NCBI RefSeq assembly: GCF_029889745.1
Contig: NZ_CP123639.1
Location: 534,501 to 598,500 of the forward strand
Length of the DNA: 64,000 bases
Reading direction: 5' to 3'
Source: Ligilactobacillus faecis
GTDB lineage: Bacteria > Bacillota > Bacilli > Lactobacillales > Lactobacillaceae
The notes below the pieces were generated by a model. That model did not search any database. It was not told the DNA's origin and was given only the letters and a program-made list of their open reading frames with translations. Positions within the stretch are counted from its first letter, which is position 1; every line of letters begins with the position of its first letter. Shown here piece by piece: positions 1 to 64,000 of the stretch. A program made the position numbers and the translations under genes.

Positions 1-1002
1 TTTAGCTGGTGTTGAAGCCCCAGCTAAAACTTGTTTGACGTATTGGTCACGATCCACAGCTTTGGAGATCGCTTGGCGGATCTTTAAGTTTTGGAACTCA
101 GCTTTTGTTTGGTTGAATTGTAAGTAGAAAGTCGTCGCTTCTTTACGGGTCAAATAGCCTGTTTGCCCTTTGAGCTGTTTAGCTTGTTCAGCACCTAAGG
201 CTGTCGCATCAACTTTACCTGATTGATACAAGTTGTAAGATGTTGAAGAAGATTTATTGACACTGTAGTTGATCGTGTTCAACTTAACTTTGTCTTTATC
301 CCAGTAGTTTTTGTTCTTTGTCAACTTCCAAGATAAGTTAGAACCTGTCCAACCTTCAAGGACGAACGGTCCGTTATAGACCATGTATTTTGAAGCCGTT
401 CCGTATTTAGAACCGTATTCTTCAACTGCTTTTTGATTTTGTGGGAAGAAGGCTGGGAAGCCCATCAACAATCTAAAGTAAGGGACATTCTTTTCAAGCG
501 TTACGACTAACTTGTAATCACCATCTGCTTTGATCCCTAATTCACTCGGTTGTTTTTCTCCGTTCATGACCGCAGTTGCGTTTTTAATACCTTCAAATAA
601 ATATGCATACTGAGAACCTGTTTTCGGATCAACTGTTCGTTGCCAAGAATAGACAAAATCTTTGGCAGTAACTTTATCACCATTTGACCATTTAGCGTTT
701 TTACGAAGATCAAATGTATAAGTCAGCCCATCGTTTGAAACAGTTGTCTTAGTCGCGATCCCTGGTTCGATCTTAGCATTTTTACCGATCCGATAAAGAC
801 CTTCTAACGAATTATTCAACTGTGAGAAACTTACCGTATCTGTTGCCTTGGAAAGATCCATCGTTGGCAATTCAGCACTTTCGCTCCAATTGAGCACTTG
901 TTTATCAGCAGTGCTCTCATTTGAGCTTTTACCACAAGCAGCTAAAAAAATCGCTGATAAGGCTACAACAGCACCTGTTTTAGCAAATTTAGCTAATTTC
1001 AT
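1..1002 (-). CDS. Oligopeptide ABC transporter substrate-binding lipoprotein (OppA family), 5' part
   Basis: The gene runs off the left edge of the window, so only about 334 N-terminal residues are visible. It starts at an ATG (complement of 1000-1002) preceded by the good ribosome site AAGGAGTT. The N-terminus is a lipoprotein signal, MKLAKFAKTGAVVALSAIFL followed by the lipobox AAC, so the mature protein is lipid-anchored outside the membrane. The following region carries typical SBP_bac_5 sequence, including AKWSNGDKVTAKDFVYSWQR and YNGPFVLEGW. The family captures oligopeptides for an Opp permease. No Opp permease genes are visible here, so it may be an orphan binding protein. A full-length paralogue lies at 16630-18246. 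Confidence 0.93.
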   Translation of the reverse strand, partial: MKLAKFAKTGAVVALSAIFLAACGKSSNESTADKQVLNWSESAELPTMDLSKATDTVSFSQLNNSLEGLYRIGKNAKIEPGIATKTTVSNDGLTYTFDLRKNAKWSNGDKVTAKDFVYSWQRTVDPKTGSQYAYLFEGIKNATAVMNGEKQPSELGIKADGDYKLVVTLEKNVPYFRLLMGFPAFFPQNQKAVEEYGSKYGTASKYMVYNGPFVLEGWTGSNLSWKLTKNKNYWDKDKVKLNTINYSVNKSSSTSYNLYQSGKVDATALGAEQAKQLKGQTGYLTRKEATTFYLQFNQTKAEFQNLKIRQAISKAVDRDQYVKQVLAGASTPAK

Positions 1003-1340
1003 ATATTCACAACTCCTTAATAATTGCTTACATCATCCTACTAGATAACTTTGACTAAAATATTATATGAAAACACAATTAAAATCAAGTATTTATTCTA
1101 ATTTCAGATGAATAAATTTATACATTTTCGCATACCCCCTTGAAAAATCCGCGTAAACCAGCGCTAATATCAATTTTTTTCGACTCATTTTTACTTAAAA
1201 AATTTTCCTGATTTTTCTAACATTTCAGTGCAAACAAGGCTTTCAAACAGCAGGAGTTATGAGTGATTTTTGAGCAACAATCTCATATTTTGCTGATCCA
1301 AACTTAAATTTTGCTCATTAGCAGATAAGAGAACAAGTAG

Positions 1341-1349
1341 TGGTATAAT
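1341..1349 (+). promoter_or_regulatory. Extended -10 promoter element of hflX
   Basis: The sequence TGGTATAAT matches an extended -10 (TGnTATAAT). No good -35 hexamer lies 17 bases upstream, which is acceptable for extended -10 promoters. Transcription from here would give hflX a leader of about 135 nt. Confidence 0.5.
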
Positions 1350-1368
1350 TCAGAGTAAATGCATATAT

Positions 1369-1404
1369 ACTCTACAAGAAGATAAATGTGAGGTAGAGTT
1401 TTTA
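1369..1404 (+). promoter_or_regulatory. Hairpin plus T-run in the hflX leader (possible attenuator)
   Basis: ACTCTAC (1369-1375) pairs with GTAGAGT (1393-1399) and is followed by a run of five T (1398-1402). It looks like a weak intrinsic terminator ahead of hflX. A minimal ATG-TGA start-stop pair sits in the loop at about 1386-1391. Attenuation is an inference; the stem is only 7 bp and AT-rich. Confidence 0.35.
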
Positions 1405-1490
1405 CGTTCAAATAAAAAAGAAAGGAAGGCTATATTTCTTTTTCAGAGCTGCACTGCATCTCTGCTTACATTTATATAGCATCAAATTAT

Positions 1491-2747
1491 ATGACACCTG
1501 TGATCTTAGCTGGTATCGAAAACGAAACTGAAAATTTTTCTTATACGATCGCTGAATTAGATGCTTTGGCTACCGCTGCAGATCTGCAAAGTACGCGGAT
1601 CTTCAAGCAGAAACTCGAGCATCCGATCGCTGCTACTTATTTGGGCAAGGGTAAGGCAGAAGAGATCAAAGAAGCAGCACTCCAAACTGAAAGTGAGATC
1701 TTAGTCGTCAATGATGAATTGACTCCGACCCAGATCCGTAATTTAGAAAATATTACTGGGCTAGAAGTGATCGACCGCACTGCTTTGATCTTACGCATCT
1801 TTTCAAGCCGGGCGAAAACACGCGAAGCTAAGCTCCAAGTTCAGATTGCTAAATTAAATTATCAATTACCCCGTCTCCATACAAATTCAGCTGAAAAACT
1901 GGATCAACAAACTGCTGGGGGCGGTTTTACTAACCGCGGGGCTGGGGAAAAAAGACGCGAGCTAGACCGCCGCGTCATCCAAAAGAAGATCAGCGCTCTA
2001 AACAAAGAATTAAAAGAGATCGCAAAAGAACACGAGACAAAGCAAAAACAGCGTCTTCGCTCAGATATCAAAACAGTCGCTTTAGTTGGCTATACAAATG
2101 CTGGCAAATCTACAACTTTGAATGGTCTCTTGCAACTCTTTGGTCAAAATAAAACAAAACAAGTCTTTGAAAAAGATATGCTATTTGCAACGTTAGATAC
2201 TTCGGTACGCAAGCTGACTTTTCCAGATAATAAGTCACTTCTTCTAAGCGATACAGTCGGTTTTGTCTCCAAACTGCCTCATCAACTAGTCAAAGCTTTC
2301 CGCACAACGTTAGCCGAGGCTAAAAATGCGGATCTTTTATTACACGTCGTCGATCTTTCAGATGAACATTATCAAGCGATGATCGAAACGACTGAGCAAA
2401 CTTTAAAAGAGATCGGTGTAAGTGAGATCCCTATGCTATATGTTTTTAATAAGGCCGATAAGCTCAATACAAAATATCCTGTTTTAACAGGAGACGAACT
2501 GACATTTTCTGCCAAAGATCCAGCATCTTTACAAGCTTTGGCCGAGCTGATCAAAACTAAACTCTTCAGTGACTATCAAACACAAACGTACTTGATCCCG
2601 TATGACCAAGGAAGTATAGTTGAACGCTTGAATAAAGAAGCCCATGTCATTACGACCAAATATCTACCGGAAGGAACGCAGATCACCGCCGAAGTAGCAC
2701 CCGTTTTTGCTCAAAAATTAGCTTCTTACCAACAAACAAACAACTAA
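1491..2747 (+). CDS. hflX: Ribosome-associated GTPase HflX
   Basis: This is a 418-residue protein of normal HflX length. Residues about 1-190 form the HflX N-terminal and coiled-coil region, including the conserved glycine-rich stretch QQTAGGGFTNRGAGEKRREL. The GTPase domain follows, with G1 GYTNAGKST near residue 200, G3 DTVGF near 253 and G4 NKAD near 320. HflX binds the 50S subunit and splits stalled or antibiotic-bound ribosomes; in several Firmicutes it contributes to macrolide/lincosamide tolerance. The ATG at 1491 has no good ribosome site just upstream. The purine stretch AAAGAAAGGAAGG lies near 1420-1430, some 60 bases away, and the frame stays open upstream for a while. A somewhat longer protein with a non-ATG start is therefore possible. 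The terminator has been split into two copies by an IS. Confidence 0.95.
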   Translation: MTPVILAGIENETENFSYTIAELDALATAADLQSTRIFKQKLEHPIAATYLGKGKAEEIKEAALQTESEILVVNDELTPTQIRNLENITGLEVIDRTALILRIFSSRAKTREAKLQVQIAKLNYQLPRLHTNSAEKLDQQTAGGGFTNRGAGEKRRELDRRVIQKKISALNKELKEIAKEHETKQKQRLRSDIKTVALVGYTNAGKSTTLNGLLQLFGQNKTKQVFEKDMLFATLDTSVRKLTFPDNKSLLLSDTVGFVSKLPHQLVKAFRTTLAEAKNADLLLHVVDLSDEHYQAMIETTEQTLKEIGVSEIPMLYVFNKADKLNTKYPVLTGDELTFSAKDPASLQALAELIKTKLFSDYQTQTYLIPYDQGSIVERLNKEAHVITTKYLPEGTQITAEVAPVFAQKLASYQQTNN

Positions 2748-2749
2748 AA

Positions 2750-2776
2750 AAACAGCGTCGTTACTGCACGCTGTTT
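2750..2776 (+). terminator. hflX terminator, left copy of a 27-bp IS target duplication
   Basis: AAACAGCGT and ACGCTGTTT form a 9-bp stem around a 9-base loop immediately after the hflX stop. The same 27 bases occur again at 4295-4321 on the other side of the IS, so the whole hairpin is the target-site duplication. Confidence 0.9.
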
Positions 2777-2861
2777 CAGAATGTAGACTAAGTCATCAGA
2801 GTATGTGCTCTGGTGACTTTTTTTTGTATAATTAAAGAAAACGGTTACGGAGGTGCTCATT

Positions 2862-3476
2862 ATGCTTCACAAAAGTGATCCCAATCTCAAACGCTGTGAA
2901 TATGCTCGTACTTCTCTAGATGATTTGGTCCCAAAAGATCATTTACTCCGTAAAATTGATCAAATTATTGATTTCTCTTTTATTTATGATCTTGTCGAAG
3001 ATTCCTATTGTAAAAATAATGGTCGTCCTAGTCTTGACCCTGTACTACTCATAAAGATTCCTTTGATCCAAAATCTATTTGGTATTCGTTCTATGCGTCA
3101 AACGATCAAAGAAATTCAAGTTAATGTCGCTTATCGATGGTTTCTAGGACTAGGTTTAAATGATCCTGTTCCTCATTTCTCTACCTACGGTAAAAATTAT
3201 AAAAGAAGATTTGCTGAAAGCCATGTAATAGAAGCTATTTTTGCTCATATTTTGAAACTCTGTTTAGAAAATGATCTTATCGACACAACTGATATCTTTA
3301 TTGATGGAACTCATTTGAAAGCTGCTGCTAACAGCCGTAAATATACTACTGAAGTTATTGAAACTAAGTCAAAATTTATGAGTGAAGATCTCGAAAAAGA
3401 AATAAATGTAGATAGAGCTAAACATCAAAAGAAACCCTTAAAAGAAGAAAAACCTAAAAAAAAACTAGACAAGTAA
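2862..3476 (+). CDS. Transposase, N-terminal part (frame 1 of a frameshifted transposase)
   Basis: This frame encodes the DUF772-type N-terminal region and the first catalytic Asp of a DDE transposase (FIDGTHLKAAAN). I choose the ATG at 2862 because GGAGG lies 8 bases upstream; an in-frame GTG at 2853 overlaps that site. The frame ends in a Lys-rich tail encoded by a run of nine A (3456-3464) and stops soon after. The rest of the catalytic domain lies in the -1 frame, so the active protein probably needs ribosomal or transcriptional slippage at the A9 run. Confidence 0.85.
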   Translation: MLHKSDPNLKRCEYARTSLDDLVPKDHLLRKIDQIIDFSFIYDLVEDSYCKNNGRPSLDPVLLIKIPLIQNLFGIRSMRQTIKEIQVNVAYRWFLGLGLNDPVPHFSTYGKNYKRRFAESHVIEAIFAHILKLCLENDLIDTTDIFIDGTHLKAAANSRKYTTEVIETKSKFMSEDLEKEINVDRAKHQKKPLKEEKPKKKLDK

Positions 3477-4249
3477 AAATATCTAAAACTGATCCTGATA
3501 GTGGATGGTTTCATAAGGGTGAACACAAACAGGTTTTTGCCTATAACGTTCAAGCTGCCTGTGATAAAAATGGGTGGCTCTTAGCTTATGTGGTCGGTGC
3601 GGGAAATATCCATGATACGCAACTTTTTCCTGAAATATTTGAAAAAGTACGGAAGTACGACCCACAATATATTATCGCTGATTCTGGCTATAAAACACCC
3701 ACGATCGCACACTTTTTACTATCTCAAGGCATAATTCCCATTCTTCCTTATAAACGCCCAAGGGGCAAAGTTGGTACGCTTAGACCCAAAGATTTTGTTT
3801 ATGATGAATATTATGATTGTTATTTATGTCCTGGCGATCAAATCTTAATGTACTCCACAACTAATCGAAGTGGTTATCGTGAATATAAAAGTGATCCTAC
3901 AATCTGTGAAAAATGTCCTTTACTGCACAAATGTACACAAAGTAAAAATCATCAAAGAGTTATCGCTCGTCATGTTTGGCAAGATAGTATGGAAAAATGT
4001 GAGGATATCAGGCATCAAACTGGCTCAAAATTAAAGTATGAAGCGCGAAAGGAGACGATCGAAAGAAATTTTGGTTCGGCAAAAGAATATCACAACTTGA
4101 GATACGCCCGAGAAGTAGGAATTGATAAAATTCTAGCTAAAGTCGGGTTGATATTTGCGTGCCTAAATCTAAAAAAATTGGTAAAAATACTGGGGAAAAA
4201 CCCTGTTATATTCGTATATTTCAAAGTATATAGTCATAAAAATACATAA
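3458..4249 (+). CDS. Transposase, C-terminal part (frame 2, read after -1 slippage)
   Basis: Reading in the -1 frame from the A9 run gives an open frame that continues the transposase. KTDPDSGWFHKGEHKQVFAY is followed by the second Asp in IIADSGYKTPT and the catalytic Glu region in ETIERNFGSAKEYHNLRYAR. A Cys-containing segment (CEKCPLLHKC) lies between them, as in many IS1182/IS5-like transposases. The first internal ATG (3590) would miss the conserved GWFHKGEHK block, so independent translation is unlikely to give a functional protein. The same arrangement is preserved in copy 2. Confidence 0.8.
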   Translation, partial: KKTRQVKISKTDPDSGWFHKGEHKQVFAYNVQAACDKNGWLLAYVVGAGNIHDTQLFPEIFEKVRKYDPQYIIADSGYKTPTIAHFLLSQGIIPILPYKRPRGKVGTLRPKDFVYDEYYDCYLCPGDQILMYSTTNRSGYREYKSDPTICEKCPLLHKCTQSKNHQRVIARHVWQDSMEKCEDIRHQTGSKLKYEARKETIERNFGSAKEYHNLRYAREVGIDKILAKVGLIFACLNLKKLVKILGKNPVIFVYFKVYSHKNT

Positions 4250-4294
4250 AAAAACAAACTCTATCCATTTTGAATAGAGTTTGTCTACGTTCTG

Positions 4295-4321
4295 AAACAG
4301 CGTCGTTACTGCACGCTGTTT
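4295..4321 (+). terminator. Right copy of the duplicated hflX terminator
   Basis: This is an exact 27-base repeat of 2750-2776, followed by additional T. It keeps a functional-looking hairpin plus T-run downstream of the IS. Confidence 0.88.
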
Positions 4322-4427
4322 TTTTAGTTGCCGATTTTTGAGTAAAAACATTTAAAATAAAACTTTTAATGTTTTCTAAAATATGCTACCGTTTAACTTA
4401 TATTAATTCTAAAAAGGTTGGTGTCTC

Positions 4428-5750
4428 ATGGAGAAAAAAGAACAAGTCCACTTAGAGCGTTCGATAGACCTATCTTCTGCTTTAGCTTTAGTGATCGGGA
4501 CCGTTATTGGTTCTGGAATCTTTTTTAAACAAGCTTCAGTTTTAAGTTATTCTCACTCAACAACACTTGCTCTTTTAGCTTGGTTTTTGGGGGGCGTCTT
4601 GACTTTGACAAGTGGTTTGACTATCGCCGAGATCGGTTCCCAGATGCCACAAACAGGCGGATTATACATCTATATGCATAATCTGTACGGTAAAATTTGG
4701 GGCTTTTTATCTGGTTGGATGCAGATCACCGTTTATGGCCCTGCCGTGATCGCTGCACTAGGAGCTTACTTAGCGATCCTCTTACAAGCTTTTTTTGGTT
4801 TTGATCAAAGTTTAACGCCTTATGTCGGTGTTTTATCAGTCATTTTGATCTCTCTTTTTAACTTCTTAGCCAATCGCTTCGGTTCGGCGTTACAGATCAT
4901 CACGACGCTATGTAAACTTTTACCGATCGCTTTGATCATTATCTTTGGTCTCTTATTTGGTGATCAAAATGCATTAGGTCAAGTATTAGCGACACAAGCT
5001 GCGACGCCAGCGGGAAATTTTGGTGTTGCGATCTTAGCGACTTTATTCGCTTACGATGGTTGGATCTTGATCGCCAACATGGGTGGGGAGATCAAAAATC
5101 CGCAAAAGATCTTACCCCTTGCGATCATCCTTGGTCTCTCAGCCGTTTTAGTGATCTACGTTTTAGTTTCATATGGGATCTTCAAGACGATGCCGGCTGA
5201 AATGATCCAACGCTACGGTGAAAATGCGACGCCACATTTTGCAGTAATGGCCTTTGGACCTTTAGGTGGCAAACTCTTAAACATCGGGATCATCATCTCG
5301 ATCATTGGTTGTATGAATGGAAAAGTCATGACGATCCCACGGATCATGTATGCAATGGCCAGAAACAACGAACTGCCTTTTTCAAAACAGTTAGCCTACA
5401 TCAATAAAACGATGCATACTCCGATGGTCTCGATCTCAGTGATCGCGCTGATCGCTTCAGGCATGATCTTGACTGTCGATCCTGACCGCTTGACTGAGAT
5501 CTGTATCTTTACGATCTATTGTTTTTATGTAATGACCTTCTTTGGGATCTTTAAGTTGCGCAAAGTTTCTACTACTAAGAAACGGCCTTTTTCAGTTCCA
5601 CTTTATCCATTCACACCGATCGTAGCGATCTTAGGAGCTGCCTTTGTGCTAGTCAGTGAACTTTTCTCTGACTTAAGTGGGGTTTTGATCTCTCTTGCGA
5701 TCGTCTTATGTGGAGTCCCGCTTTACTACTGGAAAGAAAAGCACAAATAG
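4428..5750 (+). CDS. APC-superfamily amino acid permease (LAT-like, SteT/YkbA type)
   Basis: This is a 440-residue polytopic membrane protein with about 12 predicted transmembrane segments. The N-terminal signature VIGTVIGSGIFFKQ in TM1 is the classic unwound substrate-binding helix of APC transporters. AYDGWILIANMGGEIKNPQ in the middle is typical of the LAT/SteT exchanger group, which moves neutral amino acids such as serine and threonine by exchange or proton symport. The substrate cannot be fixed from sequence. The start is supported by AAAGG upstream. It stands alone between the IS and a convergent small gene. Confidence 0.85.
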   Translation: MEKKEQVHLERSIDLSSALALVIGTVIGSGIFFKQASVLSYSHSTTLALLAWFLGGVLTLTSGLTIAEIGSQMPQTGGLYIYMHNLYGKIWGFLSGWMQITVYGPAVIAALGAYLAILLQAFFGFDQSLTPYVGVLSVILISLFNFLANRFGSALQIITTLCKLLPIALIIIFGLLFGDQNALGQVLATQAATPAGNFGVAILATLFAYDGWILIANMGGEIKNPQKILPLAIILGLSAVLVIYVLVSYGIFKTMPAEMIQRYGENATPHFAVMAFGPLGGKLLNIGIIISIIGCMNGKVMTIPRIMYAMARNNELPFSKQLAYINKTMHTPMVSISVIALIASGMILTVDPDRLTEICIFTIYCFYVMTFFGIFKLRKVSTTKKRPFSVPLYPFTPIVAILGAAFVLVSELFSDLSGVLISLAIVLCGVPLYYWKEKHK

Positions 5751-5806
5751 CCAAGATGTCGTTCATCTGTTTCCAGCTACTTTCAGAACGAACACGCGCT
5801 ATTTAA

Positions 5807-6133
5807 TTAGACCACTTGATCGATAAAGATTGCACGAATAAAAGAAATAATTATGAGGATAAGGTAAGGGATCATAATAAATAACAACGTAATTTTACTT
5901 TCTTTGTGGCAAAATTTATTGGATATAAAAATGAAACTGATAGCGCCTGTCCAAAAAAGCATCCCTAAGACCTCCCAAAGATAGCCTCCACTACCATCTC
6001 GGATATTACCCTCAGTATACTCATTTAGAAAAGGGAATTTTGCAGTAATACCTGCATATAAACAAAATAAATATCCACATACTGATAAAGTTTCCAAAAG
6101 GAAGAAAAGGATCTTCTTAACATTTTTTGCCAT
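5807..6133 (-). CDS. Small membrane protein of unknown function (108 residues)
   Basis: I do not recognise this protein. I choose the ATG at 6131-6133 (MAKNVKKILFFLLET) because AAAGGAAT lies just upstream; the longer frame to 6175 adds residues that run through that site. Three hydrophobic segments are visible, at about residues 4-30, 47-70 and 80-103, separated by short polar loops. The gene is monocistronic and converges with the permease. Its codon use is more AT-rich than that of its neighbours and it has fewer GATC sites, which might mean acquisition. Confidence 0.6.
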   Translation of the reverse strand: MAKNVKKILFFLLETLSVCGYLFCLYAGITAKFPFLNEYTEGNIRDGSGGYLWEVLGMLFWTGAISFIFISNKFCHKESKITLLFIMIPYLILIIISFIRAIFIDQVV

Positions 6134-6268
6134 ATATTTAATATTCCTTTCTTGGTAAGGTAAAATAACTACCACGTTTAGTGATAGTACAATTATATTG
6201 TCACTAGGCTATCTACGCAATTTCTAAAGGGGCACGAAGTAATATCGTCCTGAGTTTTTGACATAAAT

Positions 6269-6317
6269 AAAAGGCATCTTCGATTTCTCGAAAACTGAGA
6301 GCTTGAAGATGCCTTTG
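6269..6317 (-). terminator. Intrinsic terminator after the Ala/Thr/Pro-repeat protein gene
   Basis: AAGGCATCTTC and GAAGATGCCTT form an 11-bp stem. On the minus strand it is followed by TTTTATTTA. It ends the 6958-8211 / 6418-6930 transcript. Confidence 0.8.
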
Positions 6318-6417
6318 TTTAACTTAAAAAATGTTTTTTCTACCTTATGAGTAAACACTAATTTTTAAAGGGTCTCTTTGTTAGTGTACCTAGCAACAAA
6401 AATGTTACAGTCACTTT

Positions 6418-6930
6418 TTAACGATACCAATAACAGTTATAGGCACGGTGGTAATTATAACGATAGCATGTTTTTTGGTAAATGATGATCCAGCACCGCT
6501 TTTGACAAGGTTGACCTTCACCGGCCGCTGTTGGCGCTGTTGGGGCCGTCGGAGCGGTTGGAGCCGTTGGGGCAGTCGGGGCAGTCGGGGCAGTCGCTGC
6601 AGTTGTATCGGTCGCTACCGTTCCGGCTTTTCCGGCTGTTCCTGCTGTCCCAGCAGTACCAGCCGTCCCTGCTTGAGCGATCACATCTGTTTTAGGACCA
6701 CAAGCTGTTTGAGCCATTTGGGCCGTGTCTGCCGTTTGAGCGGTCGGCGCAGTCGGAGCTACTTGCGCCACTTCACTTGTTGTGGGCACATCATTTGGAC
6801 CAGCAACTTGCCCAGTCGGAGCGGTCGTCCCAGTTGCTGCAGTTGGGGCAGTATCCGCCACAGCGACTGTTCCTCCAAGCGCAATAAAAAGACAAGTGGC
6901 AATGGTTGTGAAAAAAATTTTAAATTTCAT
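6418..6930 (-). CDS. Secreted Ala/Thr/Pro-repeat protein with a Cys- and Tyr-rich C-terminus
   Basis: This is a 170-residue protein with a clear signal peptide (cleavage probably after AVA near residue 25). The mature chain is low-complexity Ala-Thr-Pro, including an AGT-type repeat and an APT-type repeat encoded by 9-base tandem units. It ends with a compact tail containing four Cys and about nine Tyr/Trp (CQKRCWIIIYQ then TCYRYNYHRAYNCYWYR). No LPXTG anchor is visible. The gene starts 27 bases after the end of the glycosyltransferase gene with the ribosome site AAAGGAAA, so the two are almost certainly co-transcribed. The Thr-rich chain could be a glycosylated spacer, and the aromatic Cys tail a wall- or self-associating module. 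Both ideas are inference; I know of no family match. Confidence 0.7.
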   Translation of the reverse strand: MKFKIFFTTIATCLFIALGGTVAVADTAPTAATGTTAPTGQVAGPNDVPTTSEVAQVAPTAPTAQTADTAQMAQTACGPKTDVIAQAGTAGTAGTAGTAGKAGTVATDTTAATAPTAPTAPTAPTAPTAPTAPTAAGEGQPCQKRCWIIIYQKTCYRYNYHRAYNCYWYR

Positions 6931-6957
6931 TTTTTGATTTTCCTTTCTTTAAATGAT

Positions 6958-8211
6958 CTATTCTTCTAAAGTTTGTGAATCTGAGCCAACATGACTTGTC
7001 TTGACCCAATGAGTCTTTTTCCGAAGCTTATTATAAAAAGCTAGCAGGATCGCAAAATAAAAAAGATAGTTATACACTAGCATGATCAATAACAGCCACA
7101 AAGCATTGAAAAATGTTATCTGTCCGGTCACTTTGCTATACCGCTCCATGATCCGAACGTTGATCCAAGTATTGATCAACAATAAGATCACTGCTAAGAG
7201 CCAATAACGCGCAAAAAAAGCAATGATAAAGAAAAAGACCAAAATATTAGCTAGACCAGTTACGATCGAGATAAATGGTAAGAAGAGATAAAAGGTCATC
7301 TCTAGCTTCGCTCCAAACCTCAAAGTTCGACTGCGTAAGATCTTGGACCAGTATTTAAAAAGGCAATCCAGCCCACCTTGACACCAACGGGCTCTTTGCC
7401 GAATAAACGGAATAATCTTGGCAAGTGCTTCTTGATAAATGATAACTTCTCCAGCATAGTATGTTTTTTTTCCTTGTAGTAAAAAGCGCGTACTGAATTC
7501 AAAATCTTCTAGTAACGCATTGCCCCAAGGCCTCGTCTCAGGACTGGCATTCAAGCGAATGAATTGTCCGTTACCTGAAGCCGCAGCATTTTTTAGCCGA
7601 TTGCGAATATTTTGGATCCAGTTATTGATCACGATAAATTCAATATCTTGCAACTTTTGGAGCCAATTTTGTTCTGCAAACATTCCAACTCGTGTCTGTA
7701 CAAGTGCAAGCTCAGGATCATTTTCAAAAATCGCGATGATCCGCCGATAACTTGCTTCACTCAAGTAAGCATCAGCATCTAAAACACCACAAACGATATT
7801 CTTTGTGCCTGCGTTTGCTTTGATCTTTTGATAAGCCCAGTTCAAAGCTTCACCTTTTCCCGTTTGTGCTTCTGGTAATTTGCGCTGCAAAATTTGGACT
7901 TTTGTCGTTTGGTGTCGCTTGAGCAAAGCTTGAGCTAACTGAGCGGTAGCATCGCTTGAAGCATCATCGATGATATACATTTTAACTTGTGGTAGTTTTT
8001 CTGTACTGCGTAAAAAATTATTGATCGTTTGCTCGATCACAGACGCTTCATTCAAGGCTGGAACTAAGATCACAAGCTGGTCGATCTTCATTTTTGGTGG
8101 TAATGAAGTGACTTCGTCTTTTCCCTCACCAAATGTTAATAAGATCAAACACCAAAACAAATAGATCCCCACACCGACTAATGAAATACTAAAAAAGAGT
8201 TCGATCTTCAC
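6958..8211 (-). CDS. Membrane-bound family 2 glycosyltransferase (PgaC/BcsA-like)
   Basis: This 417-residue enzyme has an N-terminal membrane anchor (about residues 5-27), a GT-A catalytic domain (about 45-290) and three to four C-terminal membrane segments. The expected motifs are present: IIDDASSD, DADAYLS (the DxD metal site), LLEDFEFSTRF and QRARW, which is the QxxRW signature of processive synthases. Family members make poly-N-acetylglucosamine, glucan or similar surface polymers, or transfer sugars to lipids; the sugar is not predictable here. It is the first gene of a two-gene unit with the Ala/Thr/Pro-repeat secreted protein. Confidence 0.88.
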   Translation of the reverse strand: MKIELFFSISLVGVGIYLFWCLILLTFGEGKDEVTSLPPKMKIDQLVILVPALNEASVIEQTINNFLRSTEKLPQVKMYIIDDASSDATAQLAQALLKRHQTTKVQILQRKLPEAQTGKGEALNWAYQKIKANAGTKNIVCGVLDADAYLSEASYRRIIAIFENDPELALVQTRVGMFAEQNWLQKLQDIEFIVINNWIQNIRNRLKNAAASGNGQFIRLNASPETRPWGNALLEDFEFSTRFLLQGKKTYYAGEVIIYQEALAKIIPFIRQRARWCQGGLDCLFKYWSKILRSRTLRFGAKLEMTFYLFLPFISIVTGLANILVFFFIIAFFARYWLLAVILLLINTWINVRIMERYSKVTGQITFFNALWLLLIMLVYNYLFYFAILLAFYNKLRKKTHWVKTSHVGSDSQTLEE

Positions 8212-8583
8212 GTCAATCCTTTCCCCCTACTTAAGAAACTCACCCATCCTGCAATTGCTAGTCTGATCACACTCCTTTGCTTAGTTTTGCCTAAAGTTTA
8301 TTATATTCAAATTAGACTTCCCACCTTTTTTTATAAGATATTTCTTTAAAAAATTACTAATCGCTTTTTTAGGCAAAGATCTAGGCAAATCAAGCTAAGG
8401 CGCTCGTTCAAACAGCTCAAGTCCTTAACGGGCCATCAAGTAGTGGCGCTTTTTTGTGAAAAGAGAACTACAAATCCTTCAGATTTTTTAAACTCTATTT
8501 GTTGCTTACAAAATTCAAATATCTTTTTTAACAAATAAAAAAGGCCTTCTATGCTTTGGGCATAGAAGACCTCTTACTTTTTC
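8212..8583. other. 372-bp gap, mostly empty
   Basis: It holds the promoter region of the glycosyltransferase gene and, at its left-strand end, the terminator of the membrane protein gene at 8584. No open frame with a ribosome site was found. Confidence 0.5.
8541..8572 (-). terminator. Intrinsic terminator of the 9529-10020 / 8584-9513 operon
   Basis: GGCCTTCTATGC and GCATAGAAGACC form a 12-bp stem with one mismatch. On the minus strand it is followed by TTTTTTATTT. Confidence 0.8.
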
Positions 8584-9513
8584 TTAGTTATTTCGATTTT
8601 TAGCACGCCGACTCAAATGTTCTTTTTCCAATTGTTTCTCACGCGCTTCAAAGTCTTGTTCTTTTTGACGGAATTCATCTTTTAAACGCGCTTCAAAGTC
8701 TGGGTGCGCTTCGCGTTCACGATAAGCGATCTGGATCTGTAGCTCATATGGTTCATCTTTTTGCATCATCGTCGAACGACCAGCAAATTTGTAAGGTCCC
8801 TTAGCTAAAAGTACAGTCGCAAGTGAGAGTTGATACCGCTTGAGCGCTTCATAGCCTCTTAATAGTCCAACTTGTGTCACTTCACCTAATTCGACCGCCT
8901 CGATCTGATTGACACCACCGTATACAAGGAGCTTGCCTTTCTTTTCACGCAATTCATAGTACGGCAGAGCGACTGGCGTGGCTAAAGCGTAAAAACGTTC
9001 TCCTGTCTTGGAACTTTTGAAAAGCTCTTGATCGTTTTTACCAGCAAAATCTAATTTAAGATAGCCGATCTTTTCTAGTTGAGCAACGACTGCTTTAAGA
9101 TTTTCGCGTTGCTTAGTACTGAATTTAAGCGTTGATGGCAAAAATTCGTTTTGATCAAAGATCCCATTTGTCTGAACGAACCCTGGTGCAACTTGGCTTT
9201 TTTCTTGAGCCGTTGTATCTGGGATCTTGATCCCAAGTAATTTTTCGATCTTAGGTGAGATATCAAATTTTGAAGTCTTATCTGGGGTAAAGAAATACAA
9301 AACGTTTAAATACGTAAAGTATAACAAGATCAAAAAAACAAGGATAAAAAGTGAGCCTCGTCCGATAAAACCATTTGCAAAAAAGCGATAAGCTACATAC
9401 AAGAGATAGAAGTTACCGATCCCACCAACGATCGTATAGATCCGTCCCTTTAAAGTTGCATTCATATTGAAATAGCCGATATAGCTATTGATCATGCCTA
9501 AAAGACTAAACAT
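8584..9513 (-). CDS. Conserved lactobacillal membrane protein with charged C-terminus (possibly DUF6681)
   Basis: This is a 309-residue protein. Two hydrophobic helices lie at about residues 27-48 and 53-75. A large cytoplasmic-looking domain follows (about 85-270). The strongly charged helical tail (DEFRQKEQDFEAREKQLEKE) probably forms a coiled coil. It resembles a lactobacillus-specific family of unknown function that I recall as DUF6681; I am not certain of the number. GAGGTGG precedes the start. The gene lies 15 bases downstream of the Ser-rich protein gene, so the two form an operon. Confidence 0.65.
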   Translation of the reverse strand: MFSLLGMINSYIGYFNMNATLKGRIYTIVGGIGNFYLLYVAYRFFANGFIGRGSLFILVFLILLYFTYLNVLYFFTPDKTSKFDISPKIEKLLGIKIPDTTAQEKSQVAPGFVQTNGIFDQNEFLPSTLKFSTKQRENLKAVVAQLEKIGYLKLDFAGKNDQELFKSSKTGERFYALATPVALPYYELREKKGKLLVYGGVNQIEAVELGEVTQVGLLRGYEALKRYQLSLATVLLAKGPYKFAGRSTMMQKDEPYELQIQIAYREREAHPDFEARLKDEFRQKEQDFEAREKQLEKEHLSRRAKNRNN

Positions 9514-9528
9514 CGTCTACCACCTCTA

Positions 9529-10020
9529 CTATTGAGTTGCACCGTTTGTTGTTTGTTCCTCTGTTTGGCCAGCCTCTTGTTGGTTATTCGTCGCTGGAGT
9601 AGTTTGTGAGCTACTTTGTGCACTACTGCTACTTTCAGTTGTTTGCCGCGTACTTGTACTTGCACTAGCACTTGAGCTGCTTTGCGTTTGCTGTGTCGTA
9701 TCATTTATTGCACTGCTTGAGCGCTCACTTGCTTGGCTTTCATCAAGTTCATCTGCAGCTTTTGTTGAGGAACTATCACTTGAACTTGTTTTATTCGCCG
9801 AAGTACTTTCTTCCTCATCATCTTTTGCACTACTACTAAGAGATGAGGTCGATCTATTTGTCCGTAGCGTATCAGAACTGCTACTCGTGACTACACTAGA
9901 CACGGCTTTTCCTTCATTTGTATGGGTCACTTTATTGACCGCGACATTAGTTGCACCTAGACCAAGAACGATCGATAAGATCGCAAATGGTGTTAAGATC
10001 GGTGGCGTTCGATATGCCAT
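9529..10020 (-). CDS. Membrane-anchored Ser/Thr-rich extracellular protein
   Basis: This is a 163-residue protein. One hydrophobic helix near the N-terminus (TPFAILSIVLGLGATNVAVN) is followed by about 125 residues of Ser/Thr/Gln/Asn low complexity with runs of SSSS. The helix is more likely a signal anchor than a cleaved signal because no clear cleavage site is seen. Such Ser-rich chains are usually extended wall-spanning stalks and often O-glycosylated; that is inference. There is no LPXTG motif. It is the first gene of a two-gene operon with 8584-9513, which suggests the two proteins act together at the membrane. Confidence 0.65.
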   Translation of the reverse strand: MAYRTPPILTPFAILSIVLGLGATNVAVNKVTHTNEGKAVSSVVTSSSSDTLRTNRSTSSLSSSAKDDEEESTSANKTSSSDSSSTKAADELDESQASERSSSAINDTTQQTQSSSSASASTSTRQTTESSSSAQSSSQTTPATNNQQEAGQTEEQTTNGATQ

Positions 10021-10071
10021 ATTACAACCCCCTTAATTCCTTATGATACTCGAAAATCCTTCTTATTTACG

Positions 10072-10512
10072 TTAAATATCAGTAAAATTTTTTCTTTTTT
10101 GGGTACACTCTGGACAAAGACCATATAGCTCAAAGCGGTGCCCAGTAAGCGTACATCCAGCCAACTGATCGTCAAAAAGCGTGACTGGACATAACTCAAC
10201 TTCTTGAACTTTACCACAAGCCTGACAAATAAAATGGTGATGGTGGAGATTACCAAAATCACATTGATATTTGACGCACGATCCAGATGGTCTTGTTTTA
10301 GTTTCGATGATCCCGATCTCACTAAAATCTTTTAGGTTACGGTAAACAGTATTATAACTCATTCCAGGATAAAGTTCTTTCATATGTTCAGTTACTTGCG
10401 TAATGCTGACATACTGGTCTTTGAATCCTGAAAGATACTCTAACAGGCTCCTACGCTGTTTAGTTATACGATAGTGGTGGCTTTGTAAAAGCCGGATCGC
10501 TTCATTTATCAA
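10072..10512 (-). CDS. Fur-family metal or peroxide-responsive repressor
   Basis: Starting at the TTG at 10510-10512, with AGGGGG seven bases upstream, gives 146 residues, the normal Fur-family length. The ATG at 10584 would add 24 unlikely residues and overlap the preceding gene. The winged helix covers about residues 1-80 (YRITKQRRSLLEYL, YNTVYRNLKDFSEIGII). The metal region HHHHFICQACGKVQEVE and the second CPEC give two CxxC pairs for structural zinc. Zur, PerR and Fur cannot be separated with confidence. An AATAATTATT stretch just upstream of the ribosome site resembles half of a Per/Fur box and might allow autoregulation. It lies about 50 bases after the kinase gene, probably in the same transcript. 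Confidence 0.88.
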   Translation of the reverse strand: MINEAIRLLQSHHYRITKQRRSLLEYLSGFKDQYVSITQVTEHMKELYPGMSYNTVYRNLKDFSEIGIIETKTRPSGSCVKYQCDFGNLHHHHFICQACGKVQEVELCPVTLFDDQLAGCTLTGHRFELYGLCPECTQKRKNFTDI

Positions 10513-10561
10513 CTCATCGCCCCCTAAAGAATAATTATTACTATTTACTATAATAGCATGC

Positions 10562-11128
10562 TCATCCCGGTGTGTCAGTGACAATTCGTTTAACTTGAGC
10601 TAAAGTCTTTGCTAACTCTTGATTTACAAGCACGTGCGCCACAGACTCTAACTCAGGCGAAAGCTTCTCATCTCTTTTAGCTTCTTTACTTGCTAGGCGT
10701 TGTTTGATACTAGCCAAATTATCGCCCCGTGCTATGAGGCGTTCTTTTTGGAGCTTTTTAGACGGGACTTTCAAAAAGATGACCGTCAGTAGCTCCGCGG
10801 GTAATTTTTCTAAATACGCCTTGACGCCTTTTGTATCTAAAACGATCACTGCTTTTCCCGTCGGTAAGAGAGCTTTTTTTAAACCTTCAAAAGAAGAACC
10901 ATAAGCTTGCCCGTCATAGACCACCGTCTCTAAATAATGTTTACTTTTAAAACTCGTTGCTGTTTCAAAATAATAATCATGTCCATCTTGCTCTGTCGCC
11001 CGTCTTTTTCGCGTCGTATGGGTGATCACTTTGGTAAAACCTGACTGGACTAGAAAATCTTGGACAGTTGTCTTACCACTCCCAGGCGCACCGCATAAAA
11101 TGACTAACTTTTGTTGCTTTTGCACCAC
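10562..11128 (-). CDS. Guanylate-kinase-like nucleotide kinase
   Basis: This is a 188-residue protein. It has the P-loop GAPGSGKT (residues 13-20), the guanylate-kinase GMP-binding segment THTTRKRRATEQDGHDYYF and the downstream VLDTKG region. The length fits Gmk, but the divergence and the setting (next to a fur-like gene rather than rpoZ/priA) suggest a second, Gmk-like paralogue of the kind common in lactobacilli. The start is GTG at 11128, with GAGAGG upstream. Its product may phosphorylate GMP or another nucleotide; only the kinase fold is safe to claim. Confidence 0.85.
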   Translation of the reverse strand: MVQKQQKLVILCGAPGSGKTTVQDFLVQSGFTKVITHTTRKRRATEQDGHDYYFETATSFKSKHYLETVVYDGQAYGSSFEGLKKALLPTGKAVIVLDTKGVKAYLEKLPAELLTVIFLKVPSKKLQKERLIARGDNLASIKQRLASKEAKRDEKLSPELESVAHVLVNQELAKTLAQVKRIVTDTPG

Positions 11129-11195
11129 TTTGATGATCCTCTCTAAAATTCATATTACTTGCAAAATCAAATATTTCACGGTAACATTGAAAGCG

Positions 11196-11343
11196 TTGAC
11201 AGGTAGATCTATTCTTTTAGATTTAACTGTCAACTTAATTGTATCAAAATATTGGCTCAGCATGTTCGCTCGTTGAGACAATTTGGTATTAACTAGATAC
11301 CAATAATTAAAATATACCGTATGTTCGCTGATTTGACCATACG
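11196..11343. other. Three successive inverted repeats in the gap 11129-11507
   Basis: TTGACAG (11196-11202) pairs with CTGTCAA (11227-11233). TTGGTAT (11283-11289) pairs with ATACCAA (11297-11303). CGTATG (11318-11323) pairs with CATACG (11338-11343). All lie in the 379-bp gap between the kinase gene and the 55-residue gene. The second and third are spaced like operators. The first has an inner ATCT/AGAT stem and could be an RNA hairpin. The role is unknown. Confidence 0.45.
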
Positions 11344-11462
11344 TTTACGAACTTAGATCTTTTTACAAAAAAAGCTCACGCTGAGTTAGATCCACACGAA
11401 AGGTAAAATGTGAAGTGGAAAACATCATAAACAGACGATATCGACTTTTATGAAAGGACAAA

Positions 11463-11496
11463 CTATCTTTCTTTCGGATTCACATTTTAGATAGTA
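11463..11496 (+). promoter_or_regulatory. Hairpin just before the ribosome site of the 55-residue gene
   Basis: ACTATCT near 11463 and AGATAGT near 11490 form a 7-bp stem that ends a few bases upstream of the AGGGCAGAGG ribosome-binding region. It could influence translation of the small gene; only the pairing is seen. Confidence 0.35.
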
Positions 11497-11507
11497 GGGC
11501 AGAGGCT

Positions 11508-11675
11508 ATGAAATTTGGTGAATTTTCAAAAGCAAACTACTCGATCTCGCTTGATACCAAAAGCCAACTCTTTAGTGCCCGTTCAAATGAAGAACCTAAA
11601 TTTGAAGCAACGGGCGTTACGATCCAAGACGCGCTTATGGCACTTGAGAAATTGAGTTCAAAAACAACTAAATAG
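11508..11675 (+). CDS. Small protein of unknown function (55 residues)
   Basis: The open frame begins with ATG after AGAGG and ends in TAG, followed three bases later by a very strong terminator. The protein starts MKFGEFSKANYSISLDTKSQ and ends with the helical-looking DALMALEKLSSKTTK. It has no signal peptide or membrane segment and is probably a small cytoplasmic alpha/beta protein. Its own ribosome site, the adjacent terminator and native-like codon use (ACGATC, GTTACG) argue that it is a real gene. I do not recognise the family. Confidence 0.65.
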   Translation: MKFGEFSKANYSISLDTKSQLFSARSNEEPKFEATGVTIQDALMALEKLSSKTTK

Positions 11676-11677
11676 TT

Positions 11678-11711
11678 GCTAAAGACCGGAGTTTAGCTCC
11701 GGTCTTTTAGC
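11678..11711 (+). terminator. Strong intrinsic terminator after the 55-residue gene
   Basis: GCTAAAGACCGGAG and CTCCGGTCTTTTAGC form a nearly perfect 14-bp stem with a TTTAG loop. Confidence 0.85.
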
Positions 11712-11788
11712 GAATACTAATTGACATTTAATATATTAATAAGTATCATAAAGTAATTAAATTATTTAAGAAAAGGGGTATCTGATCT

Positions 11789-13186
11789 ATGAGTATTAAA
11801 GAGCGGATCTTCAGGAAAGAAAATCTTGATCGTTATTTGGTGGAAGATCGTCGATTTAATAAGACTCTTGGCTCAGGCGATCTGATCTCGATGGGGATCG
11901 GAGCTGTGATCGGAACTGGGATCTTCATCTTACCCGGGACTGTGGCTGCCTTACATAGCGGTCCAGCGATCACGATCTCTTTTGTGATCGCAGCCCTTGT
12001 CTGTTCGACGGCTGCCATGTGTTACGCTGAGTTTTCTTCCGCCTTACCGATCGCGGGAAGTGCATACTCATTTGGTAATGTCGTGTTTGGCGAGATCGTA
12101 GGTTGGTTTTTAGGTTGGGCATTGGTCCTAGAGTATATGCTCTCTGTAGCTGCTGTCTCGACTGGGTTTTCGGCATATTTCAAATCACTTTTAGCCGGTT
12201 TTGGCTTGCACTTGCCAAATGCGCTCAGTGGTCCTTTTAATCCAGCCAACGGAACGTATATCAACCTACCGGCGATCGTGATCGTTTTATTTATTGCATT
12301 TATTTTATCTAAAGGTGTCCGGACATCGATGACGATCAATACGATCATCGTTTATGTCAAGATCGCGATCATTATCTTGTTCTTATTAGTCGGGGTGTTT
12401 TATGTCAAGCCAGCCAACTGGGACCCATTCATGCCATTTGGGACTAAAGGCGTTTTAGTCGGCGCAGCTCAAGTTTTCTTTGCCTATTTAGGCTTTGATG
12501 TCGTTGCTTCTTCAGCGGCTGAAGTCAAAGAGCCAGAGAAAAACATGCCTAAAGGTATCATTGGGACGCTTGCGATCTGTACTTTACTTTATATTTTAGT
12601 TTCGATCGTTTTGACTGGCATGATCTCCTATACAAAATTAAACGTAGCTGATCCAGTCTCCTTTGCGCTTTACGCTGTCAAGCAAAATTGGGTCGCAGGA
12701 GTGATCTCAGTCAGCGCCTTAGCAGGAATGTTTACGATGATGGTCACGATGGTCTATAGCTCTTCACGTTTGATCTACTCGATCGGGCGTGACGGCCTTC
12801 TACCTAAATTTTTAGGTCAAGTCAATGAAAAGACTAAAGCTCCAGAAAACAGTATGTGGATCGTAACTTTGATCATTGCCTTTACCGGTGGTTTCTTATC
12901 GTTAGGCCAATTGACGAACCTCGTTAACATCGGAACACTTTTAGCCTTCATGTTTGTTTCATTAGGGGTCTTACCACTACGAAAGCGTAAAGACATTCCA
13001 AATAATGACGGTTTTAAAGTACCTTTCTATCCAGTCTTGCCGATCATTTCTGTTATCTTATGTGTTGTGATGCTAGCCCAACTTTCTTTAGAAACTTGGC
13101 TTGCTGCTATCATCTGGTTCATCTTAGGTATGATCATTTACTTTAGTTACGGGATCAAACATAGTAAATTGAACGAACAAAAATAA
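11789..13186 (+). CDS. APC-superfamily cationic/neutral amino acid permease (CAT-like, YfnA type)
   Basis: This is a 465-residue membrane protein with about 12 helices. The TM1 signature GIGAVIGTGIFILPG and the helix 6 block FFAYLGFDVVASSAAEVKEPEKNMP are typical of the CAT (cationic amino acid transporter) subfamily. Substrates in relatives include branched-chain, neutral and cationic amino acids, so the exact one is open. An AAAAGGGG ribosome site lies upstream of the ATG. The gene ends only a few bases before an IS1182-type element, whose transposase frame overlaps the last codons on the opposite strand. Confidence 0.86.
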   Translation: MSIKERIFRKENLDRYLVEDRRFNKTLGSGDLISMGIGAVIGTGIFILPGTVAALHSGPAITISFVIAALVCSTAAMCYAEFSSALPIAGSAYSFGNVVFGEIVGWFLGWALVLEYMLSVAAVSTGFSAYFKSLLAGFGLHLPNALSGPFNPANGTYINLPAIVIVLFIAFILSKGVRTSMTINTIIVYVKIAIIILFLLVGVFYVKPANWDPFMPFGTKGVLVGAAQVFFAYLGFDVVASSAAEVKEPEKNMPKGIIGTLAICTLLYILVSIVLTGMISYTKLNVADPVSFALYAVKQNWVAGVISVSALAGMFTMMVTMVYSSSRLIYSIGRDGLLPKFLGQVNEKTKAPENSMWIVTLIIAFTGGFLSLGQLTNLVNIGTLLAFMFVSLGVLPLRKRKDIPNNDGFKVPFYPVLPIISVILCVVMLAQLSLETWLAAIIWFILGMIIYFSYGIKHSKLNEQK

Positions 13187-14846
13187 ACCCAAAATAAGAG
13201 GCTGTGACATAAGTAGTCTCTATAAGAGAAAAGTATCTCAGAAATCGAAAATTTGATTTCTGAGATACTTTTTCTTTACGTATTTTGTTTATCTTGGTCA
13301 CTACTGTGACTAATTTGTTGATATTCATTGCCAAAACTACAATGCCCATTTCCTTTTCGACTCTTTCGCTCCCCCTAACTGAGAATCGGTTGAATCCCAA
13401 AGAAGCCTTCAATCTTCCAAAAACAGGTTCAACATCAATTTTGCGCCGTGCATAGATTGATCCAGTATTAGAAGATGAAAGTAAAGCTCGTTGTTGTGCT
13501 TTAAAATATTCCCAGGCATTATTGACCATGATCTTCCTTACGTGTCCACTTTTAGTTAAGGCTCGGGGATCTATCAAATGATCATCATCAAATTTTTCAG
13601 CAGTATATACTTTAAAATCTCTAGTAAATCCATACTTATCAGTTCTTTTAGAATAGTTTGAAAAATTGAATCTAACACCGTTAAGGTCTAAATAATAGTC
13701 ATCTTTTTCATTATAAGACCAATTCATGATTTTATGATCATCAGTTTTCCATTTGCGACTATTCTCTTTGAGCATTGTCCCATAAGGGATCAAAACGGTG
13801 CGATCACCGTAATTATCGTCACAAAAACGATAATTACTCTCAGAACCATACCCAGCATCAGCAACGATAGTTGAACCAAGTACGCCATTGTCATTCAAAT
13901 GGTCAATAAAAGTAGGAAGCGTTCTTGTATCAGTTGGATTAGCAAATAACTTATACCCGGTAATAAACTGGTTACTAGTAGCAATTTGAAGATTATAAGC
14001 AGGTTTTAGTTGTCCGTTTAACATTGGATCTTCTTTTACACGCATAAAAGTAGCATCATGGTCAGTTTTAGAGTAACTATTTCGTTCTCTAAGGATGTCT
14101 TTTTGTTTTTGGTGATTTTGCATTTTTTCTTTACGCGTTAATAGTTTTTTGTAGGTTGCCTTTAATTTTCGACGTTCTTGTTTCGCAGGGTTCGGCGATA
14201 CTTGTCTAGTTTCTTCGACTTTTTGATCTAAAGCAACTAGATAATCTTCAAACTTGGCAATTATTACATCTAATGCTTCCAAAGTCAGGTCAGATCCTTT
14301 GGGGATCTTTCCGATAACTTTAGCTTCGTGGAGCTCGCCTAAAAGTTCAACAACTTTTTGACGATTGAGCTCATCAAAACGAACGACATTTTTCTTCCAG
14401 ACAAAAGAATACTTATTAGCATCCGCAAGGATCTTCGTACCGTCAATGAAAGAAATGTCATCAATCAGATTATGTTTTTTTAGAAAAGCTGTCAATTTAG
14501 TTAAACTCTCTTGTGTTAAGGTAGCTAACTCATCAGAGATCCGAAAACGACAAATAGTTCGATAAGAAGGGACTTGATCAGCGATCAACCAACCAGCAGG
14601 CTTATTTTCGCGAGCAAATCTCTCAATTTTTCGACTACTAAAGATACCATAGCTATAAGCAAGTAAAGTGAGCTTTAGCATAGCAGCTAGATCATATTCA
14701 CGAGGGCGTCCAAATTGATAGTTATACTTGAGTTCTAAACTTTCAACAAGTTCATTGATGTAGAGAGCTGGATGATTTTTTTCAGGAATATATTCTAAAG
14801 AGATGTTCAAAATAGTCTGATTAATGTTATAATGACTGTGTATCAT
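13155..14846 (-). CDS. IS1182-family transposase
   Basis: This is a 563-residue DDE transposase. The catalytic segments are FIDGTKILADANKYSF, IVADAGYGSESNY and ARRKIDVEPVFGRLKASLGF. A Lys/Arg-rich coiled region (about residues 215-255) separates the first two. The start is ATG with AAAGGATAAC upstream. Oddly, there is no stop codon inside the element: the frame passes through the terminal repeat and ends at 13155 inside the permease gene on the opposite strand. About 20 C-terminal residues therefore come from the terminal repeat and host flank. The related transposase at 53939 stops inside its IS, right after the equivalent hairpin. Confidence 0.9.
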   Translation of the reverse strand: MIHSHYNINQTILNISLEYIPEKNHPALYINELVESLELKYNYQFGRPREYDLAAMLKLTLLAYSYGIFSSRKIERFARENKPAGWLIADQVPSYRTICRFRISDELATLTQESLTKLTAFLKKHNLIDDISFIDGTKILADANKYSFVWKKNVVRFDELNRQKVVELLGELHEAKVIGKIPKGSDLTLEALDVIIAKFEDYLVALDQKVEETRQVSPNPAKQERRKLKATYKKLLTRKEKMQNHQKQKDILRERNSYSKTDHDATFMRVKEDPMLNGQLKPAYNLQIATSNQFITGYKLFANPTDTRTLPTFIDHLNDNGVLGSTIVADAGYGSESNYRFCDDNYGDRTVLIPYGTMLKENSRKWKTDDHKIMNWSYNEKDDYYLDLNGVRFNFSNYSKRTDKYGFTRDFKVYTAEKFDDDHLIDPRALTKSGHVRKIMVNNAWEYFKAQQRALLSSSNTGSIYARRKIDVEPVFGRLKASLGFNRFSVRGSERVEKEMGIVVLAMNINKLVTVVTKINKIRKEKVSQKSNFRFLRYFSLIETTYVTASYFGFIFVRSIYYV

Positions 14847-14989
14847 TTTATGTTATCCTTTCGAGGGTAATTGTGAGGTAGCCGGGCGTGGCTACCTTTT
14901 TTCTTTGATTATAATTCAAAAGCTGGATATATGAAACACGAAGGTTTCCATACATCCAGCTTTATTTTGTAGACTTATGTCACAGCCTC
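13198..14989. mobile_element. IS1182-type insertion sequence (about 1.8 kb)
   Basis: Terminal inverted repeats GAGGCTGTGACATAAGT and ACTTATGTCACAGCCTC are perfect. The symmetry continues outward for seven more bases (AAAATAA / TTATTTT), so 13191-13214 and 14973-14996 are a perfect 24-base inverted pair. The outer bases are probably the arms of the palindromic target (likely the permease terminator) rather than part of the IS. Internal hairpins occur near both ends, at 13227-13275 and 14877-14897. No direct repeat is apparent. A deleted relative lies at 23954-24183. Confidence 0.85.
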
Positions 14990-15003
14990 TTATTTTATTA
15001 GTT

Positions 15004-16173
15004 TTATTCAGCTTTTTTTTGCCGCATGATCGCCTGTTTGATCATAAACGGTGCAATGATCGTCGTCAAGATGATCACGATGATCACGCCTGAATAGTAC
15101 TCACTTGTTAAAAGCTTAGCACTATAACCAACTTGAGCGATGATCAATGCCATTTCACCACGTGAGACCATCCCTGCTCCAATGATATCTGCTGAATGCC
15201 AACTCATTTTGAGCATCTTTGCCCCAGCACCACAACCGATCCACTTAGTGATCAAAGCTAAGATCGTCAACGGAATAATAAAGATCAAATCAGATAAAAA
15301 TCCATCAAAGGTCATGTGTAACCCGATACTTACAAAAAACATCGGGATAAAGACGGCATAGCCGATCGGTTCGACACTTTCTTCGACTTCTTTTTTATAA
15401 GCAGTCTGTGAAACTGCGACACCAGCAAAAAACGAACCTACGACGCCACTTAGACCGACCAATTCAGCTAAGTACGCCATACCTAAACAGATCACAAGTG
15501 ACATCAAGATCACCGAAGAGGCTACTGACATTTTTTCACCTAAGCCCATCAAAAGTGGAGTAAGCCATTTGAAAACCACGTAGATCCCTACAAAATACAA
15601 AGCTTGGAACGTCAAACTCAAAGCCAAGTTCGATTGGACATGGCCACCACTACTTTGTGCCACATCGCTAAAAATGCTGACTAAAACACTTAAGATCAAC
15701 ACTGCCAAAATATCATCGATCACAGCTGCTCCTAAGATCGTCGTCCCTTCTTTAGAGTCTAATTTTCGTAATTCTTTTAAAACTTCGACCGAAATGCTGA
15801 CCGAAGTTGCCGCAAATGTCACCCCTAAAAAGAGAGACTGCTCGTTATTAAAAGAAAATAGACGTCCAAAAAGATAAACTAGACCGATCGGAACAACGAT
15901 CCCACAGACAGCCACTGAAAGTGAAGGTTTCAAATATTTCTTTAAAAGTCCAAGATCACTTTCGAGTCCAGCCATGAACATCAACAAGATCACGCCGATC
16001 TCAGAAAAAGTATGCACAAAGTCATTTTCAGTGACCCACCCTAAAACAGCTGGTCCTAAAATTATCCCTACTAATAATTGCCCGATCACGGCTGGCATAC
16101 CTACCCGCCGACTAAAATGCCCGGCTAAAGCAGTTGTGATCAATACTAAACTTAATGTACCTAAATATGCCAT
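15004..16173 (-). CDS. CPA2-family cation/proton antiporter (NapA/KefB-like)
   Basis: This is a 389-residue membrane protein with about 12-13 helices, starting at MAYLGTLSLVLITT with AAAGGAA upstream. The longer frame to 16227 adds 18 polar residues without support. The N-terminal GMPAVIGQLLVGIILGPAVLG and the central ILGAAVIDDILAVLILS carry the CPA2 signature. The paired aspartates of the DD motif are the expected ion-binding site of electrogenic Na+/H+ antiporters of the NapA type. There is no cytoplasmic RCK/TrkA-N domain, unlike KefB/KefC. The likely role is Na+/H+ or K+/H+ exchange for pH and salt homeostasis. Confidence 0.85.
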   Translation of the reverse strand: MAYLGTLSLVLITTALAGHFSRRVGMPAVIGQLLVGIILGPAVLGWVTENDFVHTFSEIGVILLMFMAGLESDLGLLKKYLKPSLSVAVCGIVVPIGLVYLFGRLFSFNNEQSLFLGVTFAATSVSISVEVLKELRKLDSKEGTTILGAAVIDDILAVLILSVLVSIFSDVAQSSGGHVQSNLALSLTFQALYFVGIYVVFKWLTPLLMGLGEKMSVASSVILMSLVICLGMAYLAELVGLSGVVGSFFAGVAVSQTAYKKEVEESVEPIGYAVFIPMFFVSIGLHMTFDGFLSDLIFIIPLTILALITKWIGCGAGAKMLKMSWHSADIIGAGMVSRGEMALIIAQVGYSAKLLTSEYYSGVIIVIILTTIIAPFMIKQAIMRQKKAE

Positions 16174-16629
16174 TTCTTTCTCATTCCTTTCTCTTTGCCG
16201 ACCATATGCCCTAAAACTATGTAGCATTATATTACATAATTAAAAAAATATAGCCTTTTCTTACCTAGATCTTATTCACTTCTGACAGTCCTAGTCGCCT
16301 CATAGACCAACTAGAAAAAAGTTAAAACCCTCTTCTTCGCGCTTAAAGAGCTCGCTTTCTCTGAATTTTCAAGTTGACCGTCACCAACTCGCATAAGACT
16401 GCTGTCATTTTGGCTAAAAACAACTTTTATACGCTCTTCAAAGCGTCTGACTTTTTCTAGCACTCATAAACGTTGCCTTACAGTCGTCAGTTTAAGTTAC
16501 TTTCAATAAGAATAATTATAACTAAAATTTAACCGTTTTGCTACTAAAATACTTATATATCTATTAGAAAAAAGCCGAGAAATCAAAGTTCTCAGCTTTT
16601 TTGCCTAAATATTAAATTTTAGCTAAGGA
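16174..16629. other. 456-bp gap with one terminator
   Basis: The terminator of the OppA-like gene lies at 16569-16602. The rest contains no frame with a ribosome site and nothing I can name. Confidence 0.5.
16569..16602 (-). terminator. Terminator of the OppA-like gene
   Basis: GCCGAGAA and TTCTCAGC pair with one mismatch and are flanked by A6 and T6. It works on the minus strand and possibly in both directions. Confidence 0.78.
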
Positions 16630-18246
16630 CTATTCTACCTCGACATCACGATACAAAAGCACTGTGCCATAAGGTGAGATACTTAAGCCTTTGACTTTAG
16701 AAGATAGTAAGTAAGTCATCGCACCTTGATAGACTGGCGCAGTATACGTATCATCTTTGATCAACTTTGTTTCAGCGTCGATCAATGTTTCCCACCGCTT
16801 AGCTGGATCGTTAGCGTACGTCGTAGCAGCTTGATCTAGATCGTTCCAAAAGGCTTGGTTCGTATAATCTGTATTCAAGTGATATTGTCCCCCATCACTG
16901 ATAAAGTTGACGGGATCAGCATAGTCAGGCTGCCATGTTCCATAAACAACATCATAGTTATAGGCAGTTGTCGCAGCTAACCGCGATTTGAGCGGGATCG
17001 AGCGTAAATTGACTTTGAGCCCAGGAAGGTTTTCCTCAAGTTGGCTTTGCAAATAAGTTGCAACTTGTTTGGCTTCATTTGTATCAGATGATAAAACTTC
17101 TAAAGTCAACTCATCTTGCCCCAGTTCTTGCTTCGCCAAAGCCCATTCGGCCTGCGCCTTCTTCTTATCATATGGTAAAAGGTCGCCAGCTTGTTTACGA
17201 TATTCTTTATCTGTCGCAGAGTTATAAGCAAAGTCAGCTGGTACGATCCCATTTAACGGAGTCCCAACATTCAAAACATTTTTAACTAGTAGCTGTTTTT
17301 CAAAGCCTTGGGCGATCGCTTTTCTAGCGTGAACATTGCCTGTGATATCTCTTTTAGTATTAAAACCTAAATAGCCGATCAACGGGATCTTTTTCGTATG
17401 ATAACCTGGATCATTAGCATATTGTTTGGCAAACTCATTACCTAAGATCGTATAGTCGAGCTTGCCTGTTTGATAAAGTTTACCCGCAGTTGAAGTATCT
17501 TTGACGACTTGGATCTCAGCTTTAGCTAATTTGACCGCCTTTTGATCCCAATACTGCTTATTTTTTACGTAATTCCACTGGTCATTCGTCCCTTGCCAGC
17601 CACTGACAACAAATGGTCCATTGTAGACAGCATTTTTAGAAGTCGTACCGTATTTTGAACCAAACTTTTCAGCTACTTTTTGGTTCTTGGGGAAAAACGG
17701 AGCCCCAGTCAACAATTCATCCAAATAGCTGATCGGAGCTTCAAGTTGAACTTGTAGCGTCTGATCATCTAGCGCTTTGACTCCTAGTTGAGTAGGTGAG
17801 AGCTCTCCTTTACGGATCGCTTGCGCATTTTTGATCGGGTCTAGTCGTTGTGAGTTTGGTGAAGCTGTACTTGGTGAAATGATATTTTGCCAAGCATAAA
17901 CGTAATCGCTAGCTTTAACTGGATCGCCGTTTGACCACTTAGCCTTTTTGCGTAATTTGAAAGTATATATCGTATGCTCTTCATTTGAAGTAACACTTTG
18001 AGCTCCAGCTAAAACTGGCTTGCCTTTTTGATCAAATCGATAGAGCCCTTCAAAGGCATTATCCATCGCTTCTAAACTGATCATATCACTGTACTTGGCC
18101 GTATCAAGCGTTGCCATTTGGTCACTGACTGCTGAGCGGATAGTTTGAGTACTAGCCTGTTGGTCATTTTGAGAACGACCACAAGCACTTAAAAATACCC
18201 CCGTTACGATAACACCCATCAAGGCAAATAATTGCTTTGTCTTCAC
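16630..18246 (-). CDS. Oligopeptide ABC transporter substrate-binding lipoprotein (OppA family)
   Basis: This is a 538-residue protein if it starts at the GTG at 18244-18246, which has GGGGGG seven bases upstream. The ATG at 18261 lies within the run leading to that site. The lipoprotein signal is KTKQLFALMGVIVTGVF followed by lipobox LSAC. Typical SBP_bac_5 blocks include AKWSNGDPVKASDYVYAWQN, YNGPFVVSGW and PLIGYLGFNTKRDITGN. It should bind peptides outside the membrane for an Opp-type importer encoded elsewhere. It is divergent from pepX, which is a sensible pairing of peptide uptake with peptide hydrolysis. Confidence 0.93.
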   Translation of the reverse strand: MKTKQLFALMGVIVTGVFLSACGRSQNDQQASTQTIRSAVSDQMATLDTAKYSDMISLEAMDNAFEGLYRFDQKGKPVLAGAQSVTSNEEHTIYTFKLRKKAKWSNGDPVKASDYVYAWQNIISPSTASPNSQRLDPIKNAQAIRKGELSPTQLGVKALDDQTLQVQLEAPISYLDELLTGAPFFPKNQKVAEKFGSKYGTTSKNAVYNGPFVVSGWQGTNDQWNYVKNKQYWDQKAVKLAKAEIQVVKDTSTAGKLYQTGKLDYTILGNEFAKQYANDPGYHTKKIPLIGYLGFNTKRDITGNVHARKAIAQGFEKQLLVKNVLNVGTPLNGIVPADFAYNSATDKEYRKQAGDLLPYDKKKAQAEWALAKQELGQDELTLEVLSSDTNEAKQVATYLQSQLEENLPGLKVNLRSIPLKSRLAATTAYNYDVVYGTWQPDYADPVNFISDGGQYHLNTDYTNQAFWNDLDQAATTYANDPAKRWETLIDAETKLIKDDTYTAPVYQGAMTYLLSSKVKGLSISPYGTVLLYRDVEVE

Positions 18247-18413
18247 GCAAATTCCCCCCATCTTTTTGGTTTACGTAATATATTTTGCCCTATTTTTTAT
18301 GAATTAGCAATCATTTCTACTTACAAATAGGAAATGTTTCTAAGACTAGCTTTTCAGTTATCAAAAGGCTACAATACTTCTTATATATTTATAATTTTAA
18401 AGGGGGGCTTTCT

Positions 18414-20825
18414 TTGAAACATCACCAATTTGCACATGTCAACGTTCCACTAGAACAAAAGATCTGTGAGCTAAAGCAGATCGGTTTTTTGAATCATGAC
18501 GTCAAACGGACCGAAGAATTAAATGAACTCTGGTTGCTCTTTTTAAATCAAGCTTTACCACAATACTTGACGAAAAGTGCTAAGCAAGTTCAACTCAAAA
18601 CTTTTTTAGCAACAGCAGAATTAGATCTTTTGAGTTATCTCGAACAAAAAACTGTTGATCTACATACTTTTTATAATGTCGGGCTCCAGTTGCTCTTATT
18701 TCGTCCTGGAGTCGACTTTAAACTTAGCGATCCTTTGAGCGCTATGGAACGTTTAGGACTCTATCATGCCGAGAAACTTACGACCCACACTGATCTTTTA
18801 GGGGCTTGGTATGACCTTTTGTGTACTCAAACACGCTTAGGGCAAACGTTACTTGATCATTTGGCAGGACTTGGGTATTTCACCAAATTTTATGACCTTC
18901 CTGCGATCAAAAAACCACTCTTTTTTAATGGTAAAGCCCAACCGATCTTTGATACCTCAAAGCTGATCTATGAAGTCGTCTATATCGAATCCGACTTAGA
19001 TACTGACGAAGATGGTCACTGCGACCTTTTGCGTGCAGAGATCATTCGCCCAAAAGAGACTGAACACGGCTTAAAAGTCCCAGTACTTTATACGGCTAGC
19101 CCTTATCATCAAGGAACAAATGATGATGATGGCAAAAAGTTGCTCCATCCGGCTAATGTCGCTTTACAGCACAAAACACCAACGACAACTTCTAAGCCAA
19201 CTTTTCTACGCTCCAAACCAAAAAAAGCCCCCCAAAAAAGAACAGTCATGGGCCGTTCCACCCGGGCTGAAGAAACATTCGGTCGCGAAACATCCTATAG
19301 CTTAAATGATTATTTTCTCGCCCGTGGCTTTGCCGTTGTTTATGCAGCTGGGATCGGCACTAAAGGTTCTGACGGACTTCGAACTTGTGGTGATCTTGCC
19401 GAGACAAGTTCGACGATCGCGATCATCGAATGGCTGACAGGAAAACGGAAAGCTTTTACAAATCGCACAGAAAACATCGAACTCAAAGCATGGTGGTGCA
19501 ACAAAAAGGTCGCGATGACTGGCAAGTCTTACTTAGGCACTTTAGCTATCGCAGCCGCAACGACTGGTGTTGCTGGGCTTGAAACGATCATCGCTGAAGC
19601 AGCGATCTCAAGTTGGTATGACTATTATCGCGCTGGCGGTCTTGTTGTTTTTCCAGATGGTTTCATCGGTGAAGATGCTGACGTCTTAGCCCAAGAATGT
19701 TTAAGTATGAAACAAGATTTTGCTAAATATCGTGAAGTTCGTTCTTTATGGAAAGAAAAACGCGCTCAGCTCACACAAGAGCTCGATGAAGCAAGTGGTA
19801 ATTACAATGCCTTTTGGGAGGCCCGCAACTATCTCAACGATGCTCATCAGATCAAATGCGATCTAGTCTTGATCCACGGACTCAATGATCAAAATGTCAA
19901 ACCTAAAAATCCTTATCAGTTACTAGAAAAGGTCGCTGACCTCCCTGTGGCTAAAAAAGTCATCTTACATCAAGGGGAACACATCTATATCAATAATCTA
20001 GCTAGTCTTGATCTGACTGACATGCTGAATCTCTGGCTCTCACATAAACTTTATGGCTTAGATAATCAAGCTAAAGAATACTTGCCTGATCTTCTTGTCC
20101 AACAAAACACAGCACCTGATGCTTGGATCACACCATCCACATGGGGTAGTGCAAAAAAACAGATTTTTACTTTAACATCAAATAATGAGTTATCTAAAAC
20201 TGCCAAGCAACCACTTACAGAAAAAATGTCTTTTGCAGACCACCTTGACCAAGCAACTTTTGCACACTACACAAATGATCTTGCCAAATGGCATACTGAT
20301 CTTGTTGCAAATAAAGCACCTTTAAGCGCAAATAGTTTGCACTTTGTCACCGAGACCTTGACTTCACCTTTGACGATAAACGGCGTTGCTAAACTTAAAG
20401 TCTTTGTTGCAAGTAGTGCTGACCATGGTCTTTTAAGTGCGATGCTAGTTGATCTAGGTGAAGCAAAGCGGTTGCAAAAAAAGCCTACACTGTTAGCTGC
20501 GAAAGCTTTAAATTCTGGTTTCCGCTGGCGCGTAGATGACCTTGTCGGCTTTACGTACGGTCCAACGACGCCTTATCAGATCATCAGCAAAGGTCACATC
20601 AATCTCCAAAATCGCACTGCGCCGTGGCAAAATGATGAACTATTTCCTGGGACATTTTATGATGTTGAGCTTTCTTTCCAACCAACATTTTATACTGTGC
20701 CTAAAGGGCGAAAGTTAGCTTTGATCATCTATGCCACTGATCTGAGCGCAACTTTACGTGGAAATGAAGCGCTGACTTATACATTAGCAGACGCTCCTAA
20801 TCACTTGATCTTACCCCTTGAATAA
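18414..20825 (+). CDS. pepX: Xaa-Pro dipeptidyl-peptidase PepX
   Basis: This is an 803-residue cytoplasmic serine peptidase of normal PepX length that releases X-Pro dipeptides from peptides. It starts at a TTG with AGGGGGG upstream. The N-terminal PepX domain covers about residues 1-150. The catalytic alpha/beta hydrolase contains GKSYLGT (nucleophile Ser near residue 370), HGLNDQNV (Asp near 490) and QGEHIYI (His near 521). A C-terminal jelly-roll domain follows. The short insert rich in Lys/Pro (SKPTFLRSKPKKAPQKR) near residue 265 looks like a surface loop. It ends before a strong terminator shared with the convergent bile salt hydrolase gene. Confidence 0.95.
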   Translation: MKHHQFAHVNVPLEQKICELKQIGFLNHDVKRTEELNELWLLFLNQALPQYLTKSAKQVQLKTFLATAELDLLSYLEQKTVDLHTFYNVGLQLLLFRPGVDFKLSDPLSAMERLGLYHAEKLTTHTDLLGAWYDLLCTQTRLGQTLLDHLAGLGYFTKFYDLPAIKKPLFFNGKAQPIFDTSKLIYEVVYIESDLDTDEDGHCDLLRAEIIRPKETEHGLKVPVLYTASPYHQGTNDDDGKKLLHPANVALQHKTPTTTSKPTFLRSKPKKAPQKRTVMGRSTRAEETFGRETSYSLNDYFLARGFAVVYAAGIGTKGSDGLRTCGDLAETSSTIAIIEWLTGKRKAFTNRTENIELKAWWCNKKVAMTGKSYLGTLAIAAATTGVAGLETIIAEAAISSWYDYYRAGGLVVFPDGFIGEDADVLAQECLSMKQDFAKYREVRSLWKEKRAQLTQELDEASGNYNAFWEARNYLNDAHQIKCDLVLIHGLNDQNVKPKNPYQLLEKVADLPVAKKVILHQGEHIYINNLASLDLTDMLNLWLSHKLYGLDNQAKEYLPDLLVQQNTAPDAWITPSTWGSAKKQIFTLTSNNELSKTAKQPLTEKMSFADHLDQATFAHYTNDLAKWHTDLVANKAPLSANSLHFVTETLTSPLTINGVAKLKVFVASSADHGLLSAMLVDLGEAKRLQKKPTLLAAKALNSGFRWRVDDLVGFTYGPTTPYQIISKGHINLQNRTAPWQNDELFPGTFYDVELSFQPTFYTVPKGRKLALIIYATDLSATLRGNEALTYTLADAPNHLILPLE

Positions 20826-20844
20826 ACAAGCCGTTATTCTTACT

Positions 20845-20892
20845 AAAAAAGACATCAGCTAATCCCTTTCTGGGCTTTGCCGATGTCTTTTT
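20845..20892. terminator. Bidirectional terminator between pepX and the bile salt hydrolase gene
   Basis: GACATC..GC and GC.GATGTC form the stem, with A6 on the left and T5 on the right, so it can serve both convergent genes. Confidence 0.82.
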
Positions 20893-20909
20893 GCTTAAGC
20901 TACCACTTT

Positions 20910-21884
20910 TTAATTTTGATAGTGGACATTTTGTTCTGTTAACAATGGATAAACGTTTGGTTCTGAGCCATCAAGATCTACTTTGTGAAGATCAAGCGCA
21001 GTCAATTGCCGATTATCATAAGTCGAATAATAAAGGAGACCCTTAGCTGTGTTGTAGCAGACCGAATAGATCGTATGTTCGAAATGTCCTTCTTCTAATT
21101 CACAACAACCTTTGACTTGCTCAACGGAATTTAAAATATGGAAACATTGACTCACACTGCTCATTTCCGTTGGTTCACAAATCGAGTGTGCTTTAGTGAA
21201 AACAGCCCGCGCAAAACGCGAAGAAGATGTTAGATCACCAGGAAGCCCAAATGTCCCCATCCCACGACTATAAACAGGTAAGTCGACAGCTGGCGCAAAG
21301 GTATTTTCAGGAGTCTTAGCTGAAAGACCACGATATTTGCTCAAAGTCAGCAACTGTTTGTCAAAAGTCGGATTGTTTGTTAAAACACCAACTGGATCAT
21401 CAGAGAGCTTTAGTCCTGAAGCCAAAGGTTCAACAACTAGTGTTTGTTCTTTATCAGCTACGATCCAATGTAATGGCGATAACGGCAATTGCTCACTGAA
21501 AGGAATGTTGACCAAGTTGATCTTTTCGAGCAATGCTTTAGCTTCCGCAACAGTCTTGCATTGTCCTAAAATATACGGAATAAATTCAAAAGGTGTCACA
21601 TTCAGTTTTTCTGGCACTTCTTCCAAGTAGACAGCATTTCCTTCAAAATTCAAGCCTGCCATAGAAAGGCCATATTCATTGACGGCATCATAATAGAGCG
21701 GAACATCATCAAAGATCGCAGCGATCCCGATCAACGCATAGTGTTCAGTTAGATCCTGAAGCTTTCTCATTTTAAAAGGATAGTTGCGGGGGGTGATGAC
21801 TGCCTTTTCGCCGTAGGAAATGTCAAGGTCAAAGTTTCGCCCGAGATAATGTTCTTTTGATAAAAAAGATACTGCTGTACACAT
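20910..21884 (-). CDS. bsh: Choloylglycine hydrolase / bile salt hydrolase
   Basis: This is a 324-residue Ntn hydrolase. I place the start at the ATG at 21882-21884, giving MCTAVSF, because Cys must become the N-terminal nucleophile after Met removal. A TTG directly before it would place Cys third. The key conserved features are Cys2, GRNFDLD near residue 16, NEYGLSMAGLNF, LTNNPTFDKQL and SSSRFARAVF. These fit the bile salt hydrolase/penicillin V acylase group. The family cleaves glycine or taurine from conjugated bile acids; an N-acyl homoserine lactone or penicillin acylase activity cannot be excluded. The presence of the gene suits a gut lifestyle. Confidence 0.9.
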   Translation of the reverse strand: MCTAVSFLSKEHYLGRNFDLDISYGEKAVITPRNYPFKMRKLQDLTEHYALIGIAAIFDDVPLYYDAVNEYGLSMAGLNFEGNAVYLEEVPEKLNVTPFEFIPYILGQCKTVAEAKALLEKINLVNIPFSEQLPLSPLHWIVADKEQTLVVEPLASGLKLSDDPVGVLTNNPTFDKQLLTLSKYRGLSAKTPENTFAPAVDLPVYSRGMGTFGLPGDLTSSSRFARAVFTKAHSICEPTEMSSVSQCFHILNSVEQVKGCCELEEGHFEHTIYSVCYNTAKGLLYYSTYDNRQLTALDLHKVDLDGSEPNVYPLLTEQNVHYQN

Positions 21885-22459
21885 CAATTATTCATTCCTT
21901 TATATAAAATTTATTTTTATGTATCGATCCTATGTAGGTTTAGTTACAGGGCAATTTATCGTAAGCTTTTAGTGAGGATATTATCGTATGTTGCTTTCGA
22001 ACAGTGACAGACAATAGCAGTCCATAAATCATACTGTTTTCTAATAAAACCGATCGGTGTCTCAAACACCTTACGCTTATAATATACTTCTAAATGCCAC
22101 TATTTGATAATCTAAGTTTTTTATTCTATTTAAAAAAACGAGTCATTGTGAACTCAAAACTAACTTTAGCTAGCTACCTCTTTAAAAATTTCATCATTTT
22201 TTAGTTTAAAAATTCGATAAATTATTCAATACTGTAAATAATATACTTTAAAAAGCATTCTGATCCTTGTTGATATTGCATGTTTTGCTCAACCTAATAT
22301 ATAATTTTGATGTTTAAGTTTTTATAAAATTATTATTTATGCACAATTTTGGCCTCAAGGAAAAAATTATGTTAGCTATTCTATAAATAACCAATAATTT
22401 ATTAAATTCAAAAAATTTCAAGAAAGGGAATATAAACTTTCTACAGATATCGTCGCACC
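21885..22459. other. 575-bp AT-rich gap between divergent genes
   Basis: No open frame with a ribosome site was found. A small GGTGT/ACACC hairpin lies near 22054-22070, and several TATAAT-like strings are present. It presumably holds promoters for the bile salt hydrolase and Mga-like genes; nothing more can be supported. Confidence 0.45.
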
Positions 22460-23953
22460 TTGATGCTATTTGTTCAACATTTTATATGGCACACTTCTAT
22501 GCACAACGAACAACTTTTTGATCACAAAAGTCTACAGATCTACTCTTTGCTGATGGAACTACACCTTAAAAATAACCATCTTTCAAAGACCGAACTCTGT
22601 ACATGTTTGAAGATCACTGCTCCAACTTTAACGCAACTGATCGAGCATATCAATAGCTTTGATCCTCATATTTTAACAGTGACTCGTCACGAAGTCATTT
22701 TAGAGTTACCGTATAAAAGTTCAACGATCACAAACTTGAACCATACATTACTAGCAACATCACCTAAATTTCAGTTACTTGATACTTATTTCAAACATTC
22801 TTACTTAACGCGAGAAGAAGCCGCGCAACAGTTGAATATCAGCTTGACTTCGATCAACAAATTAGTAGGCGAATGCAATACTTTATTAAAAGAGTTCAAA
22901 CTTGAACTCAAGCAAAATATGGTACGTGGTTTAGGGATCCAATATTTCTATTTTTATTACAACTTTTATTGGAATAATCCTCATATCGGGAACGGTCTAG
23001 ACAATATCGTGCTCTCTGACCATGGGTTCAAAGACTTCGCATTCACTAAACTCAACTGTGACTTAAATATTATTCAAGTCCAGCAGATCAGTCTTTGGCT
23101 CTCATTACTCAGTGCTAAACATGAATTGCTTCAAAAATATTTTGTACATGAAGAGCGTCCAGAAAATTTTTATGCGATCCGCGAAACTCCTCTTTTTCAG
23201 ATGCTATTGACGTATTTCAAACAAAACTGGACTTATTTGAACGTTTCCATCATTGAATACTATAGTTATTTGACCTTTATTTTTCTAAATATCCACAACG
23301 TGATCTACTATCCGATCACAGAGATCAACTCGCTTTTTGTTGGTTCTGAATGCCAACAACTTTTAGAACAAGTAACGACGATCTTGACTAATAGCTACAG
23401 TTTCAATGATAACTTTATCTCTTTACGAAGTAGTTTATATTTTACGATCAATAAACTTCTCTTATTAGACGGTTACTATTATGCTTACGACGTACTAGTC
23501 TTAAAAAACAGTGCCCGTAAAACACAGCCTTTTGAAGAAAAAGTTATCCAAGAGATCCTTCAGATCCCAGTCTCCTTAGGTTTCAAACTTCCTGCCTATA
23601 AATTGACTGCCATTAGAGACAATTTACGCATGATGATCTATCCGTATAAAAATTTGAAACGTCAAGCGCTTCAGATCGGCGTGATCTCACAACTACCGAT
23701 CGCAACTCGGTATGCTTACATCACAGGCATGCAAAATATTTTGAATAAGGATCATAACGTTGTTGTCAGTGATTTTGTCGCCCACCATCACTATGACTTG
23801 ATCATTTCTGACTTTGAACTGACAGAACCACAGCAATTTCATACTCCGATCTTGACTTTAGATGATCTCAATATCCAAAGTAATCTCACTTTATTAGAAA
23901 AAACGATCGCTAAGCTTGAAAGTGAAAGCTATCAACCGCTTATATTGCAATAA
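22460..23953 (+). CDS. Mga-like helix-turn-helix transcriptional regulator
   Basis: This is a protein of up to 497 residues. Two N-terminal winged-helix blocks are visible: LSKTELCTCLKITAPTLTQL (about 42-61) and LTREEAAQQLNISLTSINKL (about 115-134). A long helical region with PRD/Mga-like character and a C-terminal EIIB-like end follow. This is the architecture of Mga/AtxA-type virulence and sugar-responsive regulators. The true start is uncertain: neither ATG 22460 nor the in-frame ATG encoding MHNEQLFD (about 22499) has a good ribosome site. The gene shows more AT-rich codons and fewer GATC sites than its neighbours. A target is not evident; the adjacent surface or bile genes are possibilities only. 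Confidence 0.7.
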   Translation: MMLFVQHFIWHTSMHNEQLFDHKSLQIYSLLMELHLKNNHLSKTELCTCLKITAPTLTQLIEHINSFDPHILTVTRHEVILELPYKSSTITNLNHTLLATSPKFQLLDTYFKHSYLTREEAAQQLNISLTSINKLVGECNTLLKEFKLELKQNMVRGLGIQYFYFYYNFYWNNPHIGNGLDNIVLSDHGFKDFAFTKLNCDLNIIQVQQISLWLSLLSAKHELLQKYFVHEERPENFYAIRETPLFQMLLTYFKQNWTYLNVSIIEYYSYLTFIFLNIHNVIYYPITEINSLFVGSECQQLLEQVTTILTNSYSFNDNFISLRSSLYFTINKLLLLDGYYYAYDVLVLKNSARKTQPFEEKVIQEILQIPVSLGFKLPAYKLTAIRDNLRMMIYPYKNLKRQALQIGVISQLPIATRYAYITGMQNILNKDHNVVVSDFVAHHHYDLIISDFELTEPQQFHTPILTLDDLNIQSNLTLLEKTIAKLESESYQPLILQ

Positions 23954-24183
23954 AAAGAGGGCAGGCATACTACCTTGCAACAAGTTCCTTGCTGTAAAAT
24001 TTTTAAAGAGATGTGCAAAGTCGGCTACTCAACGTTATAATTTTATGTTATCCTTTCGAGGGTCATCGTAAGGTAGCCGAGCGTGGCTACCTTTTTTCTT
24101 TGATCATAATTCAAAAGCTGGATATATGAAACACGAAGGTCTTCATATATCCAGCTTTATTTTATAGACTTATGTCACAGCCT
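23954..24183. mobile_element. Deleted remnant of the IS1182-type element
   Basis: Bases from about 24035 to 24180 closely match the right end of the intact element (14850-14987), including GGTAGCC..GGCTACC, the GCTGGATATATG hairpin and the terminal ACTTATGTCACAGCC. The transposase gene is gone and the left part is barely recognisable. The outer flanks AATAAAAAG and CTTTTTATT are again complementary, suggesting that the original insertion was into a terminator palindrome. Confidence 0.75.
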
Positions 24184-24185
24184 TT

Positions 24186-24902
24186 TTATTTTTTTCGGTC
24201 TAAGATCGTATAGGCATGTTCGCCATTATACGGATGGCGACTAAAAGAATATTCAAAGGGGCGTCCGTCTTGTAAATAAACGACTTGTTCAACTTGTAAG
24301 ATCGGATCATGTTCGGCTGATCCGAGATATTTGATATCGTTAGCAGTCGCTTTTTCTGCTGTGATCTTGCGAAAAGCACTTCCGATCTGAAGATGAAGCG
24401 CTTCATTCAAATACGCATAGATCGAATTCAATAGTTCATGCTCACTTAACCCTGGGATCAGCTCGATCGGCATAAAAGTATGCTCGAGCGCATATGGTTT
24501 ATCATCGACAAGTCGCAAACGTAAGATCTCATAAACTGGTTCATTTTTTTGCAATTCGAGCCGTTCTCTGACTTCTTCTGAAGGAAATTTTACATCAAAA
24601 ACGATCGGTCGGCTCACAACTTTTCGATCGCCTAGTTGTTGACTAAGTCCTCCATACTCATCAACGGGGAGAGCATCACGCTGCGCTAAAGCATTTTTCC
24701 GTACAAAAGTTCCGGCCCCCCGTTGCGCATAAATATAACCTTCGATCGCCAAAATATCTAATGCTTTTTTTACAGTCATGCGACTTGTTTTAAATTCTTT
24801 AGCTAAAGCATTTTGATCTGGGATCAAACTTCCAGCCGGATAATCCCCAACTAAGATCCGATGCTTAACAGTTTCTAAGATCTGTTTATACTTTGGTTCC
24901 AT
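24186..24902 (-). CDS. GntR-family regulator with UTRA effector domain
   Basis: This is a 238-residue regulator. The winged helix occupies residues 1-68, with the GntR signature LAKEFKTSRMTVKKALDILAIEGYIYAQRGAGTFV split over its recognition helix. A UTRA ligand domain follows (about 90-235). HutC/UTRA members sense sugar phosphates, glucosamine-6-phosphate or similar metabolites. No metabolic gene is co-transcribed and the gene downstream on this strand is the IS remnant, so the regulon cannot be deduced. An inverted repeat upstream could be its own operator. Confidence 0.88.
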   Translation of the reverse strand: MEPKYKQILETVKHRILVGDYPAGSLIPDQNALAKEFKTSRMTVKKALDILAIEGYIYAQRGAGTFVRKNALAQRDALPVDEYGGLSQQLGDRKVVSRPIVFDVKFPSEEVRERLELQKNEPVYEILRLRLVDDKPYALEHTFMPIELIPGLSEHELLNSIYAYLNEALHLQIGSAFRKITAEKATANDIKYLGSAEHDPILQVEQVVYLQDGRPFEYSFSRHPYNGEHAYTILDRKK

Positions 24903-24927
24903 TGCTAACGCCCCTTTTTGTATTTAC

Positions 24928-24974
24928 TTTAACTTCATATTATCAATACTTTTATGATAAAGTAAAGTTAAAAA
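24928..24974. promoter_or_regulatory. Possible operator upstream of the GntR-family gene
   Basis: TTTAACTT (24928-24935) and AAGTTAAA (24967-24974) are inverted around an AT-rich core with further partial symmetry (TTACTTTA, TAAAGTAA). The position upstream of the start suits autoregulation; this is inference. Confidence 0.35.
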
Positions 24975-24992
24975 GGTACTTTTTATAAAGAA

Positions 24993-25018
24993 AAGGAGTT
25001 GGCAAACCAACTCCTTCC
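24993..25018 (-). terminator. crcB-operon terminator, left copy of a 26-bp IS target duplication
   Basis: AAGGAGTTGG and CCAACTCCTT form a perfect 10-bp stem around CAAA. The identical 26 bases recur at 26536-26561 on the other side of IS copy 2. Confidence 0.9.
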
Positions 25019-25062
25019 AGAACGTAGACAAACTCTATTCAAATCGGATAGAGTTTGTTTTT

Positions 25063-25854
25063 TTATGTATTTTTATAACTATATACTTTGAAATATACGA
25101 ATATAACAGGGTTTTTCCCCAGTATTTTTACCAATTTTTTTAGATTTAGGCACGCAAATATCAACCCAACTTTAGCTAGAATTTTATCAATTCCTACTTC
25201 TCGGGCGTATCTCAAGTTGTGATATTCTTTTGCCGAACCAAAATTTCTTTCGATCGTCTCCTTTCGCGCTTCATACTTTAATTTTGAGCCAGTTTGATGC
25301 CTGATATCCTCACATTTTTCCATACTATCTTGCCAAACATGACGAGCGATAACTCTTTGATGATTTTTACTTTGTGTACATTTGTGCAGTAAAGGACATT
25401 TTTCACAGATTGTAGGATCACTTTTATATTCACGATAACCACTTCGATTAGTTGTGGAGTACATTAAGATTTGATCGCCAGGACATAAATAACAATCATA
25501 ATATTCATCATAAACAAAATCTTTGGGTCTAAGCGTACCAACTTTGCCCCTTGGGCGTTTATAAGGAAGAATGGGAATTATGCCTTGAGATAGTAAAAAG
25601 TGTGCGATCGTGGGTGTTTTATAGCCAGAATCAGCGATAATATATTGTGGGTCGTACTTCCGTACTTTTTCAAATATTTCAGGAAAAAGTTGCGTATCAT
25701 GGATATTTCCCGCACCGACCACATAAGCTAAGAGCCACCCATTTTTATCACAGGCAGCTTGAACGTTATAGGCAAAAACCTGTTTGTGTTCACCCTTATG
25801 AAACCATCCACTATCAGGATCAGTTTTAGATATTTTTACTTGTCTAGTTTTTTT
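25063..25854 (-). CDS. Transposase, C-terminal part (IS copy 2, -1 frame)
   Basis: Continuation of the transposase in the -1 frame after the A9 run, with the second Asp (IIADSGYKTPT) and the Glu region (ETIERNFGSAKEYHNLRYAR). It differs from copy 1 by His to Tyr near the C-terminus. Confidence 0.8.
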   Translation of the reverse strand, partial: KKTRQVKISKTDPDSGWFHKGEHKQVFAYNVQAACDKNGWLLAYVVGAGNIHDTQLFPEIFEKVRKYDPQYIIADSGYKTPTIAHFLLSQGIIPILPYKRPRGKVGTLRPKDFVYDEYYDCYLCPGDQILMYSTTNRSGYREYKSDPTICEKCPLLHKCTQSKNHQRVIARHVWQDSMEKCEDIRHQTGSKLKYEARKETIERNFGSAKEYHNLRYAREVGIDKILAKVGLIFACLNLKKLVKILGKNPVIFVYFKVYSYKNT

Positions 25855-26450
25855 TTAGGTTTTTCTTCTTTTAAGGGTTTCTTTTGATGTTTAGCTCTAT
25901 CTACATTTATTTCTTTTTCGAGATCTTCACTCATAAATTTTGACTTAGTTTCAATAACTTCAGTAGTATATTTACGGCTGTTAGCAGCAGCTTTCAAATG
26001 AGTTCCATCAATAAAGATATCAGTTGTGTCGATAAGATCATTTTCTAAACAGAGTTTCAAAATATGAGCAAAAATAGCTTCTATTACATGGCTTTCAGCA
26101 AATCTTCTTTTATAATTTTTACCGTAGGTAGAGAAATGAGGAACAGGATCATTTAAACCTAGTCCTAGAAACCATCGATAAGCGACATTAACTTGAATTT
26201 CTTTGATCGTTTGACGCATAGAACGAATACCAAATAGATTTTGGATCAAAGGAATCTTTATGAGTAGTACAGGGTCAAGACTAGGACGACCATTATTTTT
26301 ACAATAGGAATCTTCGACAAGATCATAAATAAAAGAGAAATCAATAATTTGATCAATTTTACGGAGTAAATGATCTTTTGGGACCAAATCATCTAGAGAA
26401 GTACGAGCATATTCACAGCGTTTGAGATTGGGATCACTTTTGTGAAGCAT
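25836..26450 (-). CDS. Transposase, N-terminal part (IS copy 2)
   Basis: Same protein as the N-terminal part in copy 1, starting at the ATG eight bases after GGAGG. The translation is identical to copy 1 and it ends just after the A9 run (T9 on the plus strand, 25848-25856). Confidence 0.85.
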   Translation of the reverse strand: MLHKSDPNLKRCEYARTSLDDLVPKDHLLRKIDQIIDFSFIYDLVEDSYCKNNGRPSLDPVLLIKIPLIQNLFGIRSMRQTIKEIQVNVAYRWFLGLGLNDPVPHFSTYGKNYKRRFAESHVIEAIFAHILKLCLENDLIDTTDIFIDGTHLKAAANSRKYTTEVIETKSKFMSEDLEKEINVDRAKHQKKPLKEEKPKKKLDK

Positions 26451-26535
26451 AATGAGCACCTCCGTAACCGTTTTCTTTAATTATACAAAAAAAAGTCACC
26501 AGAGCACATACTCTGATGACTTAGTCTACATTCTG

Positions 26536-26561
26536 AAAGGAGTTGGCAAACCAACTCCTTC
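26536..26561 (-). terminator. crcB-operon terminator, right copy of the duplication
   Basis: This is the perfect 10-bp stem AAGGAGTTGG/CCAACTCCTT just after the second crcB stop codon (26565). It is the copy that still serves the urease/crcB transcript. Confidence 0.85.
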
Positions 26562-26564
26562 TTC

Positions 26565-26960
26565 TTATTTAGCAAAATCACTTAAATCAGTACGTAAAAC
26601 GACCTTTAACCCTAAGTAGACCGCTAATAGACCTAAAAGCATATTAGCTGCGATATAGCCTAACCCGACTAAAATATGTGTGGCATCAAATAGATCAACG
26701 ATCCCATCTGCAAACGATGAAAAAGTCGTCAACCCACCACAAAAGCCGGTTGAGGTCAATTTACCAAATTCAGCCGATAAATTTTTCTTGAATAGACCAG
26801 CACTGATCAAGCCGATCAAAAAACAACCACAAACATTAACGACTAAGATCGCAAATGCTTCTGAAACACTAGGACCGATCAAAGTTTCACAGACATACCG
26901 CAAAGCACCCCCAAAGAAACAACCGATCCCAACTAACCATAATTCTGTCGATTTTTTCAT
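26565..26960 (-). CDS. crcB: Fluoride channel CrcB/Fluc, second subunit
   Basis: This is a 131-residue, four-helix membrane protein. Conserved Fluc features are GCFFGGALRYVCE near the N-terminus, VNVCGCFLIGLI in helix 2 and the helix 3 break STGFCGGLTTFSSF, which carries the Phe-box and the central Na+ site. Fluc channels work as antiparallel dimers and let fluoride leave the cell. Many Gram-positive bacteria encode two different subunits side by side, as here, suggesting a heterodimer. The start has AGGGG upstream. It follows the first crcB by 18 bases. Confidence 0.92.
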   Translation of the reverse strand: MKKSTELWLVGIGCFFGGALRYVCETLIGPSVSEAFAILVVNVCGCFLIGLISAGLFKKNLSAEFGKLTSTGFCGGLTTFSSFADGIVDLFDATHILVGLGYIAANMLLGLLAVYLGLKVVLRTDLSDFAK

Positions 26961-26978
26961 TGCAAGTTCCCCTCAACT

Positions 26979-27356
26979 TTAAAATAGCCGTCCTAAGCCT
27001 AGGCCTAAGTAGACACAAACGATACATAAGACTACACTACCGCACCAGTAAAGTGCCCCGTGCGCAAACTTTTGTTGTTTGAAATATTTAAACGTCTCAA
27101 GTGAAAAAGTTGAGAAAGTCGTTAAACCGCCACAAAAACCACCGGCTAGTAAAGTGTTTCCAAGTTGAGATAAAGATCCTTGGGCAACTAAAGCGGCAAA
27201 GATCCCGATCAAAAACGAGCCGACTAAATTAGCAGCTAAAGTTCCATACGGAAAAGTAGCTGTTTTTTTGTTGAACCAATCTGAAAACAAGCTTCGTAAG
27301 CAGCCGCCAAAGAAAGCGCCTAGACCAGCAGCCCCAAAGCCAAGCCAAAATGTCAT
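26979..27356 (-). CDS. crcB: Fluoride channel CrcB/Fluc, first subunit
   Basis: This is a 125-residue, four-helix protein with the same signatures: GLGAFFGGCLRSLF, NLVGSFLIGIFA and AGGFCGGLTTFSTF. It begins 23 bases after the ureD stop codon, with no terminator between them, so it is probably the tenth gene of the amt-urease transcript. Fluoride is a known inhibitor of nickel ureases, which makes a functional link plausible. No fluoride riboswitch is visible in front of it. Confidence 0.92.
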   Translation of the reverse strand: MTFWLGFGAAGLGAFFGGCLRSLFSDWFNKKTATFPYGTLAANLVGSFLIGIFAALVAQGSLSQLGNTLLAGGFCGGLTTFSTFSLETFKYFKQQKFAHGALYWCGSVVLCIVCVYLGLGLGRLF

Positions 27357-27379
27357 TTTTATTCCTCTTCTCTTACACG

Positions 27380-28225
27380 TTAACTATAAGTTCGATCATT
27401 TTTCCGTAATTGTAATGGAGCATAACCTTTGAAGTGTTCACGGTAAAATTCGATAAACTGATTTTGGATCTGACGATTCATATAACCATCAAAACCTAAG
27501 ATCCGTAAAACTGCCCCATTATTTTCCAGTAAGGAGATACCAAACCTAACATTTTCTGCTTTTTCTACGATCGCTTCGCGTGCTTGAGCAACAAAATCAG
27601 CATCGATCTTTTCATCGATCACAACGACCGAATTAAAGTTAGTATATCCTTCAAAATAACCTAGCTCATCTAGTTGATCCTCATGTGGAGTACATAACAA
27701 ATAATCATTATACACTAATCTGCCCCCAACTTTGATGCGCGTCCGCATTCCGACATCACGATATTGGAAACGTTTTTCATCTGGTGACCAACCACTAGTT
27801 AAGCCGTCTGTTAAGATCAAAGAAGCATTTTTGGCTAGATCGATATCCATATATTGACGGTAATAAGCATTCTTATATGGAATCACTTCGTCCATATAGT
27901 ATTCCAAAAAGGCACCTTCAGCTAATCTGATCGTTGTTTCCTGACATGTTTGTTTTAAATTATCACATTTATAGACATAATTCGGTGTTTGAGTCGTTAA
28001 AACAGCATGGGCATCTTTTTCTAGTTCGATATCGACTTTGTACTGTTCACCTTCAGTAAAGCCACCACCAGTTGAGATCAGGAAATAATACGGTAACTGG
28101 CCTTCAGTTGCTGGAATAACAGAAGAGATCCGCGAATTTCCCTTATGATATAGTCTTTGCGCGATCGTTCGACCATTTCGTGGGAGAAATTTCATCTCGA
28201 TCACGCCATCGTACTTCTTTTCCAT
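27380..28225 (-). CDS. ureD: Urease accessory protein UreD (UreH)
   Basis: This is a 281-residue protein of the UreD family, recognisable from YYFLISTGGGFTEGEQY, TTQTPNYVYKC and LEYYMDEVIPYKNAYYRQ. UreD binds the apo-urease first and scaffolds UreF and UreG during nickel insertion. It starts four bases after the ureG stop. Placing ureD last, after ureG, is the usual order in Gram-positive urease clusters (ureABCEFGD). Confidence 0.95.
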   Translation of the reverse strand: MEKKYDGVIEMKFLPRNGRTIAQRLYHKGNSRISSVIPATEGQLPYYFLISTGGGFTEGEQYKVDIELEKDAHAVLTTQTPNYVYKCDNLKQTCQETTIRLAEGAFLEYYMDEVIPYKNAYYRQYMDIDLAKNASLILTDGLTSGWSPDEKRFQYRDVGMRTRIKVGGRLVYNDYLLCTPHEDQLDELGYFEGYTNFNSVVVIDEKIDADFVAQAREAIVEKAENVRFGISLLENNGAVLRILGFDGYMNRQIQNQFIEFYREHFKGYAPLQLRKNDRTYS

Positions 28226-28229
28226 CTTA

Positions 28230-28859
28230 TTAGTTTTCCTTATCTTCTAAATCTTCTAGTAAACAATTCTTTTTGATCCAAGCGATCACACTTTGAAGAC
28301 CTTCATCTTTTTTCAAGTTGGTAAATAAGAAAGTCCCGTCATTTCTAAACATCTCTGAATCGCTCTTCATCCGTTCAAGATCTGCCCCAACATATGGTGC
28401 TAAGTCGATTTTGTTGATGATAAAGAGGTCGGATTTGATCATCCCTTGACCAGCTTTCCGAGGGATCTTTTCACCTTCGGCCACATCGATGATGTAGATC
28501 GAAAAATCAACTAACTCTGGACTAAAAGTTGCAGCCAAGTTATCGCCACCACTTTCAACAAAGATGATATCAAGTTCGTTGTTGAAACGCTCTTCTAATT
28601 CATCGATCGCGGCTAAGTTCATCGAAGCATCTTCACGGATCGCTGTGTGTGGGCAGCCACCTGTCTCGACCCCGATGATCCGGTCTTCACCTAAGACCGA
28701 ATTTTTTACCATAAACTCAGCATCTTCTTTGGTATAGATATCATTTGTGATGACGGCCATATTGTAGTCATCTTGCATCGCACGTGTCAACCGTTCGATC
28801 AACATCGTCTTTCCTGAACCAACTGGTCCACCAACACCGATTTTAACTGCTTTTTTCAT
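28230..28859 (-). CDS. ureG: Urease accessory GTPase UreG
   Basis: This is a 209-residue SIMIBI GTPase. P-loop GGPVGSGKT lies at residues 9-17. The Cys-Pro-His metal site occurs in [33 protein letters not shown] and the guanine-specificity NKID are also present. It carries Ni2+ and powers its transfer into urease through GTP hydrolysis. All residues expected for function are visible. Confidence 0.97.
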
Positions 28860-28871
28860 TTTTTAGTCCCC

Positions 28872-29585
28872 CTACGACATAAATAATCTTGAGCCTTGTG
28901 TTTCATGTTTGATCTGAGCTAATTCAAGTCCCGGAACATTAGCCCCTAAATAGGCTTCATCAAGCTTTTTGACCACTGGATAAAGATCACCTAAAAGCGC
29001 GATCACATCATGCAAAACGACTTGCCCGTCACGTTGACCTAACGGGATCGCCCGAACTGCATTTTGGACCATCGTTGAACCGATACTATAGCCATACATC
29101 ATAAAAGTATCCATTAAAGATAATTTTTGATGTTTAGCAAAGATCGTAAAGACGATCGCCGGACTCCCAGCTGATTCGCCTGCCTTGATCCGAGCTTCAT
29201 AAGTATCAAGCGGTTTGATCGTCCCATACATCCGTTTGATCAAAGCTAACATCTGCTTTGCGATCAACTTTTGACCATTACGCGTTTCAAGTGCTAATGT
29301 CGAATTTGTAATAATGTCATCATATTCCCATAATTTTTCAAGCTCATCTTTTTCTAAAGCCCGCCAACAAAGAACGGTCAAAAGACCTTCACCGTATTTG
29401 AACTGTGATTTGAAATAATTTTCGAACCATGTTTGAAATTCAGGTGCTTTTTTGATCCGACGGTCATGAAGATAGTTTTCCATCCCAAACGAATGATTGA
29501 ATGTTCCGATCGGAAAAGTTGAATCACAGATCTGGAAAACTTCAAGATGATCTAAAAGTGTCTGCAATTTGTGCTTATTTTCCAT
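28872..29585 (-). CDS. ureF: Urease accessory protein UreF
   Basis: This is a 237-residue all-helical accessory protein. The conserved N-terminal block [19 protein letters not shown] and the C-terminal [20 protein letters not shown] mark the UreF family. UreF bridges UreD and UreG in the activation complex. Its start overlaps the ureE end by 11 bases, indicating translational coupling. Confidence 0.95.
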
Positions 29586-30030
29586 TTGTTAAATCCACAT
29601 AACGCAAAGGTTCAGTCAATTGCGCCTTTTCTACCGTATATTTTGTTTGACGTTGATCTAAAGTCTTGACCACAACGGGATCAAAAAGCAAAGTGATCTG
29701 ACCATTTTCAACTTGGACTGGTTTATGCAAGTTACCGAGCAAGTGCGCTAAAACGCCCATATCATCGATATCCTCTGGTACGATCTTGATAACTTCATCT
29801 GGTAAAACGCTCAAAACAACTAAACGCTTTGGTCCGATCTTAAAGGCGGAACCATTTTCAAGTCCTTCGCTGTCATCATCTAAACGAATCCCATAATCGT
29901 TGCCATGATCGGAAGTCACACGTAAGATCCGCTTAGTTAGATCATCACTCTTAACGAGACAAGTTTCGATATGATAAAGTTCTAGATCATTGATCTCATC
30001 AACATTTGCAAACACTTTTGTTAAAATCAT
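29575..30030 (-). CDS. ureE: Urease nickel chaperone UreE
   Basis: This is a 151-residue protein from the ATG at 30028-30030, which has GGAGG 9 bases upstream; the longer frame to 30045 runs through that site. It has the peptide-binding N-domain and the metal-binding C-domain. The C-terminus lacks the His-rich tail seen in Klebsiella UreE, so nickel storage capacity is probably low and it relies on the core metal site. It delivers Ni2+ to UreG. Confidence 0.93.
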
Positions 30031-30056
30031 GTTGTATTCCTCCATTATTACCCAAA

Positions 30057-30088
30057 CAAAGGGCCGAGACGATCGGTCCTGCCCTTTG
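30057..30088 (-). promoter_or_regulatory. Intercistronic hairpin between ureC and ureE
   Basis: CAAAGGGC (30057-30064) and GCCCTTTG (30081-30088) are perfectly complementary, with an inner CCGA/TCGG. No T-run follows on the minus strand, so it is more likely an mRNA-stabilising or partial-attenuation element than a true terminator. It separates structural from accessory genes. Confidence 0.6.
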
Positions 30089-30128
30089 CTCGATTATCTT
30101 CAAGTTGTATTTTTACTTACTCATCTTT

Positions 30129-31850
30129 TTAGAAGAGGTAGTAACGTTGTGCTAAGGAAGCTGTCTTGATCGGATCACAAGTGATCAATTTACCGTCGAT
30201 CGTAACATCGAATGTATGTGGATCAACTTCGATCGTACTTGGCACATAGTTATTCAACTTCATATCACGTTTTGTCAAATTACGAGTGTTATGCACTGGT
30301 AAAACGATCTTGTCTAAGCCAAGTTCTTCTTTGATACCATGGTCATAAGCATATTTTGAAACAAAAGTAATATTTGTTGCACCGACAGCTTTACCTTCAG
30401 CACCATAAAGATCGCGCATCATCCGTGGTTCAGGTGTTGGCAAACTTGAGCTTGCATCCCCCATGATACCGTATGTGATCATCCCACATTTTAAGACCAT
30501 CTTAGGCTTTGTCCCAAATTTTTCAGGTGTCCAAATAACTAAGTCAGCAAATTTACCAACTTCAACAGAACCGATGTAATCTGAAACACCGTTGACGATC
30601 GCAGGGTTGATCGTGTATTTAGCCACGTAACGCTTGATCCGATTATTATCGTTGTATTCACTATCGCCTTCAAGTGGGCCACGTTGAGCCTTCATCTTGT
30701 CAGCTAATTGCCAACAACGCATAGCAACTTCACCAACACGCCCCATAGCCATCGCATCAGAAGTCATGATACTCAAAGCACCCATATCATGTAAAACGTC
30801 TTCAGCTGCGATCGTTTGTTTACGAACACGTGATTCAGCAAACGAAACATCTTCAGGAACTTTAGGGTCAAGGTTGTGACAAACCATGACCATATCAAAT
30901 AATTCATCGATCTCATTATCTGTATATGGGTTAGTTGGGTTAGTTGAAGAAGGCAAAACATTCTTTTGACCTGCAACGACCATGATGTCCGGCGCATGTC
31001 CACCACCAGCACCTTCAGTGTGGAAGGTGTGCACTGTCCGACCTTTGAAGGCATCGATCGTATTATCGACAAAGCCACCTTCGTTCAATGAATCGGTATG
31101 TACGGCAAATTGTACATCGTATTTATCAGCAGCTTTCAAGGAATTATCGATCCCAGCAGCTGTAGCACCCCAGTCTTCGTGAGTCTTGATCGCACAAGCC
31201 CCAGCTTCGACCTGTTCACCGATCGTTTCAGGAACATCACCAGTACCTTTAGCCATGACCCCTAAGTTGACTGACATATGATCTGTCGCTTGTAACATCC
31301 GGTGAATGTGGTAAGCACCGGGAGCACATGTCGCTGAGTTAGAGCCATCAGCTGGACCAGTACCACCACCAAAGAGCGTCGTGATCCCGTTGTCTAAAGC
31401 TGCGTGAGTCAAACCAGGCGATAAGTAGTGAACGTGTAGATCGATCCCACCAGCAGTAACGATCAATCCTTCACCGGAGATCGCTTCAGTACTTGCACCG
31501 ACAACAAAGTCGATGTCATCCATATTATCTGGGTTACCACCTTTACCGATCGCTAGGATCTTGCCATCACGAATACCGATATCAGCTTTAATGATCCCCG
31601 TATAATCGATGATCGTTGCTCCTGAAATGATCGTATCAGCAACAAGGGGATTATCTTTCCGCATTTCAGTTGCGTTTACTCCCATGCCGTCACGTAAAAC
31701 TTTACCGCCACCAAATTTGCTTTCTTGACCGTGAACAGTCAAGTCTTTTTCGATCGCAGCAAACAAGTTCGTATCACCTAAACGAACACTGTCGCCTACA
31801 GTTGGACCAAACATTTGGGAATATTGTTTTCTGTCCATTTTGAAACTCAT
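30129..31850 (-). CDS. ureC: Urease alpha subunit UreC (catalytic)
   Basis: This is a 573-residue amidohydrolase-fold subunit that hydrolyses urea to ammonia and carbamate at a di-nickel centre. The nickel-ligand pair HVHYLSP (near residue 137), the Lys to be carbamylated in [10 protein letters not shown] (near 220), and the flap His in [13 protein letters not shown] (near 321) are all intact. Length and motifs match active ureases. The gene starts 17 bases after ureB. The natural partners UreA and UreB are separate proteins here, as in most bacteria. Confidence 0.98.
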
Positions 31851-31867
31851 AAACTATTCCTCTTTTC

Positions 31868-32212
31868 TTAGCTTAACTTGTGGTCAAGGCCACGATTGTC
31901 ATTATCTAAGTAGCCGTCGACTTTATCATTGAAACCAAAGACACGACGTTTACCACCCATATCGATCAAAGACACAGTCCGTTTTTCACCAGGTTCAAAA
32001 CGAACAGCTGTCCCAGCCGGGATGTCAAGGCGCTTACCCCATGCCTTGTCGCGATCAAATTGTAGACCACGTTCATTAGCTTCATAGAAGTGGAAGTGAG
32101 AACCGACTTGCACAGCACGGTCACCAATATTTTTTACTTCAACTTTGATCGCATCGTAGCCTTCGTTACATAATACGGGTTCGTCAGCTAATTTATATTC
32201 TCCTGGAACCAT
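31868..32212 (-). CDS. ureB: Urease beta subunit UreB
   Basis: This is a 114-residue protein from the ATG at 32210-32212 ([20 protein letters not shown]), the start that matches UreB proteins. A TTG 13 codons upstream (32251) is possible but gives an atypical N-terminus. The conserved core [20 protein letters not shown] is present. No strong ribosome site precedes the ATG. The 160-base gap to ureA is unusual for this operon. Confidence 0.93.
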
Positions 32213-32238
32213 TTGAATTTCTGCTATATAAATGTGAC

Positions 32239-32327
32239 TAAGTATCGTCAACTATAAAGAAGACGATATTTAAGAAAGAAATATAGTTTTTCCTTTCATA
32301 AATTTAGGCATTTGCCTTAAGTATCGT
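32239..32327. repeat. 10-bp direct repeats bounding a small insert between ureA and ureB
   Basis: TAAGTATCGT occurs at 32239-32248 and 32318-32327. Between them an inverted repeat, AACTATA (32250-32256) and TATAGTT (32282-32288), could fold. This looks like a small inserted or duplicated segment that widened the ureA-ureB gap. Confidence 0.4.
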
Positions 32328-32372
32328 ATGCTCATCAGTTGCACATTTTAACTTTCTAACTGATAGATCCAA

Positions 32373-32675
32373 TTATTGGATCGGATCGTGGATCGTAACT
32401 AATTTTGTTCCGTCAGTGAAGGTCGCTTCAACTTGGATCATTGGGATCATCTCAGGAACACCTTCCATGACATCTTCACGAGTCAAAACTTGACGACCTT
32501 CATCCATCAATTGAGAAACCGTCTTGCCCGCACGAGCACCTTCTAACACAAAACTTGTGATCAAAGCCACACTTTCAGGATGGTTCAATTTGATCCCGTT
32601 ATTCTTTCTGTTTTGAGCGATCATGCCAGCTAAACTGATGATCATCTTTTCACGTTCACGCTCTGTTAATTGCAT
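32373..32675 (-). CDS. ureA: Urease gamma subunit UreA
   Basis: This is a 100-residue protein starting [20 protein letters not shown], the canonical UreA N-terminus. The conserved [20 protein letters not shown] and the end [21 protein letters not shown] are present. It forms the trimeric (alpha-beta-gamma)3 holoenzyme with UreB and UreC. AAGGAG precedes the start. Confidence 0.97.
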
Positions 32676-32700
32676 ATTTAAAACTCCTTTCTGCTACAGT

Positions 32701-33219
32701 TTATTTAGGCCAAACGCCAGTCAACATCATAAAGCCTGGGATCCAGGCTGTGATGATCCCTTCTAAAACGCCTAACCAACCGACAAAATTGCCGAGATTT
32801 TTCTTCATAACTGTTTCGATAAAACCTGTCAACCAAAGGATGCCCCATAGCCACCAGATGATACCATACCAGGCGTTACCGCCGTAACCTTGGAAACATA
32901 ACAATCCTGCTGGGATCGAGTTGATAGCTACAAATAAGCTATACCAGCCATATAAACGTTGATCGAGCTCATAGATCGTATTTATTGCCGTATAAAGGTA
33001 TGTAAATGCGAACAAAAGTCCTGTTGCGCTTGCGTAATACCAGCTAGGATCTGCATTTTTAGCCACACCGATCGAGATCGCGATGATATTTAAGATCAAA
33101 CCTAATCCACCAGTAAAGATGTTCATCACAACGACCGATTTGTCATTGATTTTTGTTAGTCGGCAAAGCCCATTACTCATCAAGACCATGCCAACATAAA
33201 GTAAGATCACGCCTAACAC
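32701..33219 (-). CDS. ureI: UreI/AmiS-family urea channel
   Basis: This is a 172-residue membrane protein with six to seven hydrophobic helices, starting at a GTG with GGGAGG upstream. WYYASATGLLFAFTYLYTAIN and NAWYGIIWWLWGILWLTGFIE fit the UreI/AmiS family of hexameric urea or amide channels. In acid-tolerant bacteria it admits urea to cytoplasmic urease. It lacks the long His-rich periplasmic loop of Helicobacter UreI, so strict acid gating is not implied. Position directly before ureA supports urea as the substrate. Confidence 0.92.
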   Translation of the reverse strand: MLGVILLYVGMVLMSNGLCRLTKINDKSVVVMNIFTGGLGLILNIIAISIGVAKNADPSWYYASATGLLFAFTYLYTAINTIYELDQRLYGWYSLFVAINSIPAGLLCFQGYGGNAWYGIIWWLWGILWLTGFIETVMKKNLGNFVGWLGVLEGIITAWIPGFMMLTGVWPK

Positions 33220-33258
33220 TTAGTTTTCACCTCCCTTCAAGTCGACAACTAGAAGAAG

Positions 33259-34467
33259 CTATTTTTCGTCGTAAGCTGTCTCTTCAAGTAAGGTCTTATC
33301 CAAACCTTCTTCGATCTGTTTTTGAGTTGGTTTGATATTTGTAAGTGCACCTAAGATCTTGAGTAAGACGTATGTCAAGATAAAGGCATAGATCGCAACT
33401 AACACGACCCCACCAACTTGAACGAGCAATTGGTGAGCACTAGCTCCGACACCATTGACTGTCTTATCAGCCAAAAGTCCGATCAAGATCGTTCCGGTAA
33501 AGCCACCGACACCATGAACGCCCCAAACATCTAAAGCATCATCCCAACCTTGTTTTTCGCGGAAACCAACGGCTAAATTACAGATCACACCAGCAACGAT
33601 CCCAACAATGATCGCAGAACTTGGTGCAATATAACCGGCACAAGGTGTGATCGTGGCTAGACCAGCAACTGAACCAGTCATAACATCGACAAAGTTGATC
33701 TTGCCACGTAAAACTTTAGCCATGATCAACCAAGCGATCATCCCAGTTGCAAGCCCGATCAAAGTATTCGTAAAGGCCTTTGTAGCTAAAGCACCAGCCG
33801 AAAGAGCTCCACCTGAGTTGAAACCAAACCAGCCAAACCAAAGAAGTCCTGTCCCGATCGCAGCTGCCATCAAGTTATTTGGATGCATTCCTTGTTTAGC
33901 GACTTTTCGTTTTCCTAAAACAAAAATACTTGCTAAAGCGGCAAAACCGGCTGTCGTATGGATGACAGTCCCACCAGCAAAGTCAACAAAGCCCCATTTT
34001 GAGAGGAAGCCTTCGCCCCAGACCCAGTGACAAACTGGGATATAAACTAAAAGCGTCCAAAAGATCAACAATAAAATGTAACCTTTAAGATTTAAACGTT
34101 CTGCAAAAGCCCCAGTCATCAAAGGTACTGTGATCACACAAAACATCAATTGGAATAAAAAGAAAAGTGCAAATGGGATCGAAGCTGCATGAACTGCATT
34201 TGGAACAAGCCCCACGTGTGCTAAACCAAAGTAATCAGTAAAGTTTCCGATCACCCCATGGATATCTTTCCCAAATGCAAGGCCAAAGCCACCATACATC
34301 CAGATCAAAGTCACGATCCCCATCGAGATGAATGACTCCATCATAATAAATAAGATACTGCGCTTCCGAGCTAGACCCCCATAAAAGAAGGCAAGGCCTG
34401 GTGTCATCAAGCAGACCATCGCAGTACAAAGCATCATAAAGGCAGTATCGCCACTATTAATTGCCAT
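33259..34467 (-). CDS. amt: Ammonium transporter Amt
   Basis: This is a 402-residue protein with about 11 membrane helices, starting at the ATG at 34465-34467 with GGAGGGA upstream. AFFYGGLARKRSILF, the twin-His pore region and WLGWFGFNSGG-like sequence (LWFGWFGFNSGGALSAG) are typical. It is the first gene of the urease operon. No GlnK/PII gene follows it, which is unusual for amt operons. Co-transcription with urease suggests it recovers or vents the ammonium made from urea. Confidence 0.93.
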   Translation of the reverse strand: MAINSGDTAFMMLCTAMVCLMTPGLAFFYGGLARKRSILFIMMESFISMGIVTLIWMYGGFGLAFGKDIHGVIGNFTDYFGLAHVGLVPNAVHAASIPFALFFLFQLMFCVITVPLMTGAFAERLNLKGYILLLIFWTLLVYIPVCHWVWGEGFLSKWGFVDFAGGTVIHTTAGFAALASIFVLGKRKVAKQGMHPNNLMAAAIGTGLLWFGWFGFNSGGALSAGALATKAFTNTLIGLATGMIAWLIMAKVLRGKINFVDVMTGSVAGLATITPCAGYIAPSSAIIVGIVAGVICNLAVGFREKQGWDDALDVWGVHGVGGFTGTILIGLLADKTVNGVGASAHQLLVQVGGVVLVAIYAFILTYVLLKILGALTNIKPTQKQIEEGLDKTLLEETAYDEK

Positions 34468-34567
34468 ATGTAGTCCCTCCAAAATTTTTTCAGGTAAAAA
34501 TCCTTCGCATTTAAATCTACTCTTATTTTTAGAATGAAATCTTTTAACTTTTTAATTCAAATAAAAA

Positions 34568-34608
34568 AAAGGCGTTTCCGCCTACTGTTAACGTCTAAAT
34601 ATCGTTAA
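34568..34608 (-). promoter_or_regulatory. Tandem hairpins with T-run in the amt-urease leader
   Basis: On the minus strand TTAACG and CGTTAA (34603-34608 and 34588-34593, nine bases apart) are followed immediately by AGGCG-GAAA-CGCCT (34570-34583) and eight T. The second is a compact intrinsic terminator about 100 bases before amt. The first could be an operator or an upstream stem. Confidence 0.5.
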
Positions 34609-34849
34609 AATATTTGTACTTCTCTATTTTGTAACGGCTTTTTTGAGCTTTGAACGTTTACTTTATCGCTCAAAATCGTAAAAATAACACAAAATTATGT
34701 TTTAAAGTAATATATAACGGACTTTTAAAAGCAAGATTCACCCTTATAATTTCCTTGTATCTTAAATCTATTAAATAGGTTATGCGCAGGGAACAAAATA
34801 TTTGAACAAATTTAGTCAAAAGCACTACTTTCAGGGGAGGATAAAGTTA

Positions 34850-34927
34850 ATGAGCAAAGACGCTTTGTTCGAGTTGCACTTACACAGGACCACATTTTAC
34901 ATAGTAAAAGTTAGTTTTATCGTATAG
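34850..34927 (+). CDS. Possible 25-residue leader peptide upstream of cbiM
   Basis: An ATG preceded by the strong ribosome site GGGGAGG opens a frame that begins MSKDALFELHLHRTTFYIVK and stops after five more residues. It lies 66 bases before cbiM and downstream of a TATAAT. It has two His in an HLH arrangement. It may be a regulatory leader peptide or the remnant of a gene; only the ribosome site argues that it is translated. Confidence 0.4.
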   Translation: MSKDALFELHLHRTTFYIVKVSFIV

Positions 34928-34993
34928 AGCACATTTTGTATCAGTCTTTTTAGTGATTTTAGATACCGCAATTTTTAGAAAAGAGGTTTTATC

Positions 34994-36013
34994 ATGCATA
35001 TTCCTGATAATTATTTGAGTCCTGCCACATGCGGGGTCTTATTTGTTGCTGCAACACCTGTTGTAGCGATCTCACTTTCCAAAACTAAACAACAGTTGAC
35101 CAAGAATCGCGAATTAGCACCAATGCTTGGGATCTGTGCTTCGCTTTCATTTTTAGTCATGATGTTCAATGTCCCGATCCCTGGCGGAACAACAGCCCAT
35201 GCAGTCGGCGCAACGCTACTTGCGATCCTAGTCGGTCCGTATGCCGCGTGTGTCGCCGTCACCGTCGCGTTACTACTTCAAGCTTTTCTTTTTGGTGATG
35301 GTGGTCTTTTAGCTCTTGGCGCAAATATCTTTAACATGGCATGTGTCATGCCTTTTGTTGGCTATTGGATCTATGCTGCACTCAAAAAGCATGGTCATGA
35401 TCGTTTAGGAGTGGTCTTAGGCTCTTATTTAGGGATCAACGCTGCCGCCTTTTTAGCTGGGGTCGAACTTGGGATCCAACCGATCATTGCAGTCTCGGCT
35501 AACGGACAACCACTATATAACCCATATCCATTGAGCATCGCAGTTCCTGCGATGATGTTTGCTCATTTAGTCGTTGCTGGGGTCGTTGAAGCATTCTTTA
35601 CTTACGTCGTTTACGCCTTTGTCAAAAAAGTCGCTCCAGCTGAGATCTACGCCCCAAGTCGCGCAACTTCAGCACAAGCAGCTAAGATGAAAACTGGATT
35701 CAAATATTTCTATTGGTTGATCGGGGCAATGATCGTCTTGAGTCCCCTCGGTCTTTTAGCTAGTGGTACTGCTTGGGGCGAATGGGATACAAGTGAATTA
35801 TTAGCCAAAATGCACGCTGAACACTTAGGAAATACTTTACCGCATGGTATGGCACACGGGATGAGCTTCAATGCAGCCTTCGGTGGTTATACTGTGCCAG
35901 GAACAGCATTACCTTTAGGTTATATTTTAAGTGCAGTCACTGCAGTTTTAGTTTTCTTGATCATCGGGAAGATCTTGATGGCTCTTGGTACAAAACATGA
36001 ACAACTCAACTGA
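34994..36013 (+). CDS. cbiM: ECF nickel transporter membrane subunit CbiM/NikM with fused CbiN-like tail
   Basis: This is a 339-residue membrane protein. The N-terminus MHIPDNYLSP is the hallmark of CbiM/NikM, where His2 and the free N-terminus bind the metal. Residues about 1-210 form the CbiM core. The extension from about 235 has two further membrane helices around a short extracellular His-containing loop (MHAEHLGNTLPHGMAHG) and corresponds to a CbiN/NikN-like partner fused in. Although CbiM can carry cobalt, the placement beside urease points to nickel. GAGG lies upstream of the start. Confidence 0.92.
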   Translation: MHIPDNYLSPATCGVLFVAATPVVAISLSKTKQQLTKNRELAPMLGICASLSFLVMMFNVPIPGGTTAHAVGATLLAILVGPYAACVAVTVALLLQAFLFGDGGLLALGANIFNMACVMPFVGYWIYAALKKHGHDRLGVVLGSYLGINAAAFLAGVELGIQPIIAVSANGQPLYNPYPLSIAVPAMMFAHLVVAGVVEAFFTYVVYAFVKKVAPAEIYAPSRATSAQAAKMKTGFKYFYWLIGAMIVLSPLGLLASGTAWGEWDTSELLAKMHAEHLGNTLPHGMAHGMSFNAAFGGYTVPGTALPLGYILSAVTAVLVFLIIGKILMALGTKHEQLN

Positions 36014-36806
36014 TCCAAAGTTGCCAACTTGGCTGACTACAAAAAATGATACCCATTTAGACTTTAAGAAAAAACATGATTTTGTTGGAGTCAATATTTC
36101 TTCGATCGGTAAACTGCTCCACTTTTTGACAAATGTTACGCCAGTCTACCATGTAGACTCCTCGCCGTGGTTTCGCGTTTGTTCGCTCTTACTGACGACC
36201 TTGCTCGTCTTACTGTCGCAAAATGTGATCTTCTTGTGGGCAGTCTCACTGATCATTTTAGGTCAGATCGCTTTTTTCCCGGGCAATGCGATCTTAGCGA
36301 TCCTTAAAAAGTATTTCAAACTCATACTTTTTACTTTGATCTTTATTTTACCTAGTCTGCTTCTGAGCCATAAAGCAGATCTTGCTCTCTTTTTGATGCG
36401 GATCGGGACTTTGCTCCTTGCTTTAGCTTATTTTTCAGGTACCACGTCATGGCAACAATTTATTTTAGCGTTAAAACAACTTCACTTTCCAAGCGTTTTG
36501 ATCTTAACGCTTGATATCACTGTAAAATATTGCTATTTAGCAGGGATCTATCTGCAAGAATCACTGTATAGCATCCGCTTTAAAACTCTAGGTCAAAAAG
36601 CTTCACTTCATTTGCTCGGTAATTTGATCGGTGAACTATACTTATCGCTCAAACAACGGATGAATGATCTTTACCAAGCAATGGTCTTGCGCGGTTACAA
36701 ACTTTCAAATACAAATAAAATGCGTCCTCGCTTTCAAAAACACGATCTCATCCCAGGCCTGATCTTACTTGCGATCTGTGCTTTGTTTATCGTCATGCGG
36801 GGCTAG
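35997..36806 (+). CDS. cbiQ: ECF nickel transporter permease CbiQ/NikQ
   Basis: This is a 269-residue transmembrane coupling protein. The start at ATG 35997 overlaps the end of cbiM by 17 bases; an in-frame TTG at 35985 is an alternative. Membrane helices occupy about residues 55-180. The coupling helix region carries RMNDLYQAMVLRGY, the Ala-Arg-Gly-type motif that contacts the ATPase. It works with CbiM and CbiO to import Ni2+. Confidence 0.9.
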   Translation: MNNSTDPKLPTWLTTKNDTHLDFKKKHDFVGVNISSIGKLLHFLTNVTPVYHVDSSPWFRVCSLLLTTLLVLLSQNVIFLWAVSLIILGQIAFFPGNAILAILKKYFKLILFTLIFILPSLLLSHKADLALFLMRIGTLLLALAYFSGTTSWQQFILALKQLHFPSVLILTLDITVKYCYLAGIYLQESLYSIRFKTLGQKASLHLLGNLIGELYLSLKQRMNDLYQAMVLRGYKLSNTNKMRPRFQKHDLIPGLILLAICALFIVMRG

Positions 36807-36825
36807 TAAAAGGTGAGAAAATTTT

Positions 36826-37551
36826 ATGATCAAATTAAGTAATGCCGTCTTTGACTACGACGGACATGTCGCTTTAGATAAAGTTTCTTTAGATGTTTTT
36901 CCAAATGAGACTTTAGTCATCATGGGACCAAACGGCTCAGGGAAATCGACTCTTTTAAAGATCTTGACTGGCTTTTTTCCACTTCATGCTGGAGAATACT
37001 ACTTCAATGATCTAAAGATCGATGAAGCTTTCTTAAAAGACCCTAGTCAAGCAGCTAAACTTTACGAAAAAGTCGGTTTTGTTTTTCAAGATAGTGACGT
37101 CCAACTTTTTAATATGAGCGTTGCCGAAGAACTAGCTTTTGGTCCACGACAACTAGGTCTAAGCCCTGCTGAAGTCGACCAACGCGTAAATGACTGTTTA
37201 AAATTACTTTCGATCGAACATTTAGCTGAACGTGTCCCGTATCATCTTTCTGGTGGCGAGAAGAAATTGGTCGCGATCGGGAGTGTTTTGACGATGAATC
37301 CTGAGGTCTTTGTTTTAGATGAACCGTTCAATGGTCTTTCGCCACACTATCGCACTTTGATCGTCGAGCTTTTAGATAAACTCCACCAAAGTGGGAAGAC
37401 GATCATCATGTCAAGTCATCATTTTGGTCAGATCAAAGATATCTGCGATCGCGTCATCTTATTTTCTGAAAAACATCGGATCGAACGGATCATGCCTAAA
37501 GATCAGATCTTGGCTGACCCAGTTGAATTGAAACACTTAAGTGTCCTCTAA
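36826..37551 (+). CDS. cbiO: ECF nickel transporter ATPase CbiO/NikO
   Basis: This is a 241-residue ABC ATPase with Walker A GPNGSGKST (about residues 34-42), Q-loop FVFQDSDVQLF, signature LSGGEKK and Walker B VFVLDEPFNG. AAGGTGAG precedes the start. A single ATPase gene implies a CbiO homodimer. The operon ends in a strong terminator shared with fructokinase. Confidence 0.94.
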   Translation: MIKLSNAVFDYDGHVALDKVSLDVFPNETLVIMGPNGSGKSTLLKILTGFFPLHAGEYYFNDLKIDEAFLKDPSQAAKLYEKVGFVFQDSDVQLFNMSVAEELAFGPRQLGLSPAEVDQRVNDCLKLLSIEHLAERVPYHLSGGEKKLVAIGSVLTMNPEVFVLDEPFNGLSPHYRTLIVELLDKLHQSGKTIIMSSHHFGQIKDICDRVILFSEKHRIERIMPKDQILADPVELKHLSVL

Positions 37552-37590
37552 ACCAAAAGAAGCCCCCTTTCGGGAGGCTTCTTTTGGTTT
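37550..37590. terminator. Bidirectional terminator between cbiO and the fructokinase gene
   Basis: AAACCAAAAGAAGCC and GGCTTCTTTTGGTTT form a 15-bp stem with an inner CCC/GGG. It serves both convergent genes. Confidence 0.88.
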
Positions 37591-37598
37591 AGTAAACT

Positions 37599-38480
37599 TT
37601 ATTGTTCAACAGCTTCTTTAGCTAATAATAAGCACCCTGTGATCCCTGCATCGTCTCCTAATTGAACATGGACGATGTAGTCATCGAGGTCTGGCGTGCT
37701 AACATAATCTTTCATCTGTTCTGCAAAAGAACGACGGATCATTGGGAAGAGTTGCTCTTGTTTAGAAACACCACCACCAAAAATGATCTTTTCAGGTGAT
37801 AAGATCAAAGTTAGATCAACACATGCTTGAGCTAAGTAGTAAGCTACGATCTCCCAAGCTTCATCATCTTTAGGAATATCATAAGCTTTAATACCACCTT
37901 GGCGCGCTTCGATCGCTGGACCAGCCGCTAACCCTTCCAAACAATCTTGATGGAAAGGACAATGTCCGGCATATTGATCTTTTGGATGGCGCCGCATCAC
38001 GATATGACCGATCTCTGGATGTTGGTAACCTTCGATCACTTTGCCATTGATCACAACACCGCCACCGATCCCAGTGCCGACTGTCAAATAAACACAGCTA
38101 TCTTTGCCGTAAGCTGCACCTTTTTTTAATTCACCGTAAGCCGCACCATTAACATCAGTCGTCCAAGCGTACGCCACATCAAAGCGTTTTTTCATTTCAC
38201 CTAAGAAATCGTAGTTTTTCCAACCTGGTTTAGGGGTATTAGTGATATAACCATATGTCTCTGACTTACGATTAACATCGATCGGACCAAAGGAGGCGAT
38301 CCCGATCGCAACTAGCTCAGTTTGATATTTTTCAAAAAATTTAAAGACATTTGCCATCGTTTCAGCTGGTACAGTCGTCTTGATCGAAACGCGTTCGATA
38401 ACTTTTAGATCTTCATCTGCGACCGCACAAACGAATTTTGTTCCACCAGCTTCGATCGCACCATATAATTTACTCACCAT
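37599..38480 (-). CDS. scrK: Fructokinase (ROK family)
   Basis: This is a 293-residue ROK kinase that phosphorylates fructose to fructose-6-phosphate. The ATP-binding GAIEAGGTKFVCAV, the catalytic region TTDVNGAAYGE and the zinc-binding block GHCPFHQDCLEGLAAGPA identify the bacterial fructokinase subgroup of ROK proteins. AGGAGTG precedes the ATG. No sucrose transporter or hydrolase is adjacent, but a LacI-type palindrome and a cre-like site upstream suggest control by a sucrose repressor and by CcpA. Confidence 0.92.
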   Translation of the reverse strand: MVSKLYGAIEAGGTKFVCAVADEDLKVIERVSIKTTVPAETMANVFKFFEKYQTELVAIGIASFGPIDVNRKSETYGYITNTPKPGWKNYDFLGEMKKRFDVAYAWTTDVNGAAYGELKKGAAYGKDSCVYLTVGTGIGGGVVINGKVIEGYQHPEIGHIVMRRHPKDQYAGHCPFHQDCLEGLAAGPAIEARQGGIKAYDIPKDDEAWEIVAYYLAQACVDLTLILSPEKIIFGGGVSKQEQLFPMIRRSFAEQMKDYVSTPDLDDYIVHVQLGDDAGITGCLLLAKEAVEQ

Positions 38481-38529
38481 TAATCACTCCTGCTAAAATA
38501 GTAATCGTTTTCTTAATAATTATATTAGC

Positions 38530-38547
38530 GCAAAGTAAGCGTTTTGA
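38530..38547. promoter_or_regulatory. cre-like site in the fructokinase promoter
   Basis: AGTAAGCGTTTTGA fits the catabolite-responsive element consensus (TGWAANCGNTNNCA) at most positions. It sits between the -35 region and a TATAAT of the minus-strand promoter, where CcpA binding would repress. Confidence 0.4.
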
Positions 38548-38567
38548 AAAGTAAAAAATCAAAAATA

Positions 38568-38583
38568 TGTTAAACGTTTAACA
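38568..38583. promoter_or_regulatory. Perfect palindromic operator upstream of fructokinase (LacI/ScrR type)
   Basis: TGTTAAACGTTTAACA is a perfect 16-base palindrome with the central CG typical of LacI/GalR-family operators such as those of ScrR. It lies about 90 bases upstream of the fructokinase start and 180 upstream of the MATE gene. Confidence 0.6.
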
Positions 38584-38762
38584 TTTTTTCTTTCAACTCG
38601 CTCAACTAGTATTTTACTTTAAAATTTGTTAAAATCATCTTTGCTTTCTCAAATTAAATAAGGGTCGCAAAATCGCCGGGTTTTGCCAAAAAATAACGCT
38701 AGCCGATCTTCTGACAGGCGATCATGATTGATAGAGGAAGATCAAACATTGGAGGTATTTTT

Positions 38763-40073
38763 TTGCAAACACTCAGTATCAAACGTGAAGTCGGGCAATA
38801 CATCGTGCGAAATATTTTTGCTTCTTTAGGTCTTTCCTTATATGTTTTAGTTGATACGATCTTCATTGCGGCTGCAGGCGGTTCACTTGGCTTAGCGGCA
38901 TTGAATATCGTATTACCGTTGTTCAATCTCTTCAATTCCCTAGGGCTTTTGTTTGGGATCGGCGGGTCTACGATCTACTCGATCAATAAGCTCAAAGATC
39001 CTAAGCGCGTTGAATCGCTTTTTGGGCAGTTGTTGCTCTTTTGCTTTTGCTTAGGCGCGTTACTTGCACTTCTTTTTAATATATTCCCGACCCAAGTTTT
39101 GACACTCTTAGGTGCTAATGCCCAGACGATGAATGTTGCTTTACCATATATGCGCGTGATCGTCTTAGGAGCACCATTTTTTATGTGTAATTATGTTTGT
39201 GTCAATTTTATTCGAAATGACGGCAACCCTCAGCTTACGATGTGTGCAACTTTATCTGCTACCGCCGTGGTCGTTATTTTAGATTGGCTTTTGATCTTTG
39301 TTTTTGATCTTCATATGCTTGGAGCAGCGATCGCAACACTTTTTTCACCATTGACAAGTTTAGGTGTCTTGACTTTGCATACACGCTTTAAAAAAAGACA
39401 GCTTAAACTCAAATGGGCGTTGCCAACTTGGACCAACTTAAAAAAAGCAGCTGCTCTAGGCATACCTTCCTTTTTAACTGAGATGAGCACTGGGATCAGT
39501 ATCTTTGTTTTCAACTTGGTTTTACTGCAACTAAGTGATAATTATGCTGTTGCTGCTTATGGGGTGATCGCAAATATCGCGGTCGTCGTTTTAGCTCTGT
39601 CAAACGGGATCGCACTAGGCGTCCAACCGATCGCTAGTCGCGAGTATGGCAGTCACAATTGGGATCACGTCAAAGAAGCGATCTTTTTAGGTTTAAAAGT
39701 TGCTTTAGGTCTTGCTTGTATCCTATATTTTGTCTTAGTCTTTTTCAAATATCCGATCATCAGTGCTTTTGACCATGATCATTCACTTGCTTTGCTCAAG
39801 ATCGCTACTAACGGGCTGCCCCTTTATTTTCTAAGTGTTTTTTTTGCCAGCCAAAATTTAGTGATCATGTTATCATTAGTAGCGATCGAACGGGCTAAAG
39901 CGGCCTTTGTCCTTTCGCTTTTACGAGGTTATTTTATCTTGATCCCAAGTGTGCTCTTGTTTGCACTTCTCTTCGATCTGAACGGAGTCTGGTTGAGTGT
40001 GCCGTTCACTGAAGCTTGTGTCTGGGCCCTTGGATCGTATTTCTTATTCAACGCATTAAAAAATAAACAATAG
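38763..40073 (+). CDS. MATE-family multidrug/metabolite exporter
   Basis: This is a 436-residue membrane protein with about 12 helices, starting at a TTG with GGAGG eight bases upstream. The ATG at 38724 would read through that site. Two homologous six-helix halves can be seen (VDTIFIAAAGGSLGLAALNI in the first, MSTGISIFVFNLVLLQLSDN in the second). It fits the MatE fold of Na+- or H+-coupled exporters. The substrate is unknown. A glyoxalase-like gene follows 12 bases later, so they are co-transcribed. Confidence 0.87.
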   Translation: MQTLSIKREVGQYIVRNIFASLGLSLYVLVDTIFIAAAGGSLGLAALNIVLPLFNLFNSLGLLFGIGGSTIYSINKLKDPKRVESLFGQLLLFCFCLGALLALLFNIFPTQVLTLLGANAQTMNVALPYMRVIVLGAPFFMCNYVCVNFIRNDGNPQLTMCATLSATAVVVILDWLLIFVFDLHMLGAAIATLFSPLTSLGVLTLHTRFKKRQLKLKWALPTWTNLKKAAALGIPSFLTEMSTGISIFVFNLVLLQLSDNYAVAAYGVIANIAVVVLALSNGIALGVQPIASREYGSHNWDHVKEAIFLGLKVALGLACILYFVLVFFKYPIISAFDHDHSLALLKIATNGLPLYFLSVFFASQNLVIMLSLVAIERAKAAFVLSLLRGYFILIPSVLLFALLFDLNGVWLSVPFTEACVWALGSYFLFNALKNKQ

Positions 40074-40085
40074 AGGTGTTTTATC

Positions 40086-40469
40086 TTGAAGATCAAACGT
40101 TTTGATCATATCGTTCTCTCCGTTACAAATCTGACAAAAGCTGTCAACTTCTATCACGAAGTCTTTGATCTCCCTGTTTTAGAAGAACTTAGCACTACCG
40201 ATCGCAAAGTCATGCGCTGTGGGCATCAGCTTCTTTACTTACAACAGCTCGATGCGTTTTCGGAATTGACACCGAAAACACCGACGAGTGGCAGCGCTGA
40301 TCTTTGTTTAGTCGCAAGTGATCCTTTAGAAAATATTCTCAATCATTTGAAAAGTTACTTTATCGAGATCATTGCTGGACCAAAAGAAGCGGTAGGGGCC
40401 AATGGAAAGATGCACGTCATCTACTTGAACGATCCCGACGGAAACTTGATCGAACTTGCAGTTTACTAA
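40086..40469 (+). CDS. VOC-superfamily (glyoxalase/bleomycin-resistance fold) protein
   Basis: This is a 127-residue protein starting at a TTG after AGAGGTG. FDHIVLSVTNLTKAVNFYHE at the start and the C-terminal VIYLNDPDGNLIELAVY supply the two VOC half-modules. The His at residue 8 and the Glu near the end are the expected metal ligands. It may be a glyoxalase, dioxygenase or drug-binding protein. The pairing with a MATE exporter makes a resistance or detoxification role conceivable. Confidence 0.85.
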   Translation: MKIKRFDHIVLSVTNLTKAVNFYHEVFDLPVLEELSTTDRKVMRCGHQLLYLQQLDAFSELTPKTPTSGSADLCLVASDPLENILNHLKSYFIEIIAGPKEAVGANGKMHVIYLNDPDGNLIELAVY

Positions 40470-40474
40470 ATCAC

Positions 40475-40482
40475 AAAAAAGA
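40475..40482 (+). repeat. 8-bp target duplication of the ISL3 element, left copy
   Basis: AAAAAAGA directly before the left end; the same eight bases follow the right end at 42064-42071. Eight bases is the usual ISL3 duplication length. Confidence 0.85.
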
Positions 40483-42063
40483 GGCTCTATACTTTTTGCT
40501 GTGTAATGATAATCTGTTCATTACACAGCTTTTTTGATATGGTATGTAAATAAAAATTTTTACACAAAAAAAAGAGCCATAATGGCACCTTTTTCTCTTG
40601 TGTATACAACCACGAAAACATCATTAGAAAGTATGGTGACATTATGACTTCTTTAAATTATACTACATATTCTGTTGATTCGATAGTTAAATCTTGTCTT
40701 GATATCAGTGATCCTCATCTTCACTTCTCTAATGAACCTTATGATGAAATGATCAATGGTATCTCTTATAAAGTTTTTCAAGCTACTATCAGTTTCTTGC
40801 CTCACGAATTAACGAACTTTCGTTGTAATAATTGTGGCTTTACCACTTTTTACCGTAATGGTTACACTCCTAAACGACTCATTCGGATCCCAGCTGTCAA
40901 CGCCACTCATCAAACTACTATCCAAGCTCGTTCAGCTCGTATCCGTTGTCGCAATTGTAATTCAACTATTTCTGCCAAAACTACGCTCCTACCTCCAAAT
41001 TGTCAGATCTCTTATTCACTTAGAGCTAAGATTGCCACTAAACTAAGACATGACATTTCCGCTAAAACGATCGCTTATGAAGAAGGTGTTTCTGCTTCAA
41101 CAGTTAACCGTATGTTATCTCATACTCGTTCTGAATTTCGGAATAACTTCAATTTCTTACCGCTCCATCTTTGCTTTGATGAATTTAGAGGTACTCACAA
41201 TGGCTATCATTTTATTTGCCTTGATTCGGATAATCATGTTATCCAAACTATCTTACCTAATAGGTTTAAAGATACTATCATCAAGTATTTTATGAAATTC
41301 CCGGAATCCGTCAGACAGTTAGTGCGCACCGTCAGTTGTGATCTAAACTCTTACTACGTTGATATTGCTAAAACTCTATTCCCTAATGCTAAGATCATCA
41401 TTGATCGTTTTCATATAGTTCAAATGCTTAACCAAGCACTTAACTCTATGCGAACTGATTTGATGAATAGCTTTGAACGCAGCTCTAAAAACTACAAACT
41501 ATTTAAGCGGAATTGGAAATTATTCTTAAAACGCTATGACGACCTAGATTGTACCCATCAATTTTATGAACGTTCACTAAAAATTTGGACTACTTCAGAG
41601 CGCTTAGTAAATTTGGGACTTAAAGTTGGTGATCAAACCTTTAATGAAGCTTACTGGGACTATCAACGTTTATTAGAGATCATCGTCGCTCCAACTAAAA
41701 ACAAAATAGACATCTTTAAACAACGTATTAACGAAGTTCATCAAAAGTACCTTATTAAGCGTACCTTAGCTACTAAATCTGAAAAAGTTCTTTTATCGTT
41801 CTTTGACAATTTAGACGCGATCATATCTGCTTTAGATCCAATGTATTCACGTTACACAAACGGTCCTTTGGAAGGGATCAATCGGAAGATCAAACAGATA
41901 CAACGTACTGCCTATGGATATAGAAACTTTGATCATTTAAAAGCACGCATTTACCTTCAAACCTATCTTGGAAAAGATACAAGAAGTTCCATGAAGATAG
42001 CCTAGACCATCTCCATGGAACTTCTAAAAAAATTTAACTTTACACAGTGGTTGACAAAGAGCC
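40483..42063. mobile_element. ISL3-family insertion sequence (1581 bp)
   Basis: The imperfect ends GGCTCTATACTTTTTGCTGT and the reverse complement GGCTCTTTGTCAACCACTGT, plus an 8-bp direct repeat, define the element. It holds one intact transposase gene. It landed at the foot of a terminator (42068-42105), so the duplicated A-tract belongs to that terminator. Confidence 0.93.
40644..42005 (+). CDS. ISL3-family transposase
   Basis: This is a 453-residue intact transposase. An N-terminal zinc ribbon (CNNCGF and CRNCN), a helix-turn-helix (ISAKTIAYEEGVSASTVNRM) and a DDE domain with CFDEFRG, VSCDLNSYY and GPLEGINRKIKQIQR are visible. The element should be capable of movement. GATC sites are clearly rarer here than in flanking host genes. 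Confidence 0.94.
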   Translation: MTSLNYTTYSVDSIVKSCLDISDPHLHFSNEPYDEMINGISYKVFQATISFLPHELTNFRCNNCGFTTFYRNGYTPKRLIRIPAVNATHQTTIQARSARIRCRNCNSTISAKTTLLPPNCQISYSLRAKIATKLRHDISAKTIAYEEGVSASTVNRMLSHTRSEFRNNFNFLPLHLCFDEFRGTHNGYHFICLDSDNHVIQTILPNRFKDTIIKYFMKFPESVRQLVRTVSCDLNSYYVDIAKTLFPNAKIIIDRFHIVQMLNQALNSMRTDLMNSFERSSKNYKLFKRNWKLFLKRYDDLDCTHQFYERSLKIWTTSERLVNLGLKVGDQTFNEAYWDYQRLLEIIVAPTKNKIDIFKQRINEVHQKYLIKRTLATKSEKVLLSFFDNLDAIISALDPMYSRYTNGPLEGINRKIKQIQRTAYGYRNFDHLKARIYLQTYLGKDTRSSMKIA

Positions 42064-42071
42064 AAAAAAGA
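42064..42071 (+). repeat. 8-bp target duplication of the ISL3 element, right copy
   Basis: AAAAAAGA following the right terminal repeat; see the left copy. Confidence 0.85.
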
Positions 42072-42105
42072 AGACTATCTGCCAAAAACGCAGATAGTCT
42101 TCTTT
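42068..42105. terminator. Bidirectional terminator between the glyoxalase-like gene and the galactanase gene
   Basis: AAAGAAGACTATCTGC and GCAGATAGTCTTCTTT form a perfect 16-bp stem around CAAAAAC. The ISL3 element has inserted at its left foot. Confidence 0.9.
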
Positions 42106-42114
42106 AGTTTAAGT

Positions 42115-45100
42115 TTAAGCTTTAGCTTCGCCCCAAGTTACAGTTGCTTCGACTTTAGCTGTCAAAGTTTCACCATACTTAGCTGTTTGATTATCGTTGT
42201 AGAAGTTCCAAGCTTTTTGTTCGGCTGTTTTTCCTTCGGCCAACCAGAAAACATAGTGGTAAGCTTCGCCAGTGGCTGTGTAATACGTTTTATTACCTTC
42301 AAGTGCCGTTGTGACACCCCCAAGGCCACTTCCGATCTTTTCTAAGTTAGTTTGACCGAGCGCTTGACCTTCTTCACCGCGCAAAAGTGCTTGGGCGCTT
42401 TCAGAAAGTGCATTGGAAACTTCATTTGCGCTGACTGTATCTCCAACATTCAAGGCATCTTTTAATTGAACATTATCACTGTTCCAAATTTTATCGACTT
42501 TAAAGGCAACACTTGAACTAACTTTTTCAGGTGCTTTTGGCGTTTCATAACCAGTTAAAAAGCCGTTATACATCTTAAGTGATTGTAATGGGTAGCCTAG
42601 ATCATCGAATAAAGCAACGTTATCCCAAGTCGAACCACCCCAGGTCGGTTTGCCTTCATAGTACATCACACTATCTGGTGCATAGCCAACGGCATGTTTA
42701 GAAGCCCAACCAGTTCCGTACTTGTCAGATGCATCTTTGTTGTATTGCCAGTTTTCCCAACCAGCTTTTACTGGGATCCAGGCTGGTTCCCACCAGAAAC
42801 CACCTAGACCACCTTGAGCTACTAAAGCTTTATACATATCAGACATGGCATCGACTTGGCCTTGTGGATCGTGGCTGTAAGCTTGGATCTCAGAATCAGC
42901 TCCGATCGAATTTCCTGTTCCATCAGAATCACGCACATTATTGATCCAACCTGTTTCTAAGACGACAACTTTTTTACCAAATTCGTCTTTAGCTAACATT
43001 TGCACACCTTCTAAACTCTTTGGTGTGTTTGCGCCCCAACCCATATTAAAGTCTTTATACCAGCCGTTACCGTCGTGTGTTGACCAGAATGGGTAATAAG
43101 ATGTCCCTAAAAGATCATAATCAACGTTATTGTTTTTCAAAGCTGTCATGATATTACGGTATTTCGTCACATTTGGTGTTTCTAATTGGATCGCGATCTG
43201 CGCATTTGGCAATACTTTACGAACGGCTTGTGAACCCGCATTTAAATATTGTGAGATCAAAGCGGCTTTTTGTTTATTGCCCCAAACATCTAAATAAGAT
43301 TCACCGCGGTCACGGTTTGAATAGATCCCAAAGACCCCATTTGTGATCTCATTTCCGATCTGGACCATACCAACATCAACGCCAGTGGCTTTAAGATCGC
43401 CTAAAACTTTACTTGTGTAATTATAAACGCTCTTAGCTAAAGCATCACCAGATTGATCGACCCAAGCTTTTGGAAGAGGTTGTTTAGCTGGATCAGCCCA
43501 GAAATCTGAATAATGGAAATCAAGCAAGACTTTTAAGCCATATTTTGAAGCATCTTTAGCCATTTTGACAACGTTAGCTTCACTACATGCCCCACCAGCA
43601 TACGTTTCGTTTTCAGCATCGAATGGATCGTTCCAAACACGTAATCTGATCCAGTTGACTCCAGCATCAGCTAAAACTTTATAGATCGGTGCTTCGTTGC
43701 CAGCGAAGTCGTAGAATTTCACGCCAGCATCGATCAATGATTGATAACTACCGATATCGACCCCACGGATCATATCTGAAGTCATCCCAGCGATCGGTTC
43801 GACTTTAACTGCATCATAACGTAGGCCAGTATCTGTCCCTGTCTTATAAGCCAGATCGATCTGTTCTGTTGTCATTTGGCTCGTAGGTGTGCCTGCAGCT
43901 GGTGTCTCTGGTGCAACTGGTGCGCCCCAAGTCAATGTTGCTGAATAGCTGACTTTGATCGGACCACCATAAACAGTATCTTTATTAGCAGCTAAGAAAA
44001 CAGCTTGCTTGCCGACTGTTTGGCCATCAACTTTATCGTTCAACCAGAAGACATAGTGGTAAACGTTCCCGTCTGTTCCTTCATATGTCTTTTGTCCTTC
44101 AAGACCACTTTCATTTCCAGCTAGACTGCTAAAGATCATATTTAAGTTTTGTTCACTGATCTTTTCGCCTTTAGGCCCTGTCAATAAACTTTCTGGGATC
44201 TTAAAGCTTCTAAGATCAGCTGTTTCAAGCACACTGCCTGGTGTTAGGCCGTCTTTAGCCGTTATGTTGACCCCTGGTGCCGTATATACATCGCTGACAG
44301 TTACAGTCACAGGTGAAGTTGTCGTTTGGACTTGTGAACTAGTATTGTCACCTAAAGTAAAGACGACCACCGCCACGTTCATCCCGTTTTCAGTTTCTTT
44401 GACACCTACGCCAAGAGCTGTCTTAGAAAGATCACTTAAAGCTGGATAAGCTTGCATAAAGTCAGCGACGATATTTTGAAGCCCTTTTTCCTTGTCACTT
44501 TGCGTATAACTCTTGACCCAAACGACATCAGCCTTACCAGTAAATAAAGCATTATTCTTCAAGTTAGTTTGCACAGCTTCACTTGTAGCGGCTAAATTGC
44601 TTCGGGCAACTAATTGTGCCACATCATGTACGCTATAAGCTAAGTAGTTATCATTTTGGTTGTCCCAATCATGATCGATCTTTTGACCAGTTGTTGTTTC
44701 GATCTTTTTAGCGATCTCTTGTGCGATCTGTTCCCGATATGCTTGAGTCGTCATTGGTAATAAACGACCTTTAGCATCAAAAGTATAATCTTTGCCATCA
44801 ATGTTATGGCTTCCTGTATACATCGCACCATCAAACGTATCAAAGTAGTATTTATCATCAGCGATCTCTTGCCAACCATATTGCATTTGACCGTTTGGTG
44901 CATAGTAGACCGTCTTATTTTGTTCTGGGATCTTCACAAAACCTGTCTTCATTGCGCCGTCAAACGTATCAAAGTTATACCAATTGTTATTGATCTTTTG
45001 TTGGCCATATTGCATCTTAGCTGTCGTAGGACTGTAGTAGACTGTCTTGTTTTGATCTTTGATATTTTGGAAACCAGTTAAAACTTTACCATCATTACTG

Positions 45101-46776
45101 AAAAGATACCAATCTGCCCCAAGTTTTTGTTGACCAGTAGCTTTCAAAGCACCATCAAACGTATCAAAGTTGCGGGTAACGCCAGCGATCTTTTGTTGAC
45201 CGTAAAGCATCCAGCCATCTTGGTTATAATAAACGATCTTTTGTTGTTCTGGAATATATTGGTAGCCTCGTTGCATGGCCCCATTTTGGGCAAATAAGTA
45301 CCAATGTCCGTTGATCTTTTGTTGACCTGTCTTCATTGCCCCGTTGAAGGTATCGAAGTAACGTGTGGCATTATTGACCCATTGCCAACCATAAAGCATC
45401 CAACCGTCTTGATTATAGTAGACCGTTTTATTTTGTTCTTTGATCGTTTGGAGTCCCCGTTGCATAGCTCCGTTTTGATCAAATAAGTACCAATGACCAT
45501 TGATCAAACGTTGCCCTGTTGTCATCGCACCGTTGAAAGTATCAAAATAACGTGTGGCATTATCGATCCAGTGCCAGCCGTATTGCATTTGACCGTTAGC
45601 TGCGTAATAGACTGTCTTATTTTGTTCTGGGATCTTTACAAAGCCAGTCTTCATCGCGCCGTCAAATGTATCAAAGTTATACCAATTGTTATTGATCTTT
45701 TGTTGCCCATATTGCATTTGACCGTTTGGTGCATAGTAGACTGTTTTATTTTGTTCAGGGATCTTCACAAAACCTGTCTTCATCGCGCCGTCAAACGTAT
45801 CAAAGCTATACCAATTGTTATTGATCTTTTGTTGCCCATATTGCATCTTAGCTGTCGTAGGACTGTAGTAGACTGTCTTGTTTTGATCTTTGATATTTTG
45901 GAAACCAGTTAAAACTTTACCGTTGTTATCAAATAAGTACCAATTGTTGGCGATCTTTTGTTGACCTTTACCAACAAAGGCGCCAGTGACTTCGTTTGTT
46001 TGGTAAGTTTGCCCTGCGATCGTAACTGTCCCATGTTGCATTTGACCTTTTTCATTGTAGTAAACTAACTTATCTTGGTCTTTGATATATTGAACTCCAG
46101 TTTGCATCGCACCATCGAACGTATCAAATAAGTACCAGTCACCATTGATCTTTTGTTGACCGTATTGCATTTGATGATCAGTCGGATCGTAATAGACGAC
46201 CTTATTTTGCTCTGCGATCGTTTGGAACCCAGTCATGTAGTTTCCAGCGGTATCTTTTAAATACCAATTTCCGTTTTCTTTGACTTGAGTATAAGTTGGG
46301 GCTTCTTTAACTGGTGTAGTTGCATTTGTTGACGCAACGTCTTTTGTTTTTTGCGCTGTATCAGGCGTTTTTGTTTCTTCTGCTTGAATTGTAGCAGCAG
46401 GTGCCGCTACTGAAGTTGTTTGTGTTGGCGCCGTTTTTTCTGTTTGAGTTGTTTCACTTGCTGTTGTAGCTGACGCTTGCAGTTCATTTGTTTGAGCCTC
46501 AGTCGTTACTTCTTGTGGTGTTGCTTTTACATCTGTAGCAGCTACTGTTTGAGCCTCTTTTGTAGCCTCAGTCGTTGTTGCATCTGGTTTGGCAGTTTGT
46601 GTCGCAGTTTGCGTTGAAGCCGTTTGACTGACTGCTGTCGTTGCTTCGGCTTGTGTCGTCTCATCAGCTGAAACAGTCGTTGTCATCACTGTTCCAAGGG
46701 CAAAAGTCGTGATCGCTGCAAAGACCCACTTCTTACCAGCTTTATACATTTTGTAGTGAACTTTTCTTTCAAACAT
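42115..46776 (-). CDS. Secreted GH53 endo-beta-1,4-galactanase with wall-binding repeats
   Basis: This is a 1553-residue surface protein. The N-terminus has a KxYKxGKxW signal (KMYKAGKKW at about residues 9-17) and a cleavage site near VSADE. Residues 40-165 are Thr/Ala/Gln-rich. About 165-670 is a long array of aromatic choline/glucan-binding-type repeats (WYNFDTFDGAMKTG, GQQKINNNWY). Residues 675-815 resemble no domain I can name. A beta-type module follows (about 820-965), then the GH53 catalytic domain (about 1002-1400). Its acid/base Glu lies in QIGNEITNG (near 1141) and its nucleophile Glu in VVVLETGW (near 1272). A second copy of the beta-type module forms the C-terminus. There is no LPXTG; the repeats probably hold it to the wall. 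It should cleave arabinogalactan or galactan side chains of plant pectin. Confidence 0.9.
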   Translation of the reverse strand: MFERKVHYKMYKAGKKWVFAAITTFALGTVMTTTVSADETTQAEATTAVSQTASTQTATQTAKPDATTTEATKEAQTVAATDVKATPQEVTTEAQTNELQASATTASETTQTEKTAPTQTTSVAAPAATIQAEETKTPDTAQKTKDVASTNATTPVKEAPTYTQVKENGNWYLKDTAGNYMTGFQTIAEQNKVVYYDPTDHQMQYGQQKINGDWYLFDTFDGAMQTGVQYIKDQDKLVYYNEKGQMQHGTVTIAGQTYQTNEVTGAFVGKGQQKIANNWYLFDNNGKVLTGFQNIKDQNKTVYYSPTTAKMQYGQQKINNNWYSFDTFDGAMKTGFVKIPEQNKTVYYAPNGQMQYGQQKINNNWYNFDTFDGAMKTGFVKIPEQNKTVYYAANGQMQYGWHWIDNATRYFDTFNGAMTTGQRLINGHWYLFDQNGAMQRGLQTIKEQNKTVYYNQDGWMLYGWQWVNNATRYFDTFNGAMKTGQQKINGHWYLFAQNGAMQRGYQYIPEQQKIVYYNQDGWMLYGQQKIAGVTRNFDTFDGALKATGQQKLGADWYLFSNDGKVLTGFQNIKDQNKTVYYSPTTAKMQYGQQKINNNWYNFDTFDGAMKTGFVKIPEQNKTVYYAPNGQMQYGWQEIADDKYYFDTFDGAMYTGSHNIDGKDYTFDAKGRLLPMTTQAYREQIAQEIAKKIETTTGQKIDHDWDNQNDNYLAYSVHDVAQLVARSNLAATSEAVQTNLKNNALFTGKADVVWVKSYTQSDKEKGLQNIVADFMQAYPALSDLSKTALGVGVKETENGMNVAVVVFTLGDNTSSQVQTTTSPVTVTVSDVYTAPGVNITAKDGLTPGSVLETADLRSFKIPESLLTGPKGEKISEQNLNMIFSSLAGNESGLEGQKTYEGTDGNVYHYVFWLNDKVDGQTVGKQAVFLAANKDTVYGGPIKVSYSATLTWGAPVAPETPAAGTPTSQMTTEQIDLAYKTGTDTGLRYDAVKVEPIAGMTSDMIRGVDIGSYQSLIDAGVKFYDFAGNEAPIYKVLADAGVNWIRLRVWNDPFDAENETYAGGACSEANVVKMAKDASKYGLKVLLDFHYSDFWADPAKQPLPKAWVDQSGDALAKSVYNYTSKVLGDLKATGVDVGMVQIGNEITNGVFGIYSNRDRGESYLDVWGNKQKAALISQYLNAGSQAVRKVLPNAQIAIQLETPNVTKYRNIMTALKNNNVDYDLLGTSYYPFWSTHDGNGWYKDFNMGWGANTPKSLEGVQMLAKDEFGKKVVVLETGWINNVRDSDGTGNSIGADSEIQAYSHDPQGQVDAMSDMYKALVAQGGLGGFWWEPAWIPVKAGWENWQYNKDASDKYGTGWASKHAVGYAPDSVMYYEGKPTWGGSTWDNVALFDDLGYPLQSLKMYNGFLTGYETPKAPEKVSSSVAFKVDKIWNSDNVQLKDALNVGDTVSANEVSNALSESAQALLRGEEGQALGQTNLEKIGSGLGGVTTALEGNKTYYTATGEAYHYVFWLAEGKTAEQKAWNFYNDNQTAKYGETLTAKVEATVTWGEAKA
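45800..46170. repeat. Repeat block shared with 47230-47610 (galactanase gene copy)
   Basis: About 370 bases encoding the GTVTIAGQTYQTNE module and flanking repeats are nearly identical, with only scattered base changes, to a block in the GH25 gene. The atypical module occurs once in each gene, so the two copies must share a recent origin. Confidence 0.8.
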
Positions 46777-46831
46777 TATCTCTTTCGCTACTTTTTTATT
46801 AAAGTAGCTTTCTGACCTCTTTTCTTCTAAA

Positions 46832-49786
46832 TTATTTCATTGCACCGGTGACTGGATCAAAGTAATACTTTTTCCCAGCAATGGTCTGTTCGCCATAAAG
46901 CATTTGACCATTTACATCGTAGTAAACTGTTTTATTTTGTTCTGGAATTTTCACAAAACCTGTCTTCATCGCACCATCAAATGTATCAAAGTTGTACCAA
47001 TGGCCGTTGATCTTTTGTTGACCGTATTGCATTTGGCCATTGCCACTATAGTAAACTGTTTTATTTTGTTCTGGAATTTTCACAAAACCTGTCTTCATCG
47101 CACCATCAAATGTATCAAAGTTGTACCAATGGCCGTTGATCTTTTGTTGACCGTATTGCATTTGACCGTTTGGTGCATAGTAGACTGTTTTATTTTGCTC
47201 TGGGATCTTCACAAAGCCAGTCTTCATCTTACCGTCAAACGTATCAAAGTTATACCAACTGTTATTGATCTTTTGTTGACCATATTGCATCTTAGCTGTT
47301 GTAGGACTGTAGTAGACTGTCTTGTTTTGTTCTTTGATATTTTGGGAACCAGTTAAAACTTTACCGTTGTTATCAAATAAGTACCAATTGTTGGCGATCT
47401 TTTGTTGACCTTTACCAACAAAGGCGCCAGTGATTTCATTTGTTTGGTAAGTTTGCCCTGCGATCGTAACTGTCCCATGCTGCATTTGACCTTTTTCGTT
47501 GTAGTAAACTAACTTATCTTGGTCTTTGATATATTGGACTCCTGTTTGCATCGCACCATCGAACGTATCAAATAAGTACCAGTCACCATTGAGCTTTTGT
47601 TGACCGTATTGCATTTGTCCATTGCCATTATAGTAGACTGTCTTATTTTGCTCTGGAATTTTCACAAAACCGGTCTTCATCGCACCGTCAAATGTATCAA
47701 AGTTGTACCAATGACCATTGATCTTTTGTTGGCCATATTGCATTTGTCCATTGCCATTATAGTAGACTGTCTTATTTTGCTCTGGAATTTTCACAAAACC
47801 GGTCTTCATCGCACCGTCAAACGTATCAAAGTTGTACCAATGACCATTGATCTTTTGTTGACCGTATTGCATCCAGCCATCTTGGTTATAGTAGACTGTT
47901 TTATTTTGCTCTGGGATTCGCACAAAACCGGTCTTCATCGCACCATCAAACGTATCAAAGTTATACCAATTACCATTGATCTTTTGTTGACCGTATTGCA
48001 TCCAACCTTCTTGGTTATAGTAGACTGTTTTATTTTGTTCTGGGATATATTGAAGACCACGTTGCATCTCACCGTTGTCGTTGAATAAATACCAGTGACC
48101 ATTGATCTTTTGTTGACCTACAGCCATTTTCCCGTCAAATGTATCAAAATAATGTGTTGTATTACCGATCCATTGCCAACCGTAGACCATTTGCCCTTTA
48201 TCATTGTAGTAGACGGTCTTATTTTGTTCTGGGATCTTCACAAAGCCAGTCTTCACCGCACCCGTTGTAGCGTCAAAATTGTACCAGTAGCCTGCGATCT
48301 TTTGTTGACCGTATTGCATCTGACCATTTGTTGCATAATAAACAGTCTTGTTTTGTTCTGGGATCTTCACAAAGCCAGTCTTCATCGCACCCGTTGTGGT
48401 GTCAAAATTGTACCAATGACCATCGATCTCTTGTTGACCATATTGCATCTGACCATTTGGAGCATAGTAATGCGTCATGTCATCTACTTTTTGGAGACCT
48501 GTCAAATACTCGCCTGTCTCGTCATCAACTAAATACCAATGTCCGTCTTTATTGACTTGAGAAGCAGTGTTAGCTGTCTTAGAACCTAACAATAGACCGT
48601 TGAAATCAGTCGAAAGATCGAGCGTCCCCATCGCTTCACGCCCTGGAATATATGCTGTCGAAGAAAATTGCCAAGCACCATAACCTTCGGCACGCCATTT
48701 CTTTTCGTAATAACCATCACGCACAGGTTCATATGGGTATTGAGCTAACCACGTTTTATCTTTGCCAACGGTGTTGATCGCAGCATCACGATAGAGGTAG
48801 CTACCAGATGTATATACCCCGTGGTTCTTATAACCAGCTTCGGCTAAAGCACTCCAAAAATGATTTAGATTATCAGCAATATTGACACTATATGTGCTTT
48901 CATCTTCCATATCAGCAAAAATAAGTGTATCTTTAGCTAGATCTAATTTTTGTAAAGTCGTTGCCATATGTTGTCCTTCGGCATAACCACTTGAGGCATT
49001 ATCAAAGGTCGCATAGTGGTAAACAGAAATGTTGAGCCCAGCTTCACGCGCCTCATGGATCTGCTTTTGGGCTGCTGGATTGACATAACTTGTCCCTTCA
49101 GTCGTCTTGACGATGACAGAACTTACGCCAAGCTCTTTTAATTTATTAAAATCATCTTGTGTCATCCATGATTGATAAGAAGCGACATCAACTGCGTCAC
49201 CTTTTACATATTGTGGATCCCCGATCGGAAAATGTGCAGGTGTGTCAGTCGCACGTGTAGTCGCTTTTGAAGTCTCTGCTGTTTGCGTAGCTTCAGCAGT
49301 CGCAACAGTTGTTACTTCAGCTGTTTTATTATCTGCTGCGCTATCTTGTGAAGCTGTTGTCTCAGCCTTAGTATCTGCTGGTGCTTGTGTGCCCGCGTTT
49401 TTTTGCGCGTCTAAATTTTGCTGTGCATCTACCACAGTCGTTTGTTCTTTATTTTCATTTGAGACAGTAGCAGTCGCTTCTGTTTGAGGTGTCGCAGTCG
49501 TTTCTGCTTCTGTTTGTTCTGCTGTAGTTGTAACGTTATCTGCTGTTGCCTTTTGTTGACCGCTTTGCGTTGTTAAAAGATCGCTTGCAACTTGTTGGCT
49601 ATTTGGTTCAGCCGTTACTTGTTGTTGAACTTGGGTTTGTTTCGCAACTTGATCGGCTTTAACGCTTTGTTCAGTATACATTCCAGCCGAAAATGCCATC
49701 ACAGTCAAACTTGAAGCAACGAGTAACTCTTTTTTATGTAATTTTTTATATTCAAAAAGAGCCTTCTTTTTACGTCTATAATCCAT
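46832..49786 (-). CDS. Secreted GH25 muramidase with wall-binding repeats
   Basis: This is a 984-residue surface protein. A long, positively charged signal peptide ends near SVKAD (about residue 45). A Gln/Thr/Ala-rich linker runs to about 190. The GH25 lysozyme domain covers about 195-400 (VDVASYQSW, FADMEDES, and the C-terminal FNGLLLG) and contains the catalytic Asp/Glu residues expected in the family. The remaining 580 residues are some two dozen aromatic repeats of the type GQQKINGHWYNFDTFDGAMK. It should cut the MurNAc-GlcNAc bond of peptidoglycan and may be an autolysin or bacteriolysin. The start has AGAAAGGA upstream. It is the first gene of a pair with the galactanase gene, separated by only 55 bases. 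Confidence 0.92.
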   Translation of the reverse strand: MDYRRKKKALFEYKKLHKKELLVASSLTVMAFSAGMYTEQSVKADQVAKQTQVQQQVTAEPNSQQVASDLLTTQSGQQKATADNVTTTAEQTEAETTATPQTEATATVSNENKEQTTVVDAQQNLDAQKNAGTQAPADTKAETTASQDSAADNKTAEVTTVATAEATQTAETSKATTRATDTPAHFPIGDPQYVKGDAVDVASYQSWMTQDDFNKLKELGVSSVIVKTTEGTSYVNPAAQKQIHEAREAGLNISVYHYATFDNASSGYAEGQHMATTLQKLDLAKDTLIFADMEDESTYSVNIADNLNHFWSALAEAGYKNHGVYTSGSYLYRDAAINTVGKDKTWLAQYPYEPVRDGYYEKKWRAEGYGAWQFSSTAYIPGREAMGTLDLSTDFNGLLLGSKTANTASQVNKDGHWYLVDDETGEYLTGLQKVDDMTHYYAPNGQMQYGQQEIDGHWYNFDTTTGAMKTGFVKIPEQNKTVYYATNGQMQYGQQKIAGYWYNFDATTGAVKTGFVKIPEQNKTVYYNDKGQMVYGWQWIGNTTHYFDTFDGKMAVGQQKINGHWYLFNDNGEMQRGLQYIPEQNKTVYYNQEGWMQYGQQKINGNWYNFDTFDGAMKTGFVRIPEQNKTVYYNQDGWMQYGQQKINGHWYNFDTFDGAMKTGFVKIPEQNKTVYYNGNGQMQYGQQKINGHWYNFDTFDGAMKTGFVKIPEQNKTVYYNGNGQMQYGQQKLNGDWYLFDTFDGAMQTGVQYIKDQDKLVYYNEKGQMQHGTVTIAGQTYQTNEITGAFVGKGQQKIANNWYLFDNNGKVLTGSQNIKEQNKTVYYSPTTAKMQYGQQKINNSWYNFDTFDGKMKTGFVKIPEQNKTVYYAPNGQMQYGQQKINGHWYNFDTFDGAMKTGFVKIPEQNKTVYYSGNGQMQYGQQKINGHWYNFDTFDGAMKTGFVKIPEQNKTVYYDVNGQMLYGEQTIAGKKYYFDPVTGAMK
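47230..47610. repeat. Repeat block shared with 45800-46170 (muramidase gene copy)
   Basis: Counterpart of the block in the galactanase gene. Within this gene the 138-base unit around GFVKIPEQNKTVYY is also repeated several times with almost no changes, for example 46930-47060, 47060-47190, 47640-47780 and 47780-47900. Confidence 0.8.
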
Positions 49787-49888
49787 ACTTAGCTAGATCC
49801 TTTCTCTTAAACAAAATTTAATATTCAAGCGTATTTACGTGGCTATTATAACATTTTCTTAATATTTTATGTAGAGATAATTCTAGAA

Positions 49889-49917
49889 TTGCATTTTCAA
49901 GGTTTTCTTTCTATACT
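49889..49917 (+). promoter_or_regulatory. Promoter of the queT operon
   Basis: TTGCAT (49889-49894) and TATACT (49912-49917) are separated by 17 bases and lie just upstream of the riboswitch. Confidence 0.65.
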
Positions 49918-49923
49918 ATAGTC

Positions 49924-49967
49924 TTGGTGGTTCGTGACCATCCCACCGTAATAAAAAACTAGGAGAG
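49924..49967 (+). promoter_or_regulatory. preQ1-I riboswitch in front of queT
   Basis: The P1 stem GGTGG/CCACC encloses a loop beginning TTCGTGACCATCC, followed by the A-rich tail ATAAAAAACTAGGAG that holds the ribosome site. Order, spacing and the tail sequence match the class I preQ1 aptamer (compare the classic GGTTC...CCC plus AAAAAACTAAGG pattern). The overlap with the ribosome site implies translational control: preQ1 binding hides AGGAG and lowers synthesis. Confidence 0.8.
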
Positions 49968-49975
49968 ATTTTTTT

Positions 49976-50464
49976 ATGTCAAATACTGCAACTAAGACGC
50001 TCGAATTAGCTAAAGTCGGCGTCGTCGCCGCTTTATACGTCGCTTTTACTTTGATCAACCCTTTGAGTTTTGGAGCTGTCCAACTGCGCTTTTCTGAACT
50101 ATTTAATAATTTTTCTGTTTTCAATAAGCGCTATATTTGGGCAGTAACTCTTGGCTGTGCGATCGCTAATCTATTTTCGCCTTTAGGGATCGTTGATGTG
50201 ATCTTTGGTTCTTTGGGAACTTTAGTCATGACATCTTTAAGTTACTTTGTAACGCGTAAAATGACCTCAGTTCCGAAAAAATTGATCTGTTGTGTTTTGA
50301 TCTGTACGTTGATGTCTTGGAGCGTTGCTTTAGAATTATACTTTGTCAGCGGTCTACCATTTTGGGCAACATACCTCTCAGTTGGGGCCGGCGAATTTAT
50401 CTCGATGGCTCTTGGAGCAGTTGTCGTTTATCTTCTGAATAAGACTGTTGACCTGACAAAATAA
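49976..50464 (+). CDS. queT: QueT-family queuosine-precursor ECF transporter S component
   Basis: This is a 162-residue membrane protein with five to six helices. VAALYVAFTLINPLSFGAVQLRFSE, split across helix 1 and its loop, is the characteristic QueT start, followed by IANLFSPLGIVDVIFGSLGT. QueT proteins are substrate-binding subunits that use a shared energy-coupling factor to import preQ1/preQ0. The preQ1-I riboswitch directly upstream strongly supports this assignment. It is the first gene of a three-gene operon. Confidence 0.94.
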   Translation: MSNTATKTLELAKVGVVAALYVAFTLINPLSFGAVQLRFSELFNNFSVFNKRYIWAVTLGCAIANLFSPLGIVDVIFGSLGTLVMTSLSYFVTRKMTSVPKKLICCVLICTLMSWSVALELYFVSGLPFWATYLSVGAGEFISMALGAVVVYLLNKTVDLTK

Positions 50465-50476
50465 TGAGGTGAAAAA

Positions 50477-50704
50477 ATGACTTTTGAAGAGATCTTACCT
50501 GCTTTAAAAGCTGGAAAAAAAGCTGTTCGGACCAAAGGTTGGGGCGCAAGTGAAGAATATATTTTTGTCGTCTCCGATGACACTCTAGCTGGTGAAAAGA
50601 TCAATCCATATTTGATGATCCGCACACAAGAAGAACCAGCACTTTCTCAATTTATGCCAACTTCGTGTGATGTTTTAGCCGATGATTGGGAGCTTGTCGA
50701 CTGA
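50477..50704 (+). CDS. DUF2829-family small protein (Tad2-like, anti-Thoeris sponge family)
   Basis: This is a 75-residue soluble protein. The start ALKAGKKAVRTKGWGASEEY, the central NPYLMIRTQEE and the C-terminal DVLADDWELVD match the DUF2829 pattern (a GKKVxRxGW-type N-terminus and a DxxAxDW end). DUF2829 includes Tad2, a phage protein that sequesters cyclic-nucleotide immune signals and blocks Thoeris defence. Here it is not in a prophage: it lies 12 bases after queT with the ribosome site GAGGTG, and its stop overlaps the next start (TGATG). Function in this setting is unknown. A nucleotide-binding role is the most that the family supports. Confidence 0.82.
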   Translation: MTFEEILPALKAGKKAVRTKGWGASEEYIFVVSDDTLAGEKINPYLMIRTQEEPALSQFMPTSCDVLADDWELVD

Positions 50705-51462
50705 TGAGCCAATACCAGGAATTTTCAACAAAAGTCGTTGGCGGAACTGGTGTCGCTTCTGGGATCGGGTTAGCACAAGCAGAAGCTTTTTTACAAAATG
50801 GAGCAACTTTCTTTGGAGCTGATCTCCAAGAGACAAAAGAGCTTAAAGCTTTGCAACAAAGCTACCCTGATACTTTTCATTTTTTCAAATGCGATGTCCG
50901 TAAAAGAGATGAACTTCAGGCTTTTGCCAAAAAAGTTTTGCAACAAGCTGGTCAGATCGACATCTTGCTCAATACGGCTGGGATCTTGGATGCTTACCGT
51001 CCGACTCTTGAAACAAGTGAAGAACTCTGGGATGATATTTTCAACACAAATCTAAAGAGTATCTTTTTACTAACAAATGAATTCTTACCCACGATGCTGG
51101 CGCAAAAAAGAGGTACGATCATCAATATGGCTTCGATCGCAGGTCTCGTTGCTGGTGGTGGGGGGGCAGCTTATACCGCTAGTAAACATGCGATCATTGG
51201 TTATACAAAACAACTTGATCTAGATTATGCACCAGTGATCCGGGCTAACTGCCTTGCCCCAGGTGCGATCAAAACGCCGATGAATCAGGCCGATTTTTTA
51301 GGGGAAGCTTTGATGGCTAAAGAAGTCGCCCAAGAAACTCCTGCCAAACGTTGGGCCCAGCCAGAAGAAGTCGCTCAGGCAACTTTATTTTTAGCCAGTC
51401 AAGCAGCAGACTACATTCACGGTGTTACTTTACCGCTTGATGGTGGTTGGCTTGAAAAATAA
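50704..51462 (+). CDS. Short-chain dehydrogenase/reductase (SDR family)
   Basis: This is a 252-residue classical SDR from the ATG at 50704, whose A is the last base of the preceding stop codon; this gives translational coupling. The longer frame from 50686 lies inside the DUF2829 gene. The cofactor motif GGTGVASGIGLA, the catalytic YTASKHA (Tyr-x-x-x-Lys) and Ser in INMASIAG are present. Relatives are fabG-like 3-oxoacyl or alcohol dehydrogenases, often annotated as 3-oxoacyl-ACP reductase. Its substrate is unknown. Being third in the preQ1-regulated operon is unusual. Confidence 0.88.
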   Translation: MSQYQEFSTKVVGGTGVASGIGLAQAEAFLQNGATFFGADLQETKELKALQQSYPDTFHFFKCDVRKRDELQAFAKKVLQQAGQIDILLNTAGILDAYRPTLETSEELWDDIFNTNLKSIFLLTNEFLPTMLAQKRGTIINMASIAGLVAGGGGAAYTASKHAIIGYTKQLDLDYAPVIRANCLAPGAIKTPMNQADFLGEALMAKEVAQETPAKRWAQPEEVAQATLFLASQAADYIHGVTLPLDGGWLEK

Positions 51463-51467
51463 AAACT

Positions 51468-51516
51468 AAAGAAGCTACGCAACTAGTTATAAAAACTAAT
51501 TGCGTAGCTTCTTTTT
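51468..51516. terminator. Bidirectional terminator between the SDR gene and degV
   Basis: AAAGAAGCTACGCAA and TTGCGTAGCTTCTTT form a perfect 15-bp stem extended by AGTT/AACT. It serves both convergent genes. Confidence 0.88.
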
Positions 51517-52363
51517 AAGCATAGATCCAACTGATCAACAAACTTTTTTCACCCGTATGGACTCGGATCGAAGGCTTAAGTCGCGCTACAGTAAACGTTG
51601 CAGTCGGTAAGTCTTGTTTGAAACGCTCGAGCCATTTATCGGCTAATTCACTTGAACCGACATCATACATCAACATCAACTGAAGCTCAGTCGGATCAGC
51701 TTGAGCGATCTGTTCTAAAACTTTTTGGTAAACTTTTTTCATGCGCATCCCTGTGTCTAACACGGCAAGCTTCCCATCGTCAGTAAATTCAAGTAATGTT
51801 TTCAAATGCAAAAGTGCATTTGAAAAAGCAGGCGTTCCGTTGGATACGTAACCTGTCTTTTTTAAATTTTTGATGTTATCGATCACGATCGTTTGTGTTT
51901 TAGCTCTTAGCTCTTCTAAAGCTAAGATGATCTGAGCTGGACTTTTTTCTAACAGTGCTAATTTTGCCGCATAGCGGACCATTTGCGCTTGTGCTGCTCC
52001 AGTTGTATGTGAATCAAAGATCTTCACTTCCAAAGCCCGTTCTTTTAAGGCTGCATAAGAGCGCAAGTTGTCGTCTAACCCAGTGATCCCATTTGAAAGA
52101 TGGATGCAGATCACTGTCTCATAACCAGCTTGGGCCAACTCTTGCATCGCCTCTGCGATCAACTCTAAAGAGACTGGCGCAATATTGATACTTTCTTTTG
52201 TTTGCTCAGCTAAGCTAAAAAGCTCTTCATCTGCTAGATCTTGGCCTTCAAAATATGTTTTTTGTCCGATCAAAAGTGGTAACGCTAAAAGTTTGACTCC
52301 GAGTTTTTTAGCCTCGGCTGGGGTCAACCCAGTCGAACTATCAGTCAAAATTGCTGTTCTCAT
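51515..52363 (-). CDS. DegV-family fatty-acid-binding protein
   Basis: This is a 282-residue protein of the FakB/DegV family. The N-terminal DSSTGLTPAEAKKLGVKLLA and the central CIHLSNGITGLDDNLRSYA, followed by FDSHTTGAAQAQMV, form the two-domain fatty-acid pocket. These proteins present fatty acids to the kinase FakA for incorporation into phospholipid. Gram-positive genomes carry several paralogues. The gene appears monocistronic. Confidence 0.9.
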   Translation of the reverse strand: MRTAILTDSSTGLTPAEAKKLGVKLLALPLLIGQKTYFEGQDLADEELFSLAEQTKESINIAPVSLELIAEAMQELAQAGYETVICIHLSNGITGLDDNLRSYAALKERALEVKIFDSHTTGAAQAQMVRYAAKLALLEKSPAQIILALEELRAKTQTIVIDNIKNLKKTGYVSNGTPAFSNALLHLKTLLEFTDDGKLAVLDTGMRMKKVYQKVLEQIAQADPTELQLMLMYDVGSSELADKWLERFKQDLPTATFTVARLKPSIRVHTGEKSLLISWIYA

Positions 52364-52444
52364 TTGTCACATACCTATCTTTAAACTATTTTCGCAGACT
52401 AAAAAAGCCTAACTAACTCATTCTAACATATCTCTTTGACCCTG

Positions 52445-52963
52445 TTACAGCGCTAATGTCCATAACGTCAAAGGAAGTGTTTTTTCAGCTAAAACAGTCG
52501 TCGTCTCTTGCTTAGGTAAAAAACCTTGGCATCTCAAAAAGTGCTTGGCATTTTCATCTGTGCTCAAGCTTGAAGCAAGCATCGTTGTATAACCTTCACG
52601 CTTTAAACAACTTCTTAAAACTTGCATGACTTTGGTAGCTTTACCTTGACCTAAATGCTTTTTAGCGCCGATCACGAGACCTAAAAAAGCACTTTGTGTT
52701 TTAGGATAGTCCAAAACAAGGTCGACGATCAAGACCAATTCGTCTGCTTCATAAAAACCTAAATAAAATTTTTGTTCGGGAAAAACACCCGCAGGTAAAG
52801 TCGTCAGATCGGCTAAAACATCTGCTTTTGTTAATTCATGCGCTAAAAACTGAGCGTGATAAGCTGGATGCTCTTTTTGCAGAGCATAGATCTCTTCTAA
52901 CTCAGCCTGCGTAAGTAACTTGACTTGATATGGTGTCAATAACTCTAAACGTTTGAGTAACAT
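52445..52963 (-). CDS. GNAT-family N-acetyltransferase
   Basis: This is a 172-residue protein. The acetyl-CoA-binding region can be seen in FLGLVIGAKKHLGQGKATKVMQ, where HLGQGKA is the Q/RxxGxA pyrophosphate loop, and in the C-terminal FLRCQGFLP. The acceptor substrate is not evident. It lies 11 bases after terC and is probably co-transcribed with it. Confidence 0.85.
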   Translation of the reverse strand: MLLKRLELLTPYQVKLLTQAELEEIYALQKEHPAYHAQFLAHELTKADVLADLTTLPAGVFPEQKFYLGFYEADELVLIVDLVLDYPKTQSAFLGLVIGAKKHLGQGKATKVMQVLRSCLKREGYTTMLASSLSTDENAKHFLRCQGFLPKQETTTVLAEKTLPLTLWTLAL

Positions 52964-52974
52964 CTTTTATTCCT

Positions 52975-53703
52975 TTAATTTCTAAACTTGTGAACGATCA
53001 AAGTCACGATCACTGAGCCTAAGACAACGATCCCAAATGCAGCGGCTGGGATCTCGATATCGATCATCGGGATCGTTAAAAAGAGTTTGATCGCGATCAG
53101 GCCGATCAAGAAATAAGCCATCACCTCAAGCTCTGGGACAAGATCGATCAGACGCATGATGATCTCAGCGATCCCCCGCATACATAAGATCCCGATCAAG
53201 CCCCCGATCAAAACGATCACTGGATTAGGTGAGATCGCTAATGAAGCTAAGATCGAATCGACTGAAAAGACGATATCCATCAATTCGATCGAGATCACGA
53301 CTGACCAAAAAAGGGGTAATAATGGCTTGCGCTTTCTTGCATTTTTGCGTTTGACTCGTTCGGGGTATTTCATTTGATAAAAATGATTCAACGATAAATA
53401 CATCAAATAGCCTGCACCTAAAACTTTGATCTCCCAAAAGTTGATCAAATATGAACCAACTCCGATCAAAAGAAAGCGGAAAAGATAGGCACCCCAAAGA
53501 CCATAAAATAAAGATTTTTCTTGTTGTTTCTTATCTGGGAGCTTTTGCGTTTGAGCTGCTAAAACGATCGCATTATCGACTGACAAGAGACATTCGATCA
53601 AGACTAAAGAAAAGATGATCATCCAATCTTCCCCAGATTCGATCACAGTTTTCCAGTTTTCTAGATCAAAAAAAGGACTATATAATTTAACTAAAATATC
53701 CAC
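52975..53703 (-). CDS. TerC/YkoY-family membrane protein
   Basis: This is a 242-residue membrane protein with seven to eight helices. LIECLLSVDNAIVLA and IELMDIVFSVDSILASLA are the two Asp-containing TerC signatures. Members such as YkoY act in manganese export or metallation of secreted enzymes; others are linked to tellurite resistance. I see no yybP-ykoY manganese riboswitch in the 104 bases between the start and the IS, so any upstream element may have been displaced by the insertion. Confidence 0.9.
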   Translation of the reverse strand: MDILVKLYSPFFDLENWKTVIESGEDWMIIFSLVLIECLLSVDNAIVLAAQTQKLPDKKQQEKSLFYGLWGAYLFRFLLIGVGSYLINFWEIKVLGAGYLMYLSLNHFYQMKYPERVKRKNARKRKPLLPLFWSVVISIELMDIVFSVDSILASLAISPNPVIVLIGGLIGILCMRGIAEIIMRLIDLVPELEVMAYFLIGLIAIKLFLTIPMIDIEIPAAAFGIVVLGSVIVTLIVHKFRN

Positions 53704-53807
53704 TATTTTTCTTCACTTTCTATGCTAGATTTTATCCCCCGTCTATCCTACCATACCACCCCAGATTTTGGGATATCTAAAGCTCTTTTTTTAAAATATC
53801 TAAAAAA

Positions 53808-55634
53808 GGGGCTGGGAAAAAACTCAGTTCTAATAAAGAAAGAGGCTCACGTCGAATTTTTTTCAACGTGAGCCTTTTCATATGATCGATCTCTTGCTAA
53901 TATTAAGTTGACCAAAACCAATAAAGGAGAGACCTACCATGTATAAAAATTATAACACATCTGAGCTGGAATTAGATATCACTTATTCAATGAAATTACC
54001 TGATGATCATATTGCTGTTTTGATCAGTCGCTTTGTTGATTCGATCCCCCAAGATATTCTTTTAGAGGACACTTCACATACCGGTCGTCCAGCTTTTCAT
54101 CCAGCTATGCTTTTAAAAATGACTTTATTTGCTTATCTTGAATCCGTCTTTTCTGGTAGAAAGATCGCTAAATTGAATCAATACTATCTTCCAATGATGT
54201 GGTTAAGTGGAAATACTTCTGTTAGTTATAAGACTATCAATAACTTTCGGTCAAGTGATCATGCTAAAAAGATCATCGAAAAAACCTTTGTGCTGTTTAC
54301 TTTGCTTCTATCTAAAAATGGTATGTTAGATGCCGATGAAGCTTTATTTATTGATGGTACTAAATTAGAAGCTGATGCTAATCGCTATAGTTTTACCTGG
54401 AAAAATGCTTCTGATAAGTTTGAAAAGTCGCTTGATGAAAGAGTAGCTAAGACCTATGACGAGCTGATCCAACACCAAGTTGATATCGCTATTTCAAAAG
54501 ATATGCTGGGGTCCAGTGATGCGATAAAGGAGCTTATTAAGGGGACCGATCTTAAATTAGATGCGATTGAAGAAGATATCGCTACTGAACCTAAAGTCAT
54601 AAAAGGTGGTTCAAAAAATAAGCGAGCTCGTCGAAGACTAAAAAGCATCAAACGCAAACTCCAAACTGATCTTCTGCCAAGAAAAGAAAGATACGAACGT
54701 AATAGGAAGATCTTTCAGGGACGAAATAGCTTCTCAAAAACAGATAATGACGCTACTTTTATGCGTTTAAAGGAAGATCATATGAAAAATGGGCAACTAA
54801 AGCCTGCTTACAATTTACAGATCGCGACTAGCGGTCGCTTTGTCCTACATTATGATATATTTCCTAACCCAACGGACACACGGACATTAGTGCCATTTTT
54901 AAAATCTTTTACTAACTTAGAACTATTCAAATATATAGTGGCGGACGCTGGATATGGGAATGAAGCTAACTATCAGGCTGTTACTGATATGTTTGAAAAG
55001 ATCCCATTGATGCCCTATCCAATGTATCAAAAAGAACAGAGTCGTAAATACAAAAAAGATCCACGCAATATCAAAAATTGGACATATCATGCAGAAGATG
55101 ATTATTATATAGATCCTGACGGTGTAGTATTTAAGTTTCAAAGATACAGTTCAAGTGTGGACAAATATGGATTCAAAAGAAACTTTAAAGTTTATGTAGC
55201 TGATATTTTCCAGGCTACTAAAGAACTTGAAAACTTAGCTAAGACGCCTAAAGGCTATCAGCGAACTAAAGCCATAAATTATAACTGGGAATTTTTTAAA
55301 AATAGTGCCACAGAAGACCTTTCAAGTGAAAAGGGTTCAAAGATCTACGCGAGAAGACGTACAGATGTTGAAACCATTTTCGGAGATATGAAGGGTAATT
55401 TTGGCGTACGCCGAGTACATGTTAGAGGAGAGAAAGCAGTTCGAAATGAGATCGGACTGATACTTTTGACGATCAATATATCAAAATTATGGCACCTATT
55501 CAAAGAAATAGGGGGAGGATTTTTGAAAAAACGATCCGAAAACAAGCATAAAAGAAAAATACCTGATCAAATTTCTCAAAAACGAGATTTGATCAGGTAT
55601 TTTTAGTTCAGGCTAGTAGTTTTTTCCCAGCCCC
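53808..55634. mobile_element. Second type of IS1182-family insertion sequence (about 1.83 kb)
   Basis: The terminal repeats GGGGCTGGGAAAAAACT and AGTTTTTTCCCAGCCCC are perfect and extend by AA / TT outward. An internal hairpin GGCTCACGT/ACGTGAGCC follows the left end. A strong hairpin ATACCTGATCAAATT/AATTTGATCAGGTAT-like (about 55559-55603) covers the transposase C-terminal codons. It sits 7 bases after the nhaC stop codon. No direct repeat could be defined. Confidence 0.87.
53939..55606 (+). CDS. IS1182-family transposase
   Basis: This is a 555-residue intact DDE transposase with the segments LFIDGTKLEADANRYSF, IVADAGYGNEANY and RRRTDVETIFGDMKGNFGV. A basic coiled segment lies at about residues 220-255. 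GGAGAG precedes the start. It is homologous to, but clearly different from, the transposase at 13155-14846. Its stop codon falls right after the hairpin-coding C-terminus RDLIRYF, inside the element. Confidence 0.93.
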   Translation: MYKNYNTSELELDITYSMKLPDDHIAVLISRFVDSIPQDILLEDTSHTGRPAFHPAMLLKMTLFAYLESVFSGRKIAKLNQYYLPMMWLSGNTSVSYKTINNFRSSDHAKKIIEKTFVLFTLLLSKNGMLDADEALFIDGTKLEADANRYSFTWKNASDKFEKSLDERVAKTYDELIQHQVDIAISKDMLGSSDAIKELIKGTDLKLDAIEEDIATEPKVIKGGSKNKRARRRLKSIKRKLQTDLLPRKERYERNRKIFQGRNSFSKTDNDATFMRLKEDHMKNGQLKPAYNLQIATSGRFVLHYDIFPNPTDTRTLVPFLKSFTNLELFKYIVADAGYGNEANYQAVTDMFEKIPLMPYPMYQKEQSRKYKKDPRNIKNWTYHAEDDYYIDPDGVVFKFQRYSSSVDKYGFKRNFKVYVADIFQATKELENLAKTPKGYQRTKAINYNWEFFKNSATEDLSSEKGSKIYARRRTDVETIFGDMKGNFGVRRVHVRGEKAVRNEIGLILLTINISKLWHLFKEIGGGFLKKRSENKHKRKIPDQISQKRDLIRYF

Positions 55635-55641
55635 TTCTTGA

Positions 55642-57018
55642 CTAAACCGTTGTTTGCCGATCGTACTTGAGTCCGATCCCGGTGATCCCGCTTAAGATCG
55701 AAAAGAGTGGACACAAAAGGCTAAAGAAAGTAAATGGTAAAAAGGCCAAAACTGGGATGCCTAAAGTCGAAGCTGCAAAAGATCCAGCTACGCCCCACGG
55801 GATCAAGTAGTTGATCACGCTTCCCCCGTCTTCTAGAACGCGGCTCAAACTCAACGGATCAAGTTTCAAACGTTCAAAACTCGTCTTGAACGCCCGCCCT
55901 GGTAAAATGACAGAAAGATATTGTTCACCAACAAAGAGATTGATCGCGATCCCAGAGAAGATCGTTACAGTAACTAATTTTCCTGGCGTGTTCAATTTCT
56001 TAGCCAAAGGATCCATCGCAGCCGCAACGATCCCAAACTTCATCAAAAGTCCACCAAGTGCTAAGGTCATGATGATCAACGAAACGGTTCCCATCATGTT
56101 ACCGATCCCGCCACGAGTCAATAAAGCATTGACATCTTGATTATTAGTTTGAGCAACAAAACCTTGTTCCACTAAAGTTGCAAACTTTTTGATCGTGTAA
56201 TGTGGATCGTTGATAAAGATCATTGCCGTTGAAACAAAGATGTTGATAAATAAAGTTGGGATCGCTGGGATCTTGCACCAAGCACAGACAAACATCAAAA
56301 TGATCGGCAAGCTAGCCCACCAATTGATCGTAAAAGTCTGTTCTAAAACTTTGATCGTTGTTTCAACTTTTGTCATATCTGGTGTTTTACTTGCATGACC
56401 TAAAGCTAGAAAACCTAGAAACGAAAGGACAAAGGCTGGGACCGTGGTCCACATCATGTTTTTGATGTGGGCAAATAACTCAGAACCCGCAACAGCTGAA
56501 GCTAAGTTAGTCGAATCAGACAAAGGGGACATCTTATCACCAAAGATCGCTCCTGATAAGATCGCTCCTGCAACTAAGGCTGGGTCTAAGCCCATCGTAA
56601 GCCCCATCCCTAAGATCGCGATCCCGACAGTTGAGATCGTTGTAAAACCACTACCGATCGAAAGACCTACAAGTCCACAAACGATAAACGCCGATGGTAC
56701 AAAGAACTTGACGCTCAAGCTATTGAACCCAAAGACCATCAACGCTGGAATGATCCCTGCCTTGATCCAAACAGCGATCAAAGTCCCGATCAATAAAAAG
56801 ATAAAGATCGGAATGATCGCCGTTGTGATCCCCTCGGTAATCCCTTGATGGATCTCCTCAAAACTTGCTTTTTTTAAACGTGCCCAACCGATCAACAAGG
56901 CGATCACAAATAACACCGGAACTTGAGGCGAGAGCCCAAAGCCGATCACCCCTGTTCCTAGAAAAACTAACATCAATAACAATAAAATAATTGCTTCATT
57001 AAAACTAACTTTTTTCAT
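55642..57018 (-). CDS. NhaC-family transporter under T-box control (probably an amino acid transporter)
   Basis: This is a 458-residue membrane protein with about 11-12 helices. FGDKMSPLSDSTNLAS and GSGFTTISTVGIAILGMG are NhaC-family signatures. Although NhaC is named for Na+/H+ exchange, a T-box leader (57118-57352) means that expression responds to an uncharged tRNA. This fits an amino acid carrier better, and NhaC-type proteins behind tyrosine T-boxes have been proposed as tyrosine transporters in Lactobacillales. The specifier region is compatible with Tyr. Confidence 0.85.
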   Translation of the reverse strand: MKKVSFNEAIILLLLMLVFLGTGVIGFGLSPQVPVLFVIALLIGWARLKKASFEEIHQGITEGITTAIIPIFIFLLIGTLIAVWIKAGIIPALMVFGFNSLSVKFFVPSAFIVCGLVGLSIGSGFTTISTVGIAILGMGLTMGLDPALVAGAILSGAIFGDKMSPLSDSTNLASAVAGSELFAHIKNMMWTTVPAFVLSFLGFLALGHASKTPDMTKVETTIKVLEQTFTINWWASLPIILMFVCAWCKIPAIPTLFINIFVSTAMIFINDPHYTIKKFATLVEQGFVAQTNNQDVNALLTRGGIGNMMGTVSLIIMTLALGGLLMKFGIVAAAMDPLAKKLNTPGKLVTVTIFSGIAINLFVGEQYLSVILPGRAFKTSFERLKLDPLSLSRVLEDGGSVINYLIPWGVAGSFAASTLGIPVLAFLPFTFFSLLCPLFSILSGITGIGLKYDRQTTV

Positions 57019-57117
57019 TTCAGTTCCCTCCGTCTATATTTTTTGGCCAGCTGTTTTTTAGCTTGCGATAACGCAGTAAGCCCCCACATTTTTTCATCTT
57101 TTAGCCCCCTTGAAAAT

Positions 57118-57352
57118 AAAAAAAGCCGTCCCTAAATAAAAGGGACGACTAAATAAACCGTGGTACCACCCAGCTTAAGCAAGCATCTGAAAAGCTCACT
57201 TCACTTTCGCCGGTCAGATAACGGTCCGGTCTTTCCGTTCAGAATCTCGTCGTATATATTTGGTCCAGATCACCCTGACCAGCTCGCATCGACCGCCGGC
57301 TTTCTGACTCCCAGATGATTGACTACTTGGTACGACTTCTGTTGCTTATCAT
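57118..57352 (-). promoter_or_regulatory. T-box riboswitch upstream of the NhaC-family gene
   Basis: On the minus strand the T-box core AAGCTGGGTGGTACCACGG (57158-57176) is followed by a terminator, GTCCCT/AGGGAC (57125-57149) plus T7. Stem I is formed by GTCGTA/TACGAC near 57345 and 57255, with AGTA on the 5' side of the specifier loop and CAAATATA on the 3' side. A TAT triplet followed by A is the best specifier candidate, giving tyrosine; ATA (Ile) cannot be dismissed by eye. Confidence 0.92.
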
Positions 57353-57413
57353 AATACTGATTTTATGAGACCTTGTCAACTGTTTTTTAAAATAATATTA
57401 AACTAATATTAAA

Positions 57414-58250
57414 TCACAATAATTTAGCTAATTCAAACCCATAAGCACTGCGCACATCTTCTAAAACAACGAACGCCTGCGGATCAAGTTCTTCGATCTT
57501 ACGCATCAATTTGACTGTATCTTTAGCTTCACAAATACAGTAAATAACTTTTTTCGGCTTTTGACTGACATAGCCTGTTGCTTCCAACAACGTGATCCCA
57601 GTTTGGTTGAGCTTCGCCAAAGCGCAAGCGATCTGCGCACTTTTATCAGAGATGATCATAAATGAGCGTTTGACGACAAATACTTCGAGCATTTTATTCA
57701 AAACATACGCTGAGATATAAAGCTCGATCACCGTCAAAAGCATATTTTCAAAACCGATCACCACGAAGGAAGGGACAGCGACTAAAAGATCAAAAAATAA
57801 TAAAGCACTCCCAGTTTTGATCCCCAAAAATTTATTGACGATCTTAGCTAAGATCGTACTGCCAGCGATCGTGCCGTGCCCTTTGATGATGATCGCCATC
57901 GCAAGCCCCATCAAAACGCCGCCACTGATCGCTGCCACAAGTGGATCATGTAGTTTGAAGTGCCACAAAGCAGTAAGACGCAAACAAACTGAGATACTCC
58001 CCACCGCTACAAGGGTATAGAAAACAGTCCGTTTGTCTAAAAGTTTCCAACCGACAAATAACAATAAGCCATTCAAACACAGATTCGTCAAACTCGGTGG
58101 AAGCTTCAACCAGTAGTAAAAGATCGTCATCAAGCCTGTTACACCGCCTTCGCCTAAATGGCTCGGCAATAAAAAGCAGTTGATCGCTACAGCATAACAA
58201 AATGCCCCGCAGACGTTCAAACTCAAAGAAGAAATAAACTTTTTAAGCAT
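57414..58250 (-). CDS. YitT-family membrane protein (DUF161/DUF2179)
   Basis: This is a 278-residue protein starting MLKKFISSLSLNVCGAF, overlapping the end of the XRE gene by eight bases. An ATG 12 bases earlier (58262) is an alternative, and neither has a clear ribosome site, suggesting translational coupling. Five to six helices (GEGGVTGLMTIFYYW, GSTILAKIVNKFLGIKTG) are followed by a cytoplasmic DUF2179 domain from about 200 (MIISDKSAQIACALAKLNQTG). The family's function is unclear. Confidence 0.87.
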   Translation of the reverse strand: MLKKFISSLSLNVCGAFCYAVAINCFLLPSHLGEGGVTGLMTIFYYWLKLPPSLTNLCLNGLLLFVGWKLLDKRTVFYTLVAVGSISVCLRLTALWHFKLHDPLVAAISGGVLMGLAMAIIIKGHGTIAGSTILAKIVNKFLGIKTGSALLFFDLLVAVPSFVVIGFENMLLTVIELYISAYVLNKMLEVFVVKRSFMIISDKSAQIACALAKLNQTGITLLEATGYVSQKPKKVIYCICEAKDTVKLMRKIEELDPQAFVVLEDVRSAYGFELAKLL

Positions 58251-58656
58251 GTGTTTGTTCATCCAATTCAAGTTCTAGGTTGAATTCTTCAGGGTATTTA
58301 GCTTGCGCGCGCCCACTCAAATAACCTTTGATCAAAGCGTAGATCTCGGCTCGCGCTGTCGCATTGAGATTTTCCGTTTGAAAAGTCAGCTGTGCACTAG
58401 ATGAGAAAAGTTCGCTCAAGTCAAACCCATCATAGGAACGTCCGCTCAAATAATCGAGCGAGACTCCAAAATATTCTGCAAGTTGGCGCACTTCTAAATA
58501 TGAGGGCGTCGTCGTACCTCGCTCCCATTTGCCGATCTGTGAAGCCGTCTTTTTGCGTTTAGCATACGGCACTGCCATCGCATTCAATTCTTTTGCTAGT
58601 TCAGGTAAAGAAAGCCGAGCTCCTGTGCGTAAAGCTCTCATTCTTTCTGGAAACAT
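58243..58656 (-). CDS. XRE-family HTH regulator
   Basis: This is a 137-residue protein. The helix-turn-helix covers residues 1-72 (MRALRTGARLSLPELAKELN, then SQIGKWERGTTTPSYLEVRQ). The tail of about 60 residues is acidic. Within the HTH, a longer-than-usual loop with basic residues (AKRKKT) lies before the recognition helix. AGGTGAT precedes the start. It probably forms a unit with the YitT-like gene. Confidence 0.85.
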   Translation of the reverse strand: MFPERMRALRTGARLSLPELAKELNAMAVPYAKRKKTASQIGKWERGTTTPSYLEVRQLAEYFGVSLDYLSGRSYDGFDLSELFSSSAQLTFQTENLNATARAEIYALIKGYLSGRAQAKYPEEFNLELELDEQTHA

Positions 58657-58711
58657 CCGATCACCTACTTTGATTTGATTACTTTAATTTTAACATTGAT
58701 CGCGATGCTTG

Positions 58712-59809
58712 TTAGCCTTTTTGTTGCCGAAAAAGCGTGTAACCATATTCCGCGCCACACAACAACGTCAAAAGACTTAGAAAGCCTAGTGGATCGTTTT
58801 TTTGCCAAAAGAGGCCTAAACAACCCAAACAAAAGATCACTAAAAACCAGAGGAGATCTTTTAACTGTAACCGATACTTTGCTTTATTGTAGACACTATT
58901 GCTAAATGTTCCTAGATAAAAACCTAAAAGGCTCAAGATCGTTATTCGAAAAAGAAAATCACGCGAAAAAGTTGTTTCAGTGATAAATAAGACACTGACT
59001 GTCAACGTCAAAAGGCTCAAGATCAATAAAGCATGGCTATACATCAGCGTAAAACCACGGGTCTGTTGGTGATGATCACTTAACTCTTCGATCTGTAACG
59101 TATAAGTTCCAAATAATGTGAGCAAAAGAAGAAAAACTAGGATCGAAGCAGGCGCAAAGAGCGTTCCTTTAAAATAGCTCGTGATATTGACAACTGCTTC
59201 TCCAAAAGTGATGATGATCAATAAACTCAAACGCTCAACTAAATGTGGAAAATTGACATTTTCCGCAGCAAAAGAACGATAGATCACAAGGGGCGCAAGA
59301 AAGCCGACTAAATAACCGGCTTCAACAAAATAAAGTCCGTGAGTATAACCTAGGAAAACACCGCTTGCGATCAAAAGTGCTTCAAGACTCAAGATCCCTA
59401 AAAAAGCACGCACATCTAATTTTTTACGTTCGGTCTGGGAAACCCCCAAAAAATATTGGATAAACAAAGCTACTATGATCACAAGCATCGCTTGATTGAA
59501 ACTTTGAAAAGTTACCGTCCAATCAGTATTGATGTTATTTGCAACTGAGATCATCGCAAACATCGTCACTAAAAGGCCCCCACGATCAAACGCTCTTTGC
59601 ATTCCAAAACGATTGATATAGACAGTTTGATATAACCAAACTTGGATGATCACGATCACTACCAATACAAACTGTAAGTAGGTCGTCAAAGAAAGCCCAC
59701 CATGATGTGGATGATGGATCATCGCCGTCATTTTTGCGACAGCATAGACAAAAACAAGATCATAAAAAAGTTCGAGCATCGAGACTTTTTTGGCAATAAT
59801 TTTATTCAT
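58712..59809 (-). CDS. Low temperature requirement A (LtrA)-family membrane protein
   Basis: This is a 365-residue membrane protein with about ten helices. The start KVSMLELFYDLVFVYAVAKM, the His-rich stretch HHPHHGG and the block ERLSLLIIITFGEAVVNIT define the LtrA family. The family was named from a Listeria mutant that grows poorly in the cold; its molecular function is not known. It starts after GGGGGAAA. Confidence 0.88.
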   Translation of the reverse strand: MNKIIAKKVSMLELFYDLVFVYAVAKMTAMIHHPHHGGLSLTTYLQFVLVVIVIIQVWLYQTVYINRFGMQRAFDRGGLLVTMFAMISVANNINTDWTVTFQSFNQAMLVIIVALFIQYFLGVSQTERKKLDVRAFLGILSLEALLIASGVFLGYTHGLYFVEAGYLVGFLAPLVIYRSFAAENVNFPHLVERLSLLIIITFGEAVVNITSYFKGTLFAPASILVFLLLLTLFGTYTLQIEELSDHHQQTRGFTLMYSHALLILSLLTLTVSVLFITETTFSRDFLFRITILSLLGFYLGTFSNSVYNKAKYRLQLKDLLWFLVIFCLGCLGLFWQKNDPLGFLSLLTLLCGAEYGYTLFRQQKG

Positions 59810-60010
59810 AAATTTCCCCCTAGATCATTTGCTAAAACTTTTGTTTTATCATACTAGGAAGCGTTTTTCTTGTCAATTTCAACTAAATTTAAAAAAATTA
59901 GCTATTTATTTTAATTGATTCTTGCTTTTCTATTGCTTATTTAGTGATAACAACGTACAATAAACTAGTCTTAACTTACAAAAAGTACATTAATAAAGGT
60001 GGTGGCTCAA

Positions 60011-60709
60011 ATGTGGCAGATAGTTTGGTCTTCATTGCCGCAACTGATCAATGCTGGGATCAAGTATACGATCCCCCTTGCAGTTATTTCGTTTGCTTTA
60101 GGGTTGATCCTCGCATTGATCACGGCTTTGATCCGTATTTCACAGACTAAAGGTCCATTTTTGATTATCAAAGCAATTTTCAGATTTTACGTCTGGCTCT
60201 TTCGGAGTACGCCTCTGATCGTCCAGTTATTTATCGTTTATTTTGGTTTACCATATCTCAAGTTAAAGGGGATCGCTCCTGACGGGATCAAGTTAGAACC
60301 ATTTACCGCTGGGATCATCGTTTTTACATTGAACACTGGAGCGTATGCTTCTGAAACGATCCGAGCTGCGATCGAATCGATCCCTAAAGGCCAATGGGAA
60401 GCAGCCCAAGCTATTGGAATGACCCGTTATCAAACGCTCTTTCGGATCATTATCCCCCAAGCGGCGCGAGTCTCACTTCCGCCACTCTCAAATAGCTTTA
60501 TCGGGTTGATCAAAGATACTTCACTTGCTTCAACGATCACGATCGTTGAAATGTTTGAAGTCAGTCAGCAGATCGCCGCGGAAAATTATCAACCTTTAGT
60601 AATGTACTGTACGGTGGCTGCCTTATATGCGATCTTGTGTACGATCTTGTCTTTTATTCAAGGTTGGCTCGAAAAAATAACGACACGTTACGTCAAACCA
60701 CAGATCTAA
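60011..60709 (+). CDS. Amino acid ABC transporter permease (His/Gln/cystine type)
   Basis: This is a 232-residue membrane protein with five helices, starting at the ATG at 60011, for which AAAGGTGG is the ribosome site. The upstream GTG at 59999 lies inside that site. GAYASETIRAAIESIPKGQWEAA, in two overlapping parts, is the EAA loop that couples to the ATPase. It is the first gene of a three-gene operon. Confidence 0.92.
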   Translation: MWQIVWSSLPQLINAGIKYTIPLAVISFALGLILALITALIRISQTKGPFLIIKAIFRFYVWLFRSTPLIVQLFIVYFGLPYLKLKGIAPDGIKLEPFTAGIIVFTLNTGAYASETIRAAIESIPKGQWEAAQAIGMTRYQTLFRIIIPQAARVSLPPLSNSFIGLIKDTSLASTITIVEMFEVSQQIAAENYQPLVMYCTVAALYAILCTILSFIQGWLEKITTRYVKPQI

Positions 60710-60722
60710 GGGGGCAGTCAAA

Positions 60723-61466
60723 ATGTTAAGACTTGAAAATGTAACTAAAACTTTTGGGAAGCAAAAAGCTCTCAAAGATATCACAACAACTTTTAAAGAT
60801 CACGAAACGACCGTTTTAGTTGGCCCTTCTGGTTCAGGTAAATCAACTCTTTTACGTTCTTTGAACTTATTAGAACGACCTGAAAGTGGGTTGTATGATT
60901 GTGATGGCATCCAACTTGATTTTGCTAAAAAGATCACGAAAAAAGAAACACTTGCTGTCCGTCAAAAAACGGAAATGGTCTTTCAAGACTATAACCTTTT
61001 TCCACATTTAACTGTTTTAAAAAATATTATGGAAGGTCCAGTCCACGTTTTAAAAGAAGATAAAAAAACAGCCGAAAAGCGTGCGTTAGCATTATTAGAA
61101 AAAGTTGGCTTAAAAGATAAAGCTTTAGCTTACCCAAGTCAGCTTTCTGGGGGGCAAGCTCAACGTGTGGCGATCGCCCGTTCATTAGCGATGCGCCCGC
61201 GCTATATTTTACTAGACGAACCGACAAGTGCTTTAGATCCTGAGCTTGAGCTTGAAGTTTTAAAAGTCTTACTTGAACTTGCAAAAGAAAAGCAGTCGCT
61301 CATCATCGTGACGCACAACTTAGAGTTTGCTCGGCACGTAGCCGATAAGATCCTCTTTATCGAAGCGGGAAAGATCTTTTTTGAAGGAAAAAAAGACGAT
61401 TTTTTCAATTCAGACAACCAGCGGATCAAGGACTTCATCAATGCAATGACACTTGATGCTTTATAA
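60723..61466 (+). CDS. Amino acid ABC transporter ATPase (GlnQ/TcyC type)
   Basis: This is a 247-residue ATPase with Walker A GPSGSGKST (about 35-43), Q-loop MVFQDYNLFPHLT, signature LSGGQAQR and Walker B YILLDEPTSALD. It belongs to the polar amino acid uptake family. It follows the permease by 13 bases. Confidence 0.94.
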   Translation: MLRLENVTKTFGKQKALKDITTTFKDHETTVLVGPSGSGKSTLLRSLNLLERPESGLYDCDGIQLDFAKKITKKETLAVRQKTEMVFQDYNLFPHLTVLKNIMEGPVHVLKEDKKTAEKRALALLEKVGLKDKALAYPSQLSGGQAQRVAIARSLAMRPRYILLDEPTSALDPELELEVLKVLLELAKEKQSLIIVTHNLEFARHVADKILFIEAGKIFFEGKKDDFFNSDNQRIKDFINAMTLDAL

Positions 61467-61483
61467 GAAAGGAAAAATTAAAG

Positions 61484-62296
61484 ATGAAAAAAACACTTAA
61501 AACACTTTTAGTCACAACTGGACTTTTAGGCTTAAGCTTTAGTTTAGCCGCCCTTAAACCAACAACAGCTAAAGCAGCTGAAAAGCTCCCTACTCAAACG
61601 ACCAAAGAATTAAAAGATAAAGGAACTTTAACGATCGGACTTGAGGGAACTTTTGCACCTTACTCTTACCGTAAAGATGGGAAATTAACTGGTTTTGAAG
61701 TTGAACTTGGCAAAAAGATCGCTAAAGAGATGGGACTCAAGGCTAAATTTGTTCCAACAAAATGGGACGGTTTGATCGCTGGGGTCGATACTGGAAAATT
61801 TGATATCGTCTTAAATAACGTGACGATCACAAAAGAACGCCAGGAAAAATACCTCTTCTCAAAACCATACATCTACTCCCATTTTGCTTTGATCACAAAG
61901 AAAAATGCTGATCTAACAAAATTAAGTCAGATCAAAGGGCAAAAGATCGCGGCTGGAACTGGGACTGATAATGCGCTTGTTGCTAAAAAATATAACGCTG
62001 ACGTCGTTCCATCTTCTGACTTTACGACTTCACTTGATTTGATCAAACAAGACCGCGCTAAAGGTGCGATCAATTCGATGTCAGCTTGGTACGCTTATAA
62101 AAAAGATCACTCAACTAAAGGTCTAAAAGCAACTGATGTTTCCAGTGAAGAAGATCCAGCTAAGATCGGTGCTCTGATGGCTAAGAAAAATACTGCGCTC
62201 CAAAAGAGCGTCAACAAAGCTCTCGATAAACTTAGAAAAGACGGACAATTAGAAAAACTTTCTAAGAAATACGTCGGAGGCGACATCACAAAATAA
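61484..62296 (+). CDS. Amino acid ABC transporter substrate-binding protein
   Basis: This is a 270-residue SBP_bac_3 protein. The binding domain shows GTLTIGLEGTFAPYSYRKDG, GFEVELGKKIAKEMG, KWDGLIAGVDTGKFDIVLN and NNVTITKERQEKYLFSKPY, in order. These fit cystine or polar amino acid binders of the TcyA type. The signal peptide ends with TAKAAEK and has no Cys lipobox, unlike most Gram-positive binding proteins, so how it is held near the membrane is unclear. AAAGGAAAA precedes the start. Confidence 0.92.
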   Translation: MKKTLKTLLVTTGLLGLSFSLAALKPTTAKAAEKLPTQTTKELKDKGTLTIGLEGTFAPYSYRKDGKLTGFEVELGKKIAKEMGLKAKFVPTKWDGLIAGVDTGKFDIVLNNVTITKERQEKYLFSKPYIYSHFALITKKNADLTKLSQIKGQKIAAGTGTDNALVAKKYNADVVPSSDFTTSLDLIKQDRAKGAINSMSAWYAYKKDHSTKGLKATDVSSEEDPAKIGALMAKKNTALQKSVNKALDKLRKDGQLEKLSKKYVGGDITK

Positions 62297-62304
62297 GCGC
62301 ACAT

Positions 62305-62342
62305 AAAAAAGAGTGGTACGGATCCTAAGTACCACTCTTTTT
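62305..62342 (+). terminator. Terminator of the amino acid ABC transporter operon
   Basis: AAAAAAGAGTGGTAC and GTACCACTCTTTTT form a perfect stem of about 10 bp plus the A/T tails. Confidence 0.88.
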
Positions 62343-63025
62343 GTGTGAGAAAAAATCTCAGAAAGCCCTTCACTAAAAGGGAGCTAATTTCGCTCAATTA
62401 GAGCCATCTCTGTAAAGCTCTTAACCAAATAAAAAATCCCCAGTTATCGGAACCAACGACAAACTCGGGGAGTAGAGGAAATATACTGTATCAACTAACT
62501 ATAACTAATTAGCCTGTTAAGTCAATTTATTTATATTTAAATGATACTATACTAATAATGAAAACGCAATACAAAAAAATACACTTAAAATATTTTTAAT
62601 GGAGACTGGAAATTTATGTTAATCGTTACCAGAAAAAACAAGCTATTGTCGAGAAATACGACAATATGGATGAAAAGTTCTATATCCAACTTTTTTGCGC
62701 AAAAAAAAGGACATTATGTCCTCTCGTTTACAATGGATCCACCATAAACTAATAATAATCTCTGAAGTAAAATCGGCAGCATTGACCTAAAAGTTCAGTA
62801 CTAGCGCTTTATTCGCAAAATCCTCCCGAATACTAAGTCGTTTTCATATCTTCCAGTTAACTGGACATGCTTTAAATAGCCCTCGAATCGTTCTCACTAG
62901 ATCATTGAATAAGCTCTGCCTAATATAGACGAAATACTATGAATTTTATTTTCGTATCCATATCATATCTTTCTAGTGAATACTGCTTTACCAAATACTT
63001 TATATACTTATTTTCTGTAAAGTAC
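62343..63025. other. 683-bp gap with a possible gene remnant
   Basis: TCCCC and GGGGA (about 62429-62460) can pair around a 20-base loop. At 62618-62752 an open frame without a start reads NRYQKKQAIVEKYDNMDEKF and continues to LCPLVYNGSTIN; it looks protein-like but begins after a stop codon. An overlapping 43-codon frame from an ATG at 62616 is also open. The remainder shows nothing. Confidence 0.35.
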
Positions 63026-63973
63026 CTATTTTGCACACTGTACACGAATAAACTTCTTCAATTCTGGTGATTTTTCAAGATCAAATTTTCGCGCAAAAAA
63101 ATGACCTAATTCAGTCGCATCCTCTAATCTATGTTCATCGCCATCTTGCCACACATATGGGGAACTACCAGATAGGCCTTCTTCCCACCAATTGATATAT
63201 CTTAAATTTCCTTGTAACTCATCTGGCCGATCATGAAGTTCAGCCTGTAAATAAAGCTTATCTTCCATTTTTTCTCTGGATATCATCGTTGGTATAAAAA
63301 CTTCATCACAAAGCACTGAGCGCTTAAAAACGTGCTCAATATATTTTTCATTTTTAATAAGCATTTGGGCTGCTTCATCATCGATCGTGAACCATTGCGA
63401 TGCATACCCCACTTCAGTTAGACCATTTTGGGCTAACCAATTTTTCTTTAACATTTTTTGGATCTTGACGCCCAATCTATCTGCTTTTTGATAAAATTTC
63501 CCTAATGATTTTACACGTAAATTTTTGCTTTGCATTCGATTGAAATAATGTTTATATTTTACGCGCTCATCAATTTGATTTTTCTCTTTGATTTCTGAAC
63601 TAACATTTGAAATGAAAATCTTATTAGGATGTTGATCAAAAAATGCATGGATCTTATCTTGTGATACTAAAGGAAGATCACTTCCTGACAGAAGATGATA
63701 ATATTCATAATGCCGTTTTCCCGCTTCTTCTAGTAAAATCATTTCTGCTTTTATAAGGCTATAATCGCCCCAGCGAACATCTATTCTTTCAACTAACCGC
63801 ACTTTAGAGACACTACAAGCACTTTCTAACGCTTTAAGTTCAGACGGTGATATTGTAGCTTTTTTATCGATCATTAAAAAAATATCGTTACGCTCGTCGT
63901 CTAATAAGCCAAGTAAAAATTTAAGTTGTTCAAAATTATTATGCGCCATTATCAAATATGCGTGCCTCTTCAT
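63026..63973 (-). CDS. GT14-like (core-2/I-branching type) glycosyltransferase
   Basis: This is a 315-residue protein from the ATG at 63971-63973, eight bases after GAGAGGG; a TTG two codons upstream is the alternative. The start RHAYLIMAHNNFEQLKFLL, the central YYHLLSGSDLPLVSQDKIH and the later YASQWFTIDDEAAQMLI are typical of bacterial members of the beta-1,6-N-acetylglucosaminyltransferase family. Such enzymes usually act in capsule or exopolysaccharide clusters. The continuation of the locus lies beyond the window edge. Confidence 0.85.
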   Translation of the reverse strand: MKRHAYLIMAHNNFEQLKFLLGLLDDERNDIFLMIDKKATISPSELKALESACSVSKVRLVERIDVRWGDYSLIKAEMILLEEAGKRHYEYYHLLSGSDLPLVSQDKIHAFFDQHPNKIFISNVSSEIKEKNQIDERVKYKHYFNRMQSKNLRVKSLGKFYQKADRLGVKIQKMLKKNWLAQNGLTEVGYASQWFTIDDEAAQMLIKNEKYIEHVFKRSVLCDEVFIPTMISREKMEDKLYLQAELHDRPDELQGNLRYINWWEEGLSGSSPYVWQDGDEHRLEDATELGHFFARKFDLEKSPELKKFIRVQCAK

Positions 63974-64000
63974 TTTCAATACCCTCTCGTAATATAAATT

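Follow-up and report, generated by a model that had tools for sequence, protein, structure and literature searches.

Insertion sequences (IS) that recognise hairpins have already been described in the IS1182 family. Hairpin targeting by IS1272 and TnSha1 of Staphylococcus was published in 2016-2017 (PMC4923244, PMC5678879). The hairpins concerned are mostly terminators of unrelated sequence, usually lie just downstream of genes and are entered in both orientations, and in all of these respects the element described here is similar. The two papers credit palindrome targeting by some IS1182 members to Siguier 2015, a statement that, as cited in PMC5678879, came without detailed data. IS1272 removes the hairpin, wholly or in part, and makes no duplication, whereas the present element duplicates the whole hairpin in all 17 of its complete copies, and so does not carry out the stem-loop replacing transposition of the IS1272 type. 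Another parallel is pathway b in Fig. 13 of Wan et al. (2017), a hypothetical branch of their cruciform model in which attack at the 5' feet would duplicate the whole stem-loop; beside it stands a 3'-foot branch that would explain the hairpin deletions of IS1272 (PMC5678879). The element has the whole stem-loop on both sides, as in pathway b, but pathway b is theoretical and was drawn without an example, whereas here there are about 60 natural cases.

IS200/IS605 and the elements that insert into REP palindromes (e.g. ISPpu9) likewise have a palindrome or hairpin, either in the target or at their own ends. These use different types of transposase, and REP targets share sequence. IS200/IS605 elements have a HUH transposase, no terminal inverted repeats and no target duplication, whereas the present element has a DDE transposase, inverted repeats and long duplications.

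The window, by which we mean the whole 64-kb stretch of DNA that was analysed, carries the same IS twice, in opposite orientations, at 2777-4294 (plus strand) and 25018-26535 (minus strand). Both are flanked by a hairpin repeat, as had been recognised in an earlier, sequence-only reading of this DNA; the repeats are 27 bp and 26 bp long, respectively. The features are as follows.

2750-2776, unstranded: target-site duplication of IS copy 1, left, 27-bp hairpin AAACAGCGTCGTTACTGCACGCTGTTT
2777-4294, plus strand: IS copy 1
4295-4321, unstranded: target-site duplication of IS copy 1, right copy
24992-25017, unstranded: target-site duplication of IS copy 2, left copy AAAGGAGTTGGCAAACCAACTCCTTC, complete hairpin
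25018-26535, minus strand: IS copy 2, 1518 bp, IS1182 family
25018-25029, unstranded: 12-bp terminal repeat CAGAACGTAGAC, right end of IS copy 2
25030-25056, unstranded: subterminal hairpin at the right end of IS copy 2, AAACTCTATTC...GATAGAGTTT, terminator-like
25063-25722, minus strand: transposase ORF2, DDE_Tnp_1_6; the listed start is GTG, and the open frame starts further upstream
25836-26459, minus strand: transposase ORF1, DUF772; joined to ORF2 via a -1 shift at an A9 run
26493-26522, unstranded: subterminal hairpin at the left end of IS copy 2, AAGTCATCAGAG...CTCTGGTGACTT, terminator-like
26524-26535, unstranded: 12-bp terminal repeat, left end of IS copy 2, minus-strand CAGAATGTAGAC
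26536-26561, unstranded: target-site duplication of IS copy 2, right copy, 3 bp past the crcB stop codon

Read on the plus strand, copy 2 runs from CAGAACGTAGAC to GTCTACATTCTG. The 26-bp repeat AAAGGAGTTGGCAAACCAACTCCTTC is identical at its two positions, 24992-25017 and 26536-26561; the earlier reading had correctly seen a duplicated 26-base hairpin here, with its start placed one base off. The repeat folds into a 10-bp stem with a CAAA loop and has a DNA minimum free energy of -10.5 kcal/mol (z = -6.1), and none of 200 shuffles folds equally well. AAACAGCGTCGTTACTGCACGCTGTTT, like AAAGGAGTTGGCAAACCAACTCCTTC, folds into a hairpin. Empty sites are found in related genomes. The copy 1 locus has the hairpin without the IS in two relatives, and the crcB-hairpin-gntR junction is syntenic in a sister species, where the IS is absent and the hairpin has a different sequence. 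In the window, the hairpin repeated around copy 2 closes the urease/crcB operon, and two adjoining crcB-like genes of the fluoride exporter type (26565-27356) come last in a cluster of urease accessory genes.

The window contains other repeats as well. Between 44747 and 48493 a 129-bp unit (43 codons) recurs many times in imperfect form, much as in repeat proteins of the cell-wall or glucan-binding kind, and a 159-bp repeat occurs twice, at 14841-14999 and 24036-24194, the copies being 91% identical and 9.2 kb apart.

The element belongs to the IS1182 family. Both halves of the transposase match NF033551, with 197.7 and 189.8 bits over positions 8-216 and 288-487 of the 488-position profile; since the ORF is split, neither half reaches 270, the cut-off for a full-length match. 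The Pfam domains are DUF772 and DDE_Tnp_1_6. The length of 1518 bp lies within the roughly 1.5-1.9 kb of the family, CAGAAYGTAGAC forms terminal inverted repeats at both ends, and all 17 targets are hairpins, in line with the palindrome targeting known for some members. The two ORFs are joined by a -1 shift at CCT-A9-C (in the 25836 region of copy 2 and at 3460-3470 in copy 1). Most relatives have a single ORF, and the A9 run is kept in 17/17 copies across five haplotypes, which suggests that programmed frameshifting or slippage may join the two halves.

The assembly contains 17 complete copies, each flanked by a perfect, 21-34 bp direct repeat which makes up a complete hairpin, and no two of the 17 repeats have the same sequence. 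Among the five IS haplotypes, several are represented by identical copies at different sites, and have therefore moved recently. A lone 45-bp remnant of the left IS end, including its hairpin region, lies elsewhere in the genome (L018, G000:C1:497677-497721). A near-match search for plasmids carrying the IS found none.

A scan of 84,980 species genomes yielded 80 related loci, mainly from Bacillota, and a first batch of plasmids yielded ten more. In 45 of these 90 loci, an automatic end caller found terminal repeats like CAGACTGTAGAC together with a direct repeat that is a hairpin; a few further relatives of this kind were missed by the caller but are visible nonetheless. The 45 relatives have mostly 38-63% amino-acid identity and duplicated hairpins of about 19-40 bp; they too are mostly from Bacillota, with two plasmid elements of Providencia and Rhizobium. 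Where both IS ends are intact but there is no duplication, the two flanks are often complete but different hairpins (L040, L042, L052, L093 and L119), as expected if IS copies had recombined with each other. At L060 there is just an 8-bp, barely foldable repeat, AGTTTACT. A 12-bp repeat called at L108 was set aside, its ends probably being miscalled.

These repeats are not hairpins by chance. For each of the 17, no more than 8 of 2000 dinucleotide shuffles reached the same self-complementarity, and palindromes whose stem measures 8 or more are found only 1.6 times per kb in the 64-kb window, the sole source of the background rate; 68 of these 98 lie inside ORFs. Targets that cannot fold would have counted against a structural reading: there are 0/17 in the genome, and the relatives with a callable duplication of at least 10 bp are self-complementary in 45/45 cases.

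The repeat and the palindrome also coincide in position. For the 17 genome copies and 45 relatives taken together, the best palindrome and the duplication have exactly the same centre in 57/62 cases; the other five comprise two self-complementary duplications beside a stronger neighbouring palindrome and three that are off by no more than 1.5 bp. In reconstructed empty sites of the genome itself the agreement is 16/17, and at the remaining copy (L001), where a neighbouring palindrome scored higher, nine outer positions of the repeat itself still pair. In 62/62 cases the arms of the palindrome are complementary. The stagger with which DDE transposases cut is normally almost constant. A constant stagger in duplex DNA would not be expected to give what is seen here, namely duplications that differ about two-fold in length but always keep their dyad symmetry.

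On the basis of these observations, we consider it likely that an active IS1182-family element picks extrudable palindromes, mostly intrinsic terminators, by their shape, and that attack at the 5' feet of a cruciform duplicates the whole palindrome. The palindrome would be extruded as a cruciform when attacked, and its two 5' feet would then adjoin at the four-way junction whatever the length of the arms. The IS ends would be joined at these two feet, and the two single-stranded hairpins left behind would be unfolded and filled in by the host, giving a complete palindrome on each side. We infer both the extrusion at the time of attack and the role of junction geometry in setting the spacing of the cuts; the substrate itself could be a cruciform, a single-strand hairpin or a structure exposed by transcription.

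The last of these deserves attention in view of where the insertions fall. In the genome, 14/17 targets are within 10 bp of a stop codon, an A- or T-tract is present at 17/17, and both tracts are present at 14/17, so that the targets look like intrinsic, often bidirectional, terminators. Hairpins A-E of IS1272 were confirmed as terminators by RNA-seq (PMC4923244). It could thus be that the substrate is a working terminator (its hairpin, or a paused RNA polymerase) or a single-strand hairpin at the replication fork. An orientation bias was looked for with respect to both processes, and none was seen: among insertions whose two neighbouring genes share one direction, 16 are co-directional and 10 opposed, and about 9/17 genome copies are co-directional with the fork, a rough count based on dnaA with the terminus assumed to lie opposite. 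A symmetric reaction might mask such a bias, but 6/45 hairpins of the relatives lack any A/T tract, and a hairpin on one strand alone does not place the second cut. We therefore regard this explanation as rather improbable, although a cue specific to terminators, rather than purely to hairpins, may contribute to target choice.

The earlier reading had also held that the targets share no sequence and that recognition is structural. The first part is nearly right: the 17 targets have only three foot bases in common, mostly AAA/AAG...CTT/TTT. Over all targets, position 1 of the foot is A in about 90%, positions 2-3 are purines, giving a weak motif AAR...YTT, and base 4 is never A in the genome's own element. 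A search for a shared motif returned this short foot preference alone, which is insufficient to specify sites, and structural recognition with a weak foot motif is strongly supported. Targeting of a fixed motif was rejected, the preference being too short and the arms always complementary. The symmetry of the motif could also be read in terms of duplex DNA, with two transposase subunits binding symmetric AAR half-sites and cutting wherever two such feet face each other. This we think still less probable, since the feet lie 19-40 bp apart at variable spacing and helical phase and yet the arms are complementary in every case, which the foot motif by itself does not need.

The foot motif is thus a preference of register, unable to select sites. 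The cut is not made where the longest possible palindrome begins: some A-T pairs from the terminator tract are often left outside the duplication, and the cut lies a few bases below the first non-A base of the tract. Given the foot preference, the cut is therefore at a preferred place in the A-tract. Since A-T pairs are left outside, the cruciform model has to assume either a partly extruded arm or a preference for the foot sequence.

A last explanation, that insertion is random and only copies in terminators survive selection, can be rejected as highly implausible: intergenic terminators are indeed harmless sites in a genome with a coding density of about 86%, but intergenic space is mostly non-palindromic and 0/17 insertions fall in that non-palindromic part, and selection can neither equate the duplication with the palindrome nor centre it on the dyad.

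To return to attack on an extruded cruciform, short palindromes, of 8-10 bp, are inefficiently extruded in vitro, which counts against it, as does the barely foldable 8-bp repeat at L060. Duplication of the exact whole hairpin is what 5'-foot attack predicts, and is therefore counted in its favour (PMC5678879).

The ends of the IS carry hairpins of their own. In nearly all distinct elements a hairpin lies directly inside the 12-bp terminal repeat at both ends. These subterminal hairpins usually begin AAAC or AAAG, and their position is kept across relatives while the stem sequences are unrelated. They may bind transposase, insulate the gene, or do both. One sequence, GCCTCCCTCTTTGAGGGAGGTG, is the target duplication in L053 and also the subterminal hairpin at the left IS end of L100, a hint that an IS end may come to incorporate a target hairpin. 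Our guess would be that the target hairpin is read by the same transposase module that reads the element's own subterminal hairpins. More tentatively, a large, mainly Bacillota clade of IS1182 might act on four-way junctions, with the target hairpin rather than the enzyme setting the duplication size and the same recognition of hairpin feet acting on the element's own subterminal hairpins; on balance we would not yet bet on this wider proposal.

More distant elements of the family behave differently. Those from Pseudomonas, Paraburkholderia, Mesorhizobium, Hymenobacter and Paracoccus plasmids (a second plasmid batch and L124) resemble the present element in their annotation as IS1182 or unnamed transposase, their length of 1.5-1.7 kb and their terminal repeats, but they have 4-bp duplications, and their amino-acid identity is about 25-29%. 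On a quick tree of the DDE half, which has some long branches and does not include IS1272, a single change separates hairpin duplication from 4-bp duplication. A Staphylococcus epidermidis element (L123) was considered as a reference for IS1272 and ruled out, its near relatives being annotated ISSep1; its ends were looked for and none located. The Pseudomonas plasmid element L124 is inserted in the 4-base GGTA loop of a strong hairpin, and only the loop is duplicated. Pathway c of Wan et al., with duplication confined to the loop, was weighed as an account of the whole 4-bp clade. L124 fits it exactly and L130 too sits in the loop of a hairpin, but no clear hairpin surrounds L126 or L129, and we do not claim it.

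Hairpin targeting in the IS1182 family was thus already known, while duplication of the whole hairpin by natural elements appears to be new. A search of the literature, with ISfinder and TnPedia outside its scope, found no paper documenting it. The length of the duplication follows the secondary structure of the target, so that every insertion preserves a record of precisely which hairpin was cut. This also offers a way to insert without breaking genes, a terminator being kept on both sides. The formation and use of cruciforms in living cells is a long-standing question, which an active element with 17 copies makes directly testable, and a comparison with IS1272 (deletion) and with the 4-bp relatives would reveal what decides the outcome within one family.
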